Origin: Rummeliibacillus pycnus
GTDB taxonomy: Bacteria > Bacillota > Bacilli > Bacillales_A > Planococcaceae
Reading direction: 5' to 3'
Length of the DNA stretch: 64,000 nt
Assembly (NCBI RefSeq): GCF_002884495.1
Contig: NZ_KZ614145.1
Location: 2,246,423-2,310,422 of the forward strand
Part shown: piece by piece, positions 1 through 64,000 of the stretch
Numbering within the stretch: the first letter of the stretch is position 1
Layout: the number at the start of each line of letters is the position of its first letter
Notes under the pieces: model-generated
What the model saw: the letters and a program-made list of their open reading frames with translations, nothing else
Database searches by the model: none
What the model was told of the DNA's origin: nothing
Program-made: the position numbers and the translations under genes

Positions 1-1076
1 AATTGAAAGAAAGGGAGTGCTTGAGAATGATCAATCGTGATGGTAGTATTTGAGAATTTTAGTTTGTCAAATTTTTTCCTTACAGTTAGATTTTTTTTCA
101 TTTCGAGTTTACTATACGCAAGGTTAAACAGTTTTAAAAAATCAGCATCTAGTCCATGTTGATTGGAATAAAAAATATTATTGTCAACATCTTTTTCGTC
201 TATTAATATGAATGAGGTATTATTAACTTTTGAAGTAATAATTTCTTTTTCCTTATAATCAATTTGATTGTCATTAGTTCCTTGGAATACCAATATTTCA
301 GCTTGGTTATCAAAGTTTTTATATATAGTGTTCAAATTTAAAGCCTTCTTATCCAGCAAAATTTCCTTTGCAAGATAATCAAATTTAATTTGAAGAATCA
401 TTTTTCCATAACTTTTAAATAAGTAACGATTGGATGTTAGATAAACAGGCTCTAACCAAGCCGAATTATCAATAATTGCGGTAAATAGAGAGGGTTCTAA
501 TCGATTACAAAGATGCAATAAATATGCCCCATGAGAATGCCCATATCCTAACACTTTTTGTTCGTCAAAAGGTAGATGATTTTCCCTTAAGATAATTTTC
601 ACCGCATCAATTGAAGTAATAAGATCTATAGCTTGCATAAAACCCATGTCATTAAATTCATCTAGAGTTTCATTGATTGTTGCTGTTAGAGGGAACTTGA
701 TTGAGAAATTAGATAGATACTTTATGAGTAGCGCTGGATTTTCTTGCACTTTAATTTGTTCATCTTTTGTCAAGTATTCCTGAGCAAATTGATCATTATT
801 TGAAAATGTAAAAGTCTCTACATTTTGCATAAAAGAATCCCCAAAATATGTACATTGTACTGTAACCAAATTATACTGGTCTGCAAATACATCTCTCATT
901 TTCTTGTATACATTTGAATCAATATTCCCCCCATATCCTGGTACAAGGAGTAACAACCCTGTTTCAGCTGTTACTCCTTGTGATGGAAGTGAGTAATCTA
1001 TTCGCAGATTTCTTCCAGTAGAACCATTATAAATATTATAATGTGCAGGTATTATAATGCTATCTTTTTCAGCCAT
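1..1076 (-). CDS. alpha/beta-hydrolase fold protein (DUF2920-like), partial at the window edge
   Basis: The frame opens with ATG at 1074-1076 behind an AAAGGTGG ribosome site and stays open to base 1, so about 358 residues are visible and the C-terminus is missing. The N-terminal part has a hydrophobic strand and an oxyanion-type loop (LLLLVPGYGGN, residues about 35-45). A nucleophile elbow GYGHSHGAY near residue 185 supplies a candidate catalytic Ser in a G-H-S-H-G context, and a late H-G (SNQHGLDAD) could be the catalytic His. The overall look recalls DUF2920-type hydrolases that occur with flagellin sugar genes in Campylobacter and Helicobacter; this assignment is from memory. It follows pseC with a gap of about 80 bases and probably belongs to the same operon, so a role in trimming or altering acyl groups on pseudaminic acid is inferred. 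Confidence 0.72.
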   Translation of the reverse strand, partial: MAEKDSIIIPAHYNIYNGSTGRNLRIDYSLPSQGVTAETGLLLLVPGYGGNIDSNVYKKMRDVFADQYNLVTVQCTYFGDSFMQNVETFTFSNNDQFAQEYLTKDEQIKVQENPALLIKYLSNFSIKFPLTATINETLDEFNDMGFMQAIDLITSIDAVKIILRENHLPFDEQKVLGYGHSHGAYLLHLCNRLEPSLFTAIIDNSAWLEPVYLTSNRYLFKSYGKMILQIKFDYLAKEILLDKKALNLNTIYKNFDNQAEILVFQGTNDNQIDYKEKEIITSKVNNTSFILIDEKDVDNNIFYSNQHGLDADFLKLFNLAYSKLEMKKNLTVRKKFDKLKFSNTTITIDHSQALPFFQ

Positions 1077-1158
1077 AATTTCCACCTTTCCCTTCCAGCA
1101 GAAACAAGCGTAAAGATTGCTTTACTTGCTCGTCCTACAGTCCATTAAAATTTAGTTC

Positions 1159-2295
1159 TTATTTAGTAAAGAAATTTATTACGTCCTCAACATCTTTATC
1201 AATCATTTTTGGAAATAGCGGTAAGGTCAATGCATTTTCATACCATTTCTCCGCTATAGGACATAGTCCCTTTTTATACCCCAATTGTTGATAATAAGGA
1301 TGCCAGTACACTGGTATATAATGTACATGAACGCCTATATTCGCTTCGCGCATCTCTTCAAAAATTTGTTTACGTGATTTTCCAATTTGCTTCGTGTCCA
1401 ATTGAACTGAATATAAATGCCAACCAGATTCTGTGTTCTCTAACTGCTTAGGAGCCTTAATATAAGGAATATCTTGTAGTAGTTCTGTATATTTAGCTGC
1501 AAGCTCTCGACGTCGCTCAATAAAACTGTCTATTTTTTTCATTTGTGAGATACCAAGTGCTGCTTGAATATCTGTCATTCGATAGTTATATCCAAGATCA
1601 ATCATTTCATAGTACCAACCACCTTGTTCTTCAGCATATGGAGTATGTGTAATGCCATGACTTCTAAAAAGAATCATTTTATCATAGAATTCCTTATTAT
1701 TTGTTACGATAACTCCACCTTCTGCAGTTGTTACGGGCTTAACCGGATGGAAACTAAACATTGTCATATCCGCTCTTGTTCCAACCTTTTCCCCTTTATA
1801 CTCTGCACCAAGTGAATGAGCTCCATCCTCTATTACTACACAGTCATTTTTTTTTGCTACATCCATTATTGCATCAATATCAACAGGTTGTCCCGTAAAG
1901 TCGACAGGAATGATTGCTTTTGTTTTATCTGTTATTTTTTTCTCTATTTCTGCTGGATTAATATTGTATGTATGTTCATCAATATCTGCAAATACAATCG
2001 TTGCTCCCATATAACGTGCACAGTTAGCACTAGAAGCAAAGGTAATTGGAGTAGTAATTACTTCATCACCCTCACCAATTCCTGCTGCATAACATGCCCC
2101 ATGAAGTGCAGCTGTACCATTTGAAAAGGCAACTGCATATTTAGCACCAACATAATTAGCGATTGTTTCTTCAAACTCTTGAATTTTTGGCCCTGTAGTC
2201 AAAAATGGTGATTTCAGTGTTTCTACAACTGCATTAATATCATCTTCTTCAATCCATTGTTGACCATATGGAAGAAATTTTTTTCTTTTTTCCAT
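1159..2295 (-). CDS. pseC: PseC, UDP-4-amino-4,6-dideoxy-N-acetyl-beta-L-altrosamine transaminase
   Basis: This is a 378-residue DegT/DnrJ/EryC1-type PLP aminotransferase, the second enzyme of CMP-pseudaminic acid synthesis. It aminates C4 of the keto sugar made by PseB. The PLP-binding SNGTAAL is at residues 58-64, EDGAH with the ring-nitrogen Asp at 156-160, and the Schiff-base lysine is K186 in SFHPVKPVTTAEGG, a form typical of PseC. An AAGGACGTG ribosome site precedes the ATG. The gene lies 15 bases after pseI and is the last biosynthetic gene of the run. The length is normal for the family. Confidence 0.93.
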   Translation of the reverse strand: MEKRKKFLPYGQQWIEEDDINAVVETLKSPFLTTGPKIQEFEETIANYVGAKYAVAFSNGTAALHGACYAAGIGEGDEVITTPITFASSANCARYMGATIVFADIDEHTYNINPAEIEKKITDKTKAIIPVDFTGQPVDIDAIMDVAKKNDCVVIEDGAHSLGAEYKGEKVGTRADMTMFSFHPVKPVTTAEGGVIVTNNKEFYDKMILFRSHGITHTPYAEEQGGWYYEMIDLGYNYRMTDIQAALGISQMKKIDSFIERRRELAAKYTELLQDIPYIKAPKQLENTESGWHLYSVQLDTKQIGKSRKQIFEEMREANIGVHVHYIPVYWHPYYQQLGYKKGLCPIAEKWYENALTLPLFPKMIDKDVEDVINFFTK

Positions 2296-2310
2296 AACTT
2301 CACACGTCCT

Positions 2311-3363
2311 TTAAATTAAATCATCGAATCGAATCGGCATACCTGTTTTATAATCTTTTTTTGCCACTTTTCCAATCAATTTTGGATAATATTTTGGCTC
2401 TAGCCCATAACCTGGTCGAACAATACGAATATTTTCTTCTGTAAATTTTTCACCTGCTTGAATGTCCTGTGATACATAGATAGAACGTCTGAATTTCAGT
2501 GAAGCTTTCTCTTTTTCTGTTGGTCCATATGTAATTTGTCCAATAGATTGCCATGCACGTTCTGTTTCTTTTACTAGCAGCTTCATTTCAGCCGGCTCCA
2601 TTGAAAATGTAGAATCCACGCCACCATCTGCACGTGATAAAGTAAAGTGCTTTTCAACTACAGTAGCACCTAAAGCTACAGCAGCTACAGCAACGCCAGT
2701 ACCCATCGTATGGTCTGACAAACCGACTTGAACATTTAACATCTCTCTCATATGAGGGATTGTAGAAATATTCGTATTTTCTGGTGTTGCAGGATATGTA
2801 CTTGTACACTTCAATAAAATTAAATCTTTACACCCTGCATTTTTGGCTGTACGTACCAACTCATCTATTTCTGCTACTGTTGCCATACCAGTTGATACAA
2901 TCATTGGTTTACCAGTTGAAGCAACCTTCTCAATAAGCGGGAGATCTGTATTTTCAAAAGATGCAATTTTATACATAGGTACATCTAATGTCTCTAAAAA
3001 ATCTACCGCTGTATTATCGAACGGTGTACTAAATGGAATCATCCCTAATTCACGTGCTCTATCAAAAATCGGCTTATGCCATTCCCAAGGAGTGTAGGCT
3101 TCATTATATAAATCATATAACTTTCTGTTTTTCCAAAGGCTTTCTTTATCAGCAATCATGAAATCATCTGTATTTACATTTAAAGTCAGTGTATCTGCTG
3201 TATAAGTTTGAATTTTAAGAGCGTGAGCACCTGCTTCAGCCGCTGCTTCTACAATTTTTAAAGCTCTTTCTAATGATTGATTATGGTTGCCAGACATTTC
3301 TGCAATGATAAATGGTCTATACTCTTTTCCAATATGATATGGACCAACATTAATTAACTCCAT
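2311..3363 (-). CDS. pseI: PseI, pseudaminic acid synthase
   Basis: The 350-residue protein has the NeuB-type TIM-barrel aldolase domain (about residues 15-275) and a C-terminal antifreeze-like SAF domain (about 290-350). It condenses phosphoenolpyruvate with 6-deoxy-AltdiNAc to form pseudaminic acid. Visible family marks are FIIAEMSGNHNQ near the N-terminus, STGMAT near residue 157, LLKCTSTYPA, GLSDHTMGTGVA and VEKHFTLSRADGGVDSTFS. The SAF segment begins at RRSIYVSQDIQAGE. The ATG follows GAGGAGAAATAAT. It is separated by one base from pseH upstream, which implies co-translation. The MSGNHNQ signature favours PseI over sialic acid NeuB. Confidence 0.95.
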   Translation of the reverse strand: MELINVGPYHIGKEYRPFIIAEMSGNHNQSLERALKIVEAAAEAGAHALKIQTYTADTLTLNVNTDDFMIADKESLWKNRKLYDLYNEAYTPWEWHKPIFDRARELGMIPFSTPFDNTAVDFLETLDVPMYKIASFENTDLPLIEKVASTGKPMIVSTGMATVAEIDELVRTAKNAGCKDLILLKCTSTYPATPENTNISTIPHMREMLNVQVGLSDHTMGTGVAVAAVALGATVVEKHFTLSRADGGVDSTFSMEPAEMKLLVKETERAWQSIGQITYGPTEKEKASLKFRRSIYVSQDIQAGEKFTEENIRIVRPGYGLEPKYYPKLIGKVAKKDYKTGMPIRFDDLI

Positions 3364-3364
3364 A

Positions 3365-3913
3365 TTATTTCTCCTCTAATTGTTGTTTAATCTGTTCTTT
3401 ATGATTTTCCCATTCATTCTTAAACATGCTAAATATATGGACATCATAAAAATCTCCTTTTTTTAAAACATGCTGTCTTAAAACCCCGTCTTTTGAAAAT
3501 CCAAGTTTTTGATGAAAACTCAGGCTAATTTTATTGAAGGATAGTACTTCTGCACACAATTTTCGAAGTTTCAAATCGTTAAACAAGAAATTTATAGCCG
3601 TAAATCCTAATAAAGTTCCCATACCTTTTGGAGCCTGAGAATTTCCTATATAAAAACCCCATTCTCCTATATTCGCTTCACGATTTAGATAAGTAAATTG
3701 GATAACCCCCATAGGTAAGCCATTATAGCAAAACACTTTTGCTATCTTATCCCCCTGATCTAAACTCTCTATCCATTTTCTATGTTCATCTAACTGAATT
3801 ATATTGCTATTAAACATCATTTCTCTTATCTGTTTTTGATTTCGCCACTCCAAAACTAGTTGTACATATCTTGGTTTAATATCTTCTAGGGAACAAAGTC
3901 TTAAATTTAGCAT
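3365..3913 (-). CDS. pseH: PseH, GNAT N-acetyltransferase for the 4-amino group
   Basis: This 182-residue GNAT acetyltransferase is expected to acetylate the 4-amino altrosamine made by PseC, using acetyl-CoA. The fold is visible as an N-terminal strand, VLEWRNQKQIREMMFN (PseH-type), GVIQFTYLNREANIGEWGFYIG, and an acetyl-CoA loop region APKGMGTLLG followed by the KLCAEVLSFNKISLSFHQKLGF motif common to RimJ/PseH-type enzymes. It lies between pseG and pseI with gaps of only 1-3 bases. The context makes PseH more likely than a ribosomal-protein acetyltransferase. Confidence 0.88.
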   Translation of the reverse strand: MLNLRLCSLEDIKPRYVQLVLEWRNQKQIREMMFNSNIIQLDEHRKWIESLDQGDKIAKVFCYNGLPMGVIQFTYLNREANIGEWGFYIGNSQAPKGMGTLLGFTAINFLFNDLKLRKLCAEVLSFNKISLSFHQKLGFSKDGVLRQHVLKKGDFYDVHIFSMFKNEWENHKEQIKQQLEEK

Positions 3914-3916
3914 ATA

Positions 3917-4993
3917 TCATCCCTCTTTTTTTAAATTCCTTAAAATCGATAAAAGTGGCTTTTGTTCAACTACATTTTTATTAATGATTTTTTTCATATT
4001 CATGCTTAATTCTTTTAAAATTGAGTCATCCTTTAATACCTTTTCAACCGCATTATAAATATCTTCTTCATTTGAATATGAGGATTTACCCAGGAACATA
4101 ATTGCATGTTCATCATTCAATGCTTGAGCAATTTCATCTTGATTATCAGCAACAGAGATAACTAAACTAGGTAAATTTAAAAATGCCCTTTCCCATGTAA
4201 TAGTACCTCCAGCCCCTAGTGAAAATGTAGCTTTAGACATGAGTTCAGCCATATTGTTTATTTGACAATAATAGTGACAATTATTTATTTCCTTACAAAA
4301 ATCCTCTATTAAAATCTTATTCTTATTATTATCTCCTACCACAACATCTATAGAAAAATGATATTTTTTAGAAAGTTTTTGTAATGCAATCAATGCCTTT
4401 TCTGTTTCATTCGTAGCATCTACAGATCCAAAAAACACAAAAATCCTTTGATTTCCTTTTTGGAATTTACTTATTTTAATGTTCCAAAATTCATCTCTTA
4501 ATAAAAGATAATTGGGACCAAGACATAAAATGCAATTTTCCGGAACTAAATTTTTATATCTTCCCTGAAAATTTTTATAGTAATTCTGATCTAATAAAAC
4601 ATCACAATCATGTACTCGATTAGCTAAGTCATCAATAACCATTAACTTTTTTGTATGATTTCTTAACTTTCCTTCCCATTTTTTATCTAAGGAATAATGG
4701 TCTACTATTAGTAAATCAGCCAAATTATCATTTATTATTTGGCTTGTTTCTGAAGCATCCTGTGACCAATTTTCTTTTGTCCATCCCCAAACATTATTAT
4801 TAAAAATCTTGGGTAACTCTTGAACATTAAATCCTTGATTACAAATATAATCAATCATATGCCCTTCTACATTTCGACAAATAAAAGTAACTTGCATACC
4901 TTCAGCCTTTAACTGTTTGGCTAACGTAAGACACCGCATAATATGACCAGAACCTATTTGAATGGATGCATCTGTACGAATGTATACGTTCAA
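3917..4993 (-). CDS. pseG: PseG, UDP-2,4-diacetamido-2,4,6-trideoxy-beta-L-altropyranose hydrolase
   Basis: The 358-residue protein has a GT-B-like two-domain fold related to MurG and removes UDP from the nucleotide sugar before the PseI step. The N-terminal GSGHIMRCLTLAKQL (about residues 17-31) carries the conserved glycine loop and catalytic His. FVFFGSVDATNETEKAL near residue 184 opens the second domain, and SLGAGGTITWERAFL near 256 is the nucleotide-binding Gly/Glu loop. The start is TTG at 4991-4993 behind GAGGTG with a 6-base spacer. It lies 10 bases after pseF. Confidence 0.92.
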   Translation of the reverse strand: MNVYIRTDASIQIGSGHIMRCLTLAKQLKAEGMQVTFICRNVEGHMIDYICNQGFNVQELPKIFNNNVWGWTKENWSQDASETSQIINDNLADLLIVDHYSLDKKWEGKLRNHTKKLMVIDDLANRVHDCDVLLDQNYYKNFQGRYKNLVPENCILCLGPNYLLLRDEFWNIKISKFQKGNQRIFVFFGSVDATNETEKALIALQKLSKKYHFSIDVVVGDNNKNKILIEDFCKEINNCHYYCQINNMAELMSKATFSLGAGGTITWERAFLNLPSLVISVADNQDEIAQALNDEHAIMFLGKSSYSNEEDIYNAVEKVLKDDSILKELSMNMKKIINKNVVEQKPLLSILRNLKKEG

Positions 4994-5003
4994 TCAATTC
5001 ACC

Positions 5004-5729
5004 TCATATCTTTTTTTGTTCAATATGAGAATTAATTTCAAACCACTTTGGATTTTCTTTCATTAATAAAATAGCTTCCTCAAATGTAAAATCATCTTCT
5101 CTTCCATTGAATCTTTTTAATATATTTTGCACTAATTGCAAATCTTCTTTTGTATCAACAGTCCAACGATATTTACTATAATCTACATTTTCTTTAAATG
5201 AACCAACAGAAAATTGTTCTGGATGTGTGTATATATAAGCTGTTACATGCTCTCTATCACGTGGGAGAGTAGCTTCATGATAAGCTACATCTAACGTTTT
5301 TTTCGAGAAAACCTCTGTATCTAACCCCCGTGGATACGTACGTTCAATTGTATTGGAAACGTAATTAAACTGATTCTCTAAATAATATTGAATTGTCTTA
5401 TCTACTATATCTGGATCAATAATTGGACAATCCGATGTCAAGCGAACAATTACATCCCCACCAAATTGTTCACTTGCTTCATAATAACGCGCTAAAACAT
5501 CATTCTCTGATCCTCTAAAAAAAGATACATTATATTTCTTACAAAAATCTTCAATTAAATCATCTTGTTTTTCTATAGTTGTTGCTATAACTAGTTGATC
5601 TATTAGCTTTGAATGTTTCAAACGATTAATTTGATGAAGTAATAAGGGTTTTCCATTTACTTCTTTTAAAATTTTCCCTGGTAAACGAGTAGAACCCATA
5701 CGAGCCTGAATAATTGCTATTACTGTCAT
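5004..5729 (-). CDS. pseF: PseF-type cytidylyltransferase (SpsF/CMP-sugar synthetase family)
   Basis: The 241-residue nucleotidyltransferase should activate pseudaminic acid with CTP to CMP-pseudaminic acid. The N-terminal IIQARMGSTRLPGK (about 6-19) is the CTP-binding signature of the SpsF/KdsB/NeuA superfamily, and VRLTSDCPIIDP near residue 95 supplies the metal-binding Asp. YPRGLDTEVF and DREHVTAYIY are further marks. In Bacillales this SpsF-like form takes the PseF place in pse operons; the assignment rests on that context. A GGAGG site precedes the ATG. It follows pseB after 34 bases that contain a palindromic stem (5749-5771). Confidence 0.85.
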   Translation of the reverse strand: MTVIAIIQARMGSTRLPGKILKEVNGKPLLLHQINRLKHSKLIDQLVIATTIEKQDDLIEDFCKKYNVSFFRGSENDVLARYYEASEQFGGDVIVRLTSDCPIIDPDIVDKTIQYYLENQFNYVSNTIERTYPRGLDTEVFSKKTLDVAYHEATLPRDREHVTAYIYTHPEQFSVGSFKENVDYSKYRWTVDTKEDLQLVQNILKRFNGREDDFTFEEAILLMKENPKWFEINSHIEQKKI

Positions 5730-5743
5730 ACGATTACCTCCAA

Positions 5744-6750
<1,007 letters not shown>

Positions 6751-6796
6751 TCATGATGTTAAAATTTATATCATATTTTTCTATTATTCAAGTATT

Positions 6797-6823
6797 TTAT
6801 CGGTAACTTAATCAAAAAATTAA
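6797..6823 (-). promoter_or_regulatory. sigma-D type promoter of the pse operon
   Basis: On the minus strand TTAA at 6820-6823 and ACCGATAA at 6797-6804 are 15 bases apart. The B. subtilis sigma-D consensus is TAAA-N15-GCCGATAT. The -10 box matches 6 of 8 positions and the spacing is exact. The start codon is 62 bases downstream. Confidence 0.6.
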
Positions 6824-6895
6824 TGTATTTTTAGACACTAAGTACAATAATACTAGAAATTAATTATTCCCTTATTTAAAGTATGAACTGTTCAA

Positions 6896-6937
6896 AAACA
6901 TATTAAAATATTGGATCTACTTTTTAATAGATCCAAT
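6896..6937 (-). terminator. intrinsic terminator after flaG
   Basis: Nine-base-pair stem ATTGGATCT (6910-6918) with AGATCCAAT (6929-6937), followed on the minus strand by TATTTTAATATGTTTTTG. It separates the fliD-fliS-fliT-flaG unit from the pse operon. Confidence 0.65.
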
Positions 6938-6951
6938 AGAACATATAAGAA

Positions 6952-7302
6952 TTAAACCTTTTCATCAAAAATTTTTCCGAAAATCTTTTGTAATTCATAA
7001 TAAGTATCCAATATTTTCTTAGGAGGAATCTCTTTAATGACTTCATCGGTTTGAGCATTCACAACTTCAACATAATATTCTTTAAGGCCATCATGAAACA
7101 CAAACTTTGAATTACGATTTTGAATTTCTGCAAATTGGTTCAATTTATTGACAGTCAGTTGTACTATTTCTTTCATTTGTTCGTCAGATTTCTGTTTACT
7201 CGAATTTTCAGCAATAGACTGTCCTTTAACAAAGCTGCTTGATGTTAAATCAGCATATTTACTATTAATTGGTGACGTATCTACTATATTTGAAACCTTC
7301 AA
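6952..7302 (-). CDS. flaG: FlaG-family flagellar protein
   Basis: This 116-residue protein has the FlaG domain in its C-terminal half: VNKLNQFAEIQNRNSKFVFHD, then a strand-rich YYVEVVNAQTDEVIKEIPPKKILDTYYELQK, which is the typical FlaG ending. FlaG proteins influence filament length in several bacteria. The first 45 residues are polar and low in complexity. The start is TTG at 7300-7302 behind GGGAG with an 8-base spacer. It closes the fliD-fliS-fliT-flaG unit, as in many Bacillales, and is followed by a terminator. Confidence 0.85.
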   Translation of the reverse strand: MKVSNIVDTSPINSKYADLTSSSFVKGQSIAENSSKQKSDEQMKEIVQLTVNKLNQFAEIQNRNSKFVFHDGLKEYYVEVVNAQTDEVIKEIPPKKILDTYYELQKIFGKIFDEKV

Positions 7303-7328
7303 ACAATCAGCTCCCTAATAACAAGTAA

Positions 7329-7691
7329 TTATTTTTTACCATCATAGTAAATTCCGTTGTTATAGTTAATCTGGTTATATGGATCAAGATACTTTATTTC
7401 ATCTTGTTTCATTTTCTTTAAATGTAAAATATCAGATTTTATACAATCTCTTAGTTCAATAAGGTTAGTGGTGATATTCCGATCAATTTTTAGTAAAAGT
7501 TCATGGTTTTCTCCATCAACAAAAGGATTAATATTATGTTCTTTTAAACCTTTAGCAATGTTCACTCTCTGATTTAGTAATTCATTTAGTTTAGTAATAT
7601 ACTGGCTTCGTTCTTCTAAATCAGGAGTTCTTTTTAAATATTTTAGTAACTCCATTGAATTTTGCAAAAAATGATCCAGTCCTTCACTCAT
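7329..7691 (-). CDS. fliT: FliT-like flagellar chaperone
   Basis: The 120-residue, mostly helical and charged protein sits directly after fliS, the conserved position of FliT, the export chaperone of the FliD cap. A segment of heptad-like Leu spacing (MELLKYLKRTPDLEERSQYITKL and similar) fits the helical bundle of FliT, and sequence similarity within this family is always low. Its ATG overlaps the fliS stop codon by 4 bases (ATGA), so translation is coupled. The assignment rests mainly on size, helix content and position. Confidence 0.75.
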   Translation of the reverse strand: MSEGLDHFLQNSMELLKYLKRTPDLEERSQYITKLNELLNQRVNIAKGLKEHNINPFVDGENHELLLKIDRNITTNLIELRDCIKSDILHLKKMKQDEIKYLDPYNQINYNNGIYYDGKK

Positions 7692-8086
7692 ATTTTGTCA
7701 CCGATATTTTGTTTTTGACGATTTATTTTTATAACTTCTTTCCATGTATCTCGAAATTCAGTGACTAGTCCTTCTATTTCCTTTAAGATTTCAATATCAT
7801 TTTTTAAATTTGCTTCAATTAGACGTCTATGCATGTATTCATATAAAGGAAGCATTTGTTTTGAAATTTCATATTTCATATCTAAGGTAGCCATCAGTTC
7901 AGAAATAATTGCTTGTGCCTTTTTGATATTTTCATTTGTTTTTTCTTTATTTTTTTGTTCAATTGCTTTTTCGCCTTGGTGGATAAACTTTATACATCCA
8001 TTGTATAACATTAGTGTTAATTCACCTGGTGAAGCCGTATAAACACTATTTTGCTTGTATACATCATATGCTGATTGAATTGCCAT
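7688..8086 (-). CDS. fliS: FliS, flagellin export chaperone
   Basis: FliS binds the C-terminus of unpolymerised flagellin and prevents cytoplasmic assembly; it also works with FliW. The 132-residue protein beginning MAIQSAYDVYKQNSVYTASPGEL is a clear FliS N-terminus, with LMLYNGCIKFI and KAQAIISELMATLDMKYEISKQMLPLYEYMHRRL as the helical core. A longer open frame reaches 8179, but the ATG at 8084-8086 has an AGAGGAG site 7 bases upstream and matches the family start, so I use it. It lies 23 bases after fliD. Confidence 0.93.
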   Translation of the reverse strand: MAIQSAYDVYKQNSVYTASPGELTLMLYNGCIKFIHQGEKAIEQKNKEKTNENIKKAQAIISELMATLDMKYEISKQMLPLYEYMHRRLIEANLKNDIEILKEIEGLVTEFRDTWKEVIKINRQKQNIGDKI

Positions 8087-8109
8087 ATGGATACTCCTCT
8101 TTTTTAATA

Positions 8110-9654
8110 TTACGCAAACATAGATTGTACTGAATTTGCTTTTGAAATAGCCGTTTCCATTGCAGTAAATTGATTCCAATAACGATTTTCAATACTTTTT
8201 AATCTGTCTGTCCAATCATCAATTTTTGATTTCAAACTAATCATTTGTGTACCTAAAGAATAAGTATTTTCAACGGAATCTTTTTTTCCTGCTACTTTTT
8301 CAATCGAGTCCATCCCTGATTTTAGCTCATCTCTAACTTTAGACACTAATCCGTCTGTACCTGTAAACATACTCACAACAGAATCTGGATCCGCTTCAAT
8401 AGCCTTTCGGAGCTTTGTTTCATCAATCTGTAATTTACCACCATCTTTATAGGTTTTAGTTGTGGTTACACCTATTTGGAAAAGGTAGTTATAAGTTCCT
8501 TGACTACCCAATTTAGAAGACATTGTACTTCTTAAACTATTTGTTACCCCTTCTAAATAAGTATCACTTTTTAAAATACCTGCTTTTGCTTTTGTCTCCC
8601 AAGCAGTTATTTCTGATTCTGACATTTCTGCTTTCTGTGCATCTGTTAATGGTGGATAATTTAAATTTTTCTTTTCAGTTGTAGCTGTTCTCATTGAACT
8701 AATTAAATCATTATAACTGTTAACGAAAGATTTTACCTTATTTACAACCGCATCTACATCTGCAGAAGATGATATTGTTACATTTGATGAATTATTATTA
8801 TTATTTAAAGTTAAGTTATAACCGTTTAGTGTAAATGTATTTGAGGTTGGCTTCATTGTAATACCATTAACATCCACACTCGCATTTGTTCCATTTTGAA
8901 CTAAACCGGTTCCTGAAAAGCCAAAGCTAGAAAAAATACCCGTATTTTCAACAGAACCTGCTGGTATTTTATCAGGGGGTGTATTGATGATTTCTGTACC
9001 AAAACCATCTAACTTATTTTCTCCAGTAGCATTAGTAGTTAATGATAATGAATTACCAGAAAAAAGCGCTGTTACCCCTGCTCCAGAACTATTAATATTT
9101 TTTACAAACGAATCAATAGTATCAGATGAACTATACTTTAAGGTAGTAGCCTTCATTGAACCATCATTTTGGAGTACATTTAGTGTAAAATATCCATTTG
9201 CTTCATTAATACCAATATCAGATAATTTCGAACTTCCAGTTATACCAGTATAAGCAGGATCAATAGGATTAGAATTACTTTTATTTGTTGCAACAGAAAT
9301 GTTTGAAAGTGTTAAACTACCTGATGCACTAGAAGTTGCAGAAACACTTACTGAAGAATCGGAACTAGTAGCCTTTTTTGTAGACCAACTAGAAGTTAAG
9401 GCATAATTATTAAATAACTCATCTCTTAAGCTTGATAATTTACTATAGAAATCTCTATAGCTGTCTCTCTTCCAGCCATAGGTTTGATATTGTTGCTGCA
9501 ACTTTTCTTTTGAAGCACTTTCAGCTTTCATTAATTTTTCTACAATCGATTCTGTATCAATCCCAGAAGCTAAACCCGTATAACGTCCATTAGCAGTTTG
9601 TAAATAAGAATACTTTGTTGAAGAAGTATTGTTCGAAGAAACAGTTGAAGTCAT
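8110..9654 (-). CDS. fliD: FliD, flagellar filament cap protein
   Basis: The 514-residue hook-associated protein 2 caps the filament and guides flagellin polymerisation outside the cell. The N-terminal FliD domain shows YTGLASGIDTESIVEKLMKAES (about residues 25-46), and the C-terminal domain has LQIDETKLRKAIEADPDSVVSMFTGTDGL and a coiled-coil tail DWTDRLKSIENRYWNQFTAMETAI. The first 23 residues are Ser/Thr rich. GAGGAGGAA precedes the ATG. It heads the fliD-fliS-fliT-flaG unit and follows the maf genes. Confidence 0.95.
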   Translation of the reverse strand: MTSTVSSNNTSSTKYSYLQTANGRYTGLASGIDTESIVEKLMKAESASKEKLQQQYQTYGWKRDSYRDFYSKLSSLRDELFNNYALTSSWSTKKATSSDSSVSVSATSSASGSLTLSNISVATNKSNSNPIDPAYTGITGSSKLSDIGINEANGYFTLNVLQNDGSMKATTLKYSSSDTIDSFVKNINSSGAGVTALFSGNSLSLTTNATGENKLDGFGTEIINTPPDKIPAGSVENTGIFSSFGFSGTGLVQNGTNASVDVNGITMKPTSNTFTLNGYNLTLNNNNNSSNVTISSSADVDAVVNKVKSFVNSYNDLISSMRTATTEKKNLNYPPLTDAQKAEMSESEITAWETKAKAGILKSDTYLEGVTNSLRSTMSSKLGSQGTYNYLFQIGVTTTKTYKDGGKLQIDETKLRKAIEADPDSVVSMFTGTDGLVSKVRDELKSGMDSIEKVAGKKDSVENTYSLGTQMISLKSKIDDWTDRLKSIENRYWNQFTAMETAISKANSVQSMFA

Positions 9655-9691
9655 TAAAATTCCTCCTCTATTACTTTATTAATTATTATTT

Positions 9692-9716
9692 GTATCGGAT
9701 TTATTTTCTTATTCTA
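9692..9716 (-). promoter_or_regulatory. possible sigma-D promoter of fliD
   Basis: Minus-strand TCCGATAC at 9692-9699 resembles the sigma-D -10 box (GCCGATAT). The best -35 candidate, TAGA at 9713-9716, gives a 13-base spacer, shorter than usual, so the call is tentative. Confidence 0.4.
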
Positions 9717-10979
9717 TAGTTTAAATTGTTTTATAAGTAAATTAAGATATTCGGTTACTTCATCTACTTCAAAAAGTATTTTTTTTGAATTCATATATCG
9801 AGCTCCTTTAATACTTGCACCTTTTAATGAAGTATTAATAAACTCTACATCATCATATTTTGGAATCTCTTTTTCAAAAAAGCTTCGATAATAATTCCAC
9901 GATCCAGATGTTTCAACTTCTTTTCCTTCATTTGAAATAGTTTTAAATATGGAACTTATATTATTCTTAAATTCGACATTCGAAGATGATTGATTTGAAT
10001 GATTTTTCCCATCAATATACGCTAAGTCCTGTCCTACAAATATTAAACTTTTACACCCCATAAAAAGTAATAAACTAAATCCCATGTTTGCTACAGAACC
10101 GCCTGTTTCAAGTAGGTTTATGTCATTTTTTTTTGCAAAGTCCTCAGCTAACTGTACTCCTTTTTGAAATAACATTACTTTTAATGGTGTATCATGTAAA
10201 ACAACCTTTGGATATACCGTTGATGCAAAAAATAATGGTATTTTTAATTCTGTATTTTCAATTTGATCGTAAACACTTGGATTAGGATCTATAATAATTA
10301 ATGCATCAGGTTCTATAGCATTACTTTGTAACGTTTTATATGCTGCTCCAACAGCTAGTATAAAGTACTTTCCCTTTGCTCTTTTCAAAAAGTCAATCTC
10401 ATCATCTAGGCTGGGACCTGCAGCAACCAGTATTGCTTTTTTTCCTTGCAATATATTTTTTAACGGCATCATATTATAGAGATAATTTTTTATATTCATA
10501 GTGAAATTATCATTTAATAAGTCTCGTGACTTTAAAGTATTTCTGTTGATAATAATTGATTGAAATACTTCTTTAAAATGCTTATCTTCTAGAGTTTTGT
10601 ACCATGTTGGTAAAATAATAATTTGATCTTCATCATCAGATAAGGTTAAACGCTGCCAATCAGTTATAAGTTTTAATCTTGGATGATTAAATAAATTTTT
10701 TAAATCTATTTTTTTCTTTACTTCGTTTATTAGAGAAAGATTATTTTCGAATACAATTATTTCTTTAGTATCTAATTCTAAAAGTTTTTGGGCATGATAA
10801 CCCAATCCAAGTCCAAACAAAATATATCTCTTTTTATCATTAACTAACTGAGATAATAAAAACTTTTCTACATCTTTATCTGGATTATATTTACTATAAT
10901 AACAAAGACCGTTTACCTCTATATTTAAAACACCATTTTTTGAATAAAAAAAATGTAATTTACTTTTTGTGTTCATCAT
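9714..10979 (-). CDS. Maf-family flagellin glycosyltransferase (DUF115/MAF_flag10)
   Basis: The 421-residue motility-associated factor is expected to transfer pseudaminic acid to Ser/Thr of flagellin. The central MAF_flag10 domain has KKAILVAAGPSLDDEIDFLKR (G188-P-S-L) with the nucleotide-sugar loop, DALIIIDPNPSVYDQIE, and GGSVANMGFSLLLFMGCKSLIFVGQDLAYIDG near 290-320. The N-terminal domain (about 1-175) contains YILFGLGLGYHAQKLLE. It starts one base inside the stop codon of the preceding 117-residue gene (TAATG) and is a paralogue of the gene at 11313-13004. Confidence 0.9.
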   Translation of the reverse strand: MMNTKSKLHFFYSKNGVLNIEVNGLCYYSKYNPDKDVEKFLLSQLVNDKKRYILFGLGLGYHAQKLLELDTKEIIVFENNLSLINEVKKKIDLKNLFNHPRLKLITDWQRLTLSDDEDQIIILPTWYKTLEDKHFKEVFQSIIINRNTLKSRDLLNDNFTMNIKNYLYNMMPLKNILQGKKAILVAAGPSLDDEIDFLKRAKGKYFILAVGAAYKTLQSNAIEPDALIIIDPNPSVYDQIENTELKIPLFFASTVYPKVVLHDTPLKVMLFQKGVQLAEDFAKKNDINLLETGGSVANMGFSLLLFMGCKSLIFVGQDLAYIDGKNHSNQSSSNVEFKNNISSIFKTISNEGKEVETSGSWNYYRSFFEKEIPKYDDVEFINTSLKGASIKGARYMNSKKILFEVDEVTEYLNLLIKQFKL

Positions 10980-11332
10980 TATGCTTCTATTCTTTTGAAT
11001 TTTTCATTTTGACACTTTTCGAAGATTGGCTGTAATTCATATTCAAATAAATCCGCAACGTACACAAAATCTTGTTTGTCTAAACTTTCGTTAATCTCAA
11101 TCAAAAAAGGTACTGCTTCTCTCACATGTGATTGAATAGTAAAATTATGGTGAAGCATTAATTCCTCTACTTTAACTAGCCAATCAATTCCTTCTGTGAA
11201 CTGATAGATCTCTTGCAAGGCTTCTGAAGTATTATCCTCTCTTAAATGATCACTAATATTTTGACAACCTTTAACTACGTTTTGAATGTATTCATAATAG
11301 GATTGTTGTGTTTCAAATACTATCTTTTCCAT
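10979..11332 (-). CDS. small helical protein between two Maf genes, unknown function
   Basis: I do not recognise this 117-residue protein. It is acidic, predicted mostly helical and soluble, with no signal peptide, cysteine pair or enzymatic motif; YYEYIQNVVKGCQNISDHL and EYELQPIFEKCQNEKFKRIEA are its most distinct parts. Its start lies 20 bases inside the end of the upstream maf gene and its stop overlaps the start of the downstream one. It should therefore be made together with both transferases. A partner or chaperone of Maf or flagellin is a guess from context only. Confidence 0.75.
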   Translation of the reverse strand: MEKIVFETQQSYYEYIQNVVKGCQNISDHLREDNTSEALQEIYQFTEGIDWLVKVEELMLHHNFTIQSHVREAVPFLIEINESLDKQDFVYVADLFEYELQPIFEKCQNEKFKRIEA

Positions 11333-13004
11333 TTAAAATTCCATCCTTTGTTTGGTATTGTTTTAGAAATTTTTGAATAATGTCTTTAGAAACTTTTAGC
11401 GTATCTATAAATTCAGTGTATAAAAATTCATTTTGATTATATACACGTTTAAATTCTTGTTCCTTGGTTTCATCTGCAGCTGCTGGGAATTCTGTCAATA
11501 CTGCTAAATTTGCTTTTTCCATAATTCTAGATAAATTTAAATTTGAAATATTTTCTTCTATTAATTCCTCGTTTTTATCAAGTTGCTTTATTGTCTTACT
11601 TTCAAAAAATTGTTTATATTGATCTCTCTTTAATACCAATAAACTATCCTCTAGTAATTTTATTGTTTGATCAAACAGTGGTAGTTGATTTTCCCAATAA
11701 TCTAAATAGGCTATTGACTGCGTATTTTTTTTAAATGGCAAATCAATTAAAGGAACTTTATGACAACAATTTGTTTCACAAAATTCTTTAAAAGATAACT
11801 GATGCATCCCTTCTATTTTCGCTCCACCTTCAGTACAATTAAAAACTTCTCTATCTTTTAATAGAATAGACATTGTTAATTCAAAATCGTTTTTCATAGT
11901 AATAAATGGTGCATCACTATATACCTTTTCGCCATAATACCCTTCAATTTCTATTTTCCTTTTTTCTATTTCTTCTTTGCTTAATATTTTTGCGCCCTTA
12001 TTATTGGATGCATGCGATTGATTGTTGGTATAAGCTAAGTCTTGACCTATCAAAGCAATTTTCCCAGTAGTAATATAGGAAGCAATTGTTAGACAAAAAA
12101 CTGCAACACTACTTCCTCCACTCACAATGACAAGAGGGTCTTTAATTACCTGTGCTAACTCAGAATTCACACCTTCCCCTTCACTCCCAAAGAAAAACGA
12201 AGGTGCTTTAAAGTGCTCCCGAATTTCGTATTTAGACGTTAACCCATACATAAACATTATTTCATCAGTATATAAGTCTTTGAAATGATTTAAATTAGGC
12301 TGTCCACCATCAATGCTAACAACTAAATCTGGCACTATATTAGCTGCCAGTAACGAATTTATCGTTGAACCTGCAGCTATTAACAGCATCTTATCTCTAT
12401 ATTGCTTAATGTACTTTAATTGTTTAGTCAATGAAGGTCCACCAGACGCTATTACGATTGGGCAATCGTATTTATCCTTTAATTCTTTGATTGAATAATC
12501 TTTTGTTGCAAAATATAAATTATGGACAATGTTTTCAAACCATTGATTTGCAAAATGATTTATTGTATTTCTCGCTACTTTGTTTGAAATAACTTGATTT
12601 TTAACAAATTTAGCGATATCTAAATATTTATCTTGATCAATTTTGTCGTAATTTGGTGATTTAAGTAAGACAGCAGGTTCTGTAATATCAATATATTTGG
12701 CCAACAAAAGTTGGACATTCTCTATATCATTCTTATCTATATATAATATATCTGATCTTTTTTCTTCAATAGCTAAAAATGGTTCAATAATAATTAGCTT
12801 TTCTTTATGTTGAAAGTGTTTTAATAATTCTAGCGCAAAATATCCTAATCCATATCCATATAATATGTGTGTCTTCCCTGCAACATAATTAGATTTTGCA
12901 AATTTCTCTGCCTCTCTTATTGGATTGTAACTACTATGTATAAAATATCCATCAATCTTCATTGTCTTATACTCTGTCTTAGTAGGTAGTATTTCTATAT
13001 TCAT
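11313..13004 (-). CDS. Maf-family flagellin glycosyltransferase, second paralogue (DUF115)
   Basis: The 563-residue protein belongs to the same family as the gene at 9714-10979 but is longer at the C-terminus. The N-terminal domain has KTHILYGYGLGYFALELLKHF. The MAF_flag10 domain shows CPIVIASGGPSLTKQLKYIKQ near residue 180, PDLVVSIDGGQPN, and VSGGSSVAVFCLTIASYITTGKIALIGQDLAYTN near 293-325. The last 150 residues are helical and may recognise flagellin. The ATG follows AGGAGGTGATATT. It lies directly after the hag terminator, which suggests that its substrate is this flagellin. Confidence 0.9.
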   Translation of the reverse strand: MNIEILPTKTEYKTMKIDGYFIHSSYNPIREAEKFAKSNYVAGKTHILYGYGLGYFALELLKHFQHKEKLIIIEPFLAIEEKRSDILYIDKNDIENVQLLLAKYIDITEPAVLLKSPNYDKIDQDKYLDIAKFVKNQVISNKVARNTINHFANQWFENIVHNLYFATKDYSIKELKDKYDCPIVIASGGPSLTKQLKYIKQYRDKMLLIAAGSTINSLLAANIVPDLVVSIDGGQPNLNHFKDLYTDEIMFMYGLTSKYEIREHFKAPSFFFGSEGEGVNSELAQVIKDPLVIVSGGSSVAVFCLTIASYITTGKIALIGQDLAYTNNQSHASNNKGAKILSKEEIEKRKIEIEGYYGEKVYSDAPFITMKNDFELTMSILLKDREVFNCTEGGAKIEGMHQLSFKEFCETNCCHKVPLIDLPFKKNTQSIAYLDYWENQLPLFDQTIKLLEDSLLVLKRDQYKQFFESKTIKQLDKNEELIEENISNLNLSRIMEKANLAVLTEFPAAADETKEQEFKRVYNQNEFLYTEFIDTLKVSKDIIQKFLKQYQTKDGILNGKDSI

Positions 13005-13022
13005 AATATCACCTCCTATAGT

Positions 13023-13049
13023 TTATCGACTAAAGTATAAAAAAATAAA
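13023..13049 (-). promoter_or_regulatory. possible sigma-D promoter of the maf operon
   Basis: Minus-strand GTCGATAA at 13023-13030 resembles the sigma-D -10 box. TTTA 15 bases upstream is a poor -35 match and falls in the foot of the hag terminator stem. If real, the maf genes have their own promoter and do not depend on read-through of the hag terminator. Confidence 0.35.
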
Positions 13050-13080
13050 GGATACTTGTTGTTTAAACAAGTATCCTTTA
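13037..13080 (-). terminator. strong intrinsic terminator after hag
   Basis: Perfect 15-bp stem (13046-13060 with 13066-13080) and a 5-base loop, followed on the minus strand by TTTTTTTATACTTTA. It ends the highly expressed flagellin transcript. Confidence 0.93.
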
Positions 13081-13095
13081 TAGAAAAGTATCAGA

Positions 13096-13908
13096 TTATT
13101 TAAGTAATGAAAGTACACCTTGAGGTTGTTGGTTTGCTTGAGCAAGCATAGATTGAGAAGCTTGTAGCAAGATGTTATTTTTAGTGAAAGCTGTCATTTC
13201 TTTTGCCATATCAGTATCGCGGATACGTGATTCAGCATTTGTTAAGTTTTCTGAAGTTGTGTTCAAGTTGTTAACTGTGTGTTCTAAACGGTTTTGGATA
13301 GCACCAAGGTTAGCACGTTGAGTAGAAACAGCTTTGATTGCTTTATCAATTTGACCGATTGCATTACTTGCAGCAGCGTAGTTTGTTACTTTTAAAGCAT
13401 TAACACTAATTGCAGCAGCGTTCATTGTTTTAATTGTAACAGTAATTTTTTGACCATCATTTGCACCAATTTGAAGGTTTTTAGAAGCAAATGAACCTGT
13501 TAATAAGTTTTGTTTGTTGAACTGTGTAGTTGAAGCAATACGGTTAATTTCAAAAGTTAATGCATTTACTTCTGATTGAATAGCTTGACGGTCTTGAGTT
13601 ACGTTTGTATCATTTGCTGCTTGTACTGATAATTCACGCATACGTTGAAGAATATCAGAAGTTTCGTTAAGTGCACCTTCAGCAGTTTGGATTAAAGAGA
13701 TACCATCTTGTGCGTTTGTAGCAGCTTGGTTTAAACCGCGGATTTGACCACGCATTTTTTCAGAGATTGCAAGTCCTGCAGCGTTATCACCAGCGCGGTT
13801 AATAGAATAACCTGAAGAAAGTTTTTCTAAGTTTTTAGAAGCGTTTTCGTTGTTGATACGTAATGCATTGTTTGTGTTTAATGCTGCGATATTGTGTTGA
13901 ATTCTCAT
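13096..13908 (-). CDS. hag: flagellin Hag
   Basis: The 270-residue flagellin is the main filament subunit. The N-terminal D0/D1 part starts MRIQHNIAALNTNNALRINN and includes SGYSINRAGDNAAGLAISEKMRGQIRGL; the C-terminal D1/D0 part has AVSTQRANLGAIQNRLEHTVNNL and ends QQPQGVLSLLK. The variable centre (about 140-190) is short, as in B. subtilis Hag. Codon usage is GC-richer and more regular than its neighbours, as expected for a highly expressed gene. AAGGAGGAA precedes the ATG. It has its own sigma-D promoter and a CsrA-binding leader, and is the likely target of the Maf/pse system. Confidence 0.97.
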   Translation of the reverse strand: MRIQHNIAALNTNNALRINNENASKNLEKLSSGYSINRAGDNAAGLAISEKMRGQIRGLNQAATNAQDGISLIQTAEGALNETSDILQRMRELSVQAANDTNVTQDRQAIQSEVNALTFEINRIASTTQFNKQNLLTGSFASKNLQIGANDGQKITVTIKTMNAAAISVNALKVTNYAAASNAIGQIDKAIKAVSTQRANLGAIQNRLEHTVNNLNTTSENLTNAESRIRDTDMAKEMTAFTKNNILLQASQSMLAQANQQPQGVLSLLK

Positions 13909-13936
13909 TATGAGATTCCTCCTTGAATTTGTTTTT

Positions 13937-13950
13937 CCACGTCCTTGTGG
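13937..13950 (-). promoter_or_regulatory. CsrA-binding hairpin in the hag leader
   Basis: On the minus strand CCAC-AAGGAC-GTGG forms a 4-bp stem with AAGGAC in the loop. The core ACAAGGACGT fits the CsrA/RsmA consensus (RUACARGGAUGU). The second site would be the ribosome site AAGGAGGAA just downstream, as in B. subtilis hag, where CsrA blocks translation until FliW removes it. Confidence 0.8.
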
Positions 13951-13978
13951 TTGCTTGGCTTTATGCCTTACAATACTT

Positions 13979-14004
13979 TTATCGTATCTATTTTATAATG
14001 TTTA
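13979..14004 (-). promoter_or_regulatory. sigma-D promoter of hag
   Basis: Minus-strand TAAA (14001-14004) and TACGATAA (13979-13986) are 14 bases apart, close to TAAA-N15-GCCGATAT. The -35 element overlaps the csrA stop codon. The transcript start would lie about 60 bases before the hag ATG, upstream of the CsrA hairpin. Confidence 0.65.
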
Positions 14005-14232
14005 ATAGTTTTTATTATTTTTTTTTATTTTTTCCATAAAGCTAGCTGAAACATTTAAGGCTTGTTTATTTTCCAATTGTATAGATTCAAAAACCTCTGA
14101 ACGATAAACTTTGATAGATTTTGGTGCAGTAATCCCTAAACGTATTAGATCACCCTCCACCCCTACAATCTTTACCTCAATGTCATCGCCAATCATAATC
14201 GACTCACCTTTTTTTCTAGCTAATACTAGCAT
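14002..14232 (-). CDS. csrA: CsrA, RNA-binding translational regulator
   Basis: The 76-residue protein begins MLVLARKKGESIMIGDDIEV and contains GITAPKSIKVYR, the beta-strand core and RNA-binding edge of CsrA. It represses hag translation and is itself titrated by FliW. The start codon overlaps the fliW stop (TAATG), so the two antagonists are made from one message. The C-terminal tail after residue 55 is a helical extension typical of Gram-positive CsrA, the region that contacts FliW in B. subtilis. Confidence 0.96.
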   Translation of the reverse strand: MLVLARKKGESIMIGDDIEVKIVGVEGDLIRLGITAPKSIKVYRSEVFESIQLENKQALNVSASFMEKIKKNNKNY

Positions 14233-14675
14233 TAAACAACACTCCCCTTCATGTGCTGTATTGGATAATGCAGAGGATACTTTTCGTTATCCTGAAGGAC
14301 AATTTGTTTAGCCTTTCTTGAATTAATATTAATAACAATAGGTGCAAGTAAATTCATCGTTGACTCTTCAAAAGGTTCCTTAACCGATACAATGACGTAG
14401 GTCAAAACATCATCAGTTTTGAAAATGTTCAGTTCACTTTTTTCTGTATCAGTCAATTCAAAGCTATATGCTGGATTAATAATAAATGGATCTGCGACAA
14501 TAAATCCTAGCGATGATTCTGTTACAGATTGAAGTACTAAAAATGGCAGATCTTTTCCTAAGCTTAATAGCACGTATTTTTGTTGATTTGGAAAACCTGG
14601 AATCCCTTGCTCAAAGAAAATTATTTCATCCTCTTGAATCTCTACAGAACCTAAAAATTTTGTATTAATCTTCAT
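14232..14675 (-). CDS. fliW: FliW, flagellar assembly factor and CsrA antagonist
   Basis: The 147-residue protein has the FliW signature EDEIIFFEQGIPGFPNQQKYVLL near residues 17-39 and FIVADPFIINPAYSFEL near 78-94. FliW binds Hag or CsrA alternately, so free flagellin frees CsrA to shut off hag translation. The acidic patch near the C-terminal third (SEKSELN-like) is visible as TDTEKSELNIF. The gene follows yviE by 13 bases and overlaps csrA by one base. Confidence 0.95.
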   Translation of the reverse strand: MKINTKFLGSVEIQEDEIIFFEQGIPGFPNQQKYVLLSLGKDLPFLVLQSVTESSLGFIVADPFIINPAYSFELTDTEKSELNIFKTDDVLTYVIVSVKEPFEESTMNLLAPIVININSRKAKQIVLQDNEKYPLHYPIQHMKGSVV

Positions 14676-14688
14676 CTTTTAATCCTTT

Positions 14689-15243
14689 CTATTTGACAAC
14701 ATCAATTGTAATAGATGGTTTTTGTACTAAGAATGTTTCAACATCCCATGGTGTATATGTAATCACAGGCTTATTTGTTTGTACATTAATTTTAACTTTA
14801 CTAGGTGTATAGTTAATGGATAAAGTTCCAGGTGTATTTTCTATTTTAACTGAATCTACTGAAGGTATAAATTTTATCTCAGATTCAACTTTTTTAGGTC
14901 CATACCTTTGTTTAGCAATTTGAGAAATAACATTTCCTTTGTGTTTTAAATCCATCATCTGATTGCCCTCTTGAACCGTACGTGACATCCCCTCTTTAAC
15001 TGCTTGAAGTGCTTGTTCTGCGTTAATCTTTATTGCACGTGGGGCAGAATATAGTCCAAGATCTTCTCGAGCTTGAGTCGAATCTACCTCTAAATGGCCA
15101 CGAGTAGTGCGAATTTCCAAAACACCTTTTGGCTGTTCGATATCTTGAACTGCTTTGGGTTGTTCAATATCCACCTTCGCTTCTGTTATTTTCAAATCAA
15201 TTTGTGCTCTAGTGGTGTGAATTTCTAAACGAGGTATATTCAA
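14689..15243 (-). CDS. yviE: YviE-type flagellar-region protein (DUF6470)
   Basis: The 184-residue protein has the YviE features: an N-terminal block of repeated IE/QP and RTTR phrases (IEQPKAVQD, IEQPKGVLEIRTTRG), then QALQAVKEGMSRTVQEGNQMMDLKHKGNVI and a strand-rich end with YTPWDVETFLVQKP. The function is not established. It sits between flgL and fliW exactly as in B. subtilis. The frame opens at GTG 15252, but the TTG at 15241-15243 has GGGGAG 8 bases upstream and is the better start. Confidence 0.82.
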   Translation of the reverse strand: MNIPRLEIHTTRAQIDLKITEAKVDIEQPKAVQDIEQPKGVLEIRTTRGHLEVDSTQAREDLGLYSAPRAIKINAEQALQAVKEGMSRTVQEGNQMMDLKHKGNVISQIAKQRYGPKKVESEIKFIPSVDSVKIENTPGTLSINYTPSKVKINVQTNKPVITYTPWDVETFLVQKPSITIDVVK

Positions 15244-15261
15244 AAGAATCACTCCCCTTCT

Positions 15262-15290
15262 AAAAAACTCCCGTATTTCTACGAGAGTTT
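15262..15290 (-). terminator. attenuator-like stem between flgL and yviE
   Basis: A 10-bp stem with one mismatch (15265-15274 with 15281-15290) is followed on the minus strand by TTTTTTAG and then the yviE ribosome site. It may reduce transcription into yviE-fliW-csrA. Confidence 0.6.
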
Positions 15291-15310
15291 CTTTAAAATA
15301 ATTTCGAATT

Positions 15311-16189
15311 CTATTTCATAAAGTCAACTAAAGTAGATTGAATAATTGAAGATCCTACTGAAAGTGCTGCATTATGAAGTGATTGTTGTGTCATATACTG
15401 CGTAATTACTTTTTCATATTCAACATCTTCATTTTTTGACAACTGATTGGTTGATATAATTTCCTGTGCAGATAATCTATTCGACATCATATCAAGTCTA
15501 TTTTGTCGAGCACCTACATCAGCTCGAGAAGATAACACATCATCTTGCAAACTTGAAGTCGTTGTTAAAAATGCTCCGATTTGATCCGAGGTTGTAGCTG
15601 GATTATCTAATGCATCACTTAAGTTACTCATCGCGGTATCAATGTTTTGAAATAATTGTGCACTTGCAGAATTTACGTCGATTGTCACACCATCAAAAAT
15701 TTCTATATTAACACTTGCATTACTAGTGTTAGTTGTAAGATTTCCATTAGAATCAAATAATGGTTGTGAAGTCTTTGTGCCATTAAATAAATATTTATCC
15801 CCAATTTGGGTATTCCCTAAATCCTGAATTTGTAGACGTATTTGTTTTATTTCAGATGAAATTTTATTTCGATCTTCCGAAGTTAATGAATCCGTTGATG
15901 CTTGAGTAACTAATTCCTTCACGCGATTTAATGCATCTCCTACTTGTCCAAGTGCATCATCTGTCGTGTCTAACCAGTTTGTTGCTTCATTTGCATTTGC
16001 TGTGAATTGATTTATTTTACCTAAAGTAGTGCGGTAACCCATACCCTTTGTTGCAACAACTGGATCATCTGATGGTCGATTAATTTTAGAACCTGTGTCC
16101 AATTGATTTTGATATGTGCTTAATTTTTTGTAACTATTTGAAAGATTATTTAATAGATTATTCGAAAGCATTGATTGTGTTACACGCAT
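15311..16189 (-). CDS. flgL: FlgL, hook-filament junction protein HAP3
   Basis: The 292-residue protein joins hook and filament together with FlgK. The N-terminus MRVTQSMLSNNLLNNLSNSYKKLSTYQNQLDTG and the GDKYLFNGTKTSQPLF segment near residue 130 are FlgL marks; the flagellin-like C-terminus contains GARQNRLDMMSNRLS. GGAGGTTTTCTAAT precedes the ATG. It lies 13 bases after flgK. Confidence 0.95.
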   Translation of the reverse strand: MRVTQSMLSNNLLNNLSNSYKKLSTYQNQLDTGSKINRPSDDPVVATKGMGYRTTLGKINQFTANANEATNWLDTTDDALGQVGDALNRVKELVTQASTDSLTSEDRNKISSEIKQIRLQIQDLGNTQIGDKYLFNGTKTSQPLFDSNGNLTTNTSNASVNIEIFDGVTIDVNSASAQLFQNIDTAMSNLSDALDNPATTSDQIGAFLTTTSSLQDDVLSSRADVGARQNRLDMMSNRLSAQEIISTNQLSKNEDVEYEKVITQYMTQQSLHNAALSVGSSIIQSTLVDFMK

Positions 16190-16202
16190 ATTAGAAAACC
16201 TC

Positions 16203-17966
16203 CTATAGTCCTACTTTTCCCATACCATTAATAATTTTATCCAACGTTTCATCAACTACAGTAATCATACGAGCAGATGCATTGTATGCCTTTTGAAATT
16301 TAATCATATCTGTCATCTCTTCATCTAATGAAACGGAACTTACTGAAGCACGATTATTTGATATGGATAATTGAATAGTAGTAGAATTTGATACCATTTT
16401 ATTCGCTTGTTGACCATCAGTTCCTAACTGACCTATAAGCCCTTGGTAGTATGTTTGAGCGCTCGCACCATCTAAATTCCCAACTTTAGCTGTAATCTTA
16501 CTCCCATCTGCTAATTCCAAGTTTTTCGTAGTGCCATCAAGTGATAAAGATTTGATATTTGAAAGTAAAATTGCCATATCCCCATTACCTTCTTCACCTT
16601 GACGTGAAGATGCAGCTATTAGGTTAAGATCATTTACAATTTTATCATTAACTTTAATATTTGCAGCAGAGATACTGTTGCTTCCAGCTGTACCATCACC
16701 ATTATTGTCGACAAAGAAGTTAAGACCTGCAGCTGAAGCTGTAGCTCCATTTGCCAATGTAAATCCTTGTGTATGAATAGCATTAAATGTCTCTGCAAAT
16801 TGTTGAGCTAACTTATCCAATTGTTCAAGCTTATCTATATAAAGACCATCAGCCGCTGGTGTCCCTGTACCTGGTGCTACATTTGGCCAAGTATAAGTAG
16901 TTGTAGTAACTGGTTTTCCGTCTGCTCCAGTTGTTGTTGTTGTACTCTTTGTTGCTATTGAATCATCTGCATATCCATATGCATGAACTAAAGAAATCAT
17001 TTTTCCTGAACCCATGTCTAATTGTTCATGAGAAATATTAGTACTTGTGCCTCCAAAATTCACACCAAAATATGTGAATGGTGAAAAATCTTCTGAAGCG
17101 TTAAAGGCACCATTTGCATAACTCACATTACCTGAGGCATCTGTAGTTTTGTTATACCCATTCGCTGTAATAGTTGCAGCTTGGTTTTTGTTAATGACTT
17201 GAACTTTTGTTCCATCATTTAATTTGATATAAACATTCATAGAACCTTCTGCAATAGCTAATGAATTACCACCGGATTTTGTGTAATCAACTGCTACATT
17301 GAAGTATTCAGAAAGTTGATCAACCAGTTGATCACGAGCATCGTATAGATCGTTTGGTAAATAGCCGTTTGGTTCAATATTCCCGATTTGTTCATTTAAA
17401 CTTGCGATTTGTTTTAAGATAGAGTTAACGTTATTTGTTTCTACATTTATTTCATTCTTTAGGTTTGATTGAATTTGTGTTAGTTGTTTGTTGATATAGT
17501 TGAACGAATCTGCAAGTTGTTTACCACGTTGTACAACTACTGCTCGAGCTGATGCATTTCCGGGATTCGTGCTTAAATCTTGTAATGATGAATAAAAACT
17601 ATTATATGCAGCGTTTAGTCCATATTCAGACGGCTCTGATAATATATCTTCCATTTGAGATATGGAGTCCGCCTTAGAAGACCAATAACCTAATTTTGTT
17701 GTTTCTTGACGATATTGGTTATCAATAAATTGGTCACGAATTCGTTGTACAGAACCAGCTTGAACACCCGTACCTAAAAAACCTGGTATTTTAGGTGCGT
17801 TCATCCCAACACCTGGGAAACCCATTGTTGGTTCCATATTGACTCGTTGTCTTGAATAACCAAGTGTGTTCGCATTTGAGATATTATGACCTGTAGTATA
17901 AAGAGCAGATTGCTGAGTGTTAAGACCTCGCTTACTTGTTTCCAGTCCCATAAATGTGGAGCTCAT
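16203..17966 (-). CDS. flgK: FlgK, hook-filament junction protein HAP1
   Basis: The protein is 587 residues from the ATG at 17964-17966, which has AGGAGG 8 bases upstream; an in-frame extension to 17993 lacks a ribosome site. The N-terminal flagellar rod/hook motif STFMGLETSKRGLNTQQSALYTTGHNISNANTLGYSRQR (seen in pieces) and the C-terminal SLDEEMTDMIKFQKAYNASARMI are diagnostic for FlgK. It starts the flgK-flgL pair after the flgN terminator. Confidence 0.96.
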   Translation of the reverse strand: MSSTFMGLETSKRGLNTQQSALYTTGHNISNANTLGYSRQRVNMEPTMGFPGVGMNAPKIPGFLGTGVQAGSVQRIRDQFIDNQYRQETTKLGYWSSKADSISQMEDILSEPSEYGLNAAYNSFYSSLQDLSTNPGNASARAVVVQRGKQLADSFNYINKQLTQIQSNLKNEINVETNNVNSILKQIASLNEQIGNIEPNGYLPNDLYDARDQLVDQLSEYFNVAVDYTKSGGNSLAIAEGSMNVYIKLNDGTKVQVINKNQAATITANGYNKTTDASGNVSYANGAFNASEDFSPFTYFGVNFGGTSTNISHEQLDMGSGKMISLVHAYGYADDSIATKSTTTTTGADGKPVTTTTYTWPNVAPGTGTPAADGLYIDKLEQLDKLAQQFAETFNAIHTQGFTLANGATASAAGLNFFVDNNGDGTAGSNSISAANIKVNDKIVNDLNLIAASSRQGEEGNGDMAILLSNIKSLSLDGTTKNLELADGSKITAKVGNLDGASAQTYYQGLIGQLGTDGQQANKMVSNSTTIQLSISNNRASVSSVSLDEEMTDMIKFQKAYNASARMITVVDETLDKIINGMGKVGL

Positions 17967-18031
17967 TCTTTTACCTCCTATGTAAAGCTGCAATAAGCAG
18001 TTGTCTGTGTATCATGTTTTATCTATATTTT

Positions 18032-18058
18032 TAATCGGATGTAATTGGTAATTTTGAA
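18032..18058 (-). promoter_or_regulatory. possible sigma-D promoter of flgK
   Basis: Minus-strand TCCGATTA at 18032-18039 is a fair sigma-D -10 box; the -35 region 15 bases upstream (TTCA) is weak. It lies just after the flgN terminator, where a new promoter would be needed. Confidence 0.35.
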
Positions 18059-18092
18059 GACGTAATCTGCAATTATCATCAATCTAATTTAT

Positions 18093-18127
18093 TCAGAAAA
18101 AAAGCACCTTTGATGAGAGGTGCTTTT
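18093..18127 (-). terminator. intrinsic terminator overlapping the end of flgN
   Basis: Ten-bp stem AAAAGCACCT (18100-18109) with AGGTGCTTTT (18118-18127), followed on the minus strand by TTTTTTTCTG. The stem overlaps the last codon and stop of flgN. Confidence 0.85.
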
Positions 18128-18620
18128 ATGCTTGTGAGTCAAAATGTGTTTGCTGCATACGATTGCCACGTGATTGTGTTTTTGAGTAGTTAATTTGATC
18201 AGGTTGTGGGCGTAGTAAATCCAATGTCATATTGACGAATTGTAGTGATTGGAAAATCATTTTTTGGTTTAAGTCGTTTTGATTTTTTAGTCGATCTATG
18301 ACAAGCATTAGTCTTTTTCGTACTTCTTCTAATTTTTCTTTTTCTTGCAGTTCATCAGCTGCTTCCATTACATCGGCAACTGTAGCTAGACCAGATGGAG
18401 CAATCCCCTTAGCTCCTAGGTAATCCGTTACCATTTTCTGGCGTTGTTGCTCGAGCTGTGAAATCGCAGCTATATGGGCCTGCTCATCTTTGAGCATTTG
18501 ATCGAGTCCATCCATGTCTCCAACCTTAATCAGCTCTGTTTTATGATAAGAAAGCTTGAGCAGACTCTTATGCATTTTTTCGAGTTTATCCATGATAGAT
18601 AGTAGTGGATCAATCGACAT
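18126..18620 (-). CDS. flgN: FlgN, chaperone for FlgK/FlgL
   Basis: The 164-residue helical protein lies between flgM and flgK, the position of FlgN (YvyG), which delivers the hook-associated proteins to the export gate. It is a long coiled coil: MDKLEKMHKSLLKLSYHKTELIKVGD, then LEQQRQKMVTDYL and NQKMIFQSLQFVNMTLDLLRPQ, which is the FlgN C-terminal pattern. AAAGGAG precedes the ATG. Its 3' end is built into the terminator stem. Confidence 0.88.
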   Translation of the reverse strand: MSIDPLLSIMDKLEKMHKSLLKLSYHKTELIKVGDMDGLDQMLKDEQAHIAAISQLEQQRQKMVTDYLGAKGIAPSGLATVADVMEAADELQEKEKLEEVRKRLMLVIDRLKNQNDLNQKMIFQSLQFVNMTLDLLRPQPDQINYSKTQSRGNRMQQTHFDSQA

Positions 18621-18638
18621 GTCTTATACTCCTTTTTC

Positions 18639-18902
18639 TCATCGACGGTAATAGTTAAAAATATCTGTTGCAAGTTTTTGAGCGTCTACTTGGTAATTGC
18701 CAGTTTGAATCTGTTCCTTTAGTTGCTGAACACGCTCAGCTCTTTCATCTGCATAACTTTTAATTCCTTGAAGGTCTTTAGCAGCTGAAGAAATTTCTAA
18801 TTGATCTGTTACATTCAGTGTACTTTTCTTAACTTGCTCCGTCTTTAACGATTGGTTTTGATACGGGTTTACCTTATTTACACCGTAGTTATAGATTTTC
18901 AT
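18639..18902 (-). CDS. flgM: FlgM, anti-sigma-D factor
   Basis: The protein is 87 residues from the ATG at 18900-18902, which follows CGAAAGGAGG; the frame open to 18941 has no ribosome site. FlgM holds sigma-D inactive until the hook is complete. The middle shows KSTLNVTDQLEISSAAKDLQ and the C-terminus RVQQLKEQIQTGNYQVDAQKLATDIF, the sigma-binding helices of FlgM. A sigma-D type promoter (18943-18969) gives the usual feedback. Confidence 0.93.
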   Translation of the reverse strand: MKIYNYGVNKVNPYQNQSLKTEQVKKSTLNVTDQLEISSAAKDLQGIKSYADERAERVQQLKEQIQTGNYQVDAQKLATDIFNYYRR

Positions 18903-18942
18903 CTCAACGACCTCCTTTCGTTCGTTTCGTTGTCTACACATT

Positions 18943-18969
18943 ATTTCGGATAAGTTTAGATGATGTTAA
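18943..18969 (-). promoter_or_regulatory. sigma-D type promoter of flgM
   Basis: Minus-strand TTAA (18966-18969) and TCCGAAAT (18943-18950) are exactly 15 bases apart. The transcript start would be about 35 bases before the flgM ATG. Confidence 0.55.
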
Positions 18970-19032
18970 GTAAAATAGAAGAAACGCGAAAGACATACTA
19001 GTGATTAAATAGCTATATAGGGCTATTTTCCT

Positions 19033-19071
19033 TTCAAAAATAAATCTCCATACAAATCATATGTATGGAGA
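19033..19071 (-). terminator. intrinsic terminator after yvyF
   Basis: Nine-bp stem TCTCCATAC (19045-19053) with GTATGGAGA (19063-19071), then TTTATTTTTG on the minus strand. It separates yvyF from flgM. Confidence 0.8.
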
Positions 19072-19080
19072 CTTAGGTCT

Positions 19081-19497
19081 TTATTTTCTTTTACGGTCTG
19101 CTAAATAAGTAGCTTTGTCATTTTTGGCAATATTCTCTCTGAATTCCTGAGCTGCTTCAAACTTATTAAGATTCGATTTCAATTCTTTCGTACAACTTTC
19201 GCATAGTTTCCCTTTAGTCGTTAAATGACCGCAGTTATCACATGGGTATCCTAAATTAGGGAATAAAGCGGGTTGTAATCTATTTTTTTTAACCCATTTA
19301 TATAATAGCTCTTTTTCTACTCCCGTTGCTTCAACAATTCGATCTACTGTTGCTGCACGGTTTTCCCTTCTACGTAAGAAGCGGTAAACTTCTTCATATA
19401 ATTTTTCTTCATCTAGTGCACATTTAGGACAAATCTCTCGAACACCAGTATAGTTAAAGAAACTTTCACACTTCGGACAATTTCGTAACTCCCCCAT
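19081..19497 (-). CDS. yvyF: YvyF-type flagellar operon zinc-ribbon protein
   Basis: The 138-residue protein has two zinc-ribbon-like Cys pairs: NCPKC near residue 7 with ICPKC near 23, and CDNCGHLTTKGKLCESC near 86-102. Between them is a helical segment with ATVDRIVEATGVEKELLYKWVKKNRLQ that resembles a helix-turn-helix. This is the conserved flagellar operon protein YvyF, found between comFC and flgM in Bacillus. Its function is thought to be regulatory. GAGGTAC precedes the ATG. A 160-base gap separates it from comFC. Confidence 0.9.
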   Translation of the reverse strand: MGELRNCPKCESFFNYTGVREICPKCALDEEKLYEEVYRFLRRRENRAATVDRIVEATGVEKELLYKWVKKNRLQPALFPNLGYPCDNCGHLTTKGKLCESCTKELKSNLNKFEAAQEFRENIAKNDKATYLADRKRK

Positions 19498-19658
19498 TTA
19501 TTGTACCTCCATCTCTATTTATTTATATTGTCGACGTAACTATATGAGATTTTATAGATTATCTTAATAGTAAGCTTATTTTCTGATTACATCATAACAA
19601 AAACATAGGACTTTGGATACTTAATAAGTAAAAGTTTAGGAATTTGTCATTATACGTT

Positions 19659-20276
19659 TCATCCTTGGATGAGAGTAAACGAAGATACCTTTTTTGCCCC
19701 TGCTTCTAGTAATAATGATTTTGCATGTTTCAGCGTAGTCCCAGTTGTGACAATATCGTCTATTAGTAGATAGTGAGTTGCTTCTACTTTAGCATTTGCC
19801 TTTAATTTAAAAAGTTGCTCTGATTGTTCCCTCTCTATTTTCGATTTACTCGATTGAGTAATCGATGATTTTTTCTCTAGTAAATGAGTATAGGGAATAT
19901 TGGCTGCATTGAGTAGTTCGTCGATATGTGCAAATGTTCTTTCCTTTAGTTTTTCGGGATGCATTGGAATGGGTACAATAATGGCTTGTTGTTCCTTTAA
20001 GTATTGATGAATTTGCTCACGAAATACTTCAGCTAGTACAACATCCTTCAAAAATTTATAGCGATGCAAAAAATCTTTCATTGGTTCATTGTAATGATAT
20101 AAAGCTGTAATATCTTTATATTTTTGTTGCTCTAGAGTTAAAGCTTCAAATTTCAGCATGCATTTTTCACAAGTAACGGGTTCAACTGTTTTGGTGAGGA
20201 GCTTGTTCCAAGTAATTCGAATTTGTAAAGGCCTGCAGCATAGATAACAATACGTTAATTGGTTGGAGTTACTGAT
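19659..20276 (-). CDS. comFC: ComFC-type phosphoribosyltransferase-like competence protein
   Basis: ComFC is needed for processing of imported DNA during transformation. The C-terminal PRTase motif LLIDDIVTTGTTLKHA near the end binds phosphoribosyl groups, and IIVPIPMHPEKLKERTFAHIDELL is typical. An ATG at 20157-20159 gives only 166 residues, but the same frame continues upstream and adds the family's N-terminal zinc finger (YCYLCC and VTCEKC). No ATG, GTG or TTG occurs in that stretch. The best start is ATC at 20274-20276, with GGAGGT 6 bases upstream, giving about 205 residues and overlapping comFA by 22 bases. comFB is absent. Confidence 0.82.
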   Translation of the reverse strand: MSNSNQLTYCYLCCRPLQIRITWNKLLTKTVEPVTCEKCMLKFEALTLEQQKYKDITALYHYNEPMKDFLHRYKFLKDVVLAEVFREQIHQYLKEQQAIIVPIPMHPEKLKERTFAHIDELLNAANIPYTHLLEKKSSITQSSKSKIEREQSEQLFKLKANAKVEATHYLLIDDIVTTGTTLKHAKSLLLEAGAKKVSSFTLIQG

Positions 20277-21724
20277 GTCAGCACCTCCATATCATTTAGC
20301 TTTAGGATTGTATTCCTTGCTTCATCCATTTCAAGTGTGATGCCGTGGTGGAAGAATACTAAATCTCCTGTTGGGCGATCAGCTGATCGACCTACACGAC
20401 CACCTATTTGAATCAGTGCGCTTGCTGTGAAAATCTCACTTTCCGCTCCAACTATTGCAACTTGTACGTTTGGAATGGTGATTCCCCGTTCAAGAATGGT
20501 TGTTGTTAATAGACCTGGAACCTTTTTTTGACGAAGTGCAAGTACCTTCTCTTTACGATTGGGATCTTCTGCATGGACCGCTTCAATTTGTGGATGCAAA
20601 TTTTGAAACAAAGGAATTGCTTTTTCCATAAGTTCAATGGTTGGGAAAAATACGAGAAAGGGTTCTTCCTTCGTAAGTCGGGTATTAATCCAATCTATTA
20701 ATTTTCCGGGAATCCTTCCTTTTGTCATTTGTTTTTGATAATTAAATAGCGACTCATAACGTGGCACAGGAAGTGGATGACCATGATATCTTCTAGGAAT
20801 AAAAGAATAACCACCTTTTAATTTTTTTATCGTTTCAATGAGTTGATCAGATGGTGTTGCAGTTACAAATAATATGGGTGCTTGTGATTTCTTCGCTTTC
20901 TGAACTGCTTGTTGCAATGTCTCATCAAACGTATAAGGAAATGCATCTGCTTCATCGACTATCACAACATCAAATGCCTCTTTAAATCGATAGAGCTGAT
21001 GTGTCGTTGCAATAATTAGTGGCGAATAACGTTTTTCTACTGTTGCTCCACCATATAATGCTTGTACAAAAGTATACGGAAATACTTTTTGAATTCTTGG
21101 CGCAAGTTCAAGGACAACATCCGTTCTTGGCGTTGCAATACAAATTCGTTTATTTTGGTTTAGACATTCCGCAATGGCATGAAAAAGAATCTCTGTCTTC
21201 CCTGCCCCACATACTGCATGGATCAAATGGAATCGATTCAATTTCACGCTTTCAATTAATTTTTCGGAAGCCTTCTTTTGTTGTGGCGTAAATGTGCCTG
21301 ACCATTGAAAGATACGAGATCGATTGTTTTTAGTATAGGATTCCCGCTGTGATCCTGACCAGAGTATTAAATCTGAACAGCTACTAACTCTCCCCATATT
21401 GATACAATGTCGGCAATATACACAATTTTTATTGCACTTCGCACAGTGAAATGAAGCAAAAAATGTAGGGTTTTGATTTAGACAACGATTACAGATGTAT
21501 TTATTAATTGAAAATAACTTATTCGTTGAGCTTATTACTTGTACACCTGGAATCGTTTGGATAGATCCCAGTTGAATATGTTTGTTGATTGTTCCTTTCG
21601 GGAAAGGAACATGGTCTCGTAACCAAAGGCGTCCTGTCAGAAAGTCTCGAAGTTGAAAGTTGATCAGATGTTGTGGGAAAGAAAATTGATGGGGTTGATT
21701 TGTTTTATTCAGTTTAAAACGCAA
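20255..21724 (-). CDS. comFA: ComFA, DEAD-box ATPase for DNA uptake
   Basis: ComFA is the cytoplasmic helicase-like motor of competence DNA import. The N-terminal zinc-binding segment has four Cys pairs (YICNRCLNQ, CAKCNKNCVYCRHC), then Walker A VCGAGKTEI, Walker B VVIVDEADAFPYTF, motif III FVTATPSD and the helicase C domain with LLTTTILERGITIPNVQV and GGRVGRSADRPTGD. The frame opens at TTG 21785-21787 without a ribosome site; the TTG at 21722-21724 has GGAGG 6 bases upstream and gives 489 residues, close to B. subtilis ComFA, so I prefer it. Confidence 0.93.
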   Translation of the reverse strand: MRFKLNKTNQPHQFSFPQHLINFQLRDFLTGRLWLRDHVPFPKGTINKHIQLGSIQTIPGVQVISSTNKLFSINKYICNRCLNQNPTFFASFHCAKCNKNCVYCRHCINMGRVSSCSDLILWSGSQRESYTKNNRSRIFQWSGTFTPQQKKASEKLIESVKLNRFHLIHAVCGAGKTEILFHAIAECLNQNKRICIATPRTDVVLELAPRIQKVFPYTFVQALYGGATVEKRYSPLIIATTHQLYRFKEAFDVVIVDEADAFPYTFDETLQQAVQKAKKSQAPILFVTATPSDQLIETIKKLKGGYSFIPRRYHGHPLPVPRYESLFNYQKQMTKGRIPGKLIDWINTRLTKEEPFLVFFPTIELMEKAIPLFQNLHPQIEAVHAEDPNRKEKVLALRQKKVPGLLTTTILERGITIPNVQVAIVGAESEIFTASALIQIGGRVGRSADRPTGDLVFFHHGITLEMDEARNTILKLNDMEVLTSVTPTN

Positions 21725-22378
21725 AAGCTTCCTCCAATTCTGGGGTTGGATTGTATTTATTTTACAAATTTTATGTAGTTGTTGCAAGATAGTTTTTGTT
21801 AACAGAAGATTCGGGGGATTTGTTTAAGAATTTGAGAGATGTACATGCGACTTTAGAAATTGTATTTGCGTACTCATCAATTTACGTCTTTTAAATTTGT
21901 GAAATAACTCTATTACTCTTATTATTCGCGGCTGTATTTTCGGTTGTATGGATCTACATTCTAGCGCAAACAAGGAAGACTCTTTTTCTCGCGTTCTGTT
22001 TCTGTTTACTCGCGTTCTCTGGCAATTTACTCACGAATTTGAGAGATTTACTTGCGACTTTGGAAATTGTATTTGCGTTCTCAGTAATTTACGTCTTCAA
22101 ATTCAGTGAAGAAATCTCTTTTTCTCTTATTATTCGCGGCTGCATTCCCGGTTGTATGGATCTACATTCTGGAGCGAATGAGGAAGACTCTTTTTCTCGC
22201 GTTCTGTTTCTGTTTACTCGCGTTCTCTGGCTATTTACTCACGATTTTGAGAGATGTACATGCGACTTTAGAAATTGTATTTGCGTACTCAGAATATTTA
22301 CGTCTTCTAGATCAGTGAAACAACTTAATTACTCTCACGGCTACGGCTGTATTTTGGATTACCTCGAATAATGGCCCC
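21725..22378. other. gap upstream of comFA, mostly repeat locus A
   Basis: Apart from about 100 bases next to comFA, this gap is filled by tandem intergenic repeats (21828-22345). No convincing gene is present; open frames on the plus strand are by-products of the repeat. No clear ComK box (AAAA-N5-TTTT) is seen before comFA. Confidence 0.6.
21828..22345 (-). repeat. intergenic repeat locus A: tandem 207-208 bp units, about 2.4 copies
   Basis: The phrase TTTGAGAGAT starts at 21831, 22038 and 22246, giving periods of 207 and 208 bases. Within each copy, read on the minus strand, a head (AGACGTAAA ... GCAAATACAATT) is followed by 20-22 bp units with the core CGCRAGTAAA. Heads lie at about 21858-21900, 22064-22098 and 22273-22308. 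The locus lies between the degV terminator and the 5' end of comFA. It shares its plan with loci B, C and D. Confidence 0.85.
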
Positions 22379-22414
22379 AAAAAATCCCACCAAGTAATTT
22401 GGTGAGATTTTTTT
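22379..22414 (-). terminator. intrinsic terminator after degV
   Basis: Stem AAAATC-C-CACCAA (22381-22393) with TTGGTG-A-GATTTT, one mismatch, loop of about 5 bases, T-rich on both sides so it may work in both directions. Confidence 0.75.
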
Positions 22415-22423
22415 CATATTCGG

Positions 22424-23266
22424 TTATTTTCTATACCATCCAAGTCCTAGAGATCCTTCGCCTAAGTGGGTACCGATGACTGGGCCGAAATAGCTTAGTT
22501 TAAAGTTTACGGATGGGTATTTTTGGCTTAATGTGGCTAGCCATTCTTTTCCTTCTGCTTCACAGTTTCCGTGGATGACTACTGCTTCGATATTAGGATG
22601 TGCTGCTACATCTTCACCTAATAAATCTTCTACTCGTTTTAAGGCGCGTTTACGTGTGCGGATTTTTTCAAATGGAACGATGACTTTTTCTTGGAAATGT
22701 AGAATTGGTTTAACTTGAAGTAAACCACCGATTAATGCAGATGCAGCAGAAAGTCGTCCACCTCGTTGTAAATGAGATAAATCATCTACCATAAAGTATG
22801 CACGCATTGTTTTTTTCATCTCATCTAGTTTGGCGATAATTTCTTTTGCTGAAGCACCATTTTGAGCCATTTTCCCTGCTTCTACTACATAAAAACCTTG
22901 AACAGCACAGGCAATTTCACTGTCATAGCCGTATACCTCAATACCATCGACCATTTCGCCAGCTTGGACTGCACCCTGATATGTACCACTAATACCACTG
23001 GACAAATGGATCGTTACAATTTCATCATAGTCTTTTGCTAGCTTTTCAAATAAAGTGACAAACTCGCCAATCGGTGGCTGAGAGGTCTTTGGAAGTTCCT
23101 TTGCTTCTCGAACTTTATGATAAAAAGTAGTAACGTCTAAATCGACACCTTCAGCAAATGTCTCTTGATCAAAAATGACACTAAGCGGTACTACGTGAAT
23201 AGGATACTGTTGTTGCTCAGCTTGGGACAAATAGGCTGTACTATCTGTTACAATTGCTGTTGTCAT
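22424..23266 (-). CDS. degV: DegV-family fatty-acid-binding protein
   Basis: DegV/FakB proteins bind fatty acids and, with FakA, feed exogenous fatty acids to phospholipid synthesis. The protein from ATG 23264-23266 is 280 residues: AIVTDSTAYLSQ at the N-terminus, VTIHLSSGISGTYQGA near 90 (ligand Ser), DLSHLQRGGRLSAASALIGGLLQVKPIL near 160, and a C-terminal FGPVIGTHLGEGSLGLGW. These are full DegV motifs. The frame extends to 23320 but the upstream codons do not fit the family. A GGAG lies 13 bases upstream, a long spacing. It sits between degSU and comFA as in B. subtilis. Confidence 0.93.
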   Translation of the reverse strand: MTTAIVTDSTAYLSQAEQQQYPIHVVPLSVIFDQETFAEGVDLDVTTFYHKVREAKELPKTSQPPIGEFVTLFEKLAKDYDEIVTIHLSSGISGTYQGAVQAGEMVDGIEVYGYDSEIACAVQGFYVVEAGKMAQNGASAKEIIAKLDEMKKTMRAYFMVDDLSHLQRGGRLSAASALIGGLLQVKPILHFQEKVIVPFEKIRTRKRALKRVEDLLGEDVAAHPNIEAVVIHGNCEAEGKEWLATLSQKYPSVNFKLSYFGPVIGTHLGEGSLGLGWYRK

Positions 23267-23481
23267 TAATAAATTCACTCTCCTACCTAATCTATTCATT
23301 TTATAATATATTTCTATCAATGTTAAACAGTGAATATGTTCACTTTATAGTTTGTCTGATTTTCAATTGTAGGTCAAATTTCAAAAAGTTATGGAAATTG
23401 ATACCGCTTATTTTATTACCTAAACAATCTCGATTATGTTTTCTCTTCAGGCTGAAAAATCAAATTTAAGCGTTTCCTCAT

Positions 23482-23516
23482 AAAAAAAGAATGCATAGAA
23501 AAATCACTCTGCATCC
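23482..23516 (-). terminator. intrinsic terminator after the lipoprotein gene
   Basis: Seven-bp stem GAATGCA (23489-23495) with TGCATCC (23510-23516), one G-T pair, followed on the minus strand by TTTTTTTATG. Confidence 0.6.
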
Positions 23517-23525
23517 TCAAAGATA

Positions 23526-24179
23526 TTATTCTTTTGTTCCCATTACATAGATTGCTGAAACAACCCATCTGCCGTTTTCTTTTACCATTACAGATACTTG
23601 ATTTGTCGGTTGAGTAAATGAGTTATTGTCTTGCTTCATCAAAACGTTGACGTTTGCAAATACTTCTGCATAATTCTCTTTATATTTTTTGATTGTTACA
23701 TTTTTAGCAGTCCGCTTTGCATCATATTCTTTGAAAACTTGTTTAGCATAGTCTATGTCTTCTTGGCGGTTAAAGCCTTTTGGTTTTTGGGCTATTGTCG
23801 CTGCATATCGATCAATGTCTTTGGCATTAAATGCAGCTAAATTTTCGTTAAATGCAGCTATTATAGCTTGCTTTTCTTCTTCTGGGATAGATTTTGCTTC
23901 TTCCACTTTACCATCTGAATTTATTTCAAAACCTATTTGGTCATCCTTACTGGAAGTAGAATCGGGCGATGCTTCTTTGCTAGATTTTGTAGAATCTTGT
24001 GTTGCTTCTGTGAAATTTTGTTTTGTATCTGTTATACCATGATTAATCGAATTATTTTGTGATGTGTAATCACTATCTTTCGTAGAGCCAGAGCTACTTT
24101 CTTTAGCCTGATCATTATTTGAACAAGCAGCTAGCATTAATCCGCAAACTACGACAAGCGCTATTTTTTTTAAAGTCAT
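23526..24179 (-). CDS. lipoprotein with a C-terminal NTF2-like/DUF4878-type domain
   Basis: The 217-residue protein starts at ATG 24177-24179 behind AGGAGGGG. The signal peptide ends in the lipobox LAAC at about residues 16-19, so the mature form is lipid-anchored outside the membrane. Residues 20-90 are a Ser/Asp/Lys-rich linker. The C-terminal 120 residues (AIIAAFNENLAAFNAKDIDRYAAT through ENGRWVVSAIYVMG) have the pattern of a small NTF2-like fold. I do not know its role. It lies between degU and degV, where B. subtilis has nothing. Confidence 0.8.
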   Translation of the reverse strand: MTLKKIALVVVCGLMLAACSNNDQAKESSSGSTKDSDYTSQNNSINHGITDTKQNFTEATQDSTKSSKEASPDSTSSKDDQIGFEINSDGKVEEAKSIPEEEKQAIIAAFNENLAAFNAKDIDRYAATIAQKPKGFNRQEDIDYAKQVFKEYDAKRTAKNVTIKKYKENYAEVFANVNVLMKQDNNSFTQPTNQVSVMVKENGRWVVSAIYVMGTKE

Positions 24180-24437
24180 ATATACCCCTCCTACATTCTC
24201 CTTGTGATTAGAATACCCAAATCCCCCAAAATTCATAATGATCAGAATCTCAATAATTATTAAGACGTAACTGATATAAATTAGTTTCTAATATGTATTA
24301 TTCATACAGTTTTTGTTAGGCATACGCAATTAGTATAACTAGAATCTATTTGTATGTCATTTAAAGTTCCTTTCTGTCAGAAATATGTCATAAACTTGCC
24401 TTTTTAAATTAATTACTTTTCCACTATATAGATAGTG

Positions 24438-24480
24438 AAAAAAGGCTAGAGCGACTGTTTCAATTTCAGTCACCCTAGCC
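24438..24480 (-). terminator. intrinsic terminator after degU
   Basis: Long interrupted stem GGCTAG..CGACTG (24444-24457) with CAGTC..CTAGCC (24467-24480), followed on the minus strand by TTTTTTCACT. Confidence 0.82.
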
Positions 24481-24515
24481 AACTACTAATAAATATCTTA
24501 TTGATCTTGATGTTA

Positions 24516-25190
24516 TTATCGAACTTCTACCCAGCCGTTTTTAATAGCGGTTACAACAGCTTGTGTACGGTCATTTACATTCATTTTTTGAAGAATGCTT
24601 GATACGTGGTTCTTTACAGTTTTTTCAGAGATGTATAATGTTTCACCGATTGCTCTGTTACTTTGCCCATCTGTTAAAAGTTGAAGAACTTCGCATTCAC
24701 GTTTTGTAAGTAGATGGAAAGGACGGCGAATTTCTGTTTGATGGAATGATCCTTTATTTTCGCGTTCACTTAAACGACGATATTCCGCTACTAAATTACG
24801 TGTTACTTTTGGATGTAGGTATGAACCACCTGCTGCTACAATTTTAATTGCATCAACAATTTCATCGGCATCCATTTCTTTTAGCATATAGCCAAGTGCA
24901 CCAGATTTTAGTGCATGTGAAACATATGATTCATCATCATGGATTGAAAGCATAATTACTTTTGCATCAGGATATTTTTCTAATAGTTCTGCTGTAGCTT
25001 CTACACCATTTTTTTGTGGCATATTGATATCCATTAATACTACATCAGGTTGGTATTCTTCATATAGACGAATAACGTCAATACCGTCATCACCTTCAGC
25101 TACTACATCAAAAGTATCTTCGAAATCTAGAATTCGTTTAACACCTTCGCGGAATAATTGGTGATCGTCTACAATAATAATTTTCGTCAT
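24516..25190 (-). CDS. degU: DegU, response regulator
   Basis: The 224-residue NarL/FixJ-type regulator is the partner of DegS and in B. subtilis controls exoenzymes, competence and motility. The receiver domain has [13 protein letters not shown], the phosphoacceptor in [12 protein letters not shown] (about D56) and a switch Lys in [12 protein letters not shown]. The C-terminal LuxR-type helix-turn-helix has [54 protein letters not shown] precedes the ATG, 25 bases after degS. Confidence 0.97.
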
Positions 25191-25215
25191 TAATATTTCC
25201 TCCTAAATGGGTCCC

Positions 25216-26370
25216 TTAATTTTTCTGACCTTGATTTAATGGGATTTTAAACATAATACGTGTGCCTTGTTTTTCAGCAGATGTTAAATTCATTTCTCCG
25301 TTTAATAATTCGACTCTTTCACGCATACCGATTAATCCAAAAGAATTCTTTTTTACAATATTTGTATCGAACCCTATACCATTGTCCTTAATAGTAATAT
25401 TGAAGTGTTCTTTTCGCCACTCAAAGTTTACCCATACATCGCGTGATTTACCGTGTTTAATTGAATTATTTACACATTCCTGAACCAATCTGAAGACAGC
25501 AACCTCATAATTTGTTCCTATACGAACTTGTTCACCGATTGAATTAAAATGAACAATAGTTCCTTGGTTGTACTCTTCTACTGATTTCAAATATTTTTTC
25601 AAAGTTGGTACGATTCCTAAGTCATCTAATGCCATAGGTCTTAAATCGTAGATAATACGTCGAACCTCGTGTAATGCATCACGTACCATGTTTTTTAGTG
25701 ATGATAATTCGTTTAAGGCTTGTTCAACACCACGTTCTTCGTATGTGCGATTGATTAAATCTGTGCGTAACAATACATTTGCAAGCATTTGAGCAGGTCC
25801 ATCGTGTATTTCCCTTGAAATACGTTTTCTTTCCTCTTCAGTAGCTTCAATGATTTTAATTGTATAATCTTCTTTCATCTTAGCATTCTCAAGTGCAGGT
25901 CCAATATGCTTAAGGTCGAACGTTAAATAATTTAGTACGACATTGACTTGGTTTACCAAATGATCAGCTCTCTCAATCGTATCAAGTAAGCTGCGCATTC
26001 GTCTTTCCAAATCATCTCGTTTTTCTCTTAACTGTTTTTCTTCAGCTTGAAGAATTGAATAGCGAATTTGTATTTGATTTGCTTGATCGTAGGCTTTGTG
26101 AATTTCTTCTTCCGAGAATATTTTAAAATTCTTTGATACTTCAGCCAAGCGTCTTCTGGAAAGTCTTGACTTTGCCTCAAGTACATCATTTTCGGATATT
26201 ACATTCTCTATTTTAGAACGAACTTCTTCAAGTTCAAGTTTCATCTCTTCAAATGTTCTACGGCTTTGTTCACTAATTGTAAAGATGTCATTTTTCGACT
26301 CATCAATCGTTTTTACCATACGATTGAAAATCAAATCTAATGATTTCAAATCAACTTTATCATTTAACAT
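25216..26370 (-). CDS. degS: DegS, cytoplasmic sensor histidine kinase
   Basis: The 384-residue soluble kinase lacks membrane segments. Residues 1-160 are a coiled-coil sensor. The HisKA_3 phosphoacceptor is in RKRISREIHDGPAQMLANVLLR near residue 190, and the ATP-binding domain has VQECVNNSIKHG (N box) and IKDNGIGFDTN, ending with MRERVELLNGEMNL. This is the DegS arrangement. It is transcribed with degU and divergently from yvyE. Confidence 0.96.
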   Translation of the reverse strand: MLNDKVDLKSLDLIFNRMVKTIDESKNDIFTISEQSRRTFEEMKLELEEVRSKIENVISENDVLEAKSRLSRRRLAEVSKNFKIFSEEEIHKAYDQANQIQIRYSILQAEEKQLREKRDDLERRMRSLLDTIERADHLVNQVNVVLNYLTFDLKHIGPALENAKMKEDYTIKIIEATEEERKRISREIHDGPAQMLANVLLRTDLINRTYEERGVEQALNELSSLKNMVRDALHEVRRIIYDLRPMALDDLGIVPTLKKYLKSVEEYNQGTIVHFNSIGEQVRIGTNYEVAVFRLVQECVNNSIKHGKSRDVWVNFEWRKEHFNITIKDNGIGFDTNIVKKNSFGLIGMRERVELLNGEMNLTSAEKQGTRIMFKIPLNQGQKN

Positions 26371-26429
26371 TCACATCACCCTTACATTTTGTGCTACATT
26401 TAAAATAAATAATACACTACTAAATAATT

Positions 26430-26459
26430 TATACACCTTTCTTACTGTACCCCAGTCAA
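26430..26459 (-). promoter_or_regulatory. probable sigma-A promoter of degS-degU
   Basis: Minus-strand TTGACT (26454-26459) and TGTATA (26430-26435) are 18 bases apart, about 60 bases before the degS start codon. Confidence 0.5.
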
Positions 26460-26556
26460 TATTATATCATTAGTCAGTCCTATGACTATTAAATTATGAT
26501 GTCAAGAAGATGTCAAAGGTTTCATTAGGTAATACCTATATAATGAGGAGTGTAAC

Positions 26557-27192
26557 ATGCGAAAAAATTATTTAACATTAAAAAGTACTGGAACAAGTGA
26601 AATCGTTATATCAAAATCCAGATTTATCGCTAACTGCAAAAGAGTGGAATCAGAACAAGAAGCTTTAGATTTTATACAATTCATCAAAAAAGAACATCAT
26701 TCAGCTACGCATAACTGTTCAGCATACCTAATTGGTGAGCATGACCAAATTCAAAAAGCAAATGATGATGGAGAACCAAGTGGAACAGCTGGTGTACCTA
26801 TTTTAGAAGTATTAAAAAAACAACATTTACAAGATACTGTAGTTGTAATTACACGTTACTTTGGAGGCATTAAATTAGGTGCTGGGGGACTAGTGCGTGC
26901 TTATGGTAAGGCTACTACTTCTGGGCTAAAAGCTTCAGGTATTGTCGAACGTCGAGTTCACTGTGTTATGAAGATTGATGTCGAATATCTTTGGCTAGGA
27001 AAACTTGAAAATGAAATTCGAAACTCTTCCTATATTATAAAGGAAATAAATTATTCAGGTAATGTGGAAATTTATGTTTTTGTACCTGAAGAGGAAGAAT
27101 TTAAATTTACTGAATGGATCACTGAAATGACGAATGGACAAGCAAGTATTACATGCTTCGACAAGTTGTTTCTGGAATTTGACAGAATATAA
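26557..27192 (+). CDS. yvyE: YvyE, YigZ/IMPACT family protein
   Basis: The 211-residue protein has the UPF0029/IMPACT N-terminal domain: KSRFIANCKRVESEQEALDFI, HHSATHNCSAYLIG, the signature NDDGEPSGTAGVPILEVL near residues 68-85, and VVVITRYFGGIKLGAGGLVRAYG near 90-112. The C-terminal DUF1949-type domain follows. Its exact role is unclear; the IMPACT relatives affect translation control. GAGGAG precedes the ATG. It is divergent from degS as in B. subtilis. Confidence 0.94.
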   Translation: MRKNYLTLKSTGTSEIVISKSRFIANCKRVESEQEALDFIQFIKKEHHSATHNCSAYLIGEHDQIQKANDDGEPSGTAGVPILEVLKKQHLQDTVVVITRYFGGIKLGAGGLVRAYGKATTSGLKASGIVERRVHCVMKIDVEYLWLGKLENEIRNSSYIIKEINYSGNVEIYVFVPEEEEFKFTEWITEMTNGQASITCFDKLFLEFDRI

Positions 27193-27204
27193 CCAAAAAT
27201 TAAT

Positions 27205-27233
27205 TTTACTGATTCGATTCATCATAGTATAAT
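27205..27233 (+). promoter_or_regulatory. sigma-A promoter of the LCP gene
   Basis: TTTACT (27205-27210) and TATAAT (27228-27233) are 17 bases apart, about 95 bases before the start codon. Confidence 0.6.
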
Positions 27234-27327
27234 TAAATTCGTCACACGAAAAAGCGGAAACTTTATTTTGGTGTCGGCGTCAAATACAACATGTAGATTA
27301 GTATTCCTAGCTTAGAGGAGATTATAT

Positions 27328-28545
27328 ATGACAAATTCAAGAGTACAGGCGAAAAAGGAGAAAAAAGCAAGAAAAGCACCTAAGAAAAAAAAGAAACATT
27401 TAGTTTTAAAAACCTTTTTAATTCTTTTTGCTTTAATGCTTGTTTCTGCCGGAGCTTACGCTTTCTACCTATATAAACAGGGTGAAAAAGCAGCAAACAA
27501 AGCTTATGATAAAGATAATACACGTGTTAAATCCGAATTAAGGGATGCAAAGGTCGAGCCTTTAAAAGACAATATTTCCATACTATTTGTCGGAATCGAC
27601 GATAGCCAAAAAAGGGAGCAAGGTTCAGACCACTCGCGTTCAGATGCGCTTATGCTTGCAACATTAAACAACAAAGATAAGTCAGTAAAATTATTAAGTA
27701 TCCCTCGAGATTCATATGTTTATATTCCTTATGTAGGTCATGATGATAAGATAACACATGCTCACGCATTTGGTGGCACCCAAGCAACAATCGATACAGT
27801 TGAAAATCTATTAGATGTGCCAGTAGATTACTATTATCGTTTAAACTTTGATGCATTTATCCAAATTGTAAATGCTCTCGGTGGCGTTGATGTCAATGTC
27901 CCTTATGCAATGCATGAGCTTGATGAAAATGATAAACGTACTGTTGACTTAAAACCAGGAATGCAAACATTGAATGGTAGAGAAGCATTAGCACTTGCAC
28001 GTACACGTCACCAAGATAATGATATTAAACGTGGCGAACGTCAACAAATGATTTTAGAAGCCATTATTAAAAAAGCTTCTTCGATCTCATCCATCACCAA
28101 GTATGATGATATATTAAATGCAGTAGGTAACAATATGAAAACCAATATGACATTTGGTGAAATGAAATCTCTTGCAGCCTATTTAAAAAATGGTATGCCA
28201 CAAGTTGATTCACTTACTTTAAAAGGTTATGACGATATGTCAACTGGTGTTTACTATTACAAACTAGACCAAAATAATCTTGCACAGATTAAAAAAACAT
28301 TGCAAAACCATTTAGGTCTTACAGCAAGTGAAATTAACAAAACTAAACAAAATAATACAGATACCAATACCAATACCAATACCAATACCAATACCAATAC
28401 CAATAACGGTACGACAAATACCAATACAAATGGATATGGATCTGGTTATCAATCGGGTTCCAATAATAATTATAGCGGCTCTGGATCTGGTAGCAGCTAT
28501 AACTCAAATTACAATTCGAATAATTACTCAAACAATAACCAATAA
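27328..28545 (+). CDS. tagV: LytR-CpsA-Psr family wall polymer transferase (TagV/YvhJ-like)
   Basis: LCP enzymes attach wall teichoic acid or other polymers from undecaprenyl pyrophosphate to peptidoglycan. The 405-residue protein has a lysine-rich cytoplasmic start, a single membrane segment (about residues 29-49) and the LCP domain: NISILFVGIDDSQ, SDALMLATLN, KLLSIPRDSYVYIP (Arg/Asp for pyrophosphate), THAHAFGGTQATIDTVENLL, and LALARTRHQDNDIKRGERQQMIL. After residue 335 comes a Thr/Asn-rich tail encoded in part by a hexanucleotide repeat and then Ser/Gly/Tyr/Asn repeats. It sits near tagO as in B. subtilis, where this locus encodes TagV. Confidence 0.92.
   Translation: MTNSRVQAKKEKKARKAPKKKKKHLVLKTFLILFALMLVSAGAYAFYLYKQGEKAANKAYDKDNTRVKSELRDAKVEPLKDNISILFVGIDDSQKREQGSDHSRSDALMLATLNNKDKSVKLLSIPRDSYVYIPYVGHDDKITHAHAFGGTQATIDTVENLLDVPVDYYYRLNFDAFIQIVNALGGVDVNVPYAMHELDENDKRTVDLKPGMQTLNGREALALARTRHQDNDIKRGERQQMILEAIIKKASSISSITKYDDILNAVGNNMKTNMTFGEMKSLAAYLKNGMPQVDSLTLKGYDDMSTGVYYYKLDQNNLAQIKKTLQNHLGLTASEINKTKQNNTDTNTNTNTNTNTNTNNGTTNTNTNGYGSGYQSGSNNNYSGSGSGSSYNSNYNSNNYSNNNQ
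28360..28405 (+). repeat. ACCAAT hexanucleotide repeat in the LCP gene
   Basis: About seven copies of ACCAAT in frame encode a Thr-Asn run in the C-terminal tail. Changes of one unit would keep the frame and alter tail length only. Confidence 0.9.
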
Positions 28546-28546
28546 T

Positions 28547-28592
28547 AAAAAGGCATCTAACAGTGATTTGCTGATAGATGCCTTTTGTTTGT
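28547..28592 (+). terminator. intrinsic terminator after the LCP gene
   Basis: Twelve-bp stem AAAAGGCATCTA (28547-28558) with TAGATGCCTTTT (28575-28586), then TGTTTG. Confidence 0.85.
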
Positions 28593-29164
28593 TATGTTTG
28601 TTGAAAATCTGACTGTCGTGGATGTAGGTGATTTTTACTCACGTGTTTGATTGATTTACTCGCGTTCTCCATTCATTTACTCACGTTCTCCATTCATTTA
28701 CTCGCGTTCTCATTTAAATTTGCTCACTCTCGATTATTTACTCACGTTCTCCATTGTTTTACTCGCGTTCTCTATCATTTTACTCACGTTCTCGATCGTT
28801 TTACTCGCGTTCTTTCTAATTGTATCCGATTTACATACTTTTTAAGTCTTTATCCAAAGAATCCTTAAACCCCTTTCATATGATTGTTTGTTTAGTTCTC
28901 ACTTAAACAATCTTATTACTTATTGTTCCGAACTTTCACTGCAGACTATTTCACGAGCTTGGCTTTCCTCGTTAAAATTCAACCTTTTGTAGCAGACTGC
29001 GCATTTGTGATACTACCTTTCTAACGGAGGTCCCGTAAGACTATAAATACCCCACTGAATTAGCATTGTACAAAAAGCGAATGCGTTTACGAAAACTCCT
29101 CCGTCGAAAGTGAAATTGCCTATAAAGTTATATGAATTACATTATGAAATTGATTCAAATTCAA
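28593..29164. other. convergent gap between the LCP gene and tagO
   Basis: The first half is repeat locus B. From 28853 to 29164 there is no supported gene; the stretch is less AT-rich than other gaps and has two ribosome-site-like GGAGG sequences without a usable start codon. I see no recognisable RNA there. Confidence 0.5.
28626..28852 (-). repeat. intergenic repeat locus B: about nine 21 bp units plus head
   Basis: On the plus strand units such as TTACTCGCGTTCTC follow each other every 21 bases (one of 22, one of 18). They alternate between ACTCGCG and ACTCACG cores. Read on the minus strand, the head (AGACTTAAA ... CGGATACAATT, 28818-28852) comes first, then units with CGCGAGTAAA or CGTGAGTAAA. 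The locus lies between the LCP terminator and the tagO terminator, so probably outside both transcripts. Confidence 0.88.
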
Positions 29165-29220
29165 ATAAAAAAAGAGTGAATGAAAAAGATCGTTATCTAA
29201 GGATCTTTTCGTTCACTCTG
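29165..29220 (-). terminator. intrinsic terminator after tagO
   Basis: Long stem AGAGTGAA..AAAAAGATC (29173-29191) with GATCTTTT.GTTCACTCT (29202-29219), followed on the minus strand by TTTTTTTATTTG. Confidence 0.88.
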
Positions 29221-29231
29221 ATTCTATCTAT

Positions 29232-30269
29232 TTATTTCTTCCGTACAAGATTTAACAATGGGCGATAGTTATTTCCTGCTAGTCCAATCACTTCAACAAA
29301 TAACTCGATTGAAATTAAAATAACTGTTATTAAAAGGATTGCTCCCCAAAGTTTTGCCATTGAGAAGATAATAGCTGCTAAACCGAACATTGCAGCAATA
29401 CCATAAATGATTAAAACGGTTTGGCGGTGTGTAAAGCCAATACTCATCAGACGGTGATGCAAGTGAGATTTATCTGGGCTAAATGGTGGTTGTTTGTTTA
29501 ACAAACGACGCAAAATAGCAAAGAATGTATCTGAAATTGGAACACCTAACATAATAATTGGAATTACTAAAGAAACAAATGTTACGTTTTTAAATCCGAG
29601 TAAGGCTAAAACGGAAATCATAAATCCGAGGAATAATGCCCCGGTGTCACCCATGAAAATTTTAGCTGGGTGGAAGTTATAAAATAAGAAACCACATGTA
29701 CTTGCTGCAAGGATTAAAGCCATTGCTAATACAAATGTGTTACTCATAACAAACGCCATTGTAGCAAGTGTCACTAATGCAATTGTTGAAACACCAGCTG
29801 CTAGGCCATCTAATCCATCTATTAAGTTAATCGCATTCGTAATACCAATTATCCAAATTAAAGTTAATGGAATACTTAAATAACCAAAATCTAATTCACC
29901 ACCAAATGGTAAATTAATGGTATCAATTCGAACATCACCAAAGAAAATAACGATTGCTGCGGCAACTGTTTGCCCAATCAATTTTGTTTTTGGTGAGATT
30001 TCAAGCATATCATCAAGGACGCCTGTTACAATAATAACGAAGGCTCCAATTAAAATCGCAATCATTGATTCATCCATAGGTCGTGCAATCACTACACCTA
30101 TAAGAAATGCTAGGAAGATAGCTAATCCGCCTAATCGAGGCATAATATGATCGTGCACTTTACGATAATTTGGTTTATCTACGGCCCCAATACGGTATGC
30201 GAGTCGTTTAACAAGCGGAGTCAAAAGAATTGAAGCGACAAATGCTACAACTAATGCTAGGTAATTCAT
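29232..30269 (-). CDS. tagO: TagO, undecaprenyl-phosphate GlcNAc-1-phosphate transferase
   Basis: TagO makes undecaprenyl-PP-GlcNAc, the first step of wall teichoic acid linkage-unit synthesis. The 345-residue polytopic protein from ATG 30267-30269 (AAGGAGG upstream) has about eleven hydrophobic segments. Family motifs are RKVHDHIMPRLGGLAIF near residue 37, GVLDDMLEISPKTKL, NAINLIDGLDGLAAGVS near 145-161, FMGDTGALFLGF near 205 and PFSPDKSHLHHRL near 262. The frame extends to 30329 without a ribosome site. TagA in the same window should use its product. Confidence 0.95.
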   Translation of the reverse strand: MNYLALVVAFVASILLTPLVKRLAYRIGAVDKPNYRKVHDHIMPRLGGLAIFLAFLIGVVIARPMDESMIAILIGAFVIIVTGVLDDMLEISPKTKLIGQTVAAAIVIFFGDVRIDTINLPFGGELDFGYLSIPLTLIWIIGITNAINLIDGLDGLAAGVSTIALVTLATMAFVMSNTFVLAMALILAASTCGFLFYNFHPAKIFMGDTGALFLGFMISVLALLGFKNVTFVSLVIPIIMLGVPISDTFFAILRRLLNKQPPFSPDKSHLHHRLMSIGFTHRQTVLIIYGIAAMFGLAAIIFSMAKLWGAILLITVILISIELFVEVIGLAGNNYRPLLNLVRKK

Positions 30270-30491
30270 ATTACCCATCCTCCTTATAAACTCTACATAT
30301 ATTAATAAAATGCGCAATAAAAAACGCATTCAAAATGCTAATCATCATCGAATACAAAGAGTATTATAGCATGATTTCATGAAAATAACACTCTGTTTCA
30401 ATTAATTTCTTAGCATATTACTATTTTCGTTCTTTTTGTTTATACTTCTTCCATGACGCATTTCACAATAAAATTGTTCCGAATTCATTAG

Positions 30492-30530
30492 AAATCTCCT
30501 GACAAATTAGTCAGGAGATTTTATAATATT
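30492..30530 (+). terminator. orphan intrinsic terminator
   Basis: Perfect 12-bp stem AAATCTCCTGAC (30492-30503) with GTCAGGAGATTT (30510-30521) and a T-rich tail on the plus strand. No plus-strand gene precedes it within 1.9 kb. Confidence 0.7.
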
Positions 30531-31099
30531 TATCTATTTTATTTGATCTTTTATAAGAAACTTTTTCTGACGATTAACAACTTTTCCTTTATCGACTGCC
30601 AATTGATTAATACTATTTATTTTCTAATAGAATTATGCTTAAAATGTAGTGCTACTTGTTAAGTATGGTTTATATGCTCGATCTATGTATTGTATTTATT
30701 TTTTCCTACTCTAATATATGTTAAGAAAAACATTACAGTATCTTCAACTGTATGCTAAGAATATAAAAGGTATTGTCTTTAAAATGCAGTAGATTATATA
30801 ATCTATAAATCTTGAATCTTTAGATATCCTTTTGATGTAGAAATTCGTCATTAGAGTTGACCGCGTATTTGCCATTTTGTTGCCACTTTGAAGAACTTTT
30901 ATTTTCTAAATATGATATCCTAGCATCCATAATCCCTCGTCGCTTTATTTAAAAATTAATTTGTTTATAATTTTCTTTTATTTTCGAATATTTAGCGTAT
31001 TTAATTTAAATTTTCACTTTTCCATCACAATTTAAGGTTCCATTATTGACACATTCGTGTTAATCTATTCAAGTAACTTTTTACAACTGTTGTAATTAG

Positions 31100-31114
31100 A
31101 ATTTTCTGATAACA
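31100..31114 (+). promoter_or_regulatory. CodY-box-like site upstream of brnQ
   Basis: AATTTTCTGATAACA matches the CodY consensus AATTTTCWGAAAATT at 12 of 15 positions, including the first ten in a row. CodY represses branched-chain amino acid transport genes in Bacillus, so the site fits the gene behind it. Confidence 0.6.
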
Positions 31115-31205
31115 ACGAATATTTAATCACTTTTATAATTAGCGTTCTAATTTCATACATTCATTCAGAGATTATACGCAAGTACATTTTAAAGGAGTCT
31201 TCTTT

Positions 31206-32540
31206 ATGCAGAATCAAAATCTTCCTCTTTGGGAAAAAATCTCGGTTGGGTTCATGCTTTTTGCATTGTTCCTAGGTGCCGGTAATATTATCTTCCCACC
31301 ACAGTTGGGACAAGAATCTGGTCAACATTTTGTTGTTGCCATTATTGGTTTCTTAATTACAGGTGTAGGTTTACCTTTACTAGGTGTAATCACAGTTGCA
31401 AAATCTGGTGGTGAACTTCAAGATATGGCTGGCCGCATTAGTCCAGCATTTGGAATTATCTTCACATCTATTGTTTACCTTGCAATTGGTCCATTTTTTG
31501 CAATGCCTCGAACTGGTACAGTATCATTCGATTTAGGCGTAAAACCTTATTTACATGGAGCTTTACTGGATAGTAGATGGCCACTTATTATATTTTCAAT
31601 CATTTTCTTTGGGATTACAATGTTCTTTGCATTGAATCCAAGTAAATTAATTGACCGTGTAGGTAAAATCCTAACACCTGCACTTTTAATAGTAATTGCC
31701 GCTCTTGCAATCAAATCAATTGTTACACCAATGGCTGGTCATGGTGAAGCAAAAGTTACAAAGGTAGCTGATTACGTACACAATGCATTTTCATCAGGAT
31801 TCATCCAAGGTTATCAAACAATGGATTTCCTTGCAGCATTAATCTTCGGTATTGTAATTGTTGAGGCGTTAAAAGGTAAAAATATTACCAACCGTCCAAC
31901 TGTTGTAAAAACAACGATCTTCGCAGCATTTGTTGCAGCGATCGGATTAGCTCTTGTATATATTTCGCTAGGATATATCGGTTCATCAAGTGTTAAAACA
32001 ATTGGTTTTATCGGAATAGGAGCAGACGTTATTACAAAGTCTGCTAATGTGTTATATGGCGAATTCGGTAACTATCTATTAACGTTAGTTATTATGCTAG
32101 CTTGTCTAACAACCTCAATTGGTTTAATGACTGCTTCATCTGAATTCTTCCATAAAATTATCCCTGGACTTTCTTATAAAGCATGGGTATGGATCTTCGC
32201 AATTTTCAGTACCATTATTTCTAATGCAGGTCTTGAAAAAATGTTGGCAGTTTCCGGTCCAGTATTAAACATGATCTATCCATTAGCAATTGTATTAATG
32301 ATATTAATATTAGCTTCTAAGTTCTTTAATGATGCTCGCCCTGTCTATATCGTTGCATTAATTTTGACTGGATTAGTTAGTGTATATGATGGATTTAAAG
32401 GTGCAGGAGTATTCGATATAAAAGCATATGATACTTTCCTTAATCATTTACCACTTTATTCAGCAGGCATCGGTTGGTTACTTCCAGCCATTATTGGTGC
32501 AATTATTGGTTATGTGATTTCATTGATTAAGAAAAACTAA
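31206..32540 (+). CDS. brnQ: BrnQ, branched-chain amino acid transporter
   Basis: The 444-residue LIVCS-family carrier imports leucine, isoleucine and valine with a cation. The N-terminus has FMLFALFLGAGNIIFPPQLGQESG, the hallmark of the family, and PFFAMPRTGTVSFDLGVKP near residue 95. About twelve hydrophobic helices span the protein. AAAGGAG lies 7-10 bases before the ATG. It is monocistronic, with its own terminator, and a CodY-like site about 95 bases upstream. Confidence 0.95.
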   Translation: MQNQNLPLWEKISVGFMLFALFLGAGNIIFPPQLGQESGQHFVVAIIGFLITGVGLPLLGVITVAKSGGELQDMAGRISPAFGIIFTSIVYLAIGPFFAMPRTGTVSFDLGVKPYLHGALLDSRWPLIIFSIIFFGITMFFALNPSKLIDRVGKILTPALLIVIAALAIKSIVTPMAGHGEAKVTKVADYVHNAFSSGFIQGYQTMDFLAALIFGIVIVEALKGKNITNRPTVVKTTIFAAFVAAIGLALVYISLGYIGSSSVKTIGFIGIGADVITKSANVLYGEFGNYLLTLVIMLACLTTSIGLMTASSEFFHKIIPGLSYKAWVWIFAIFSTIISNAGLEKMLAVSGPVLNMIYPLAIVLMILILASKFFNDARPVYIVALILTGLVSVYDGFKGAGVFDIKAYDTFLNHLPLYSAGIGWLLPAIIGAIIGYVISLIKKN

Positions 32541-32553
32541 ATTCGTTTTGGAT

Positions 32554-32595
32554 CAAGACGATTAGAGTGAATATACTCTAATCGTCTTTTTTGTA
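32554..32595 (+). terminator. intrinsic terminator after brnQ
   Basis: Stem AAGACGATTAGAGT with ACTCTAATCGTCTT, loop GAATAT, then TTTTGT on the plus strand. The right arm runs from 32575. Confidence 0.92.
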
Positions 32596-32659
32596 TTAAC
32601 AATAAAGTTATAAGCATATTGAGAAGTGAAATCTTCATAAACTGTTAACCACAACGATT

Positions 32660-32698
32660 GCGCTTACCTATAAATTTTCTGTTTAAGGTAAGCGTTTG
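32660..32698 (+). promoter_or_regulatory. inverted repeat with a cre-like right arm upstream of yerD
   Basis: GCGCTTACC (32660-32668) and GGTAAGCGT (32686-32694) are inverted. The right arm with its flank (GGTAAGCGTTTGCA) resembles a CcpA cre box. Either a weak hairpin or an operator. Confidence 0.35.
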
Positions 32699-32827
32699 CA
32701 ATAATTTTCTTAAAATAAATACATTTTTTATTTTAACCACTTGAATCAATCTCAATTTGTGATATATTTAATACGCAAATTAGATGAATTCACGAATTCG
32801 ACACAAATATTTTTAAGGGTGGCTATT

Positions 32828-34402
32828 ATGGAAGGCTATAAATTAATCTTCTCTCTATTACTTATACTAATTGCTATTTTTGTTGTAATACCTGGTATTA
32901 CACTATTAGTTTTATATTTTATGGATCGAAACCAAAAACAACATGCAATTCTACGAAACTTCCCACTTCTTGGTAGAATGCGGTATATTACAGAAAAAAT
33001 TGGACCGGAACTTCGACAATATCTGTTCGATGATGACCATAAAGGAAAACCTTTTAGTCGTGAAGAGTTTTTACATGTCGTATTACCTGGGAAATACTTA
33101 GGAAATGTCATAGGATATGGTTCAAAACGTAATTTTGAAGAAGCAGGATTCTACATACGTAATGCCATGTTCACGAAACAAGTAGATGAAATGCGCGTTG
33201 ACCAAAGTCAAACAGTTGAAACACAAAAATACGTAATCGATTCTGATGGATTGTTCAACCGTAAAGAACACAATGAAAAAGTAACTGTAAAACCTTGGTT
33301 ACTACCAGAAGAAGATGCAGTGGTAATTGGACCTAATTGCCGAGAACCATTCCATGTTCGTAGTTTAGTAGGTCAATCTGCAATGAGTTACGGGGCATTA
33401 GGTAAAAATGCTATTACAGCTTTATCAAAAGGGATTGGCTTAGCTAAAGGTTCTTGGATGAACACGGGTGAAGGTGGTGTTTCAGACTACCATTTAGCTG
33501 GTGGTGCTGATTTAATTGCTCAAATTGGTTCAGGTTTATTTGGATATCGCACAAAAGATGGCGAATTTAGTTTTGAATTATTAAAAGAAAAAGCTGCTAT
33601 ACCACAAGTCAAAGCTTTTGAATTAAAACTTGCGCAAGGTGCAAAAACTCGTGGTGGACACGTTGAAGCGGATAAGGTAACCGAAGAAATTGCAAAAATT
33701 CGTAATGTAGAACCACATAAAACAATCAATAGTCCAAACCGTTTCCGTCAATTTGATGATTTCCCATCATTATTTGATTTCATTGACAAAATCCGCGAAA
33801 CTGGTGGTCTACCAGTTGGGATTAAAATTGTCATCGGTAGCCCTGAAGATGCAGAAAAACTTGCATCATATATGAAAGAATCCGGAAAAGGACCAGACTT
33901 TATCACAATTGACGGTGCTGAAGGTGGTACAGGTGCAACATATCAAGACTTAGCAGATAGCGTTGGCCTTCCAATTCACTCAGGACTTGTTCTTTTACAT
34001 GATGCTCTTGTAAAACATGGCGTACGTGATCGCGTTAAAATTATCGCATCCGGTAAAATTATTACAGCAGACCGCGCTGCAGTAATTCTAGGTTTAGGTG
34101 CTGACCTTATTAATGTTGCACGCGGCTTTATGATTTCAGTTGGATGCATTATGGCTCAACGTTGTCATACAAATGAATGTCCTGCTGGAGTCGCAACAAC
34201 TGATCCTAAATTACAAAACGGATTAATTATTGAAGAAAAAAAATACCGTGTAACAAACTATATTGTTACTATGCGTGAAGGTCTATTCCGAGTAGCTGCT
34301 GCTGCTGGTCTAGATTCCCCAACAAAATTCAACAGCGAACATATTGTCTACAAAGATGATTACGGCCGCGTGTTTACAGTTGAGAATTTGAAAGCTAAGT
34401 AG
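32828..34402 (+). CDS. yerD: YerD-like FMN-binding glutamate synthase family protein
   Basis: The 524-residue protein corresponds in size and order to B. subtilis YerD, a homologue of the FMN/Fe-S half of the large glutamate synthase subunit without the amidotransferase domain. An N-terminal membrane segment (about residues 6-26) is followed by SMSYGALGKNAITALSKG-type residues (QSAMSYGALGKNA), GEGGVSDYH, the FMN region ITIDGAEGGTGATYQDLADS, and the Fe-S Cys cluster CIMAQRCHTNECPAG (C-x5-C-x4-C). The frame begins at 32741, but AAGGGTGG precedes the ATG at 32828. Its substrate is not established. Confidence 0.88.
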   Translation: MEGYKLIFSLLLILIAIFVVIPGITLLVLYFMDRNQKQHAILRNFPLLGRMRYITEKIGPELRQYLFDDDHKGKPFSREEFLHVVLPGKYLGNVIGYGSKRNFEEAGFYIRNAMFTKQVDEMRVDQSQTVETQKYVIDSDGLFNRKEHNEKVTVKPWLLPEEDAVVIGPNCREPFHVRSLVGQSAMSYGALGKNAITALSKGIGLAKGSWMNTGEGGVSDYHLAGGADLIAQIGSGLFGYRTKDGEFSFELLKEKAAIPQVKAFELKLAQGAKTRGGHVEADKVTEEIAKIRNVEPHKTINSPNRFRQFDDFPSLFDFIDKIRETGGLPVGIKIVIGSPEDAEKLASYMKESGKGPDFITIDGAEGGTGATYQDLADSVGLPIHSGLVLLHDALVKHGVRDRVKIIASGKIITADRAAVILGLGADLINVARGFMISVGCIMAQRCHTNECPAGVATTDPKLQNGLIIEEKKYRVTNYIVTMREGLFRVAAAAGLDSPTKFNSEHIVYKDDYGRVFTVENLKAK

Positions 34403-34414
34403 ATTAATAGAATG

Positions 34415-34448
34415 AATCTCCCAGTGTTATAGCTGGGGGATTTTTTTA
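34415..34448 (+). terminator. intrinsic terminator after yerD
   Basis: Ten-bp stem AATCTCCCAG (34415-34424) with CTGGGGGATT (34433-34442), one T-G pair, then a run of T. Confidence 0.85.
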
Positions 34449-34484
34449 TATTGATCCAGATTTAATGATTAGATTACTAAATTC

Positions 34485-34800
34485 AAGATTTACTTGCGAG
34501 TTTTGTCTTTTTATTAGCGCTTTCCCATGATTTACTTGTGAATTCTGCTATTTTATTTGCGACTTTCCGAATTGTACTTGCATTCTCAGTACTTTAGGTC
34601 TTAAACTTGGTGATTAACAACCACGTTTTATCCACTAAACTTCTTTGATCCTCTTTGTATTTGCAAATTTAGTACTTGCGACTTCGGTCTATTTATTTGC
34701 ACTTTGCCGTGATTTATTTGCGATTTCGGCCATCTTATTTGCGACTTTCCAAATTGTAATTGCGTTCTCAGCATTTTAGGTCTTAGATTGATTGATTTAG
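34485..34800 (-). repeat. intergenic repeat locus C: two diverged copies, period 182 bp
   Basis: TTATTTGCGACTTTCC occurs at about 34553 and 34735. On the minus strand each copy has a head (AGACCTAAA ... TACAATT; 34570-34603 and 34752-34785) followed by units with cores such as GTCGCAAATAA. The cores differ from locus B mainly by CGCAAATAA in place of CGCGAGTAAA. The locus lies between the yerD and malic enzyme terminators. Confidence 0.82.
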
Positions 34801-34842
34801 ACCATAGCATCTCTACATTTTTCCTCAAATTGTCGGCCAAAT

Positions 34843-34874
34843 CTAAAAAAGACCACCTCAATGAGTGGTCTTTT
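34843..34874 (-). terminator. intrinsic terminator after the malic enzyme gene
   Basis: Ten-bp stem AAAAGACCAC (34847-34856) with GTGGTCTTTT (34865-34874), followed on the minus strand by TTAGATTT. Confidence 0.83.
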
Positions 34875-34904
34875 GAATTACACTTTCTTCTATTATATAT
34901 TTTC

Positions 34905-36221
34905 TTAAATTTGCTCTTTTAATGCAATGCGTTCCACTGCTTTTGCTACTGATCTGTGAACGTTAGGATCCAGTGGGTGTGGAACGAGGTCACCATTATG
35001 TGTTGCATCTACAATTGCATTGGCTGCTGCCAAAAGCATTGGATATGTGATACTTTTTGCATTTGCGTTCAATGCTCCACGGAATATCCCTGGGAAGCCT
35101 AGAACATTATTTACAAGACGGCCATCAGCTGCATAGGCTGCTCCTGCTTTAAGGGCATCTTCAGGTGTAATTTCTGGAAATGGGTTTGATAATGCTAAGA
35201 TAATTTGTCCTTTACGTACCATTTCGGGTTTAATCAGGTCTTTTACCCCTGTAGTAGCGATTACGATGTCACAATGTTCCATTAATTCTTCATTAGAGTT
35301 CATGACAGTACCACCAAAGCTTCTTAAGCGAACAAGTGAGCTTTCTTGGAAGTCGCTACCGCATACTTCTTTTACTCCGTATTCTAGCAACATACGACAA
35401 ATCGCCAGTCCCGCTGCACCTAAACCTATTTGACCGACAACAGCTTGTTTTAAGTCCACACCTGCATACCGACATGCTGATAAAGCCGCAGCCAACGTCA
35501 CTACTGCTGTGCCATGTTGATCATCATGCATAATTGGTATCTGTAACTCTTTTTTCAATCGTTCTTCAATTTCAAAGCAATGTGGTGAACCGATATCTTC
35601 TAATAAAATACCACCAAATCCTTGAGCAATATGCTTTACTGTTTCCACTACTTCATCTGGATTACTTGTATCGAGCAAAATTGGTATACCACTAATCCCA
35701 GCAAATTGATCGAATAATACAGCTTTCCCTTCCATTACAGGCATACCTGCAACTGGACCAATATTCCCCAAGCCAAGAATCGCCGTTCCATCTGTTACAA
35801 TTGCTACTGTATTGCCGATACTCGTAAAATAATGTGCTTGTTCTGGATTACGTTGTATTTCTTGACAAACACTTGCTACACCTGGTGTATAAATACGACG
35901 TAAATCACTCAAGGAACGCACATCGATTTTGCTTGTCATATGTATTTTCCCGCCTTCATGTGCTTTCATCACATCATCTGAAACAGCACGAACAGAAATA
36001 CATTCTAGTTCGTTAATGGCATTTACGATTTCGTCCAGTTGAGCAAGGTCTTCACAAGTACAAGTAACATCTCGAATAGTAGATAATGTACCAACTTTTA
36101 ATGTTTTAATATCACCGATATCGCCACCATGATCACCTATCGCTTTTGCAACTTTAGCAAAATTCCCTGGTTTTGATGGTGTTTCTACTATTAAATTGCG
36201 CATTATATTTTGACCAGACAT
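34905..36221 (-). CDS. NAD(P)-dependent malic enzyme with N-terminal ACT domain
   Basis: The 438-residue enzyme decarboxylates malate to pyruvate. An ACT domain at about residues 8-80 ([31 protein letters not shown]) probably binds a small-molecule effector. The malic domain has [33 protein letters not shown] and [14 protein letters not shown], then [15 protein letters not shown] and [11 protein letters not shown] for metal binding, and [20 protein letters not shown] for the dinucleotide. Length matches B. subtilis MleA. The ATG at 36219-36221 has GGAGG 7 bases upstream. A structured leader precedes it. Confidence 0.92.
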
Positions 36222-36233
36222 ACATATTCCTCC

Positions 36234-36362
36234 ATTAGGTCTTATTCTCATTTCTCCCGCATTAACGAGTAGTAATCACCCACTGGAGATAACTACCCGT
36301 AAAAGCCCGATTGTTTCAACTAATACCATCAATGAGGGATGAAAAAAGCCCCACCGATAGAA
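36234..36362 (-). ncRNA. structured leader or palindromic element upstream of the malic enzyme gene
   Basis: On the minus strand ATCGGTGGGG pairs with CCCTCATTGAT (36328-36357), using several G-U pairs, and GGGTAGTTATC pairs with GATTACTACTC (36267-36298). The G-U pairs exist only in minus-strand RNA, which points to a functional transcript in the malic enzyme direction. I cannot match it to a known riboswitch class. Confidence 0.5.
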
Positions 36363-36599
36363 GTTTCACTTTATGACTTTTCTGTGACTATTAGAAGTTT
36401 ATTCTACTACTATGTACTGTAAAGGTAAATATTTATAACAGAAGAGAGCTGAAAAGTCATAATTATCTGTAAAATCTACACATTTTTTGTTTTGAATTCT
36501 CTTTTTTCGGGTATGCTTGAAGTATAGTGATTCAAAAAAAGAACCTTCAATAAGAAATTCTTTTTAATTACTAGTCAATTACTCATTGTTTATTTCACT

Positions 36600-36688
36600 A
36601 TTGAAATATATTTCTTTGCAACTCGGAACAATTAACCTCCTCAGCTCTGCAGAGACCGCTAGCCCCCTTGTTAGCGGTTCTTTGTTTT
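36600..36688 (+). ncRNA. candidate small RNA with C-rich segments
   Basis: A terminator stem GACCGCTAG / TTAGCGGTT (36654-36662 with 36671-36679), loop CCCCCTTG and tail CTTTGTTTTCC, ends a stretch with no open frame. Just upstream is a C-rich single-stranded segment (AACCTCCTCAG), the kind used by Bacillus trans-acting RNAs to pair with ribosome sites. The 5' end is not defined; I see no convincing promoter. Confidence 0.4.
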
Positions 36689-36807
36689 CCTAAATCAATT
36701 ATTATTCAAAATAAATAATGTAAATCCAGTTTGAATTAATTTCACAATATAAATTCAATTAGTATTTTATACCCATTTATTTATTACTACCGTAAAATTA
36801 GTTTCCT

Positions 36808-37288
36808 ATTGAACCCGCTCGTGCTGGTGAACACGGGAAAGGTTTTGCAGTAGTAGTTGAGGAAGTACGTAAATTAGCTGAAGAATCCATAAGTTTCGCA
36901 AATGAAATTCGACAATAACTGCGAACATTCATCAAAGAAAACTGTAGAGCAAATGGAAGATGTAAATGAAAATGCACAACTAAGTTATGAAAGTATTAAA
37001 ATTACAGGTTCAGCTTTCCAAGAAATCTACGATACTTCTTTATCACTCTTAAATGAAATTCAAGAAGTTTCAAAAGTAACGGAAGCAATGGCTATAGCAT
37101 CTCAAGAAACTGTAGCCTCCCTTGACCATGTCAACACTATTTTCCAAGATACAACAGATAAAACACAACAGATTGCAAGTCTTTCTGAAGAACAATATGC
37201 AATGATTGAAGAAATCATAGCATCAACCGAAGAATTAAGTAAAATGGCTGAATCATTGAGTAGTAGTATTCAAGCGTTCAAATTATAA
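36808..37288 (+). pseudogene. chemoreceptor (MCP) C-terminal remnant
   Basis: The stretch begins abruptly inside the conserved signalling tip: [27 protein letters not shown], with Pro in place of the usual Ala. There is no TM, HAMP or start region before it. The frame hits a stop at about 36916, and the coding similarity then continues in another frame (from 36902) as MCP-like sequence: TVEQMEDVNENAQLSYESIKI, SEEQYAMIEEIIASTEELSKMAESL and IQAFKL at the end. It is therefore 5' truncated and frameshifted. Two intact MCPs occur elsewhere in the window. Confidence 0.85.
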
Positions 37289-37677
37289 AGAGAAATCAAT
37301 AGAGTTCTCTTCATCTCTCCTGATGATCCTATCTCACTTTTTATCTTATTTATTCTCTCTCATTCTTGAGGTGAGGTCTTAGAATATCAAAATTCAGGTT
37401 AAATTTTACAAAAAGAGCACAATTATTAACAAAAATCGCGCCCTTTTTTCATATTATTTTTTACATATATAAACATTAATAAAGGATTTTTTATATCATA
37501 AATCCATTTTAATAGTCCTTTAGATTTAATTATTACACTTTTTATATAAAATATTATAATTACTAATCTATCAAATTTACCCTTTTTCTTAAGTAGATTG
37601 TTTTAATTGCCGTTTTTCTCTACAATGAATGTAACGACATTCGTACGCTATTATCCAACAAAAAAGGAGTGATTTTT
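37289..37677. other. 389-base gap, AT-rich
   Basis: Apart from a weak stem near 37411-37450 that may terminate the remnant, I see no gene or RNA. The promoter of the LysM-P60 gene must lie in its right half. Confidence 0.4.
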
Positions 37678-38991
37678 GTGAAAAAAGCTTTATATTCTGT
37701 TTTAGCTATAGGTACAGCTACTTTGATTGTTAACGCACATGATGCAGAAGCAAGCTCCAATTCATATAAAGTCAAGAGTGGTGATTCTTTATGTGTAATT
37801 GCACAAAAATATAATACAACTGTAAGTCAGTTAAAAAAAATCAATCATCTTACTTCAGATCTAATTTATGTTGGACAAACGATAAAAACAACTAACAGCA
37901 AAGCTATTACAAAAGTGAGTACTACTTCTGTAAAAAAACCAACAATTACTGCCAAAAACACGACTACTTATAAAGTACAATCAGGCGACTATCTAGCAAA
38001 AATTGCTGCAAATCTAGACGTTTCTCTATCAGCACTTATGAAAGAAAATAAACTCACGAATGATCGGATCTATGTAGGGCAAACTTTGAAAGTCCCTGGA
38101 AATTCAACTGTAAAAGTAGCTAGTACTACTAAAACAGATAAGAGACCAACTAATCCAAATAATAAAAGCACTACGACAAAAACAACTACATATAAGGTAC
38201 AATCAGGTGATTATTTAGCAAAAATTGCTACTAAATTTAAAGTTACTGTGGCTTCAATTAAAAGTAGTAATCATCTTAAAAATGATTTAATCTATGTTGG
38301 TCAATCCTTGAAAATTCCAGGAAGTAATACAAACTCTACTTCTAACAGTTCAAAGAATACAAATTCAACAAATCAAACAACGACATCCACAACTGCTAGT
38401 AAACATACCGTAGTTGCTGGTGAAACATTGTCAATTATTGCGAACCGTTACGGAATTACCATTACACAGTTAAAGTCATGGAATGGTTTAACATCTGATA
38501 TTATTCGTGTAGGACAAGTATTATCTGTAAAAAATAGTGGAACATCTAGTCAACAACATAAGGAAAATACAACAGCTGTTTCAAAACCAAACACTACAGT
38601 TCAGTCTTCTTCCAAAGTTGTGAAAGCAGCTATGAATCTAGCTCTTTCGTTTCAAGGGGTACCTTATGTTTGGGGTGGATCTTCTCCTAGTGGCTTTGAT
38701 TGCAGTGGTTTTATCTACTACGTATATAGTCAAGCAGGTTACAACAATATTACGAGAACAAGTGCGGCTAGTTATGAAGCACGATCGTACTATGTTTCAT
38801 CACCTAAAGCTGGCGATTTAGTATTCTTTAAAAACACTTATAAACAAGGCATTTCACATTTAGGAATCTATATAGGAAATGGACAATTTGTTCATGCTGG
38901 TGGCGATTATGTTCAAGTTTCATCTGTAAATGATTCCTATTGGAAAAGTCATTTTGATAGTTATAAACGATTCTACGATTTAACATATTAA
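37678..38991 (+). CDS. secreted LysM x4 - NlpC/P60 peptidoglycan hydrolase
   Basis: The protein is probably a D,L-endopeptidase that cuts stem peptides, like LytE/LytF. From GTG 37678 (GGAG 8 bases upstream) it has 437 residues: a signal peptide ending near AHDAEA, four LysM repeats starting at about residues 29, 99, 175 and 240, a Ser/Thr-rich linker, and a C-terminal NlpC/P60 domain. The catalytic Cys is in GFDCSGF and the His in ISHLGIYIGNG, with a third residue in VHAGGDYVQV. The GTG start and AT-rich linkers are normal. It is monocistronic and ends in a terminator. Confidence 0.93.
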   Translation: MKKALYSVLAIGTATLIVNAHDAEASSNSYKVKSGDSLCVIAQKYNTTVSQLKKINHLTSDLIYVGQTIKTTNSKAITKVSTTSVKKPTITAKNTTTYKVQSGDYLAKIAANLDVSLSALMKENKLTNDRIYVGQTLKVPGNSTVKVASTTKTDKRPTNPNNKSTTTKTTTYKVQSGDYLAKIATKFKVTVASIKSSNHLKNDLIYVGQSLKIPGSNTNSTSNSSKNTNSTNQTTTSTTASKHTVVAGETLSIIANRYGITITQLKSWNGLTSDIIRVGQVLSVKNSGTSSQQHKENTTAVSKPNTTVQSSSKVVKAAMNLALSFQGVPYVWGGSSPSGFDCSGFIYYVYSQAGYNNITRTSAASYEARSYYVSSPKAGDLVFFKNTYKQGISHLGIYIGNGQFVHAGGDYVQVSSVNDSYWKSHFDSYKRFYDLTY

Positions 38992-39009
38992 TTACTATAG
39001 TCATAATCC

Positions 39010-39045
39010 GACCTTGCTAATCAATTTTAGCAAGGTCTTTTTTGT
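39010..39045 (+). terminator. intrinsic terminator after the LysM-P60 gene
   Basis: Eleven-bp stem GACCTTGCTAA (39010-39020) with TTAGCAAGGTC (39027-39037), then TTTTTTG. Confidence 0.92.
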
Positions 39046-39384
39046 TTGTAACATTATGTATTATTTCATTATCACATTATTACTATCTCAACAAAATGAC
39101 GTAAAAGTAAATACACTAACATTCAAATTACGTCATAACCTTCTTAAATTTATGAAATCAAATGATATATTTGAAAAAATTTACATTAATTTAAGTTTAA
39201 TATACTCTATTAAAGTCGAAATATCCACCTTTTGTTACATAACTGTAATATAACTGTAAACGGAATTGCATTGTCTTTTTGTCATATTTTTTATAAAGTT
39301 ATACTTGTAAATATATCAAATACAAAAACAATCGTTTAATTACTATATATACAAAACATTGTTGAGAATAGTTGGAGGAATTTT
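39046..39384. other. 339-base gap with WalR sites upstream of the SH3-P60 gene
   Basis: AT-rich. It contains the triple WalR-type site and presumably the promoter. A 79-codon open frame (39014-39253) overlaps the preceding terminator, has no ribosome site and is not supported. Confidence 0.5.
39233..39260 (+). promoter_or_regulatory. three tandem WalR-type half-sites
   Basis: TGTTAC, TGTAAT and TGTAAA lie at 39233, 39244 and 39255 with exactly 5 bases between them. The WalR (YycF) consensus is TGTWAH-N5-TGTWAH, and all three hexamers fit. The site lies about 125 bases before a P60-type hydrolase gene, the main class of WalR targets. Confidence 0.78.
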
Positions 39385-40119
39385 ATGAATAAGAAAACCT
39401 TATTTACAGCAATCGCGTCAAGTGCACTTGCATTAACACTTAGCTTCGGACATGCAAAAGCAGCCGAAAACAATGAAACTACATCTGTAACACAAAACAC
39501 TGAAGTAACAATGGTAGCTAATTCTCAAGCAACAGCAATTAGCGGAAAATATCATGTTACTGCTAGTTCACTAACTTTACGTGCTGACGCTACTACAAGC
39601 TCAAAAGCATTAGCATATATCAACAAAAATACAACAGTAAATGCAAAATACAAAAAAGTTGTTGGTAGCAAAACATGGTTCAAAGTAACTGTTAAAGGCA
39701 AAACAGGTTGGATGTCAGCAGCTTATCTAAAAAAAGGCTCTGGTGTTAAGAAAACATCTGATAGTGCTGGATTAAGTTCAATCGTTGAAACTGCTAAACA
39801 ATATCTTGGTACACCTTACGTTTACGGTGGTACAACTCCTTCTGGTTTTGACTGCAGTGGTTTTACTCGCTATGTGTATGCAAAACACGGCATTGATTTG
39901 CCTCGTACAAGCCGTGCACAACGCGCAGCTGTTAAATATACAAGCAACCCACAACCAGGTGATTTAGTATTCTTTAACGTTGGTGGAGGAGCTATTACAC
40001 ACGTTGCAATTTATGCTGGTAACGGCATGCTAGTTCATGCTGCTGGTGATCATGTTCAATTCCAAACAATGAGCACTTACTGGAAATACTACGTACACAG
40101 CTACGGTACAGTACGTTAA
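39385..40119 (+). CDS. secreted SH3b - NlpC/P60 peptidoglycan hydrolase
   Basis: The 244-residue protein has a signal peptide ending near HAKAAE, a bacterial SH3 domain (about residues 50-120; SLTLRADATTSSKALAYI and TWFKVTVKGKTGWM) for wall binding, and an NlpC/P60 domain (about 130-244) with Cys in GFDCSGF, His in THVAIYAGNG and VHAAGDHVQF. It should act as a D,L-endopeptidase. Codon usage suggests good expression. GGAGG lies 8 bases before the ATG. The three WalR-type half-sites upstream imply control by the WalRK system. Confidence 0.94.
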   Translation: MNKKTLFTAIASSALALTLSFGHAKAAENNETTSVTQNTEVTMVANSQATAISGKYHVTASSLTLRADATTSSKALAYINKNTTVNAKYKKVVGSKTWFKVTVKGKTGWMSAAYLKKGSGVKKTSDSAGLSSIVETAKQYLGTPYVYGGTTPSGFDCSGFTRYVYAKHGIDLPRTSRAQRAAVKYTSNPQPGDLVFFNVGGGAITHVAIYAGNGMLVHAAGDHVQFQTMSTYWKYYVHSYGTVR

Positions 40120-40161
40120 TCCAATAAACTCAAACTATAACCTCAACTATTCTAACAATTG

Positions 40162-40214
40162 AACCCCTAAGCAAATGACTTTTTCTCCAAAGTTATTTAC
40201 TTAGGGGTTTCTTA
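40162..40214 (+). terminator. intrinsic terminator after the SH3-P60 gene
   Basis: A long stem: AACCCCTAAG with CTTAGGGGTT, extended inward by AAATGACTTT/AAAGTTATTT with mismatches, then TCTTATTTTG. Confidence 0.88.
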
Positions 40215-40595
40215 TTTTGCAATAGATTCTACTTATCCTTTCACCCCTTCCCTTATAAACTCAAGGAGGTTCATATTTCTTTTTTCTTAAAGTTTTATGA
40301 AGTCTTCTATTGAATGTTCAAACTGAGAGAAGTCTATTAACAACCCTACTTGACTTTCTTCTCTCTTGTTCTACAAAACTCCCGATTATCAGTGATTTAA
40401 TCAAAGAAGAAGCATTCCCTTTTCAAGGTATTTAGAGTTATCAAGCATTCTGATACAGTGCATACAACATTAATATAAGGCTTTTATTCCCTCACCTTGC
40501 GTCCCTACTTACTAATAAATATGTTTACCTGATTCTATCCGTTTCAATCATAGCGATAACTTGTAAAGCTTATTTCCACTCATACTTAGACAGAC
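40215..40595. other. 381-base convergent gap without a gene
   Basis: No open frame with a ribosome site is present; an AAGGAGG at about 40263 has no start codon at a usable distance. I see nothing else in it. Confidence 0.5.
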
Positions 40596-40639
40596 ATAAA
40601 AAACCACCTCGTGCTAGTTGTATCTAGCACGAGGTGGTT
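40596..40639 (-). terminator. strong intrinsic terminator after the protease gene
   Basis: Perfect 16-bp stem (40602-40617 with 40624-40639), followed on the minus strand by TTTATG. Confidence 0.92.
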
Positions 40640-40670
40640 CACTAATCATAAAGTTTTTCTATAAAATCTG

Positions 40671-42266
40671 TTATTGTTGAATTGTTTGTGGTTCCGTTGT
40701 AGTTGAAGAAGAGTTCTCTTCGTTTTTGTTATTATTGTTTGTAGGATCTTGAACCTTATTTGGGTCAACACTTTGTTTATTTACAGTTGTTTGATCATTA
40801 CTTTCAGAAGGTACTTTTTGTTTTTGATCAGTGCTTGTATCACTAGGATTCTTCGTTGACTCTGTTTCTGCGTTTGTTGATCCTGTGTTTGAGTTTGAAT
40901 CTACACTTGAATTAGAATCTGTATTTGAATTTGATGATTGGCCATCATCAGATGAGTTTGTAATGTCTATCTTTGAAAATTGATAGTCACCATAGTCATC
41001 AATCACAATCGTGTATAATACCGTTTCTTTCAGTTTATGTTCTTGCTTTGTTTTCTGATCCGTATAAACAAAAGTTGAATTGACTTCTGCAGTTGCATAC
41101 TCTTTATAAATATTGATTTTACCGATAGTGTATTGCAAATCTTTGAATTTCTTCTCATCTGTTGAATAATTCTCTAACATTTTTTTCGCAGTGTTAATAG
41201 CACTGCTTCCTGGTAAAATATATGTTTCATAGTAATTTTGTGCTTTGTTTTTGATTTGGTATGGGAATAATTCATAGTAACCATCTACATAATCTTGAAC
41301 CAGTTTTTTCCCTAAGTATGCTTCATCTTTGTGATTATCTTCAAAGTTTTGATTATTATCAATGTTAATTTTGACATTTTCGTTTGACCATTTAGTAATA
41401 AGAGGCATAATCTTACTAATCGGAATTGCATAACCAATATCAGGTTCATCCGTAAGTATGATTGAGTTAATACCTATTACATTACCTGTATCAGCATTAA
41501 TAAGTGGACCACCACTTGACCCTGGATGTAAACGGGCTGTCATTTCATACAAACCAGTATACGTATATTCATCGGTGAAGTCTGCACCAATACTTGTGAT
41601 CTTCCCTTTTGTTGCCGTACCACCCTTATTGTTCGGACTACCAATTGCAATAACTGGTGTATTTACTTTAGCAGGTGCTGTATCTAAGACTAGTGGATCT
41701 TTTCCAGCTAAATCTGGTACTCGTATAAGAGCGACATCGGTTTTTTTAGAAATTCCAATGACTTGCCCTTGAAATTGTTGACCATGTTCATTTGTCACAA
41801 GTACATAACCGGCATCTTTTGCAACGTGCGCATTTGTGATAATGTCACCTTTTTTATTAAATAGGAAACCTGAACCTTGTTGCAAGTCTGTATAAACTGT
41901 GTACACCTGCGTCTTTGCATTCGCAACAATAGCGGATGTATCCTTTTTAGGCATATTTACATTTGTATAGTCTTGTGTTGTTGTATCTCCATTATTAGAA
42001 TGGACTGCATTTGTTACGGTTCCCTCTTTAAAACCGGTAGATTCGGTATCTTTTTTATTGTCAGTTGAATCTTTGTTGTCAGTTGGTTTTTCCGGCGTTG
42101 TTTTATGGACATTTTGAATTTTAATATGATCTTTGTCTGTTGCTGCTTTATCGTTTTTCGTAAGGAGCATATATGCACCCGAAATAACTGCTATAAGCAA
42201 AACAATGGAAACAGCTATTCTTTTTATGGATGCTTTCTTAGGTTGATATCGTCGATTATTCGTCAT
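40671..42266 (-). CDS. membrane-anchored trypsin-like serine protease (HtrA/S1C-like)
   Basis: The 531-residue protein has a cytoplasmic basic start, one membrane segment at about residues 14-34 and an extracellular trypsin-like domain at about 110-300. The catalytic triad is visible: His in DIITNAHVAKDAG, Asp in KKTDVALIRVPD and Ser in HPGSSGGPLINADTG. No PDZ domain follows, unlike HtrA/DegP. A folded domain of about 120 residues comes next, and then about 100 residues of Ser/Asn/Thr/Asp low-complexity sequence. It may process or monitor surface proteins; the substrate is unknown. Confidence 0.88.
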   Translation of the reverse strand: MTNNRRYQPKKASIKRIAVSIVLLIAVISGAYMLLTKNDKAATDKDHIKIQNVHKTTPEKPTDNKDSTDNKKDTESTGFKEGTVTNAVHSNNGDTTTQDYTNVNMPKKDTSAIVANAKTQVYTVYTDLQQGSGFLFNKKGDIITNAHVAKDAGYVLVTNEHGQQFQGQVIGISKKTDVALIRVPDLAGKDPLVLDTAPAKVNTPVIAIGSPNNKGGTATKGKITSIGADFTDEYTYTGLYEMTARLHPGSSGGPLINADTGNVIGINSIILTDEPDIGYAIPISKIMPLITKWSNENVKINIDNNQNFEDNHKDEAYLGKKLVQDYVDGYYELFPYQIKNKAQNYYETYILPGSSAINTAKKMLENYSTDEKKFKDLQYTIGKINIYKEYATAEVNSTFVYTDQKTKQEHKLKETVLYTIVIDDYGDYQFSKIDITNSSDDGQSSNSNTDSNSSVDSNSNTGSTNAETESTKNPSDTSTDQKQKVPSESNDQTTVNKQSVDPNKVQDPTNNNNKNEENSSSTTTEPQTIQQ

Positions 42267-42688
42267 TCCACATCCACTTCCTATCTTTTATAAACTTCTA
42301 TATTATATATAGACGGATACATCATACCTAAAGTTTCAAAACTAAAAAAAAATCATCTTGCTTATCAATTTTCACAAAGATTATCATAGCACATATTCAT
42401 TAGAATAGAATGAGAAAAATGGATTTTTATTTAGAAAAATTCACCTTTTCTTGTTCTGCCCTATTTCAGTCATTGTATGTACAAATTTAGATAATTTGTT
42501 ATGGTTATTGAGATATAATTTTGGCTACATGTATCATCATTTTTCAAGATATTTTTGTAGGACTACCTAGTAATAATTATTACTTTTTATGAGTTTTATC
42601 GGTCCATTACATATCTTCATTTGAACATATGAATTTGTAGTATATAATAGGAAGAAATATAACTTATGTACGCGGAAAGGTTTAGATA
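42267..42688. other. 422-base divergent gap between the protease gene and tagA
   Basis: AT-rich, with the tagA promoter at 42621-42648. Promoters for the protease gene on the other strand are not clear. No gene is seen. Confidence 0.5.
42621..42648 (+). promoter_or_regulatory. sigma-A promoter of tagA
   Basis: TTGAAC (42621-42626) and TATAAT (42643-42648) are 16 bases apart, about 40 bases before the start codon. Confidence 0.7.
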
Positions 42689-43414
42689 ATGAAGAAGATT
42701 GATGTACTAGGGATTTCGGTAGTAGATACAACAAAGAGTGAATTTGTTGACCATGTTATAGATGAAATGCAAATCACTGAAAAGCCAATTTGTATTGTCA
42801 CAGCGAATCCTGAAATTATTATGCTAGCAAAGGAAAATAAAGACTACGAACAATGCTTATTAAATTCTAATTATGTAGTTGCAGATGGAATAGGCGTTGT
42901 GATTGGGTCAAAAATACTTGGTACACCTTTACAAGAGCGTATTCCTGGATATGAACTTGTTCATGATTTTTTACGAACTGCAAAGGCAGGTCATAATCGT
43001 TTCTTCTTTTATGGAGGAAAACCTGGTGTTGCAAAACAAGCAGCTGAAAAAGCTAAACTATTATACCCACATGTAAAAATTGTTGGTGTAGCTGATGGTT
43101 ACGGTGGTGATGGAAACGGGGATGAAGTAGCTGAAAAAGCAGCTGTCTTAAATCCTGACTTTATATTTGTAGCCACTGGTGCTCCTAAACAAGAAGAATG
43201 GATTGCAGAACACAGAGAACAATTTTCAAATGCAGTCATGATGGGAGTTGGAGGTAGTCTAGATGTGCTTTCTGGGAATGTAGATCGTGCACCAGATCTC
43301 TTCATCAAACTGAATCTTGAATGGTTTCACCGTTTACTTACACAACCAACAAGATTTAAGCGTATGTTGAAAATTCCTCAGTTTTTATGGAAAGTTAAGA
43401 AATCGAAGAAATGA
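42689..43414 (+). CDS. tagA: TagA, GlcNAc-PP-undecaprenol ManNAc transferase (WecG/TagA/CpsF)
   Basis: TagA adds ManNAc to the TagO product to complete the teichoic acid linkage disaccharide. The 241-residue GT26 protein has ICIVTANPEIIMLAKEN (catalytic Asn/Thr region, about 33-50), VVADGIGVVIGSKILG near 67, ERIPGYELVHDFL near 86 and FVATGAPKQEEWIAEH near 158, followed by MMGVGGSLDVLSGNVDRAPD. The membrane-binding C-terminal tail (RLLTQPTRFKRML) is present. GGAAAGG precedes the ATG. It stands alone here, away from other tag genes. Confidence 0.94.
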   Translation: MKKIDVLGISVVDTTKSEFVDHVIDEMQITEKPICIVTANPEIIMLAKENKDYEQCLLNSNYVVADGIGVVIGSKILGTPLQERIPGYELVHDFLRTAKAGHNRFFFYGGKPGVAKQAAEKAKLLYPHVKIVGVADGYGGDGNGDEVAEKAAVLNPDFIFVATGAPKQEEWIAEHREQFSNAVMMGVGGSLDVLSGNVDRAPDLFIKLNLEWFHRLLTQPTRFKRMLKIPQFLWKVKKSKK

Positions 43415-43415
43415 G

Positions 43416-43443
43416 AAAAAGCCAGCTGAAAGCTGGCTTTTTG
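43416..43443 (+). terminator. intrinsic terminator after tagA
   Basis: Perfect 12-bp stem AAAAAGCCAGCT with AGCTGGCTTTTT and a 3-base loop. Confidence 0.9.
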
Positions 43444-43474
43444 ACCTTTAAAATGATATTCCACTTACTTTCTA

Positions 43475-43511
43475 GCTAAAAAACCTAACCTCCTAAGAGA
43501 TTAGGTTTTTT
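43475..43511 (-). terminator. intrinsic terminator after the large surface protein gene
   Basis: Eleven-bp stem AAAAAACCTAA (43478-43488) with TTAGGTTTTTT (43501-43511); the A/T-rich arms allow both directions. Confidence 0.82.
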
Positions 43512-43557
43512 AATCTATTACTTTTGAATATTACGATAGGTAAAAAACTATTCTTGA

Positions 43558-46056
43558 TTATTCGGCAACAGTTACAGTCATTTTAACCGGTTTTTCAAAT
43601 GTTACAGTAACATTATCAGCAGTTAATGATTGGATTAATACTGTTACAGTACCAGCACCTTTAATTGCACCATCATTAGCAATTACGCTTTCATCAGTAG
43701 AAACTAGTTCTACAGCAGTTACAGATGTAGCTGGTTTTGTTGCACCGTTAAGTTGTGTAACAGCAGCTAATGCATTGTTAATTGATGAATCTGTACCATT
43801 TTTTGCAGTTAAGCTATATGAAGTGAAGTCAGCTTTATTAGCTACAGTAGTATCAACAACTGATACATCTTGTGATTTAATAACGATTTCGCCAACTTTT
43901 ACTGTTACAGTAAATTTGTCTCCTACTTTAACTTTCGCTGGATCTACAGTTACATCTTTTCCTGAAACTGTAACCGCCGTAGCATCTAAACCGCTAACAG
44001 ATACAGTATAACCTGTTTCATCAGCAATTTTTAAACCTTCAGCATCTACTTTATTTACTGCTGGAGTAAATGATAATGTGCTTGCGTTTGCTGAATTTAG
44101 GTCAACCGTTGTTGGAATATTTACAACATCGTATTTAGAGAATGTACCAGGAGCTTTAACTGTTAATGGTAATTTAGCAGTTTTTTCACCTGCAGTAACT
44201 TCTACAGTGTAATTACCAGCTGTAGTTTGAGTTGGTACTGAGAATGTATATTCGCCAGTTTTATCAGCTACCGGTGTAGCAACAATTCCAGCTGGAGTAA
44301 CATCTTTTCCAGTCGCATCTTTAACAACAACAGTTGGAGTAGCATTAAATGCATTACCATATTGATCTTTTACGTTGACAGTAACTGTTTTTGCATCGCC
44401 AGCAACGTTTGAAAGTAATACAGATGATTGATCTAAAGATACAGAATCAACAGCTTTTGCAGCTTTTACTTTAACTTCTACAGTTTTAGTGAATAATACT
44501 TTACCATCTGTACCTAGTACTGATACTTTTACAGGTACTGTTCCATTAGCTAATACAGTGATTGCACCAGATGTTTTATCAACAACAGCTACATCAGTAT
44601 TTAATGATTCATAGTTAAGTGTAAAACCAGTAGAAATAGCAGATCCAAGTTGGTCATTTACTTGTGCAGCTATTTTGTATGATCCATCAGTGTAAACTTC
44701 GTCAGATGTTTGATCATAATTTGGAGTTGTGCCAGTGAATACTGTCCAAGCTGAAATTGAAGTTGGTTTTACTGTTTCAGCGGCAATTGAAACTTCTTTA
44801 CTTTCTGCAAGAACTTTGTCACCATCTTTAATTACAACTTTAGCTTTAATAGTTGAACCTGCTGCTAACTTAATAACACCTGTTGAAGAATCAATGCTGT
44901 TAGATGAAGAAACAAATGATACGTTAGCATTTGGTGCTTGGTAAAGTGAAGTTACATCAACACCATTTTCATCTAATGCTTTATATTTGAATGTTGTATC
45001 AGTATTATCTGCAACTGTTTGATCAGCAACTTCGATAGACGCCGGAACAAGTGAACCCACAGCTAACTCAGATGATAATGTTACATCAGCAACTTTTACA
45101 TCTACAGAATATGAAGTGTTAGCTGATACAGCATTGTAGAATTCTACAATTGCAGATTTTTTATCTTTAGATAAAGTTACAGATTTAACAACTTGTTTTT
45201 CGCCAGTTGCTTTTTTAGTTACACTGAATGCAGCTTTATCAATTGATTCTAATTTTTGATTAAATTCTACTGTTGCTGTTGTAGGATTTACAGCTTTAAC
45301 AGATGCAACTGCAAGATCACCTTCACCTACTACTACAGTTACTGTTGCAGCAGATGTGTTGCCTGAAGCGTCTTTAGCAGCGTAAGTAATTGTATAAGTT
45401 CCAGCTACTTTAGTGTCGATTGCATCAACAACTTTACCATCTTGGTCTTTGATTTCTGTAACAACTTTAACTTTTGAGTCAACGCTATCTTTTACAGATA
45501 CTTTTGGAGTTGCGAATTCTGCACCATTTTTAAGTTCGATTTTATCTCCAGATTTGTAACCGCTGATTGTGATGACTGGAGCAGTTTTATCAGCTACTGG
45601 TTTACCATTTTTGTAAAGAACGTCTACGCCTTTAACAACAACAATACCTTCTGCACGTTTACCGTTGATATAGTAGTAACCATATGATGTTGTACCGTTG
45701 AATTTTTTACCGTTTTTATAATAAGTACCAGTAGATGTTTTACCAGTGAATTTTACACCATTTTTGTAGTAGTTACCGTATGATGTTGTACCAGTGAATA
45801 GTTTACCTGATTTGTAGTTTTTACCTTTGTAAGTACCAGTGAATTTTTTACCGTCTTTGTAAAGAACAGATTTGTAAGATTTGTAACCTTTAATTGCTTT
45901 TTTTGTTTTAGCATTTACAAGTTTACCGTTTGATACCTTGTATGTAGTTTTTGCTGATGCTGATACATCTCCTGCTACAACTGCAGAAGTGATCACTGAA
46001 GCACCTAGGGCTAATGCAGCTGCTGATTTAACAAATTTCAATTTGTAGTTTGTCAT
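43558..46056 (-). CDS. large secreted surface protein with wall-binding-type repeats and Ig-like domains
   Basis: The protein is 832 residues from ATG 46054-46056. A signal peptide (KSAAALALGASVITSAVVAG...VSASA) is followed at about 40-150 by five or six short repeats of the type YYKNGKKFTGT, then at about 160-250 an Ig-like domain with VAGTYTITYAAKDASGNTSAATVTV (DUF5011 style). The rest is a chain of beta-rich domains, some like BIG2 (TSGAITVLANGTVPVKVSV). Very regular codon usage, high Ala/Thr/Val/Lys and no Cys suggest an abundant surface-layer-like protein. No LPXTG or SLH motif is seen, so attachment probably uses the N-terminal repeats. A paralogue follows at 47068. Confidence 0.85.
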   Translation of the reverse strand: MTNYKLKFVKSAAALALGASVITSAVVAGDVSASAKTTYKVSNGKLVNAKTKKAIKGYKSYKSVLYKDGKKFTGTYKGKNYKSGKLFTGTTSYGNYYKNGVKFTGKTSTGTYYKNGKKFNGTTSYGYYYINGKRAEGIVVVKGVDVLYKNGKPVADKTAPVITISGYKSGDKIELKNGAEFATPKVSVKDSVDSKVKVVTEIKDQDGKVVDAIDTKVAGTYTITYAAKDASGNTSAATVTVVVGEGDLAVASVKAVNPTTATVEFNQKLESIDKAAFSVTKKATGEKQVVKSVTLSKDKKSAIVEFYNAVSANTSYSVDVKVADVTLSSELAVGSLVPASIEVADQTVADNTDTTFKYKALDENGVDVTSLYQAPNANVSFVSSSNSIDSSTGVIKLAAGSTIKAKVVIKDGDKVLAESKEVSIAAETVKPTSISAWTVFTGTTPNYDQTSDEVYTDGSYKIAAQVNDQLGSAISTGFTLNYESLNTDVAVVDKTSGAITVLANGTVPVKVSVLGTDGKVLFTKTVEVKVKAAKAVDSVSLDQSSVLLSNVAGDAKTVTVNVKDQYGNAFNATPTVVVKDATGKDVTPAGIVATPVADKTGEYTFSVPTQTTAGNYTVEVTAGEKTAKLPLTVKAPGTFSKYDVVNIPTTVDLNSANASTLSFTPAVNKVDAEGLKIADETGYTVSVSGLDATAVTVSGKDVTVDPAKVKVGDKFTVTVKVGEIVIKSQDVSVVDTTVANKADFTSYSLTAKNGTDSSINNALAAVTQLNGATKPATSVTAVELVSTDESVIANDGAIKGAGTVTVLIQSLTADNVTVTFEKPVKMTVTVAE

Positions 46057-46952
46057 TTTTTCCATTCTCCTTTATCCGATGAACTATATTGGATCACCAT
46101 ATCCGCATTTCATACACGAAGATATTCCATATATCCCCTGTTAGTAATCCTTATCGACTATATTATCATAAAATATTCGTGTTATTAATAGAATTTACAA
46201 TTTTTTTATTAAAAACATGAATAATAATTAATTATTACTATTAAATTTATATTATTTTCCTTTTATAGTTACATATAATCTAATTAAATTTACATTAAAT
46301 TTTTATTAGAGTAAAATATTGTTTATTTAAAAAATAAATAATAATTTTATTATTTTTAAATGTATTCTGATAATATTCATCAATATAGATATTTTAAAAA
46401 AATTTACAAATAACAGAGCCCTTTGTACGTATATTTTTACTGATTTTCACTTAAAAATATTTGGAATATTTATAGTCATTAAATAGAACTTAATAATACT
46501 TATTTACTAAACGTTCGTGTTTTACATATTTTTCATTCTTTTTATTCGACAAATTACGACAATAGTTCGGTTTTCAACCCAATAAACTATTTAATAAGGA
46601 TTTAAGTCGCATATATGCATTTTAAATCCTAGATTTATTATTTAATAGTAGATTTAATTACCTATAAAATAACTGTCTGAATGTTTTAACTGTTAGATTT
46701 TTAATATGTAAATTTTCACAACTCTATATAATTGAATTTTTAAAAATGGTTTAGAACGATTTAAATCATTCTAAATATTGTTTGAATCGCTAAAATTTTG
46801 TCGAAAAAAGTCGCAAAATAATTTAAATTCATTTAGTAAATTACATATATCAAAAAACACTAATCTACTTTAGATCAGCGCTTAAATGTTAGATTCCTAA
46901 ATGTAGCCATATAATCAAATATGTACACAACAACACTATGAAAGAAATAATT
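46057..46952. other. 896-base AT-rich gap upstream of the large surface protein gene
   Basis: No gene is supported. It includes a long leader for the surface protein; the sequence TAAGGATTACTAA (minus strand, 46141-46153) recurs in the leader of the paralogue. Confidence 0.5.
46141..46153 (-). promoter_or_regulatory. leader element shared by both surface protein genes, copy 1
   Basis: TAAGGATTACTAA on the minus strand, about 85-97 bases before the start codon. The other copy is at 47996-48008 (TAAGGATTACCAA). It may be a common transcript start or protein site. Confidence 0.4.
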
Positions 46953-47001
46953 ATTAAAAAAACGATGAGCAAACTCGAAATCATTCGGGTTTGCTCATCG
47001 T
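46953..47001 (-). terminator. intrinsic terminator after the small surface protein gene
   Basis: Long stem ACGATGAGCAAAC.CGA (46962-46978) with TCG.GTTTGCTCATCGT (46984-47001, one mismatch), followed on the minus strand by TTTTTTTAATAA. Confidence 0.88.
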
Positions 47002-47067
47002 CAGATTCATTCACATTTTTTGCTTGTTACCAGACAAAGATTTACGGATTGAATAGATTTGACTGTA

Positions 47068-47904
47068 TTATTTTTGAATTGGTGTAGCTTTTTTTACTTC
47101 TACAGAGACTAAGATTGCATTTGTTTTATTAGAAGAACCATCTTTAGCTGTGTAAATAATTGTGTAAGTTCCTGCTACAGTTGTGTCGATTTTATCAACA
47201 GTTTTACCTTCTGAATTGGTAATAGAAGAGACAACATCAATAGAGTTACCTAGTTGATCTTTTGCAGTTACTGTTGGTGCAGTAAAAGCTTCACCATTTT
47301 TAATGTTATAAACAGTTTTACCTGTTGGCAAAATCATTACTGGAGAAGTTTTATCGACTACAACTTTCCCTTTTTTGAATTCTACTTGTACTCCATTTAA
47401 TTCGTAACTTCCGTTTGCTAGTACTCCATTAACATAGTATTTTCCATTTGGCATTGCACAATGGATTTTTTTACCGTTTGCAAAAAGGACATTATGATAT
47501 TCTCCAGTGAATGGTTTTCCTTCTTTGTAGAACTTACTATGAAGTTCTCCAGTGAATGGTTTTCCTTTTTTATAGTAAATACCTTTTACTGTAGCTGTAG
47601 CTTTAACACCCTTTTTATAATAAGTTTTTGTAGCTACTCCAGTAAATAATGTACCCTCTTTATAATATTTTCCTTTGTAAACCCCAGTGAATTTTTTACC
47701 GTTTTTATATAGTACTGATTCATAAATTTTGAAACCTGCAATTAATTTATGGCTTTTAGCATTAATTAGTTTGCCATGTGATACTTTGTAAGAAGTTTTT
47801 GCTGAAGCAGTTGTATCAACAGCTACAACTGCAGTGGTAATTACAGATGCGCCTAATGCAAATGCAGCTGCAGATTGAATAAGTTTTTGACTAGATTTTA
47901 TCAT
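47068..47904 (-). CDS. secreted surface protein, short paralogue with wall-binding-type repeats
   Basis: The protein is 278 residues from ATG 47902-47904 (GGGAG 8 bases upstream). It has the same signal peptide style (SAAAFALGASVITTAVVAV) and the same start of the mature part (TSYKVSHGKLINAKS) as the gene at 43558. About seven repeats of YYKKGKPFTGE type fill residues 45-170, and one Ig-like domain with VDKIDTTVAGTYTIIYTAKDGSSNKTNAI ends the protein. It looks like the wall-anchoring half of the larger protein with a single Ig domain. No enzyme domain is seen. Confidence 0.84.
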   Translation of the reverse strand: MIKSSQKLIQSAAAFALGASVITTAVVAVDTTASAKTSYKVSHGKLINAKSHKLIAGFKIYESVLYKNGKKFTGVYKGKYYKEGTLFTGVATKTYYKKGVKATATVKGIYYKKGKPFTGELHSKFYKEGKPFTGEYHNVLFANGKKIHCAMPNGKYYVNGVLANGSYELNGVQVEFKKGKVVVDKTSPVMILPTGKTVYNIKNGEAFTAPTVTAKDQLGNSIDVVSSITNSEGKTVDKIDTTVAGTYTIIYTAKDGSSNKTNAILVSVEVKKATPIQK

Positions 47905-48306
47905 GTCCAAATCTCCCTTTAATAGATAGTTTAAGTATTACTTCTGGATATTTACTTTGCTGTTTTATTTTATATGTACTTGCCACTTTTATCCTTTGGT
48001 AATCCTTACCGAAATATTAACACAAATAAATACTATTTTTTATTACAATAGAGCATTTTTTTATTAAAAATATGTAACACTATTTAATTAGTATTATTTT
48101 TATTTACCTGTATATTAGTTTCATTTCATATTCTCTAATCAATGAAATATTGTAATATGAATGAAATCTATATTACATATAGTTTAATTTTCCATTAAAT
48201 GTTTCATAATATACTTTTGCTCCTTTTGGTATATGTTTAAATAGAATTAGTACAAATAAAACTATATTAAACTAATATCTATCGACTAAAGGGGAGACTT
48301 TTTAAA
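47905..48306. other. 402-base divergent gap
   Basis: Promoters for the surface protein and the TPR gene must lie here. The shared leader element is at 47996-48008. No gene is seen. Confidence 0.5.
47996..48008 (-). promoter_or_regulatory. leader element shared by both surface protein genes, copy 2
   Basis: TAAGGATTACCAA on the minus strand, about 92-104 bases before the start codon; 12 of 13 bases match copy 1. Confidence 0.4.
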
Positions 48307-49953
48307 TTGGAACAACTGTCAAGTACAGAACATTCTATAGAACAAATTGTATATCAAGAGATTGAACATCAAAAATCAGTCCCTAGTAAACAAAGTTACT
48401 TGCAACTTTCTAGTATTTTAGAAGAGTTGAACCAACCTAATGGTGCTATGCAAATATTACAAGAAGGACTTCAAGTATATCCAACAAGTATGCAATTACA
48501 TCAAGCTACATGGACTTTTTACTCTAAGCATCAGATACAAAATGGCAAGCTAAAACATATACCAAGAACGATTAAAAGACGTCTACAAAAAGGACCTATC
48601 AATTTTTTTAATATTTTAGAAAGCGTTTTACTCAAAAATCATTACAATGAAGCATATCTGGCACTCATCAAAGCACGGTTGCAAGAAACTCCGGATCAAA
48701 TTAGTTTATTAACGAAAGCAATTCAACAGTTATTAAATTTAGGTTACTTTAAAGAAACACTTCCCTATTTTGAAACACTTAAATCGTTAGCCAAGAATTC
48801 TGAAAGTCTTGCTAAATTACATATGAAAATAGGTATGGTCTATATACTTAGTGGAAATTTTAAAGAAGCAGAGAAACAATTTTCATACTGCCGAGAAGCG
48901 TTTACAGATATTCTAGAGACTATATATCCAGAGCAATACGAAAAGCTTGTTATATTTAACAACGGAGAAAGCTTAATCGAATATTATAAATATATTTATC
49001 CAACTAAAAAAGTTGTTGCAACATTTGATGCAATTGACAAAACTAATACAGCAAAACCTTTTGCCTATAAAATACTAAAGAAAAAACAAGTCGATTTAAT
49101 ATCTCTAAGACGTAGAACATTAAATAATTACCATCAAGATCTTTCAAGAGAAGACTACTATCAAGCAATTAAAAAGTTAGTACCTTATTATGATAAAAGA
49201 TTTGCTTATGGAACAAGTCTAGGTGGCTATAATGCGTTATATCTTGGTTCAATGATTCCGAATATTGAAATACTTGCGATGGCACCTAGAAATCCAGCAC
49301 ACCCTATCTATGGAACAAAAGAGAGAAAAACTGCTAAATTCAATCATCCATTATCTCATCCAATAAACAAAGATTTGCGACCTATAGTACTCTTTGATCC
49401 AAAAGAAAGAATTGATAACCCCTATATAACAAAAGAAATCATGCATTCTTATCCAAATGGTATCTATAAGGAATTCTATTTTGCAGGTCATCGTGTTCCT
49501 ACTTATTTACGAGAAATTGGCGTTTTAAAGGAAGTTGTGTCATTATTTCTAGGAGGAAAACCAATACCAGATTATGATCGAAAACTTCATAGAAAGTCTG
49601 CAGAGTATCACCGTGTTTTAGGCATTCACTGTAGAAGACACAACAAATTACGTTGGGCTTTGGATTTAGCAAATAGATCAATCGATTTAGCACCCAAATA
49701 TGACCGTTCATTAGCTCTTCGCATCGAAATTTTGCAAAAATTAAAAAGATATGATGACTGCATTGTTTATGCAAATGAAGCCATACAAATCCATCCTAAA
49801 TTAGACAGATTTTATCTCCTCCTGGCAGATGCTTATGAAGGAAAAGGTGAGTTTATAAAAGCAATAGAAGTATTAACATCAGCAAACAAGAAAAAGATTA
49901 AATCTAGAAAGATAAAAGAAAAGCTTGCTAAACTGAAAAGAAAAGCAAAATAA
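48307..49953 (+). CDS. TPR - alpha/beta-hydrolase - TPR hybrid protein
   Basis: The 548-residue protein has no signal peptide. Residues 25-210 hold TPR-like helices (LQLSSILEELNQPNGAMQILQEGLQV). A middle domain (about 215-420) has VVATFDAI, a nucleophile elbow FAYGTSLGGYNALYLGS (G-T-S-L-G-G near residue 302) and a late FAGHRVPTYL that could carry the catalytic His. Two more TPRs follow at about 435-530 with RSIDLAPKYDRSLALRIEIL, and the tail is very Lys-rich. Similar hydrolase domains occur in polysaccharide and glycan-modification proteins. The start is TTG 48307 behind GGGGAG. The function is not known. Confidence 0.72.
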   Translation: MEQLSSTEHSIEQIVYQEIEHQKSVPSKQSYLQLSSILEELNQPNGAMQILQEGLQVYPTSMQLHQATWTFYSKHQIQNGKLKHIPRTIKRRLQKGPINFFNILESVLLKNHYNEAYLALIKARLQETPDQISLLTKAIQQLLNLGYFKETLPYFETLKSLAKNSESLAKLHMKIGMVYILSGNFKEAEKQFSYCREAFTDILETIYPEQYEKLVIFNNGESLIEYYKYIYPTKKVVATFDAIDKTNTAKPFAYKILKKKQVDLISLRRRTLNNYHQDLSREDYYQAIKKLVPYYDKRFAYGTSLGGYNALYLGSMIPNIEILAMAPRNPAHPIYGTKERKTAKFNHPLSHPINKDLRPIVLFDPKERIDNPYITKEIMHSYPNGIYKEFYFAGHRVPTYLREIGVLKEVVSLFLGGKPIPDYDRKLHRKSAEYHRVLGIHCRRHNKLRWALDLANRSIDLAPKYDRSLALRIEILQKLKRYDDCIVYANEAIQIHPKLDRFYLLLADAYEGKGEFIKAIEVLTSANKKKIKSRKIKEKLAKLKRKAK

Positions 49954-49987
49954 AAAAGAATCTTCAAATGGAAGATTCTTTTTCTTT
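49952..49987 (+). terminator. intrinsic terminator after the TPR gene
   Basis: Twelve-bp stem AAAAGAATCTTC (49954-49965) with GAAGATTCTTTT (49971-49982), loop AAATG, then TTCTTT. Confidence 0.87.
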
Positions 49988-50027
49988 ATTAAAGATTAAA
50001 ACGGTAATTGATAAAAATAACCATTTA

Positions 50028-50318
50028 TTACTCAACGATTGCAATCATACCCTGTTCATCATCAATTTCTAAGCGTATGCTTGCCGCATATGGATCAACA
50101 TTCATTTCTTCTTGTAAAAAGATGCGAATAGCTGCTAACATATTGGCAACTCGATAAATGTCTTTACGTCCATTGTAGTAAGCCTCCGTATAGTAGCCTT
50201 CGTCATCATCGAAGCATAGTTCGATTTCTACGTTTTCTGGCATTACATTAATTTGACGAGCATGATATACACATAAAGCGTTAATTAAATTATCTTCTGA
50301 TATAACTATTGTCTCCAT
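50028..50318 (-). CDS. YxcD-like DUF2653 family protein
   Basis: The 96-residue acidic protein matches the DUF2653 pattern: a start like IVISEDNLINALCVYHA, a DDDEGYYTEAYYNGR strand pair and ending in DPYAASIRLEIDDEQGMIAIV. Such proteins are of unknown function and are often found beside a small membrane protein, as here. Its start lies 13 bases inside the end of the upstream gene, so the pair is translationally coupled. Confidence 0.8.
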   Translation of the reverse strand: METIVISEDNLINALCVYHARQINVMPENVEIELCFDDDEGYYTEAYYNGRKDIYRVANMLAAIRIFLQEEMNVDPYAASIRLEIDDEQGMIAIVE

Positions 50319-50782
50319 GTGTTACGATCCTCATCTCTTCTCTTGTTGCGTGTGAACATTTGGAATACTTTCATCACTAACATAATTAAAACTAAAATTG
50401 CAATGACATTAACCAGTAAACCAAATAGGTTTCCCATAGCCCCCATATGACCTAACATACCGCCAAATAACATACCTGCTAAACCACCAAGCATCATGCC
50501 TTTAAGGAAGCCGCCTTTTTTGGTTGTGGGATTTGTTGTAGTTGTCGATTTATTATTGAAACTTGAATTTTTATTATCTTGTGTATTGCTATTTGTATTT
50601 GATTTATTATTATTGAATAAAGAATTGTTATTTGAACTACCGTTTGAATTAAATCCACGTTTTCCTGATTTGTAACCTTTGGCTTCCGCTGTTATTGCAC
50701 CCTGATGACTATCCATAACAATCGGTCCAACAGTTGAGAAAGCAAGTGTAGCTGCAAATAAAGCTGCTGCAAGTTTTTTCAA
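50306..50782 (-). CDS. small membrane protein with signal peptide and Gly/Met-rich hydrophobic region
   Basis: The 158-residue protein starts at TTG 50780-50782 behind GGAGGG. It has an N-terminal signal sequence (LAAALFAATLAFSTVGPI), an Asn/Ser/Lys-rich low-complexity stretch (about 40-90), then GFLKGMMLGGLAGMLFGGMLGHMGAMGNLFG followed by a membrane helix (VNVIAILVLIMLVMKVF) and a basic charged tail. The Gly-rich hairpin resembles the membrane part of Tim44-like proteins; this is only a resemblance. It forms a pair with the DUF2653 gene. Confidence 0.75.
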   Translation of the reverse strand: MKKLAAALFAATLAFSTVGPIVMDSHQGAITAEAKGYKSGKRGFNSNGSSNNNSLFNNNKSNTNSNTQDNKNSSFNNKSTTTTNPTTKKGGFLKGMMLGGLAGMLFGGMLGHMGAMGNLFGLLVNVIAILVLIMLVMKVFQMFTRNKRRDEDRNTWRQ

Positions 50783-50891
50783 TTAAAATACCCTCCGTTA
50801 ATAATAAAATATTTTTAACTTACTATTATCTTATCATCTCTCCAATAATTAATAAAATAAAACGCAAGGGCTAACAGCTTAATACGACTTT

Positions 50892-51872
50892 TTACAGTTT
50901 TTGATTTTTCATTGCTGCTACTAGATCGTTAGATTGTGAGATAGACGTGGTCATCTCAGTGGATAAATCAAAGTTTTCTTGAGCAAATGAACACAATTCC
51001 CCCATTTTCTCAATAGAACCAGTAGACATTTCAGCAATGGATGCCAATTCTTTACGGAAAATGACAATTTCACTCATCGCTGCATCTGTTGCATGATTAA
51101 TACTTGACATACTATTGAATAACTCATTTTCAGAAGCAGAAATTTTTTCAAAGAAATCACTTGTGTTACGTGTCATTTCTTGTGTTTTTGCAACATCTTC
51201 TGATTTTTCCCTTATGTCTTTAGCCAATAACTCAACTTTATGAGTGATTTCCTGTACCTTTTGATTAATGTCAACTAAAGCACTTTTACTTTGCTCAGCA
51301 AGTATGCGAACTTCTTGAGCGACAACAGAAAATCCTTTTCCATGTTCTCCCGCGCGTGCTGCTTCAATTGATGCATTCAATGCGAGTAAATTCGTTTGGT
51401 CTGCAATATCACCAATCATTTTTGTTATTTGTATAATCTCTTTCGTTTCTTTTTGTACATCTTCTATAGAGACTTCGAAACCTTCAAAGACATTTTTAAT
51501 ATAATTCATTTGCCCATCTAGTTGATCCATGTTCTGATTACCTTCAATAACTAGTCGAATATTCTTTTCGCCTTGTTCTTCTATAGTCGTAGTAATTGAA
51601 TGAATATTTTCAGTTTCCGTAACAATTCTTTGGAGATTGTCATCGGATGCAAGTATTGATTGATGTTCCACTTCTAGTGCACTTTTTATTTCCGTAATTC
51701 TTTCGATCATTACACTGTCACTCTTTGCGTTTTTTTCATTTGCATTTTTTAATAACGCTATTAAACCGTCAAGTTCAGTAATTATTTTTTCCCTTTCATC
51801 AACCGATAATCCCTCAATTTCATGAACAACTTCCTTTTCAACTACTTGTTGCTTAAAAAGTTTTTCGAACAT
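50892..51872 (-). CDS. soluble chemoreceptor (YfmS-like MCP signalling protein)
   Basis: The 326-residue protein lacks membrane and HAMP segments. Residues 1-110 are a short N-terminal segment and coiled coil with no PAS, heme or Cys-His zinc (CZB-like) motif that I can identify. The MCP signalling domain has the invariant tip [34 protein letters not shown] near residues 165-198. The ATG at 51870-51872 has GGAGG 8 bases upstream; the open frame to 51893 has no site. It should signal to CheA/CheW from the cytoplasm. Confidence 0.88.
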
Positions 51873-52131
51873 ATCTTTTTCCTCCCTTTTCACCTAACCT
51901 AAATACAAGTGTTTGATTGTCTAATGATTTATTTGCAGGACCCATTTGTTCTAAAATTTCTACGATTGAGTCAAAAAAACTTATCCATAAAACTGAATGG
52001 TTCCATCTATTTTTTATTTCCATCATTAAGATAGATAAACTAATTAATATGTAAGAATATGTTTATTTTTACAATTACCTATTATACATTAATTATCGAC
52101 ATAAGCAGTGACTTTTTTCATATATATTCAT

Positions 52132-52168
52132 AAAAAAGAGAGTCTCTAATCCTAGTTAAGAGACTCTC
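52132..52168 (-). terminator. intrinsic terminator after the nucleotidase gene
   Basis: Twelve-bp stem GAGAGTCTCTAA with TTAAGAGACTCTC (one bulge), followed on the minus strand by TTTTTTATG. Confidence 0.85.
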
Positions 52169-52187
52169 AATATATTTGTAATGAAAT

Positions 52188-53918
52188 TTAATCTACCTTC
52201 AGATTACGAATATCTGTTGATGCTTCAATATGTTTTAAATCAGATAAATAATTGATAAAGGCATCTGTATCAATTTCAATAATTTGTTCATTTGTACCTG
52301 TTGTGAATGCAGTGAATTTATCCCCACCAGTAGCAATGAAGTCGTTAATGACTACGTTATAACTCTTAGCTGGATCAATTTTTTCATCAGTATTGCCAAC
52401 AAATACATCAACAACGCCTTTTGCATTGTAAGTGTAATGTAAACCTGATACCTCTAAACCATAACCACCCGTAAATTGTTGATTGATTGCTTCTTTAATA
52501 TTTGCACCCGTCATTTTAACAACTTTTAAATAGTTACCAAATGGTTGTACTGCTTGCGCTTTCCCCCATGTAATCACATTTTTATCGCCATCTTTTACTG
52601 TTGTTAAATCTGCACGTATACCACCTGAGTTTGTCATAGCGAAATCAGCTTTGTACCCAAGTGTATTCGCACGATTTAGTTGTGCATCCGTAACAAGGTT
52701 GCCCACTGGTGAACCCCCTAGAGGAAACGCTTTACGATCTTTTGATATCGATTCAAATGATGCAGTTGCAATTGGTCTATCGGTAGTAGCTTTTACTAAT
52801 TCTTTTGCATTGTTTACAATACTATTAACCGATTTAGAAACTTTGTTACTATTAATCTCATCTTCTGTTTTCGCATAATTATATTTCACTACAGCAGCGG
52901 GTGTTTTGATGAAATCTTTTGTTTTTTTGCTTAAAGTACCTTCAACTACTGAATATGCTTTACCAAATGATTTAGCTTCAATGATACGTGTTTTCTTGTA
53001 AACACCATTGGCAAAGTTATGATCGTGACCGCCAAATACTACGTCTACTGAATGATTAGGATCAATTTTTTCTAATTCTTTTAACATATCAATTGATGGT
53101 CCAGCGATTTTATCTTGACCTTGAGTTTCTATTGAAGTGTCTGCATCCGTATTATACGCCCCAGAGTGTGCAATAACTACGATCGCTTTAATCCCTTCTT
53201 TACGTAGAATTTTATCGTATTTTGCAATTGCTTTTGCTGGATCTGTAACTTCAATATTTTGAACGAATTTAGATAAAACAACTGTTTTAATATCTGGTGT
53301 GACAATACCAATAAAACCTACTTTTACGCCATTAACTTTTTTCACTGTGTAAGGTTTGAAACCTGTTAATAATTTCTTAGTCTTTTTATCAACAATATTC
53401 GCAGATAGAACTTCCATATTGCTCTTCGTTTGTTTGTAATCTTTTACTAAATCATAGTTTTGCGTTTCAGTTGTTGGAGCTTGTCCTTTTAAAATTCGTT
53501 GAAATTCTTCAATACCCTCATCAAATTCGTGGTTCCCTAGTGCACCTACTTGGAATTTCATTGCATTCGCTACATTCATAGTCGGTTCATCTTGTAATAA
53601 GCTTGAATAAGAAGGGCTACCACCCACTAAATCACCTGCTTGAACAGTTAAAGAATTTGTTGTAGTTGATTTTAATTTGTACTTTTTCGCAAATGCTGAT
53701 TTTTCTTGCTCAAAGTTATAAGCTAGTGAAGCTGCTCCGCCAATTGGAGTACCATCTGTAGCTTTATATGATTCACCAATATTACCATGTAAATCATTAA
53801 TCGCTAGAAATTGAACTGGAACATTTGAATCTACCTTTGTTGTCTTTGCATACCCCGATAACGGTGCCATAAGTAATGCTGCCGCGCCTAAAGAAGCAAC
53901 TATTTTCTTTTTGAACAC
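52188..53918 (-). CDS. secreted 5'-nucleotidase/2',3'-cyclic phosphodiesterase family protein
   Basis: The protein is 576 residues from GTG 53916-53918, which has GGGAG about 8 bases upstream; an open frame to 54017 does not encode a signal peptide at its start. The signal peptide ends at GYAKT. The metallophosphatase domain has AINDLHGNIGES, QAGDLVGGSPSYS, MKFQVGALGNHEFDEG, VVIAHSGAYN and VVFGGHDHNFANG, all metal ligands in order. The C-terminal 5_nucleotid_C domain has GGSPVGNLVTDAQL and MTNSGGIRADL. It should release nucleosides from extracellular nucleotides. Confidence 0.93.
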   Translation of the reverse strand: MFKKKIVASLGAAALLMAPLSGYAKTTKVDSNVPVQFLAINDLHGNIGESYKATDGTPIGGAASLAYNFEQEKSAFAKKYKLKSTTTNSLTVQAGDLVGGSPSYSSLLQDEPTMNVANAMKFQVGALGNHEFDEGIEEFQRILKGQAPTTETQNYDLVKDYKQTKSNMEVLSANIVDKKTKKLLTGFKPYTVKKVNGVKVGFIGIVTPDIKTVVLSKFVQNIEVTDPAKAIAKYDKILRKEGIKAIVVIAHSGAYNTDADTSIETQGQDKIAGPSIDMLKELEKIDPNHSVDVVFGGHDHNFANGVYKKTRIIEAKSFGKAYSVVEGTLSKKTKDFIKTPAAVVKYNYAKTEDEINSNKVSKSVNSIVNNAKELVKATTDRPIATASFESISKDRKAFPLGGSPVGNLVTDAQLNRANTLGYKADFAMTNSGGIRADLTTVKDGDKNVITWGKAQAVQPFGNYLKVVKMTGANIKEAINQQFTGGYGLEVSGLHYTYNAKGVVDVFVGNTDEKIDPAKSYNVVINDFIATGGDKFTAFTTGTNEQIIEIDTDAFINYLSDLKHIEASTDIRNLKVD

Positions 53919-54253
53919 ATTAACACTCTCCCATAAAATGAATTTCAATTCTCTAAACATTTTACGGTCTGACGTCTTACAATACAATGCATAAAATGAA
54001 AAATAATGTAAAATCATCAGTTACAATATTTCGTATGGTATAATTTTATTGTTTCATATTTTTTAGAGCACTTTTATATCAAATTTAACCTCTTTAAAAA
54101 TAGAGTCTGATGGTGTTTAATTACCCATAATCAGGTTACCCTACACTTATTGATCATTTAGGCAATGTAATGTTCAATGTTCAGGTTACTTTTACAATAT
54201 ATCTTTTCTACTAATGGATAAAAAGATATAGTTATAGTACAGGAGGAGATTTT

Positions 54254-54649
54254 ATGACAACTATGAAAACAGTACAACAACGTTTTGAAGGAAGTACTTT
54301 CTGGCAAACTCTTGGTTTTGAATATATTCATGCAGAAGATGGTATTGCTGAAATTGCCTTTAATTATCGTGAAGATTTAACAAACGTTGTAGGGACCTTA
54401 CATGGTGGTGTATTTATGGCTGCATTAGATACAGTGATGGGCATTGCGACTCATACTCTTGGCTTCGATAAAGTCATCACTATGCAAATGGAAACTCGCT
54501 TTTTAAAACCAATTACTGATGGACGTATTCAAGCTTTAGGTCGTGTAATCTCACAAACTCGCTCAACAGTAATTTTAGAAGGCCGATTATATAACGAAAA
54601 TCATGAGCTCGTAGGCTTTGCAACTGCGACTTTCAAAGGCATTAATTAA
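54254..54649 (+). CDS. PaaI-type hotdog thioesterase
   Basis: The 131-residue protein has the PaaI/YbgC-type hotdog fold: FWQTLGFEYIHAEDGIAEIAF, then the active-site loop VGTLHGGVFMAALDTVMGIA (H-G-G and the downstream Asp) and MQMETRFLKPITDGRIQALGRVISQTRSTVILEG. It should hydrolyse an acyl-CoA thioester; the substrate cannot be told. AGGAGGAG precedes the ATG. It is monocistronic. Confidence 0.9.
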   Translation: MTTMKTVQQRFEGSTFWQTLGFEYIHAEDGIAEIAFNYREDLTNVVGTLHGGVFMAALDTVMGIATHTLGFDKVITMQMETRFLKPITDGRIQALGRVISQTRSTVILEGRLYNENHELVGFATATFKGIN

Positions 54650-54666
54650 TAGAAAAGGTCTACACA

Positions 54667-54737
54667 TTAAAAATGACTCATTTGATTCACAAGATTTAAC
54701 TATAAATCTTATGAATCGTAATGAGTCATTTTCTATT
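54667..54737. terminator. long bidirectional terminator between converging genes
   Basis: AAAATGACTCATT ... AAGATTTA pairs with its inverted copy ending AATGAGTCATTTT, a stem of about 28 bp with a few mismatches. It serves the thioesterase gene and the S41 protease gene. Confidence 0.85.
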
Positions 54738-56100
54738 AATGAATAGTGACTTTACTATAAGCACCTTTTATGTTCTTTGATTTTGGTTTTAAGACTAAAT
54801 AATAGTTTGTTCCTGATTTTAGCTCTTTACTTGGCGTAATAATCAGTTTTTTATCTGATGCTTGTTTCAACGAAATTTTTCGAGATACGCCACCTATTTG
54901 CCATAAGTATACATTCGCCTTCTTTATGGTAGTCCAAGAAAGTTTTTTACTAGCTTTTAATTGGATTGACTTCTCAGATGCTTTATTTTCAATCGTAGTT
55001 AGTTTAGTATAGCTCTTTAACTGCTTTAGCAAAAAGTCACTATGACTTTTTGCAACTTCTTTACCTATAGCTGTTGGAATATCTGGCCTAACGCCTTTTT
55101 TGTTAATTTTATAATTTTTAGGTCCAAAGAATTCAGCAATGGTTAACTTTAGGAAGCCACCATCACTGAGCTGGATTGGTTCTTGCATAACACCTTTGCC
55201 AAATGTAGTTTGACCGTAAATTTTAGCTACCTTAAGATCCTTTGCTGCAGCCGTTGTCATTTCTGCAGCACTTGCTGTATTCTGGTCAGTTAATAGAGAA
55301 ACCGGCGCATTCCATTGCACTTTTTGTTTAATAGCATTGATCTGAAACGTTTTTGTTCCTTTTTCTTTGTATAAAAATGCGTATTTAACTTTTGGAAAAA
55401 GACCGATTACTTCTTGTGCAGAGCCAACATAGCCCCCTCCATTACTACGAAGATCGAAAATCCAGCCTTTCATACCTGGCATGGATTTGATGGCATCCTG
55501 AATCTCTTTAGCACTACCTTCTGAAAAACTATTCAATCGGATAAACCCAATATTTCCTGCAAGTTTTTTCTTTTCTACGTTTGGTAAAGTAATCACTTTT
55601 CTCGTTAGTTTCTTATCAAAGATTTTTCGCGTTGATGATCTGTAAATTGTTAAATTAACTGTGGAATTTTCTTTTCCTGTTATTAATGGCGTCACTGCTT
55701 CAATAGACTTGCCAGCAATACTTTTTCCTTCTACCTTTGTTATAATGTCTCCTGGCTTTAACCCACCTTTTGCTGCTGGACTTCCTTTAATTGTTGATGT
55801 GATTTTCAATCCTTTTTTATTTTCTAGAATTGTAACACCAATTCCAACAAGCTCCATATTGATCGATTTAACAAAAGATTGGTATTCGTCTTTTGTCATA
55901 TAAACAGAATAAGGATCTAATTGTTTCATTAATCCTTCAATTGTCTTACTGTTTAACGCGTTGTTCGGTACTTTTGGATAATATCGCTCTTTCACTATAC
56001 TTTTTACTTCATTTAAAGGTTCTGCAGCATAAGCAAATGATGAAGTGTAGATCAGCATCATCGCAATGATACTAGATAAAAAGATTCGGAGTGTTTTCAT
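54736..56100 (-). CDS. S41 family C-terminal processing peptidase (CtpA-like) with C-terminal beta domain
   Basis: The 454-residue secreted protease has a signal peptide ending at YAAEP, a PDZ domain at about 85-160 (GIGVTILENKKGLKI, KGGLKPGDIITKVEGKSI) and the S41 catalytic domain. The nucleophile is the Ser in QNTASAAEMTTAAAKD and the general base Lys in TTFGKGVMQEPIQL. After residue 365 there is an extra Lys-rich beta domain (FN3-like) that may bind the wall. The ATG at 56098-56100 has GAGGG upstream. Confidence 0.9.
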   Translation of the reverse strand: MKTLRIFLSSIIAMMLIYTSSFAYAAEPLNEVKSIVKERYYPKVPNNALNSKTIEGLMKQLDPYSVYMTKDEYQSFVKSINMELVGIGVTILENKKGLKITSTIKGSPAAKGGLKPGDIITKVEGKSIAGKSIEAVTPLITGKENSTVNLTIYRSSTRKIFDKKLTRKVITLPNVEKKKLAGNIGFIRLNSFSEGSAKEIQDAIKSMPGMKGWIFDLRSNGGGYVGSAQEVIGLFPKVKYAFLYKEKGTKTFQINAIKQKVQWNAPVSLLTDQNTASAAEMTTAAAKDLKVAKIYGQTTFGKGVMQEPIQLSDGGFLKLTIAEFFGPKNYKINKKGVRPDIPTAIGKEVAKSHSDFLLKQLKSYTKLTTIENKASEKSIQLKASKKLSWTTIKKANVYLWQIGGVSRKISLKQASDKKLIITPSKELKSGTNYYLVLKPKSKNIKGAYSKVTIH

Positions 56101-56291
56101 AGAATCCCTCATTTATTATGTATTTTTACAAACTATTGTACCTTTAAATGATGAAAAAAGAAGCAAATTTTCATCTATTAGTCTAATTAACTTTTTTTAC
56201 ATCAAAAAATGCTCTACTTCACAAAAATGGAGAAGAGCAATAGCCATTCTTTTTTATTCAGCTGATTGTAGGGCAATACCTCAGAGCAAAG

Positions 56292-56870
56292 TTAATTATC
56301 GAGTGAATCCTCATTCTTGGTATGTATTTGATAATTAATGTCATTGTCGTCTTTAATGATACTGTATTTAAGGAAATTTTTTTGAACACTAGGTGGTATT
56401 AACATAAACTTCGAACGATAATCTAATCGGAATTTTAAAGCACATGCACGATTTATTCGCCGGTCAAAAGAACTAAATCTTACTTCAATAGTAAGTGATG
56501 AACCATTCGTAAAAAGTATTTCTGTACTTTGATTTTTGTTTTTCTTGTAACTTTTAATATGATTAAGTGCTAACCAGACACAATCATTCTTTTTAGGAGA
56601 TATTGTTGGAAACCATACAAGTTGATGCTTAAGATTCATAATCACTGGATACATATTAACTTCTCCAAGAACATAACGTGTTCCCTCACTTGCACCTTTT
56701 AAGCTGGATCCAAAAAACCGCAAATTTCTATCAACAAGTTCAATAGGAGTCAATTGACTGTCTTTGAAATCTTCCACTTCAAGAATATTGGTTTTAATCT
56801 TGCCCTCCCCATCATAAAACGGTATAAACGCCATTGTATTTTCATTTACTGTATAAATTTCGTCTACCAT
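56292..56870 (-). CDS. comK: ComK, competence transcription factor
   Basis: The 192-residue protein has the same length as B. subtilis ComK and shares its best-conserved stretch: ELVDRNLRFFGSSLKGASEGTRYVLG near 42-68 against the family IVDRSCRFFGSSYAG, then PVIMNLKHQLVWFPTISPKKNDCVWLALNHI and LRFDRR-type NGSSLTIEVRFSSFDRRINRACALKFR. ComK binds AT boxes and activates late competence genes, among them comF. GTGGAGG precedes the ATG. Its upstream region is long and AT-rich, but I could not identify clean ComK boxes. Confidence 0.87.
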   Translation of the reverse strand: MVDEIYTVNENTMAFIPFYDGEGKIKTNILEVEDFKDSQLTPIELVDRNLRFFGSSLKGASEGTRYVLGEVNMYPVIMNLKHQLVWFPTISPKKNDCVWLALNHIKSYKKNKNQSTEILFTNGSSLTIEVRFSSFDRRINRACALKFRLDYRSKFMLIPPSVQKNFLKYSIIKDDNDINYQIHTKNEDSLDN

Positions 56871-57748
56871 GATTTACCTCCACAACAAATTAGTGTACGA
56901 ACTTTGCACTGTTTACTCAAAGAAGGTCTTTCCAGTTTTTCTTAAATACGATTATTTCAATTGAATCACCCATTCTCGTTTTATTAATAGATTATCTCAA
57001 AAATAAAGTACTTTAGTCATTCATAAATAATCCATTTATATCATTTTATAGTCGATTTTTATAACTGTCAAATAATTCTTTTTTTTCAATTTTTAACATT
57101 TAAGTTTTTGTAAATTTTATTACAAACATCTCTATATAAGTCTTTACAGATTGTTCGCTGTATTTACATAATTTATTTTCTTCATAATCTAGTATTATTC
57201 ATATTATCAATAACCTAGCAGAAAATAATAAATTTCTTGTATTCTATTTTAAATCATTTACTCCATAAAAAAATTCACGCATTATCCTACAAATTTAGCG
57301 TGAAAAATTTCTTACTCCTCTATTTCTATGAAATAACCACTGTAATCCAAAAAATATGCATCAACAATATCACACTCACACTATATACAGATACTGTAAC
57401 AATCATTAAAATTTTCGTAAAAAAAAGGGTTGGATTCTACAAAGAATAGCTACTAATAATAAAGATATTATAATTTTTAATGCATAAAAACCTACAATAC
57501 TATTTTTATAGAGCCAATTCATTGGAATTAGACTATTTCTTAAACCTAAGTCCGTAAAGAATGCATCTAAGATACACAATAATAGTATGTTCCTATTTTA
57601 AAAAAGGAGATGTTCGGTTTAAATAAAATTTTACCTTCCAGCGATTTAACAATCCTTTCATTTTATATTCGTTCACTAAGACTACCGTAAAAGAACTGAT
57701 TATATACAATAATAATTAGACGACTCCCTTTTCTTATTTATTCCCAAA
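56871..57748. other. 878-base AT-rich gap upstream of comK
   Basis: This is probably a large regulatory region for comK, as competence master genes often have. A 70-codon open frame at 57237-57449 has no ribosome site and is not supported. Confidence 0.45.
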
Positions 57749-57799
57749 CTAAAAAAGGTCTCTTACTCATCACTGACGACTTTTAGATACCTTTTTTAG
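57749..57799 (-). terminator. probable terminator after the Trp-rich gene
   Basis: Stem CTAAAAAAGGT (57749-57759) with ACCTTTTTTAG (57789-57799), loop of 29 bases; T-rich on the minus strand. Confidence 0.55.
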
Positions 57800-57832
57800 T
57801 TGCTTTTATTATTAAGCTAGTTTTTTATTATA

Positions 57833-58054
57833 TTATCTCAACCATGGATGTCCTGGATTCCAAGGTTGCCATGTGTTCCACTGCCACCATGGATTCCAAG
57901 TATTCCATTGCCCCCATGGATACCATGGGCCCCACTGCTGCCATGGATTCCACGGGCCCCACGGATTCCAATGTTCTTCTGATCTCCTTGGATACCAATT
58001 CCCTTGATTAATCGGTCTGATATAACCACCCTGTCTTCTAAATGGTTGAACCAT
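57833..58054 (-). CDS. tryptophan/proline-rich small protein
   Basis: I do not recognise this 73-residue protein. It has 16 Trp, many in the repeats NPWGPW, QQWGPWYPW and QWNTWNPW that fill residues 29-70, after a basic start (QPFRRQGGYIRP). GGGAGG lies 6-8 bases before the ATG, and a stem follows the stop, so it looks like a real gene. No signal peptide or Cys. The overlapping +1 frame over the same bases encodes a run of Gly-X-Y triplets. A coat, exosporium or wall role is speculation. Confidence 0.68.
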   Translation of the reverse strand: MVQPFRRQGGYIRPINQGNWYPRRSEEHWNPWGPWNPWQQWGPWYPWGQWNTWNPWWQWNTWQPWNPGHPWLR

Positions 58055-58337
58055 TTTCGTCCTCCCTTTTTTAAAATTCTTTATAGTATATAGAAATTTT
58101 TGATATTGGGCTGGGATTTTGACTAATAACTTAAATAACTTTTTAAATAAAGAAATGATTCAAAAATCAGCAATTGGCTTATTCGTTCTTAATCTTTTTT
58201 TGATATAATTTTCTGAATACTTTTAATTTTGTTTGTCAATGGATTTTATAAGCTTTTTTTCTTATACTATTTATGTACAATGGACTATGGTCATAAAAAT
58301 AATATAAGTTTTTAGAACTAGGAAAGGTGATTTTAAA
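58055..58337. other. 283-base gap upstream of the decarboxylase gene
   Basis: AT-rich. The promoter of the decarboxylase-chemoreceptor unit should be here; I see no single clear choice. Confidence 0.4.
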
Positions 58338-59987
58338 TTGGATTCTATTAAACAACTATTCCAAAGCGAAGATGGCAACGGAAAACAGAGAGAGCAACTA
58401 GTAAATTATCTTGAAAAAATATTAACATCAATGGATACATTAAAAGACCCATCTAAAACAACACTTGGGCCAATGCAAGAACGCTCTTCAAACTTTTATC
58501 AAGAATTAATGGAAGAACATGTTGTTCCTACAGATGGTACTGGGTTAGATACAGTTGTAAATGCATTAACAGATTTAATGAAAGGACATCCCTTCCATAC
58601 TCATAACTTTGTAACCAATGTATTACCTATGGCAAGTATTCCGGGTATTTTAGGTTTATTTGTAAATTCTCTTTTAAATGGTAATAATTTATGGGATGTA
58701 TATGGACCTGCAGCTACTGAATCAGAAGTAAAGGTCATTTCTATGATGTCTAAATTGGTAGGATATGATTATACAAAAAGCTTCGGCTATACAACTTGGG
58801 GTGGACAAGGTGCTGTTTTCAGTGGACTTCGCGTAGCGATTGCCAAACAATTCCCACATGCAAAAGAAGAAGGGGTGCCAAATAACCTTTATTGTTTTGC
58901 TTCTGAAAATGCGCATTATAGTTTATTAAAATCAATTGAAGCAGTAGGTATTGGAAGTAATCATTTAATCCGTGTTAAAGCTGGTAAAGATCACTCAATG
59001 GATATGGATGATTTACAAGAACGCTTAACAGAAGTTATAGAAAAAGGTGGCATTCCAGTATATATCGTTGCAACAACTGGTGCTACAGATAGTTTTGCAA
59101 TTGACAATATTAAAGAAATCAAAGAAATTACCACTGCTATGGAAGATCGCTACAATTTAAAATCAATTCATATTCATGCTGATTCTGCATTGGGTGGTTT
59201 TTACGCATTCTTTAACGATTATGATTTCACTCAAAATCCACTACACTTTGAAGAGGAAGTACTCGAAAGTTTAATGGTCATTCGTTCACGTATGCAATAC
59301 CTATATATGGCGGATTCTTTGTGCTTTGACTTCCAAAAACTTGGTCAAACTCCATACTTAACAAGTCTATTCTTATTAAAAGAAGGTAGTGCACTTGGTC
59401 TTCTAGATTTAGAAGATTTTGATACGCCTTATGTAGGTAATCGCGGATACGGTTCTTATCATACAGGCTATACACTAGAATGCTCTCGAATGGGTAGTTC
59501 AATTGCTATCTATGCTGCTTTAATGGCATTCGGAAAAACAGGCTACCAACAAATATTAGCTAATTATGTTCGAGTAAATTTAGCATTCCGTCAACAATTA
59601 GCAGCTAAAATACCATCACTTCATGTAGTTAACCCAACAAATATTGGACCAATTACAGCATTTCGTCTATATCCTGCTGGTTATAAATGGGATACAGAAC
59701 AAGCAGGTTCTTATACGGTTTCTGAAATTGAAAAAATAAATACATTAAATTCATCTTTATTTGAAGTATTAGGTAAACACCGTGATGACGTGTTCTTTGG
59801 AGATACAACTCGTATTTGTACAGTTGATGCATCTGACAGTGCAGACCGTATTCCAGTCGGGGTAGCAAAATTCTTCTCCATTTCACCTTATACTGAAAAC
59901 GAACATATTCCAGCAATCATTGAGTCCCTTAAACACTCAATAGAAGAATTGGAGGGTTCATCTCTTGCAGTTTCTAGCCAAAAATAG
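58338..59987 (+). CDS. PLP-dependent group II-type decarboxylase family protein
   Basis: The 549-residue protein belongs to the fold-type I PLP decarboxylases (Glu/Dopa/diaminobutyrate type). Conserved parts are [14 protein letters not shown] near 151-164 (phosphate binding), [17 protein letters not shown] with the ring-stacking His193, [15 protein letters not shown], and HADSALGGF with Asp282 for the pyridine nitrogen. The Schiff-base lysine should be K334 in [12 protein letters not shown], which differs from the usual DxHK. The substrate cannot be told. The start is TTG 58338 behind GGAAAGGTG. Its last 23 bases overlap the start of a chemoreceptor gene. Confidence 0.83.
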
Positions 59988-61662
59988 ACATACCATGTTA
60001 ACGAAGTATATTTTCTATTTTGTTGCACCAATTGCTGTATTTTCAATTATTTTTGGATGTATACTTTATTATTCTAGTAACAATATTATTCAAACCCGAG
60101 TGATGAGTCTATTTGAAGAAAAATTACGTCTTGTTTCAGAAAATGTAATGACCCATATTGATTCTTCACTTGTAACAAATGCAGATAATAATGATGAAAA
60201 CCAATATAAAACACTTTTAAATACATTAAATATAGCCAAAAAACAGCAAAAAGTTCAAAATGTCTATGTACTTTCCCGTTCTAATGGGAAAGAACATATT
60301 GTAGCGTTAAGTGATACAGATAATCATAATGCTGCTTATAAATTTGATCCTAAGATGAATGAAGCTATCGATCAAGATAAAATCACGTATAGTGATATTT
60401 ATAAAGACAAATATGGTATTCACAAATCGATTTTCATACCTTTTAAAGGGACCGATATCATTTTTGGATTAGATATGGATGCTTCATTCATATCAAAAGT
60501 ACAAACTCAAACGATATGGATTGCAGTTGGTTTGACCATTTTATTTGTTATTTTAGGTGCAATACTTGCTTACGTGATTAGTAAACGTATTATTAAACCA
60601 GTACTTGCGATTAACAACTATGTTGATGAAGTTGCAGAAGGTAATCTAGCAGCAGATCGATTTGAAATTAAAGGAAAAGATGAAATCGCCCAATTATCTC
60701 ATGGAGTTTATAAAATGGTAGATGATTTAAGAAGTATCATTGGCAACATTAGTTCTAATGCTGAACAAGTAGCTGCTACTTCTGAGGAATTATCTGCTGG
60801 CGCTGAGCAAACAAGTGCTTCAATCGAACAAGTTACCGTATCGATGCAAGAAGTGGCGGCTGGCTCTGATAAGCAAACAGATGCTGTCGAAGAAATTGGT
60901 ACTAACGTTAATACGATTTCGAAGAAAATGAATGATGTAACAAACTACGTAGAAAAAGTTAGCGTAAAGGCAATTGATACAACGCAAACAGCAGAAAATG
61001 GTAAAGCCATCATAAAAAATGCTGTAGAAAAAATGAATATAACAACTGAAATGATTGATACAACTTCTGAAGTTGTGAATCGCTTAAACAATTACTCAAA
61101 AGAAATTGGCGAAATTGTCTCATTGATTACTGAAATTGCCGATCAAACAAACTTACTTGCTCTTAATGCATCAATTGAAGCCGCACGTGCAGGTGAACAC
61201 GGTAAAGGTTTCGCAGTTGTTGCAGAAGAAGTAAGAAAACTTGCAGATCAATCTAGAATAGCAGCAAATGATATCAGTAATCGTATCGATTCAATTAAAA
61301 CTGAATCTACAAATGCAGTTGATTCAATGGCTATAAGTTATGACAATCTAAAAGTAAGTTCTGAAGCATTTGATGAAGCTGGCGATGCATTTAACGTAAT
61401 CTATTCTGCAGTGTCAGACTTAACTTCACAAATGACACAAGTAAGTAAAGCCATTGATGCCATGAATGGTGGTATTACCAACATTGCAGAATCAATGGAA
61501 GAAGTAAGTGTAATCGTCGTTCAAAATTCAAGTAGTATCCAAAATGTTGCTGCAGCTTCTGAAGAACAAACAGCTAGTATGGAAGAAATCACAGCTTCTT
61601 CAACAAGCCTAGCAAATATGGCTGAGCATCTACGGACAGCTGTTGGAAAATTTAAGTTATAA
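59965..61662 (+). CDS. transmembrane methyl-accepting chemotaxis protein
   Basis: The 565-residue receptor has a membrane helix at about 15-38, an extracellular domain of about 140 residues (single Cache-like by size and by [27 protein letters not shown]), a second helix at about 176-200, HAMP ([23 protein letters not shown]), and the signalling domain with [40 protein letters not shown] seen in sections. Its start TTG 59965 has GGAGGG 8 bases upstream and lies inside the decarboxylase gene, so translation is coupled. The ligand may relate to the decarboxylase substrate or product. Confidence 0.92.
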
Positions 61663-61715
61663 GAACAAATTCGAGAGACTTGTTGATTTGATAACTTTTA
61701 GTTCACTCAACAAAC

Positions 61716-61758
61716 AAACTACCAAGGTCGATTTATTGGATCTTGGTAGTTTATTTTT
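61716..61758 (+). terminator. intrinsic terminator after the chemoreceptor gene
   Basis: Eleven-bp stem AAACTACCAAG (61716-61726) with CTTGGTAGTTT (61742-61752), then ATTTTT. Confidence 0.87.
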
Positions 61759-61822
61759 ATGAATACTTTTTATATAGGACTTATTTTAGTTTTCTTACAT
61801 TACTGTAAATTTGGATATATTG

Positions 61823-62195
61823 ATCATGTGAGCATTAGAGATTTGATTTCCAAGACATAAAATAGTCGAAACGCGGATACAATTCTGGAATCCGCGAGTA
61901 TTTCACCTGAGAACGAGAGTATTTCTTCACAGAACGCGAGTAAATTCGATGAAATCGCGAGTAAACAGCGAAAAGCAGGAGGTCAGCTCAGCTTCCGCGG
62001 CACCAGTTTGATTTTGAAAGGAAAAACCAATCCGCGAATCATGTGAGCATCAGAGATTTGATTTTCAGGACATAAATTAGTCGAAACGCGGATACAATTC
62101 TGGAATCCGCGAGTATTTCACCTGAGAACGAGAGTATTTCTTCACAGAACGCGAGTAAATTCGATGAAATCGCGAGTAAACAGCGAATATCATGA
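61823..62195 (+). repeat. intergenic repeat locus D: two near-identical 150 bp copies, 215 bp apart
   Basis: Copies at 61823-61972 and 62038-62187 differ at only a few bases. Each has a lead (ATCATGTGAGCA), the head (GACATAAA ... CGCGGATACAATT) and four units with cores CCGCGAGTATT, ACGAGAGTATT, ACGCGAGTAAA and TCGCGAGTAAA. A 65-base spacer with higher GC lies between them. A third ATCATG start follows at 62188. The orientation is opposite to loci A, B and C. The locus is between the MCP and LysM-P60 terminators. Confidence 0.92.
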
Positions 62196-62220
62196 GATCA
62201 GAAATGGTTGAATTAAAAAA

Positions 62221-62254
62221 AGAAAAAACCATCTAATCCACATAGATTAGATGG
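62221..62254 (-). terminator. intrinsic terminator after the LysM x3-P60 gene
   Basis: Ten-bp stem CCATCTAATC (62229-62238) with GATTAGATGG (62245-62254), followed on the minus strand by TTTTTTC. Confidence 0.87.
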
Positions 62255-62285
62255 CGATAAAAATTTAATGTTTACGTTTAATTCA

Positions 62286-63284
62286 TTATAGATGTCTATA
62301 TCCAGCAAAATGACTGCTCCAGTATGATTCATAAACTGAGCTTACTTGTACTCTTGTGCCACTAGCACTTACAAATCTGCCATTACCCATGTACAATCCT
62401 ATATGAGAAATACCAGATTTATAGGTATTTTTAAAGAATACTAAATCTCCTACTTTAGGTGAGCTTGTTGCTGTTGAAATAGAGTAAAAGCCTGCAGCTG
62501 TTGTACGATAAGCAGTAAGACCAGCATTTTTATATGCATAGTATACAAGTCCACTACAATCAAATCCACTTGGAGTAGATCCTCCAAATACATAAGGTAC
62601 ACCTTGTTGTGCTAATGCGATTGATACAGCTTTTTGTAATTTTGTGCTAGCAGATGTTGTTACAACACTATTGCTAACTTTTTTAGTAGTTCCTTTAACT
62701 TTTAGCTTTTGACCAACTCTGATGCTTGTGGATTTTAAATTATTCCAGCTCATTAACGTTTTATACGATACACCATATTTTTTAGCAATACTAGATAACG
62801 TGTCACCTGATTTTACTTTATATGTAGAAGTTGCTGTAGAAGTACTTTTCTTACTAGGGCTTGATGATGAGCTTGAGCTACCTTTTACTTTAAGTTTTTG
62901 ACCAGCGTTAATGCTTGTAGACTTTAAATTATTCCAACTCATTAGCGTTTTATACGATACACCATATTTTTTAGCAATACTAGATAGAGAATCACCTTTT
63001 TTTACTGTGTATGTAGAAGATGAAGCACTTGTCTTACTAGAGCTAGTTGATGAGCTACCTTTTACTTTAAGTTTTTGACCAGCCTTAATATTTGTAGATT
63101 TTAAATTATTCCAACTCATTAGCGTTTTATAGGAAATATGATATTTTGTAGCAATACCAGATAATGTATCGCCTTTTTTAACTGTATATGTAGAAGACGC
63201 TGCTAATGCAGTTGTTTGTTCACTAATTGTTGAAAACAGCATAATCGAGCTTAATGCCATTGCTGAGATGATTGTTTTTTTCAA
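62286..63284 (-). CDS. secreted LysM x3 - NlpC/P60 peptidoglycan hydrolase
   Basis: The 332-residue protein has a signal peptide ending at TALAAS, three nearly identical LysM repeats starting at about residues 32, 92 and 158 (each with [13 protein letters not shown]), Ser-rich linkers and a C-terminal NlpC/P60 domain. Catalytic Cys is in [12 protein letters not shown], His in [11 protein letters not shown], third position in [10 protein letters not shown]. It should be a LytE/LytF-type D,L-endopeptidase. The start is TTG 63282-63284 behind GGGAG. The high similarity between repeats 2 and 3 suggests a recent duplication. Degenerate WalR-like hexamers lie upstream but no clear pair. Confidence 0.93.
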
Positions 63285-63545
63285 TTGATTTAACTCCCTT
63301 TATATTTTAACCTAATATAGACTATTATAAAGAGGTTATGTAACAAAATCGTAATATTAATATCAAATTAATATTACAAAATGTAAAATTAGATTACAAA
63401 TTAATAGATTTCTGTTTTTTTATTTCATTTTCATCCAATTAATGTTATTTCAAAATGGATAGGACTAAAAATTTGGTTATAAATACCAATTTTTTAGATG
63501 ACAAATATCCCCTTCTATCCTTTCTACATATTCTCAGCAAGAAAT

Positions 63546-63806
63546 TTAGGAATAAAAGTTATTTTGATCAAAACTATCTTCCTTTGCCTTTTTACTTTTG
63601 TCCACTCTATGGTATTCAGAGATTTGAATAATTCGAACCTTATTCGTATTCAATTCATGGTATATTCCTCTGCTGTCTGTAAAAGAAATATATTGATCAC
63701 GTTCACTCTGAACAAGCTTTTCTGCTGCTTCTTGTGATTCAATAAAGATAAAGCGTCTTACATAATGCTCTTGATCAAAAAAATAAGTAACCTTGAATTC
63801 TTTCAT
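63546..63806 (-). CDS. small protein of unknown function
   Basis: I do not recognise this 86-residue protein. It is charged and soluble-looking, with a strand-helix-strand pattern (KVTYFFDQEHYVRRFIFIESQEAAEKLVQSERDQYISFTD, seen in pieces) and a polar tail. No Cys, signal peptide or membrane segment. GAGGTG lies about 8 bases before the ATG, which supports it. It stands alone. Confidence 0.68.
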   Translation of the reverse strand: MKEFKVTYFFDQEHYVRRFIFIESQEAAEKLVQSERDQYISFTDSRGIYHELNTNKVRIIQISEYHRVDKSKKAKEDSFDQNNFYS

Positions 63807-63991
63807 TATTCATACACCTCGAATATTCTTTAGTTATTAATATGTACCTTTTATAGGATATCCAACTACATATAAATGAAACATTATGAATGAAAATTTT
63901 TTTGAATGATGCTTAATTTCCCCTTCACTGTCCTATTGGTTGTCTCATCGGAATATGATATTACAACTTAATAAAACGGAGGAAAATAATT

Positions 63992-64000
63992 ATGCATTCC
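63992..64000 (+). CDS. start of a further gene, cut by the window edge
   Basis: ATG at 63992 follows ACGGAGGAAAATAATT with a good ribosome site (GGAGG, about 10 bases upstream). Only three codons are present, so no function can be given. Confidence 0.55.

Follow-up and report, generated by a model that had tools for sequence, protein, structure and literature searches.

The decarboxylase and chemoreceptor genes that overlap in the 64,000-nucleotide stretch of Rummeliibacillus pycnus DNA analysed here (the window) probably belong to one chemotaxis pathway, because relatives nearly always keep the enzyme gene beside a methyl-accepting chemotaxis protein (MCP) gene, in some cases under one riboswitch. 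The overlap, the conserved pairing, a sensor domain that tracks the enzyme and riboswitch aptamers in relatives were all computed here. We lean, by a little, towards a reading in which the two proteins form an enzyme-receptor chemotaxis module that senses chemistry related to the substrate or product of the enzyme. The preliminary description had proposed a functional coupling of decarboxylase and chemoreceptor, and this is strongly supported by conservation of the pair across genera, by its occurrence in several gene orders, by co-occurrence of the sensor and by the riboswitch in 18 relatives. The locus carries the following features.

58320..58329, + strand: Shine-Dalgarno-like AGGAAAGGTG, 5' of the decarboxylase TTG start (read from the sequence)
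58338..59987, + strand: group II PLP-dependent amino acid decarboxylase gene, 549 aa, TTG start (ORF list, Pfam)
59951..59956, + strand: receptor Shine-Dalgarno GGAGGG, within the decarboxylase gene, near its end
59965..59987, + strand: gene overlap of 23 nt, decarboxylase/MCP (ORF coordinates)
59965..61662, + strand: MCP gene, 565 aa, TTG start (ORF, Pfam)
60058..60516, + strand: predicted extracellular ligand-binding region, about residues 32-184, single-Cache-like by AlphaFold2
60577..60732, + strand: HAMP domain, MCP residues 205-256 (Pfam)
60970..61512, + strand: MCP signalling domain, residues 336-516 (Pfam)
61716..61752, + strand: putative intrinsic terminator hairpin, -20.4 kcal/mol, then a T-rich stretch, 3' of the MCP gene

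The two open reading frames (58338-59987 and 59965-61662) confirm that the receptor starts 23 bases before the end of the decarboxylase, and its ribosome site, GGAGGG at 59951-59956, lies inside the decarboxylase gene as had been described, with a spacing of 8 nt to the MCP TTG at 59965. In 42 same-family pairs the equivalent of the window MCP start falls 11-23 nt 5' of the decarboxylase stop in a constant relative frame, and GGAGG followed by TTG or ATG is kept at the equivalent place in most pair loci inspected. A terminator pattern scan gave no match at the 61716-61752 hairpin site. Candidate sigma-D and sigma-A promoters at the window operon were loose matches only and were set aside, as were sigma-70-type promoters, whose 15 matches were no excess over a mean of 17.2 in shuffles. 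The nearest ORF of at least 80 aa lying wholly upstream of the operon encodes a ComK homologue (PF06338; 56292-56870, - strand). Divergent to the decarboxylase lies a 73-aa ORF (57833-58054, - strand) with 16 tryptophans, placed at almost each third residue in its second half; it had no tblastn match in the loci compared from other genomes, a Rummeliibacillus relative included. Elsewhere in the window, MCP signalling-domain matches occur at 51072-51545 (- strand) and 36808-36942 (+ strand), the latter short and with an in-frame stop.

The decarboxylase matches PF00282 with 100 bits (gathering cut-off 27; E 1.6e-28), and all 21 homologues aligned keep its K334, H193 and D282. We take these to be the PLP lysine, the stacking histidine and the aspartate of group II PLP decarboxylases, and the enzyme probably converts an amino acid to an amine. 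Foldseek with its structural model (mean pLDDT 78.3, with low-confidence stretches) matched GAD67, the tryptophan decarboxylase 4obv and tyrosine decarboxylases. The protein thus shares the fold and catalytic residue pattern of the named group II enzymes (PF00282; tyrosine, tryptophan, glutamate and diaminobutyrate decarboxylases), but it falls below the curated cut-offs of all six NCBIfam decarboxylase equivalogs searched (DABA, PanP, MfnA, histidine, tyrosine and glutamate; best score 84.9 of 900 bits, MfnA 71.4 of 299.4), so that its substrate is not assignable from them. The closest enzyme in a named record, from Rummeliibacillus sp. POC4, is 92 percent identical. The lysine context, FDFQKLGQ, had been called atypical; the motif is present, but the residue before the lysine varies in relatives, being Q in most rows of clade A and H in clade B (clades defined below) as well as in L014, L053, L054, L055, L057 and L101, and Q-K likewise occurs in PDB chains 8zpi and 4rit, the latter an entry named decarboxylase. 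We therefore regard this point as minor. In four relatives (L059, L060, L105 and L107) the gene directly upstream of the decarboxylase encodes a sodium:neurotransmitter symporter of one family, with a Pfam PF00209 match for L105 and L107. Going by bacterial transporters of this kind, the neighbour hints that the amino acid on which the enzyme acts is hydrophobic or aromatic.

The receptor has clear HAMP (38.3 bits, gathering cut-off 25, E 1.7e-9) and MCPsignal (150.6 bits, gathering cut-off 34.6, E 5e-44) matches. Its outer region of 153 aa was modelled by AlphaFold2 as a Cache-like fold with a pLDDT of 88.9; flanked by two membrane helices and about 150 residues long, it is by prediction a single Cache domain. 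Foldseek with the sensor model returned chiefly Cache or PAS-like sensor domains (best E 6.4e-7, TM 0.3-0.6), and VIA Z scores to CitA, DctB, WalK, KinD, Tlp3 and TlpQ were 11-14, values that long helices can inflate. By sequence, the window sensor domain gave no Pfam match, to Cache families or others, even with E allowed to rise to 1, and had no meaningful match among PDB sequences; the sensor regions of three relatives (L101, L103 and L106) match Cache or PDC families below cut-off. We set aside assigning a ligand from the sensor sequence or fold, as Cache fold matches do not reveal it, and comparison with solved receptors gave no dependable residue correspondence from which the pocket motifs of amino-acid-binding (dCache_1AA) or amine-binding (dCache_1AM) Cache domains could be read. 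Cache-type chemoreceptors share with the window protein the Cache-like fold (predicted here), HAMP and MCP tip, and include an amine-sensing member, the histamine receptor TlpQ (PDB 6fu4; PMC8231116, partial text). The window sensor differs from these in being unrecognised by Pfam and operon-linked to a decarboxylase.

Conservation of the pair, on which the preliminary description had made its proposal depend, is extensive: an MCP adjoins 56 of 58 close decarboxylase homologues in the family and is the next gene in all 12 found elsewhere in the class. The family figure comes from 261 genomes, 62 of which the decarboxylase query matches; 14 places at no more than 33 percent identity were left out as other decarboxylases, leaving 58 places in 54 genomes (these counts, and those of 43, 42 and 33 used below, are manual tallies from homologue-search rows). 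Clade A comprises the 44 places with an identity of at least 62 percent. Of these, 42 are of the overlapping enzyme-MCP type, including one with a truncated enzyme gene (G051). The other two (G161, locus L050, and G025, locus L053) have an intact enzyme with no MCP adjoining, which implies that the enzyme can work alone. Both nest inside the overlapping-pair group in the enzyme tree, where the branch leading to the L053 enzyme is long (0.42, compared with 0.13 in its sister L052). Clade B (49 to 53 percent identity, 14 places) is arranged differently. Eleven of its loci (L061-L067 and L069-L072) encode a 122-aa protein, a 236-aa protein, an MCP and, last, the decarboxylase; the MCP of this run has about 390 aa and, judged by eye, a single membrane helix without any outer domain. 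The 236-aa protein has a GNAT match below cut-off, family searches with both small proteins gave no clear family, and a STAS-like look of the 122-aa protein is an impression only. In the other three a full MCP gene stands convergent, immediately behind the decarboxylase.

Across the class, 15 of 398 genomes sampled match; in the 12 that come from other families, the MCP overlaps behind the enzyme in four, lies behind it with a 31-56 nt gap in three, upstream in one and convergent in four. Pairs were found in ten families, the window's among them, and nothing further turned up when the families to which G270 and G293 belong were searched. A phylum-wide sample of 398 genomes contributed a single remote homologue, G765 at 42 percent, and the surrounding 17.6 kb hold no MCP. 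The pair is also present in 14 of 14 named genome records (Psychrobacillus, Lysinibacillus, Viridibacillus and Priestia taiwanensis among them), which are in part the same genomes as in the family and class samples, and on a Niallia taxi plasmid (17-nt overlap). A record of the Klebsiella grimontii plasmid pNY3A (L111) holds a shortened homologue of 508 aa (52 percent, the match ending at residue 480) with no MCP adjoining; Bacillus-type genes surround it, for example one for a Spo0E-family phosphatase, and the record is possibly misassigned. At L108, Group II intron matches lie between the decarboxylase and the convergent MCP (6793-7349).

By chance, about one gene in 100 would have an MCP neighbour, since 21 MCP matches passed the cut-off along 3.85 Mb, taken here to hold one gene per kb. 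Independent the loci are not, as one genus supplies many of the 58 in the family, and for L001, L002 and L017-L044 the flanks were 1.5 kb, so that the MCPs are visible in part. The different gene arrangements occupy different parts of the enzyme tree (63 rows, drawn without the near-duplicate or incomplete L017-L044, L056, L058, L073, L075, L076, L079, L109 and L110; several long branches are placed unsurely). Judged from these genome comparisons, the adjacency of decarboxylase and MCP is not chance, and the module occurs across Bacilli.

The sensor domain follows the enzyme. A copy with at least 39 percent identity is present in 43 family genomes, and in 42 of these it adjoins the decarboxylase, G046 being the sole case of a sensor domain kept without the enzyme; conversely, G161 and G025, with the enzyme and no adjoining MCP, gave no sensor match at E 0.01. 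Weaker copies (29 to 37 percent identity, 33 rows) are found on other MCPs. When 19 of these rows were retrieved, 16 proved to be MCPs encoded directly behind an ATP-grasp ligase gene, at a gap of -17 to +78 nt (L126-L130, L132-L134, L136, L137 and L139-L144); PF13535 was matched by three of the 16 ligases, and L131, L135 and L138 have no ATP-grasp gene before the MCP. With copies behind decarboxylase and behind ATP-grasp genes, this sensor family is repeatedly linked to single enzymes of amino-acid-acting kinds, and this recurrent linkage is the strongest hint of a relation between enzyme and ligand.

We scanned 41 decarboxylase loci besides the window, plus 10 of the 16 ATP-grasp loci, with Rfam, and found a c-di-GMP-I aptamer 5' of the operon in 17 of the 41; the family-wide scan added an eighteenth, before the L071 operon and just outside the extracted stretch. 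The 18 comprise every one of the 11 four-gene operons of clade B, a further six loci in which the MCP gene overlaps behind the enzyme gene (L055, L097-L100 and L112), and L102, where the MCP gene precedes that of the enzyme. The window operon has no riboswitch or T-box at the Rfam gathering score and nothing meaningful at a relaxed threshold, the scanned Lysinibacillus, Viridibacillus and Psychrobacillus-group decarboxylase loci have no riboswitch, and the 10 ATP-grasp/MCP loci have none of the c-di-GMP-I class. Riboswitches of this class are widespread in the family, occurring in 152 of 261 genomes, but for G132, G141, G142 and G246 the listing, made under strict filters, has no other than that of the operon. 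In the B. cereus group they are known before MCP genes (PMC11218506, partial text). Given this prevalence and this known position, the operon riboswitches may have to do with the MCP and not with the enzyme. Two extra c-di-GMP-I riboswitches lie behind decarboxylase-linked MCPs (L097, 8558-8641; L057, 6627-6711), that of L057 standing before another MCP gene.

All 10 clade B leaders examined have an intrinsic terminator between the aptamer and the first gene, and the 3' end of the aptamer can pair with the 5' arm of the terminator at -12.6 to -17.7 kcal/mol, raw energies calculated without a shuffled control. The same pairing is found in L055 and L098 (about -15 kcal/mol), is less clear in L099, L100 and L102 and hardly visible in L097, and in L112 our script detected no terminator. 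As the aptamer can pair with the terminator arm, such leaders are predicted to switch the operon off at high c-di-GMP. Class I c-di-GMP riboswitches can also be on-switches (PMC6366702, partial text), and in B. thuringiensis the genes of the Bc1 riboswitch, which precedes an MCP gene, were unchanged in expression by cellular c-di-GMP (PMC11218506, partial text). The leaders described here are of the same class as Bc1 of the Bacillus cereus group, which likewise controls an MCP gene (PMC11218506, PMC5816809 and PMC6366702, each in part), and differ in having a decarboxylase gene at the start of the operon or within it. The word decarboxylase is absent from the main text, as far as available, of these three papers, and nothing on a decarboxylase-chemoreceptor pair appeared in the portions of the literature reached by our searches.

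These results bear on several other explanations. Enzyme and receptor might merely be co-expressed, both being useful in the motile state (the enzyme, for example, through pH or proton-motive-force balance by decarboxylation), with a receptor ligand unrelated to the enzyme. A riboswitch of a class known before motility genes precedes the operon in 18 relatives, as this would predict, and in clade B, whose partner MCP lacks an outer sensor, the ligand argument cannot apply in this form. We nevertheless consider co-expression alone unlikely, if worth keeping in view, as the sensor domain closely tracks the enzyme gene within the family, and an opposite-strand MCP, hence one that is not co-transcribed, still adjoins the enzyme in seven loci (L059, L060, L068, L101, L105, L107 and L108). 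A non-enzymatic role, in which the decarboxylase homologue binds PLP or an amino acid and regulates the receptor, could be read from the Q that many loci have, instead of H, next to the PLP lysine and from the partly low-confidence enzyme model; it is very improbable given the three invariant catalytic-type positions in 21 homologues and the occurrence of Q-K in 8zpi and in 4rit, with its decarboxylase name. That the neighbours were co-inherited by chance and share no function we find scarcely credible: one genus does contribute many of the 58 family loci, but the arrangement varies by lineage with the MCP still adjoining, and ten families have the pair.

Returning to the module sensing the enzyme's chemistry, one form of it is nutrient taxis, in which the receptor senses the amino acid that the enzyme consumes and the amine is waste. 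Chemoreceptor genes sitting with genes for metabolism of the attractant are a known pattern, with naphthalene and other aromatic compounds as examples. That pattern and the symporter gene beside the enzyme in four relatives favour this form, whereas no amine-catabolic gene was seen in the listed neighbourhoods, the linked genes in 11 loci encoding instead the weakly GNAT-like protein and the 122-aa protein; we hold it as a tentative possibility. The window locus resembles the naphthalene-type loci in linking a receptor to metabolism of a small molecule, but here the partner is a single, predicted amine-forming enzyme and not a catabolic cluster.

These data allow us to propose a mechanism for the preferred reading. 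The two genes would form one translationally coupled operon serving chemotaxis. From an amino acid that is most likely hydrophobic or aromatic, the enzyme would form an amine. Outside the membrane, the single-Cache-like sensor would bind a small molecule of that chemistry, whether the amine made by the cell itself or the amino acid on which the enzyme draws; sensing of the decarboxylase's substrate or of its amine product by the receptor is plausible. HAMP and the MCP tip would then relay the signal to the flagellar motor. A c-di-GMP riboswitch, where relatives have one, would ensure that both proteins are produced in one and the same state, probably the motile one. A wider class, in which a single enzyme is paired with its own receptor (the decarboxylase here, the ATP-grasp ligase in the paralogous loci) and the signal is self-made, with c-di-GMP control in some species, seems to us doubtful at present.

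For most chemoreceptors the ligand is unknown, and genome context here gives a whole receptor family a testable chemistry: amines or their amino acids, and amino-acid conjugates for the ATP-grasp group. In some lineages receptor chemistry is also tied to c-di-GMP. Were the ligand the product of the enzyme itself, the pair would represent a compact two-gene form of chemotactic self-signalling in Bacilli such as Lysinibacillus.
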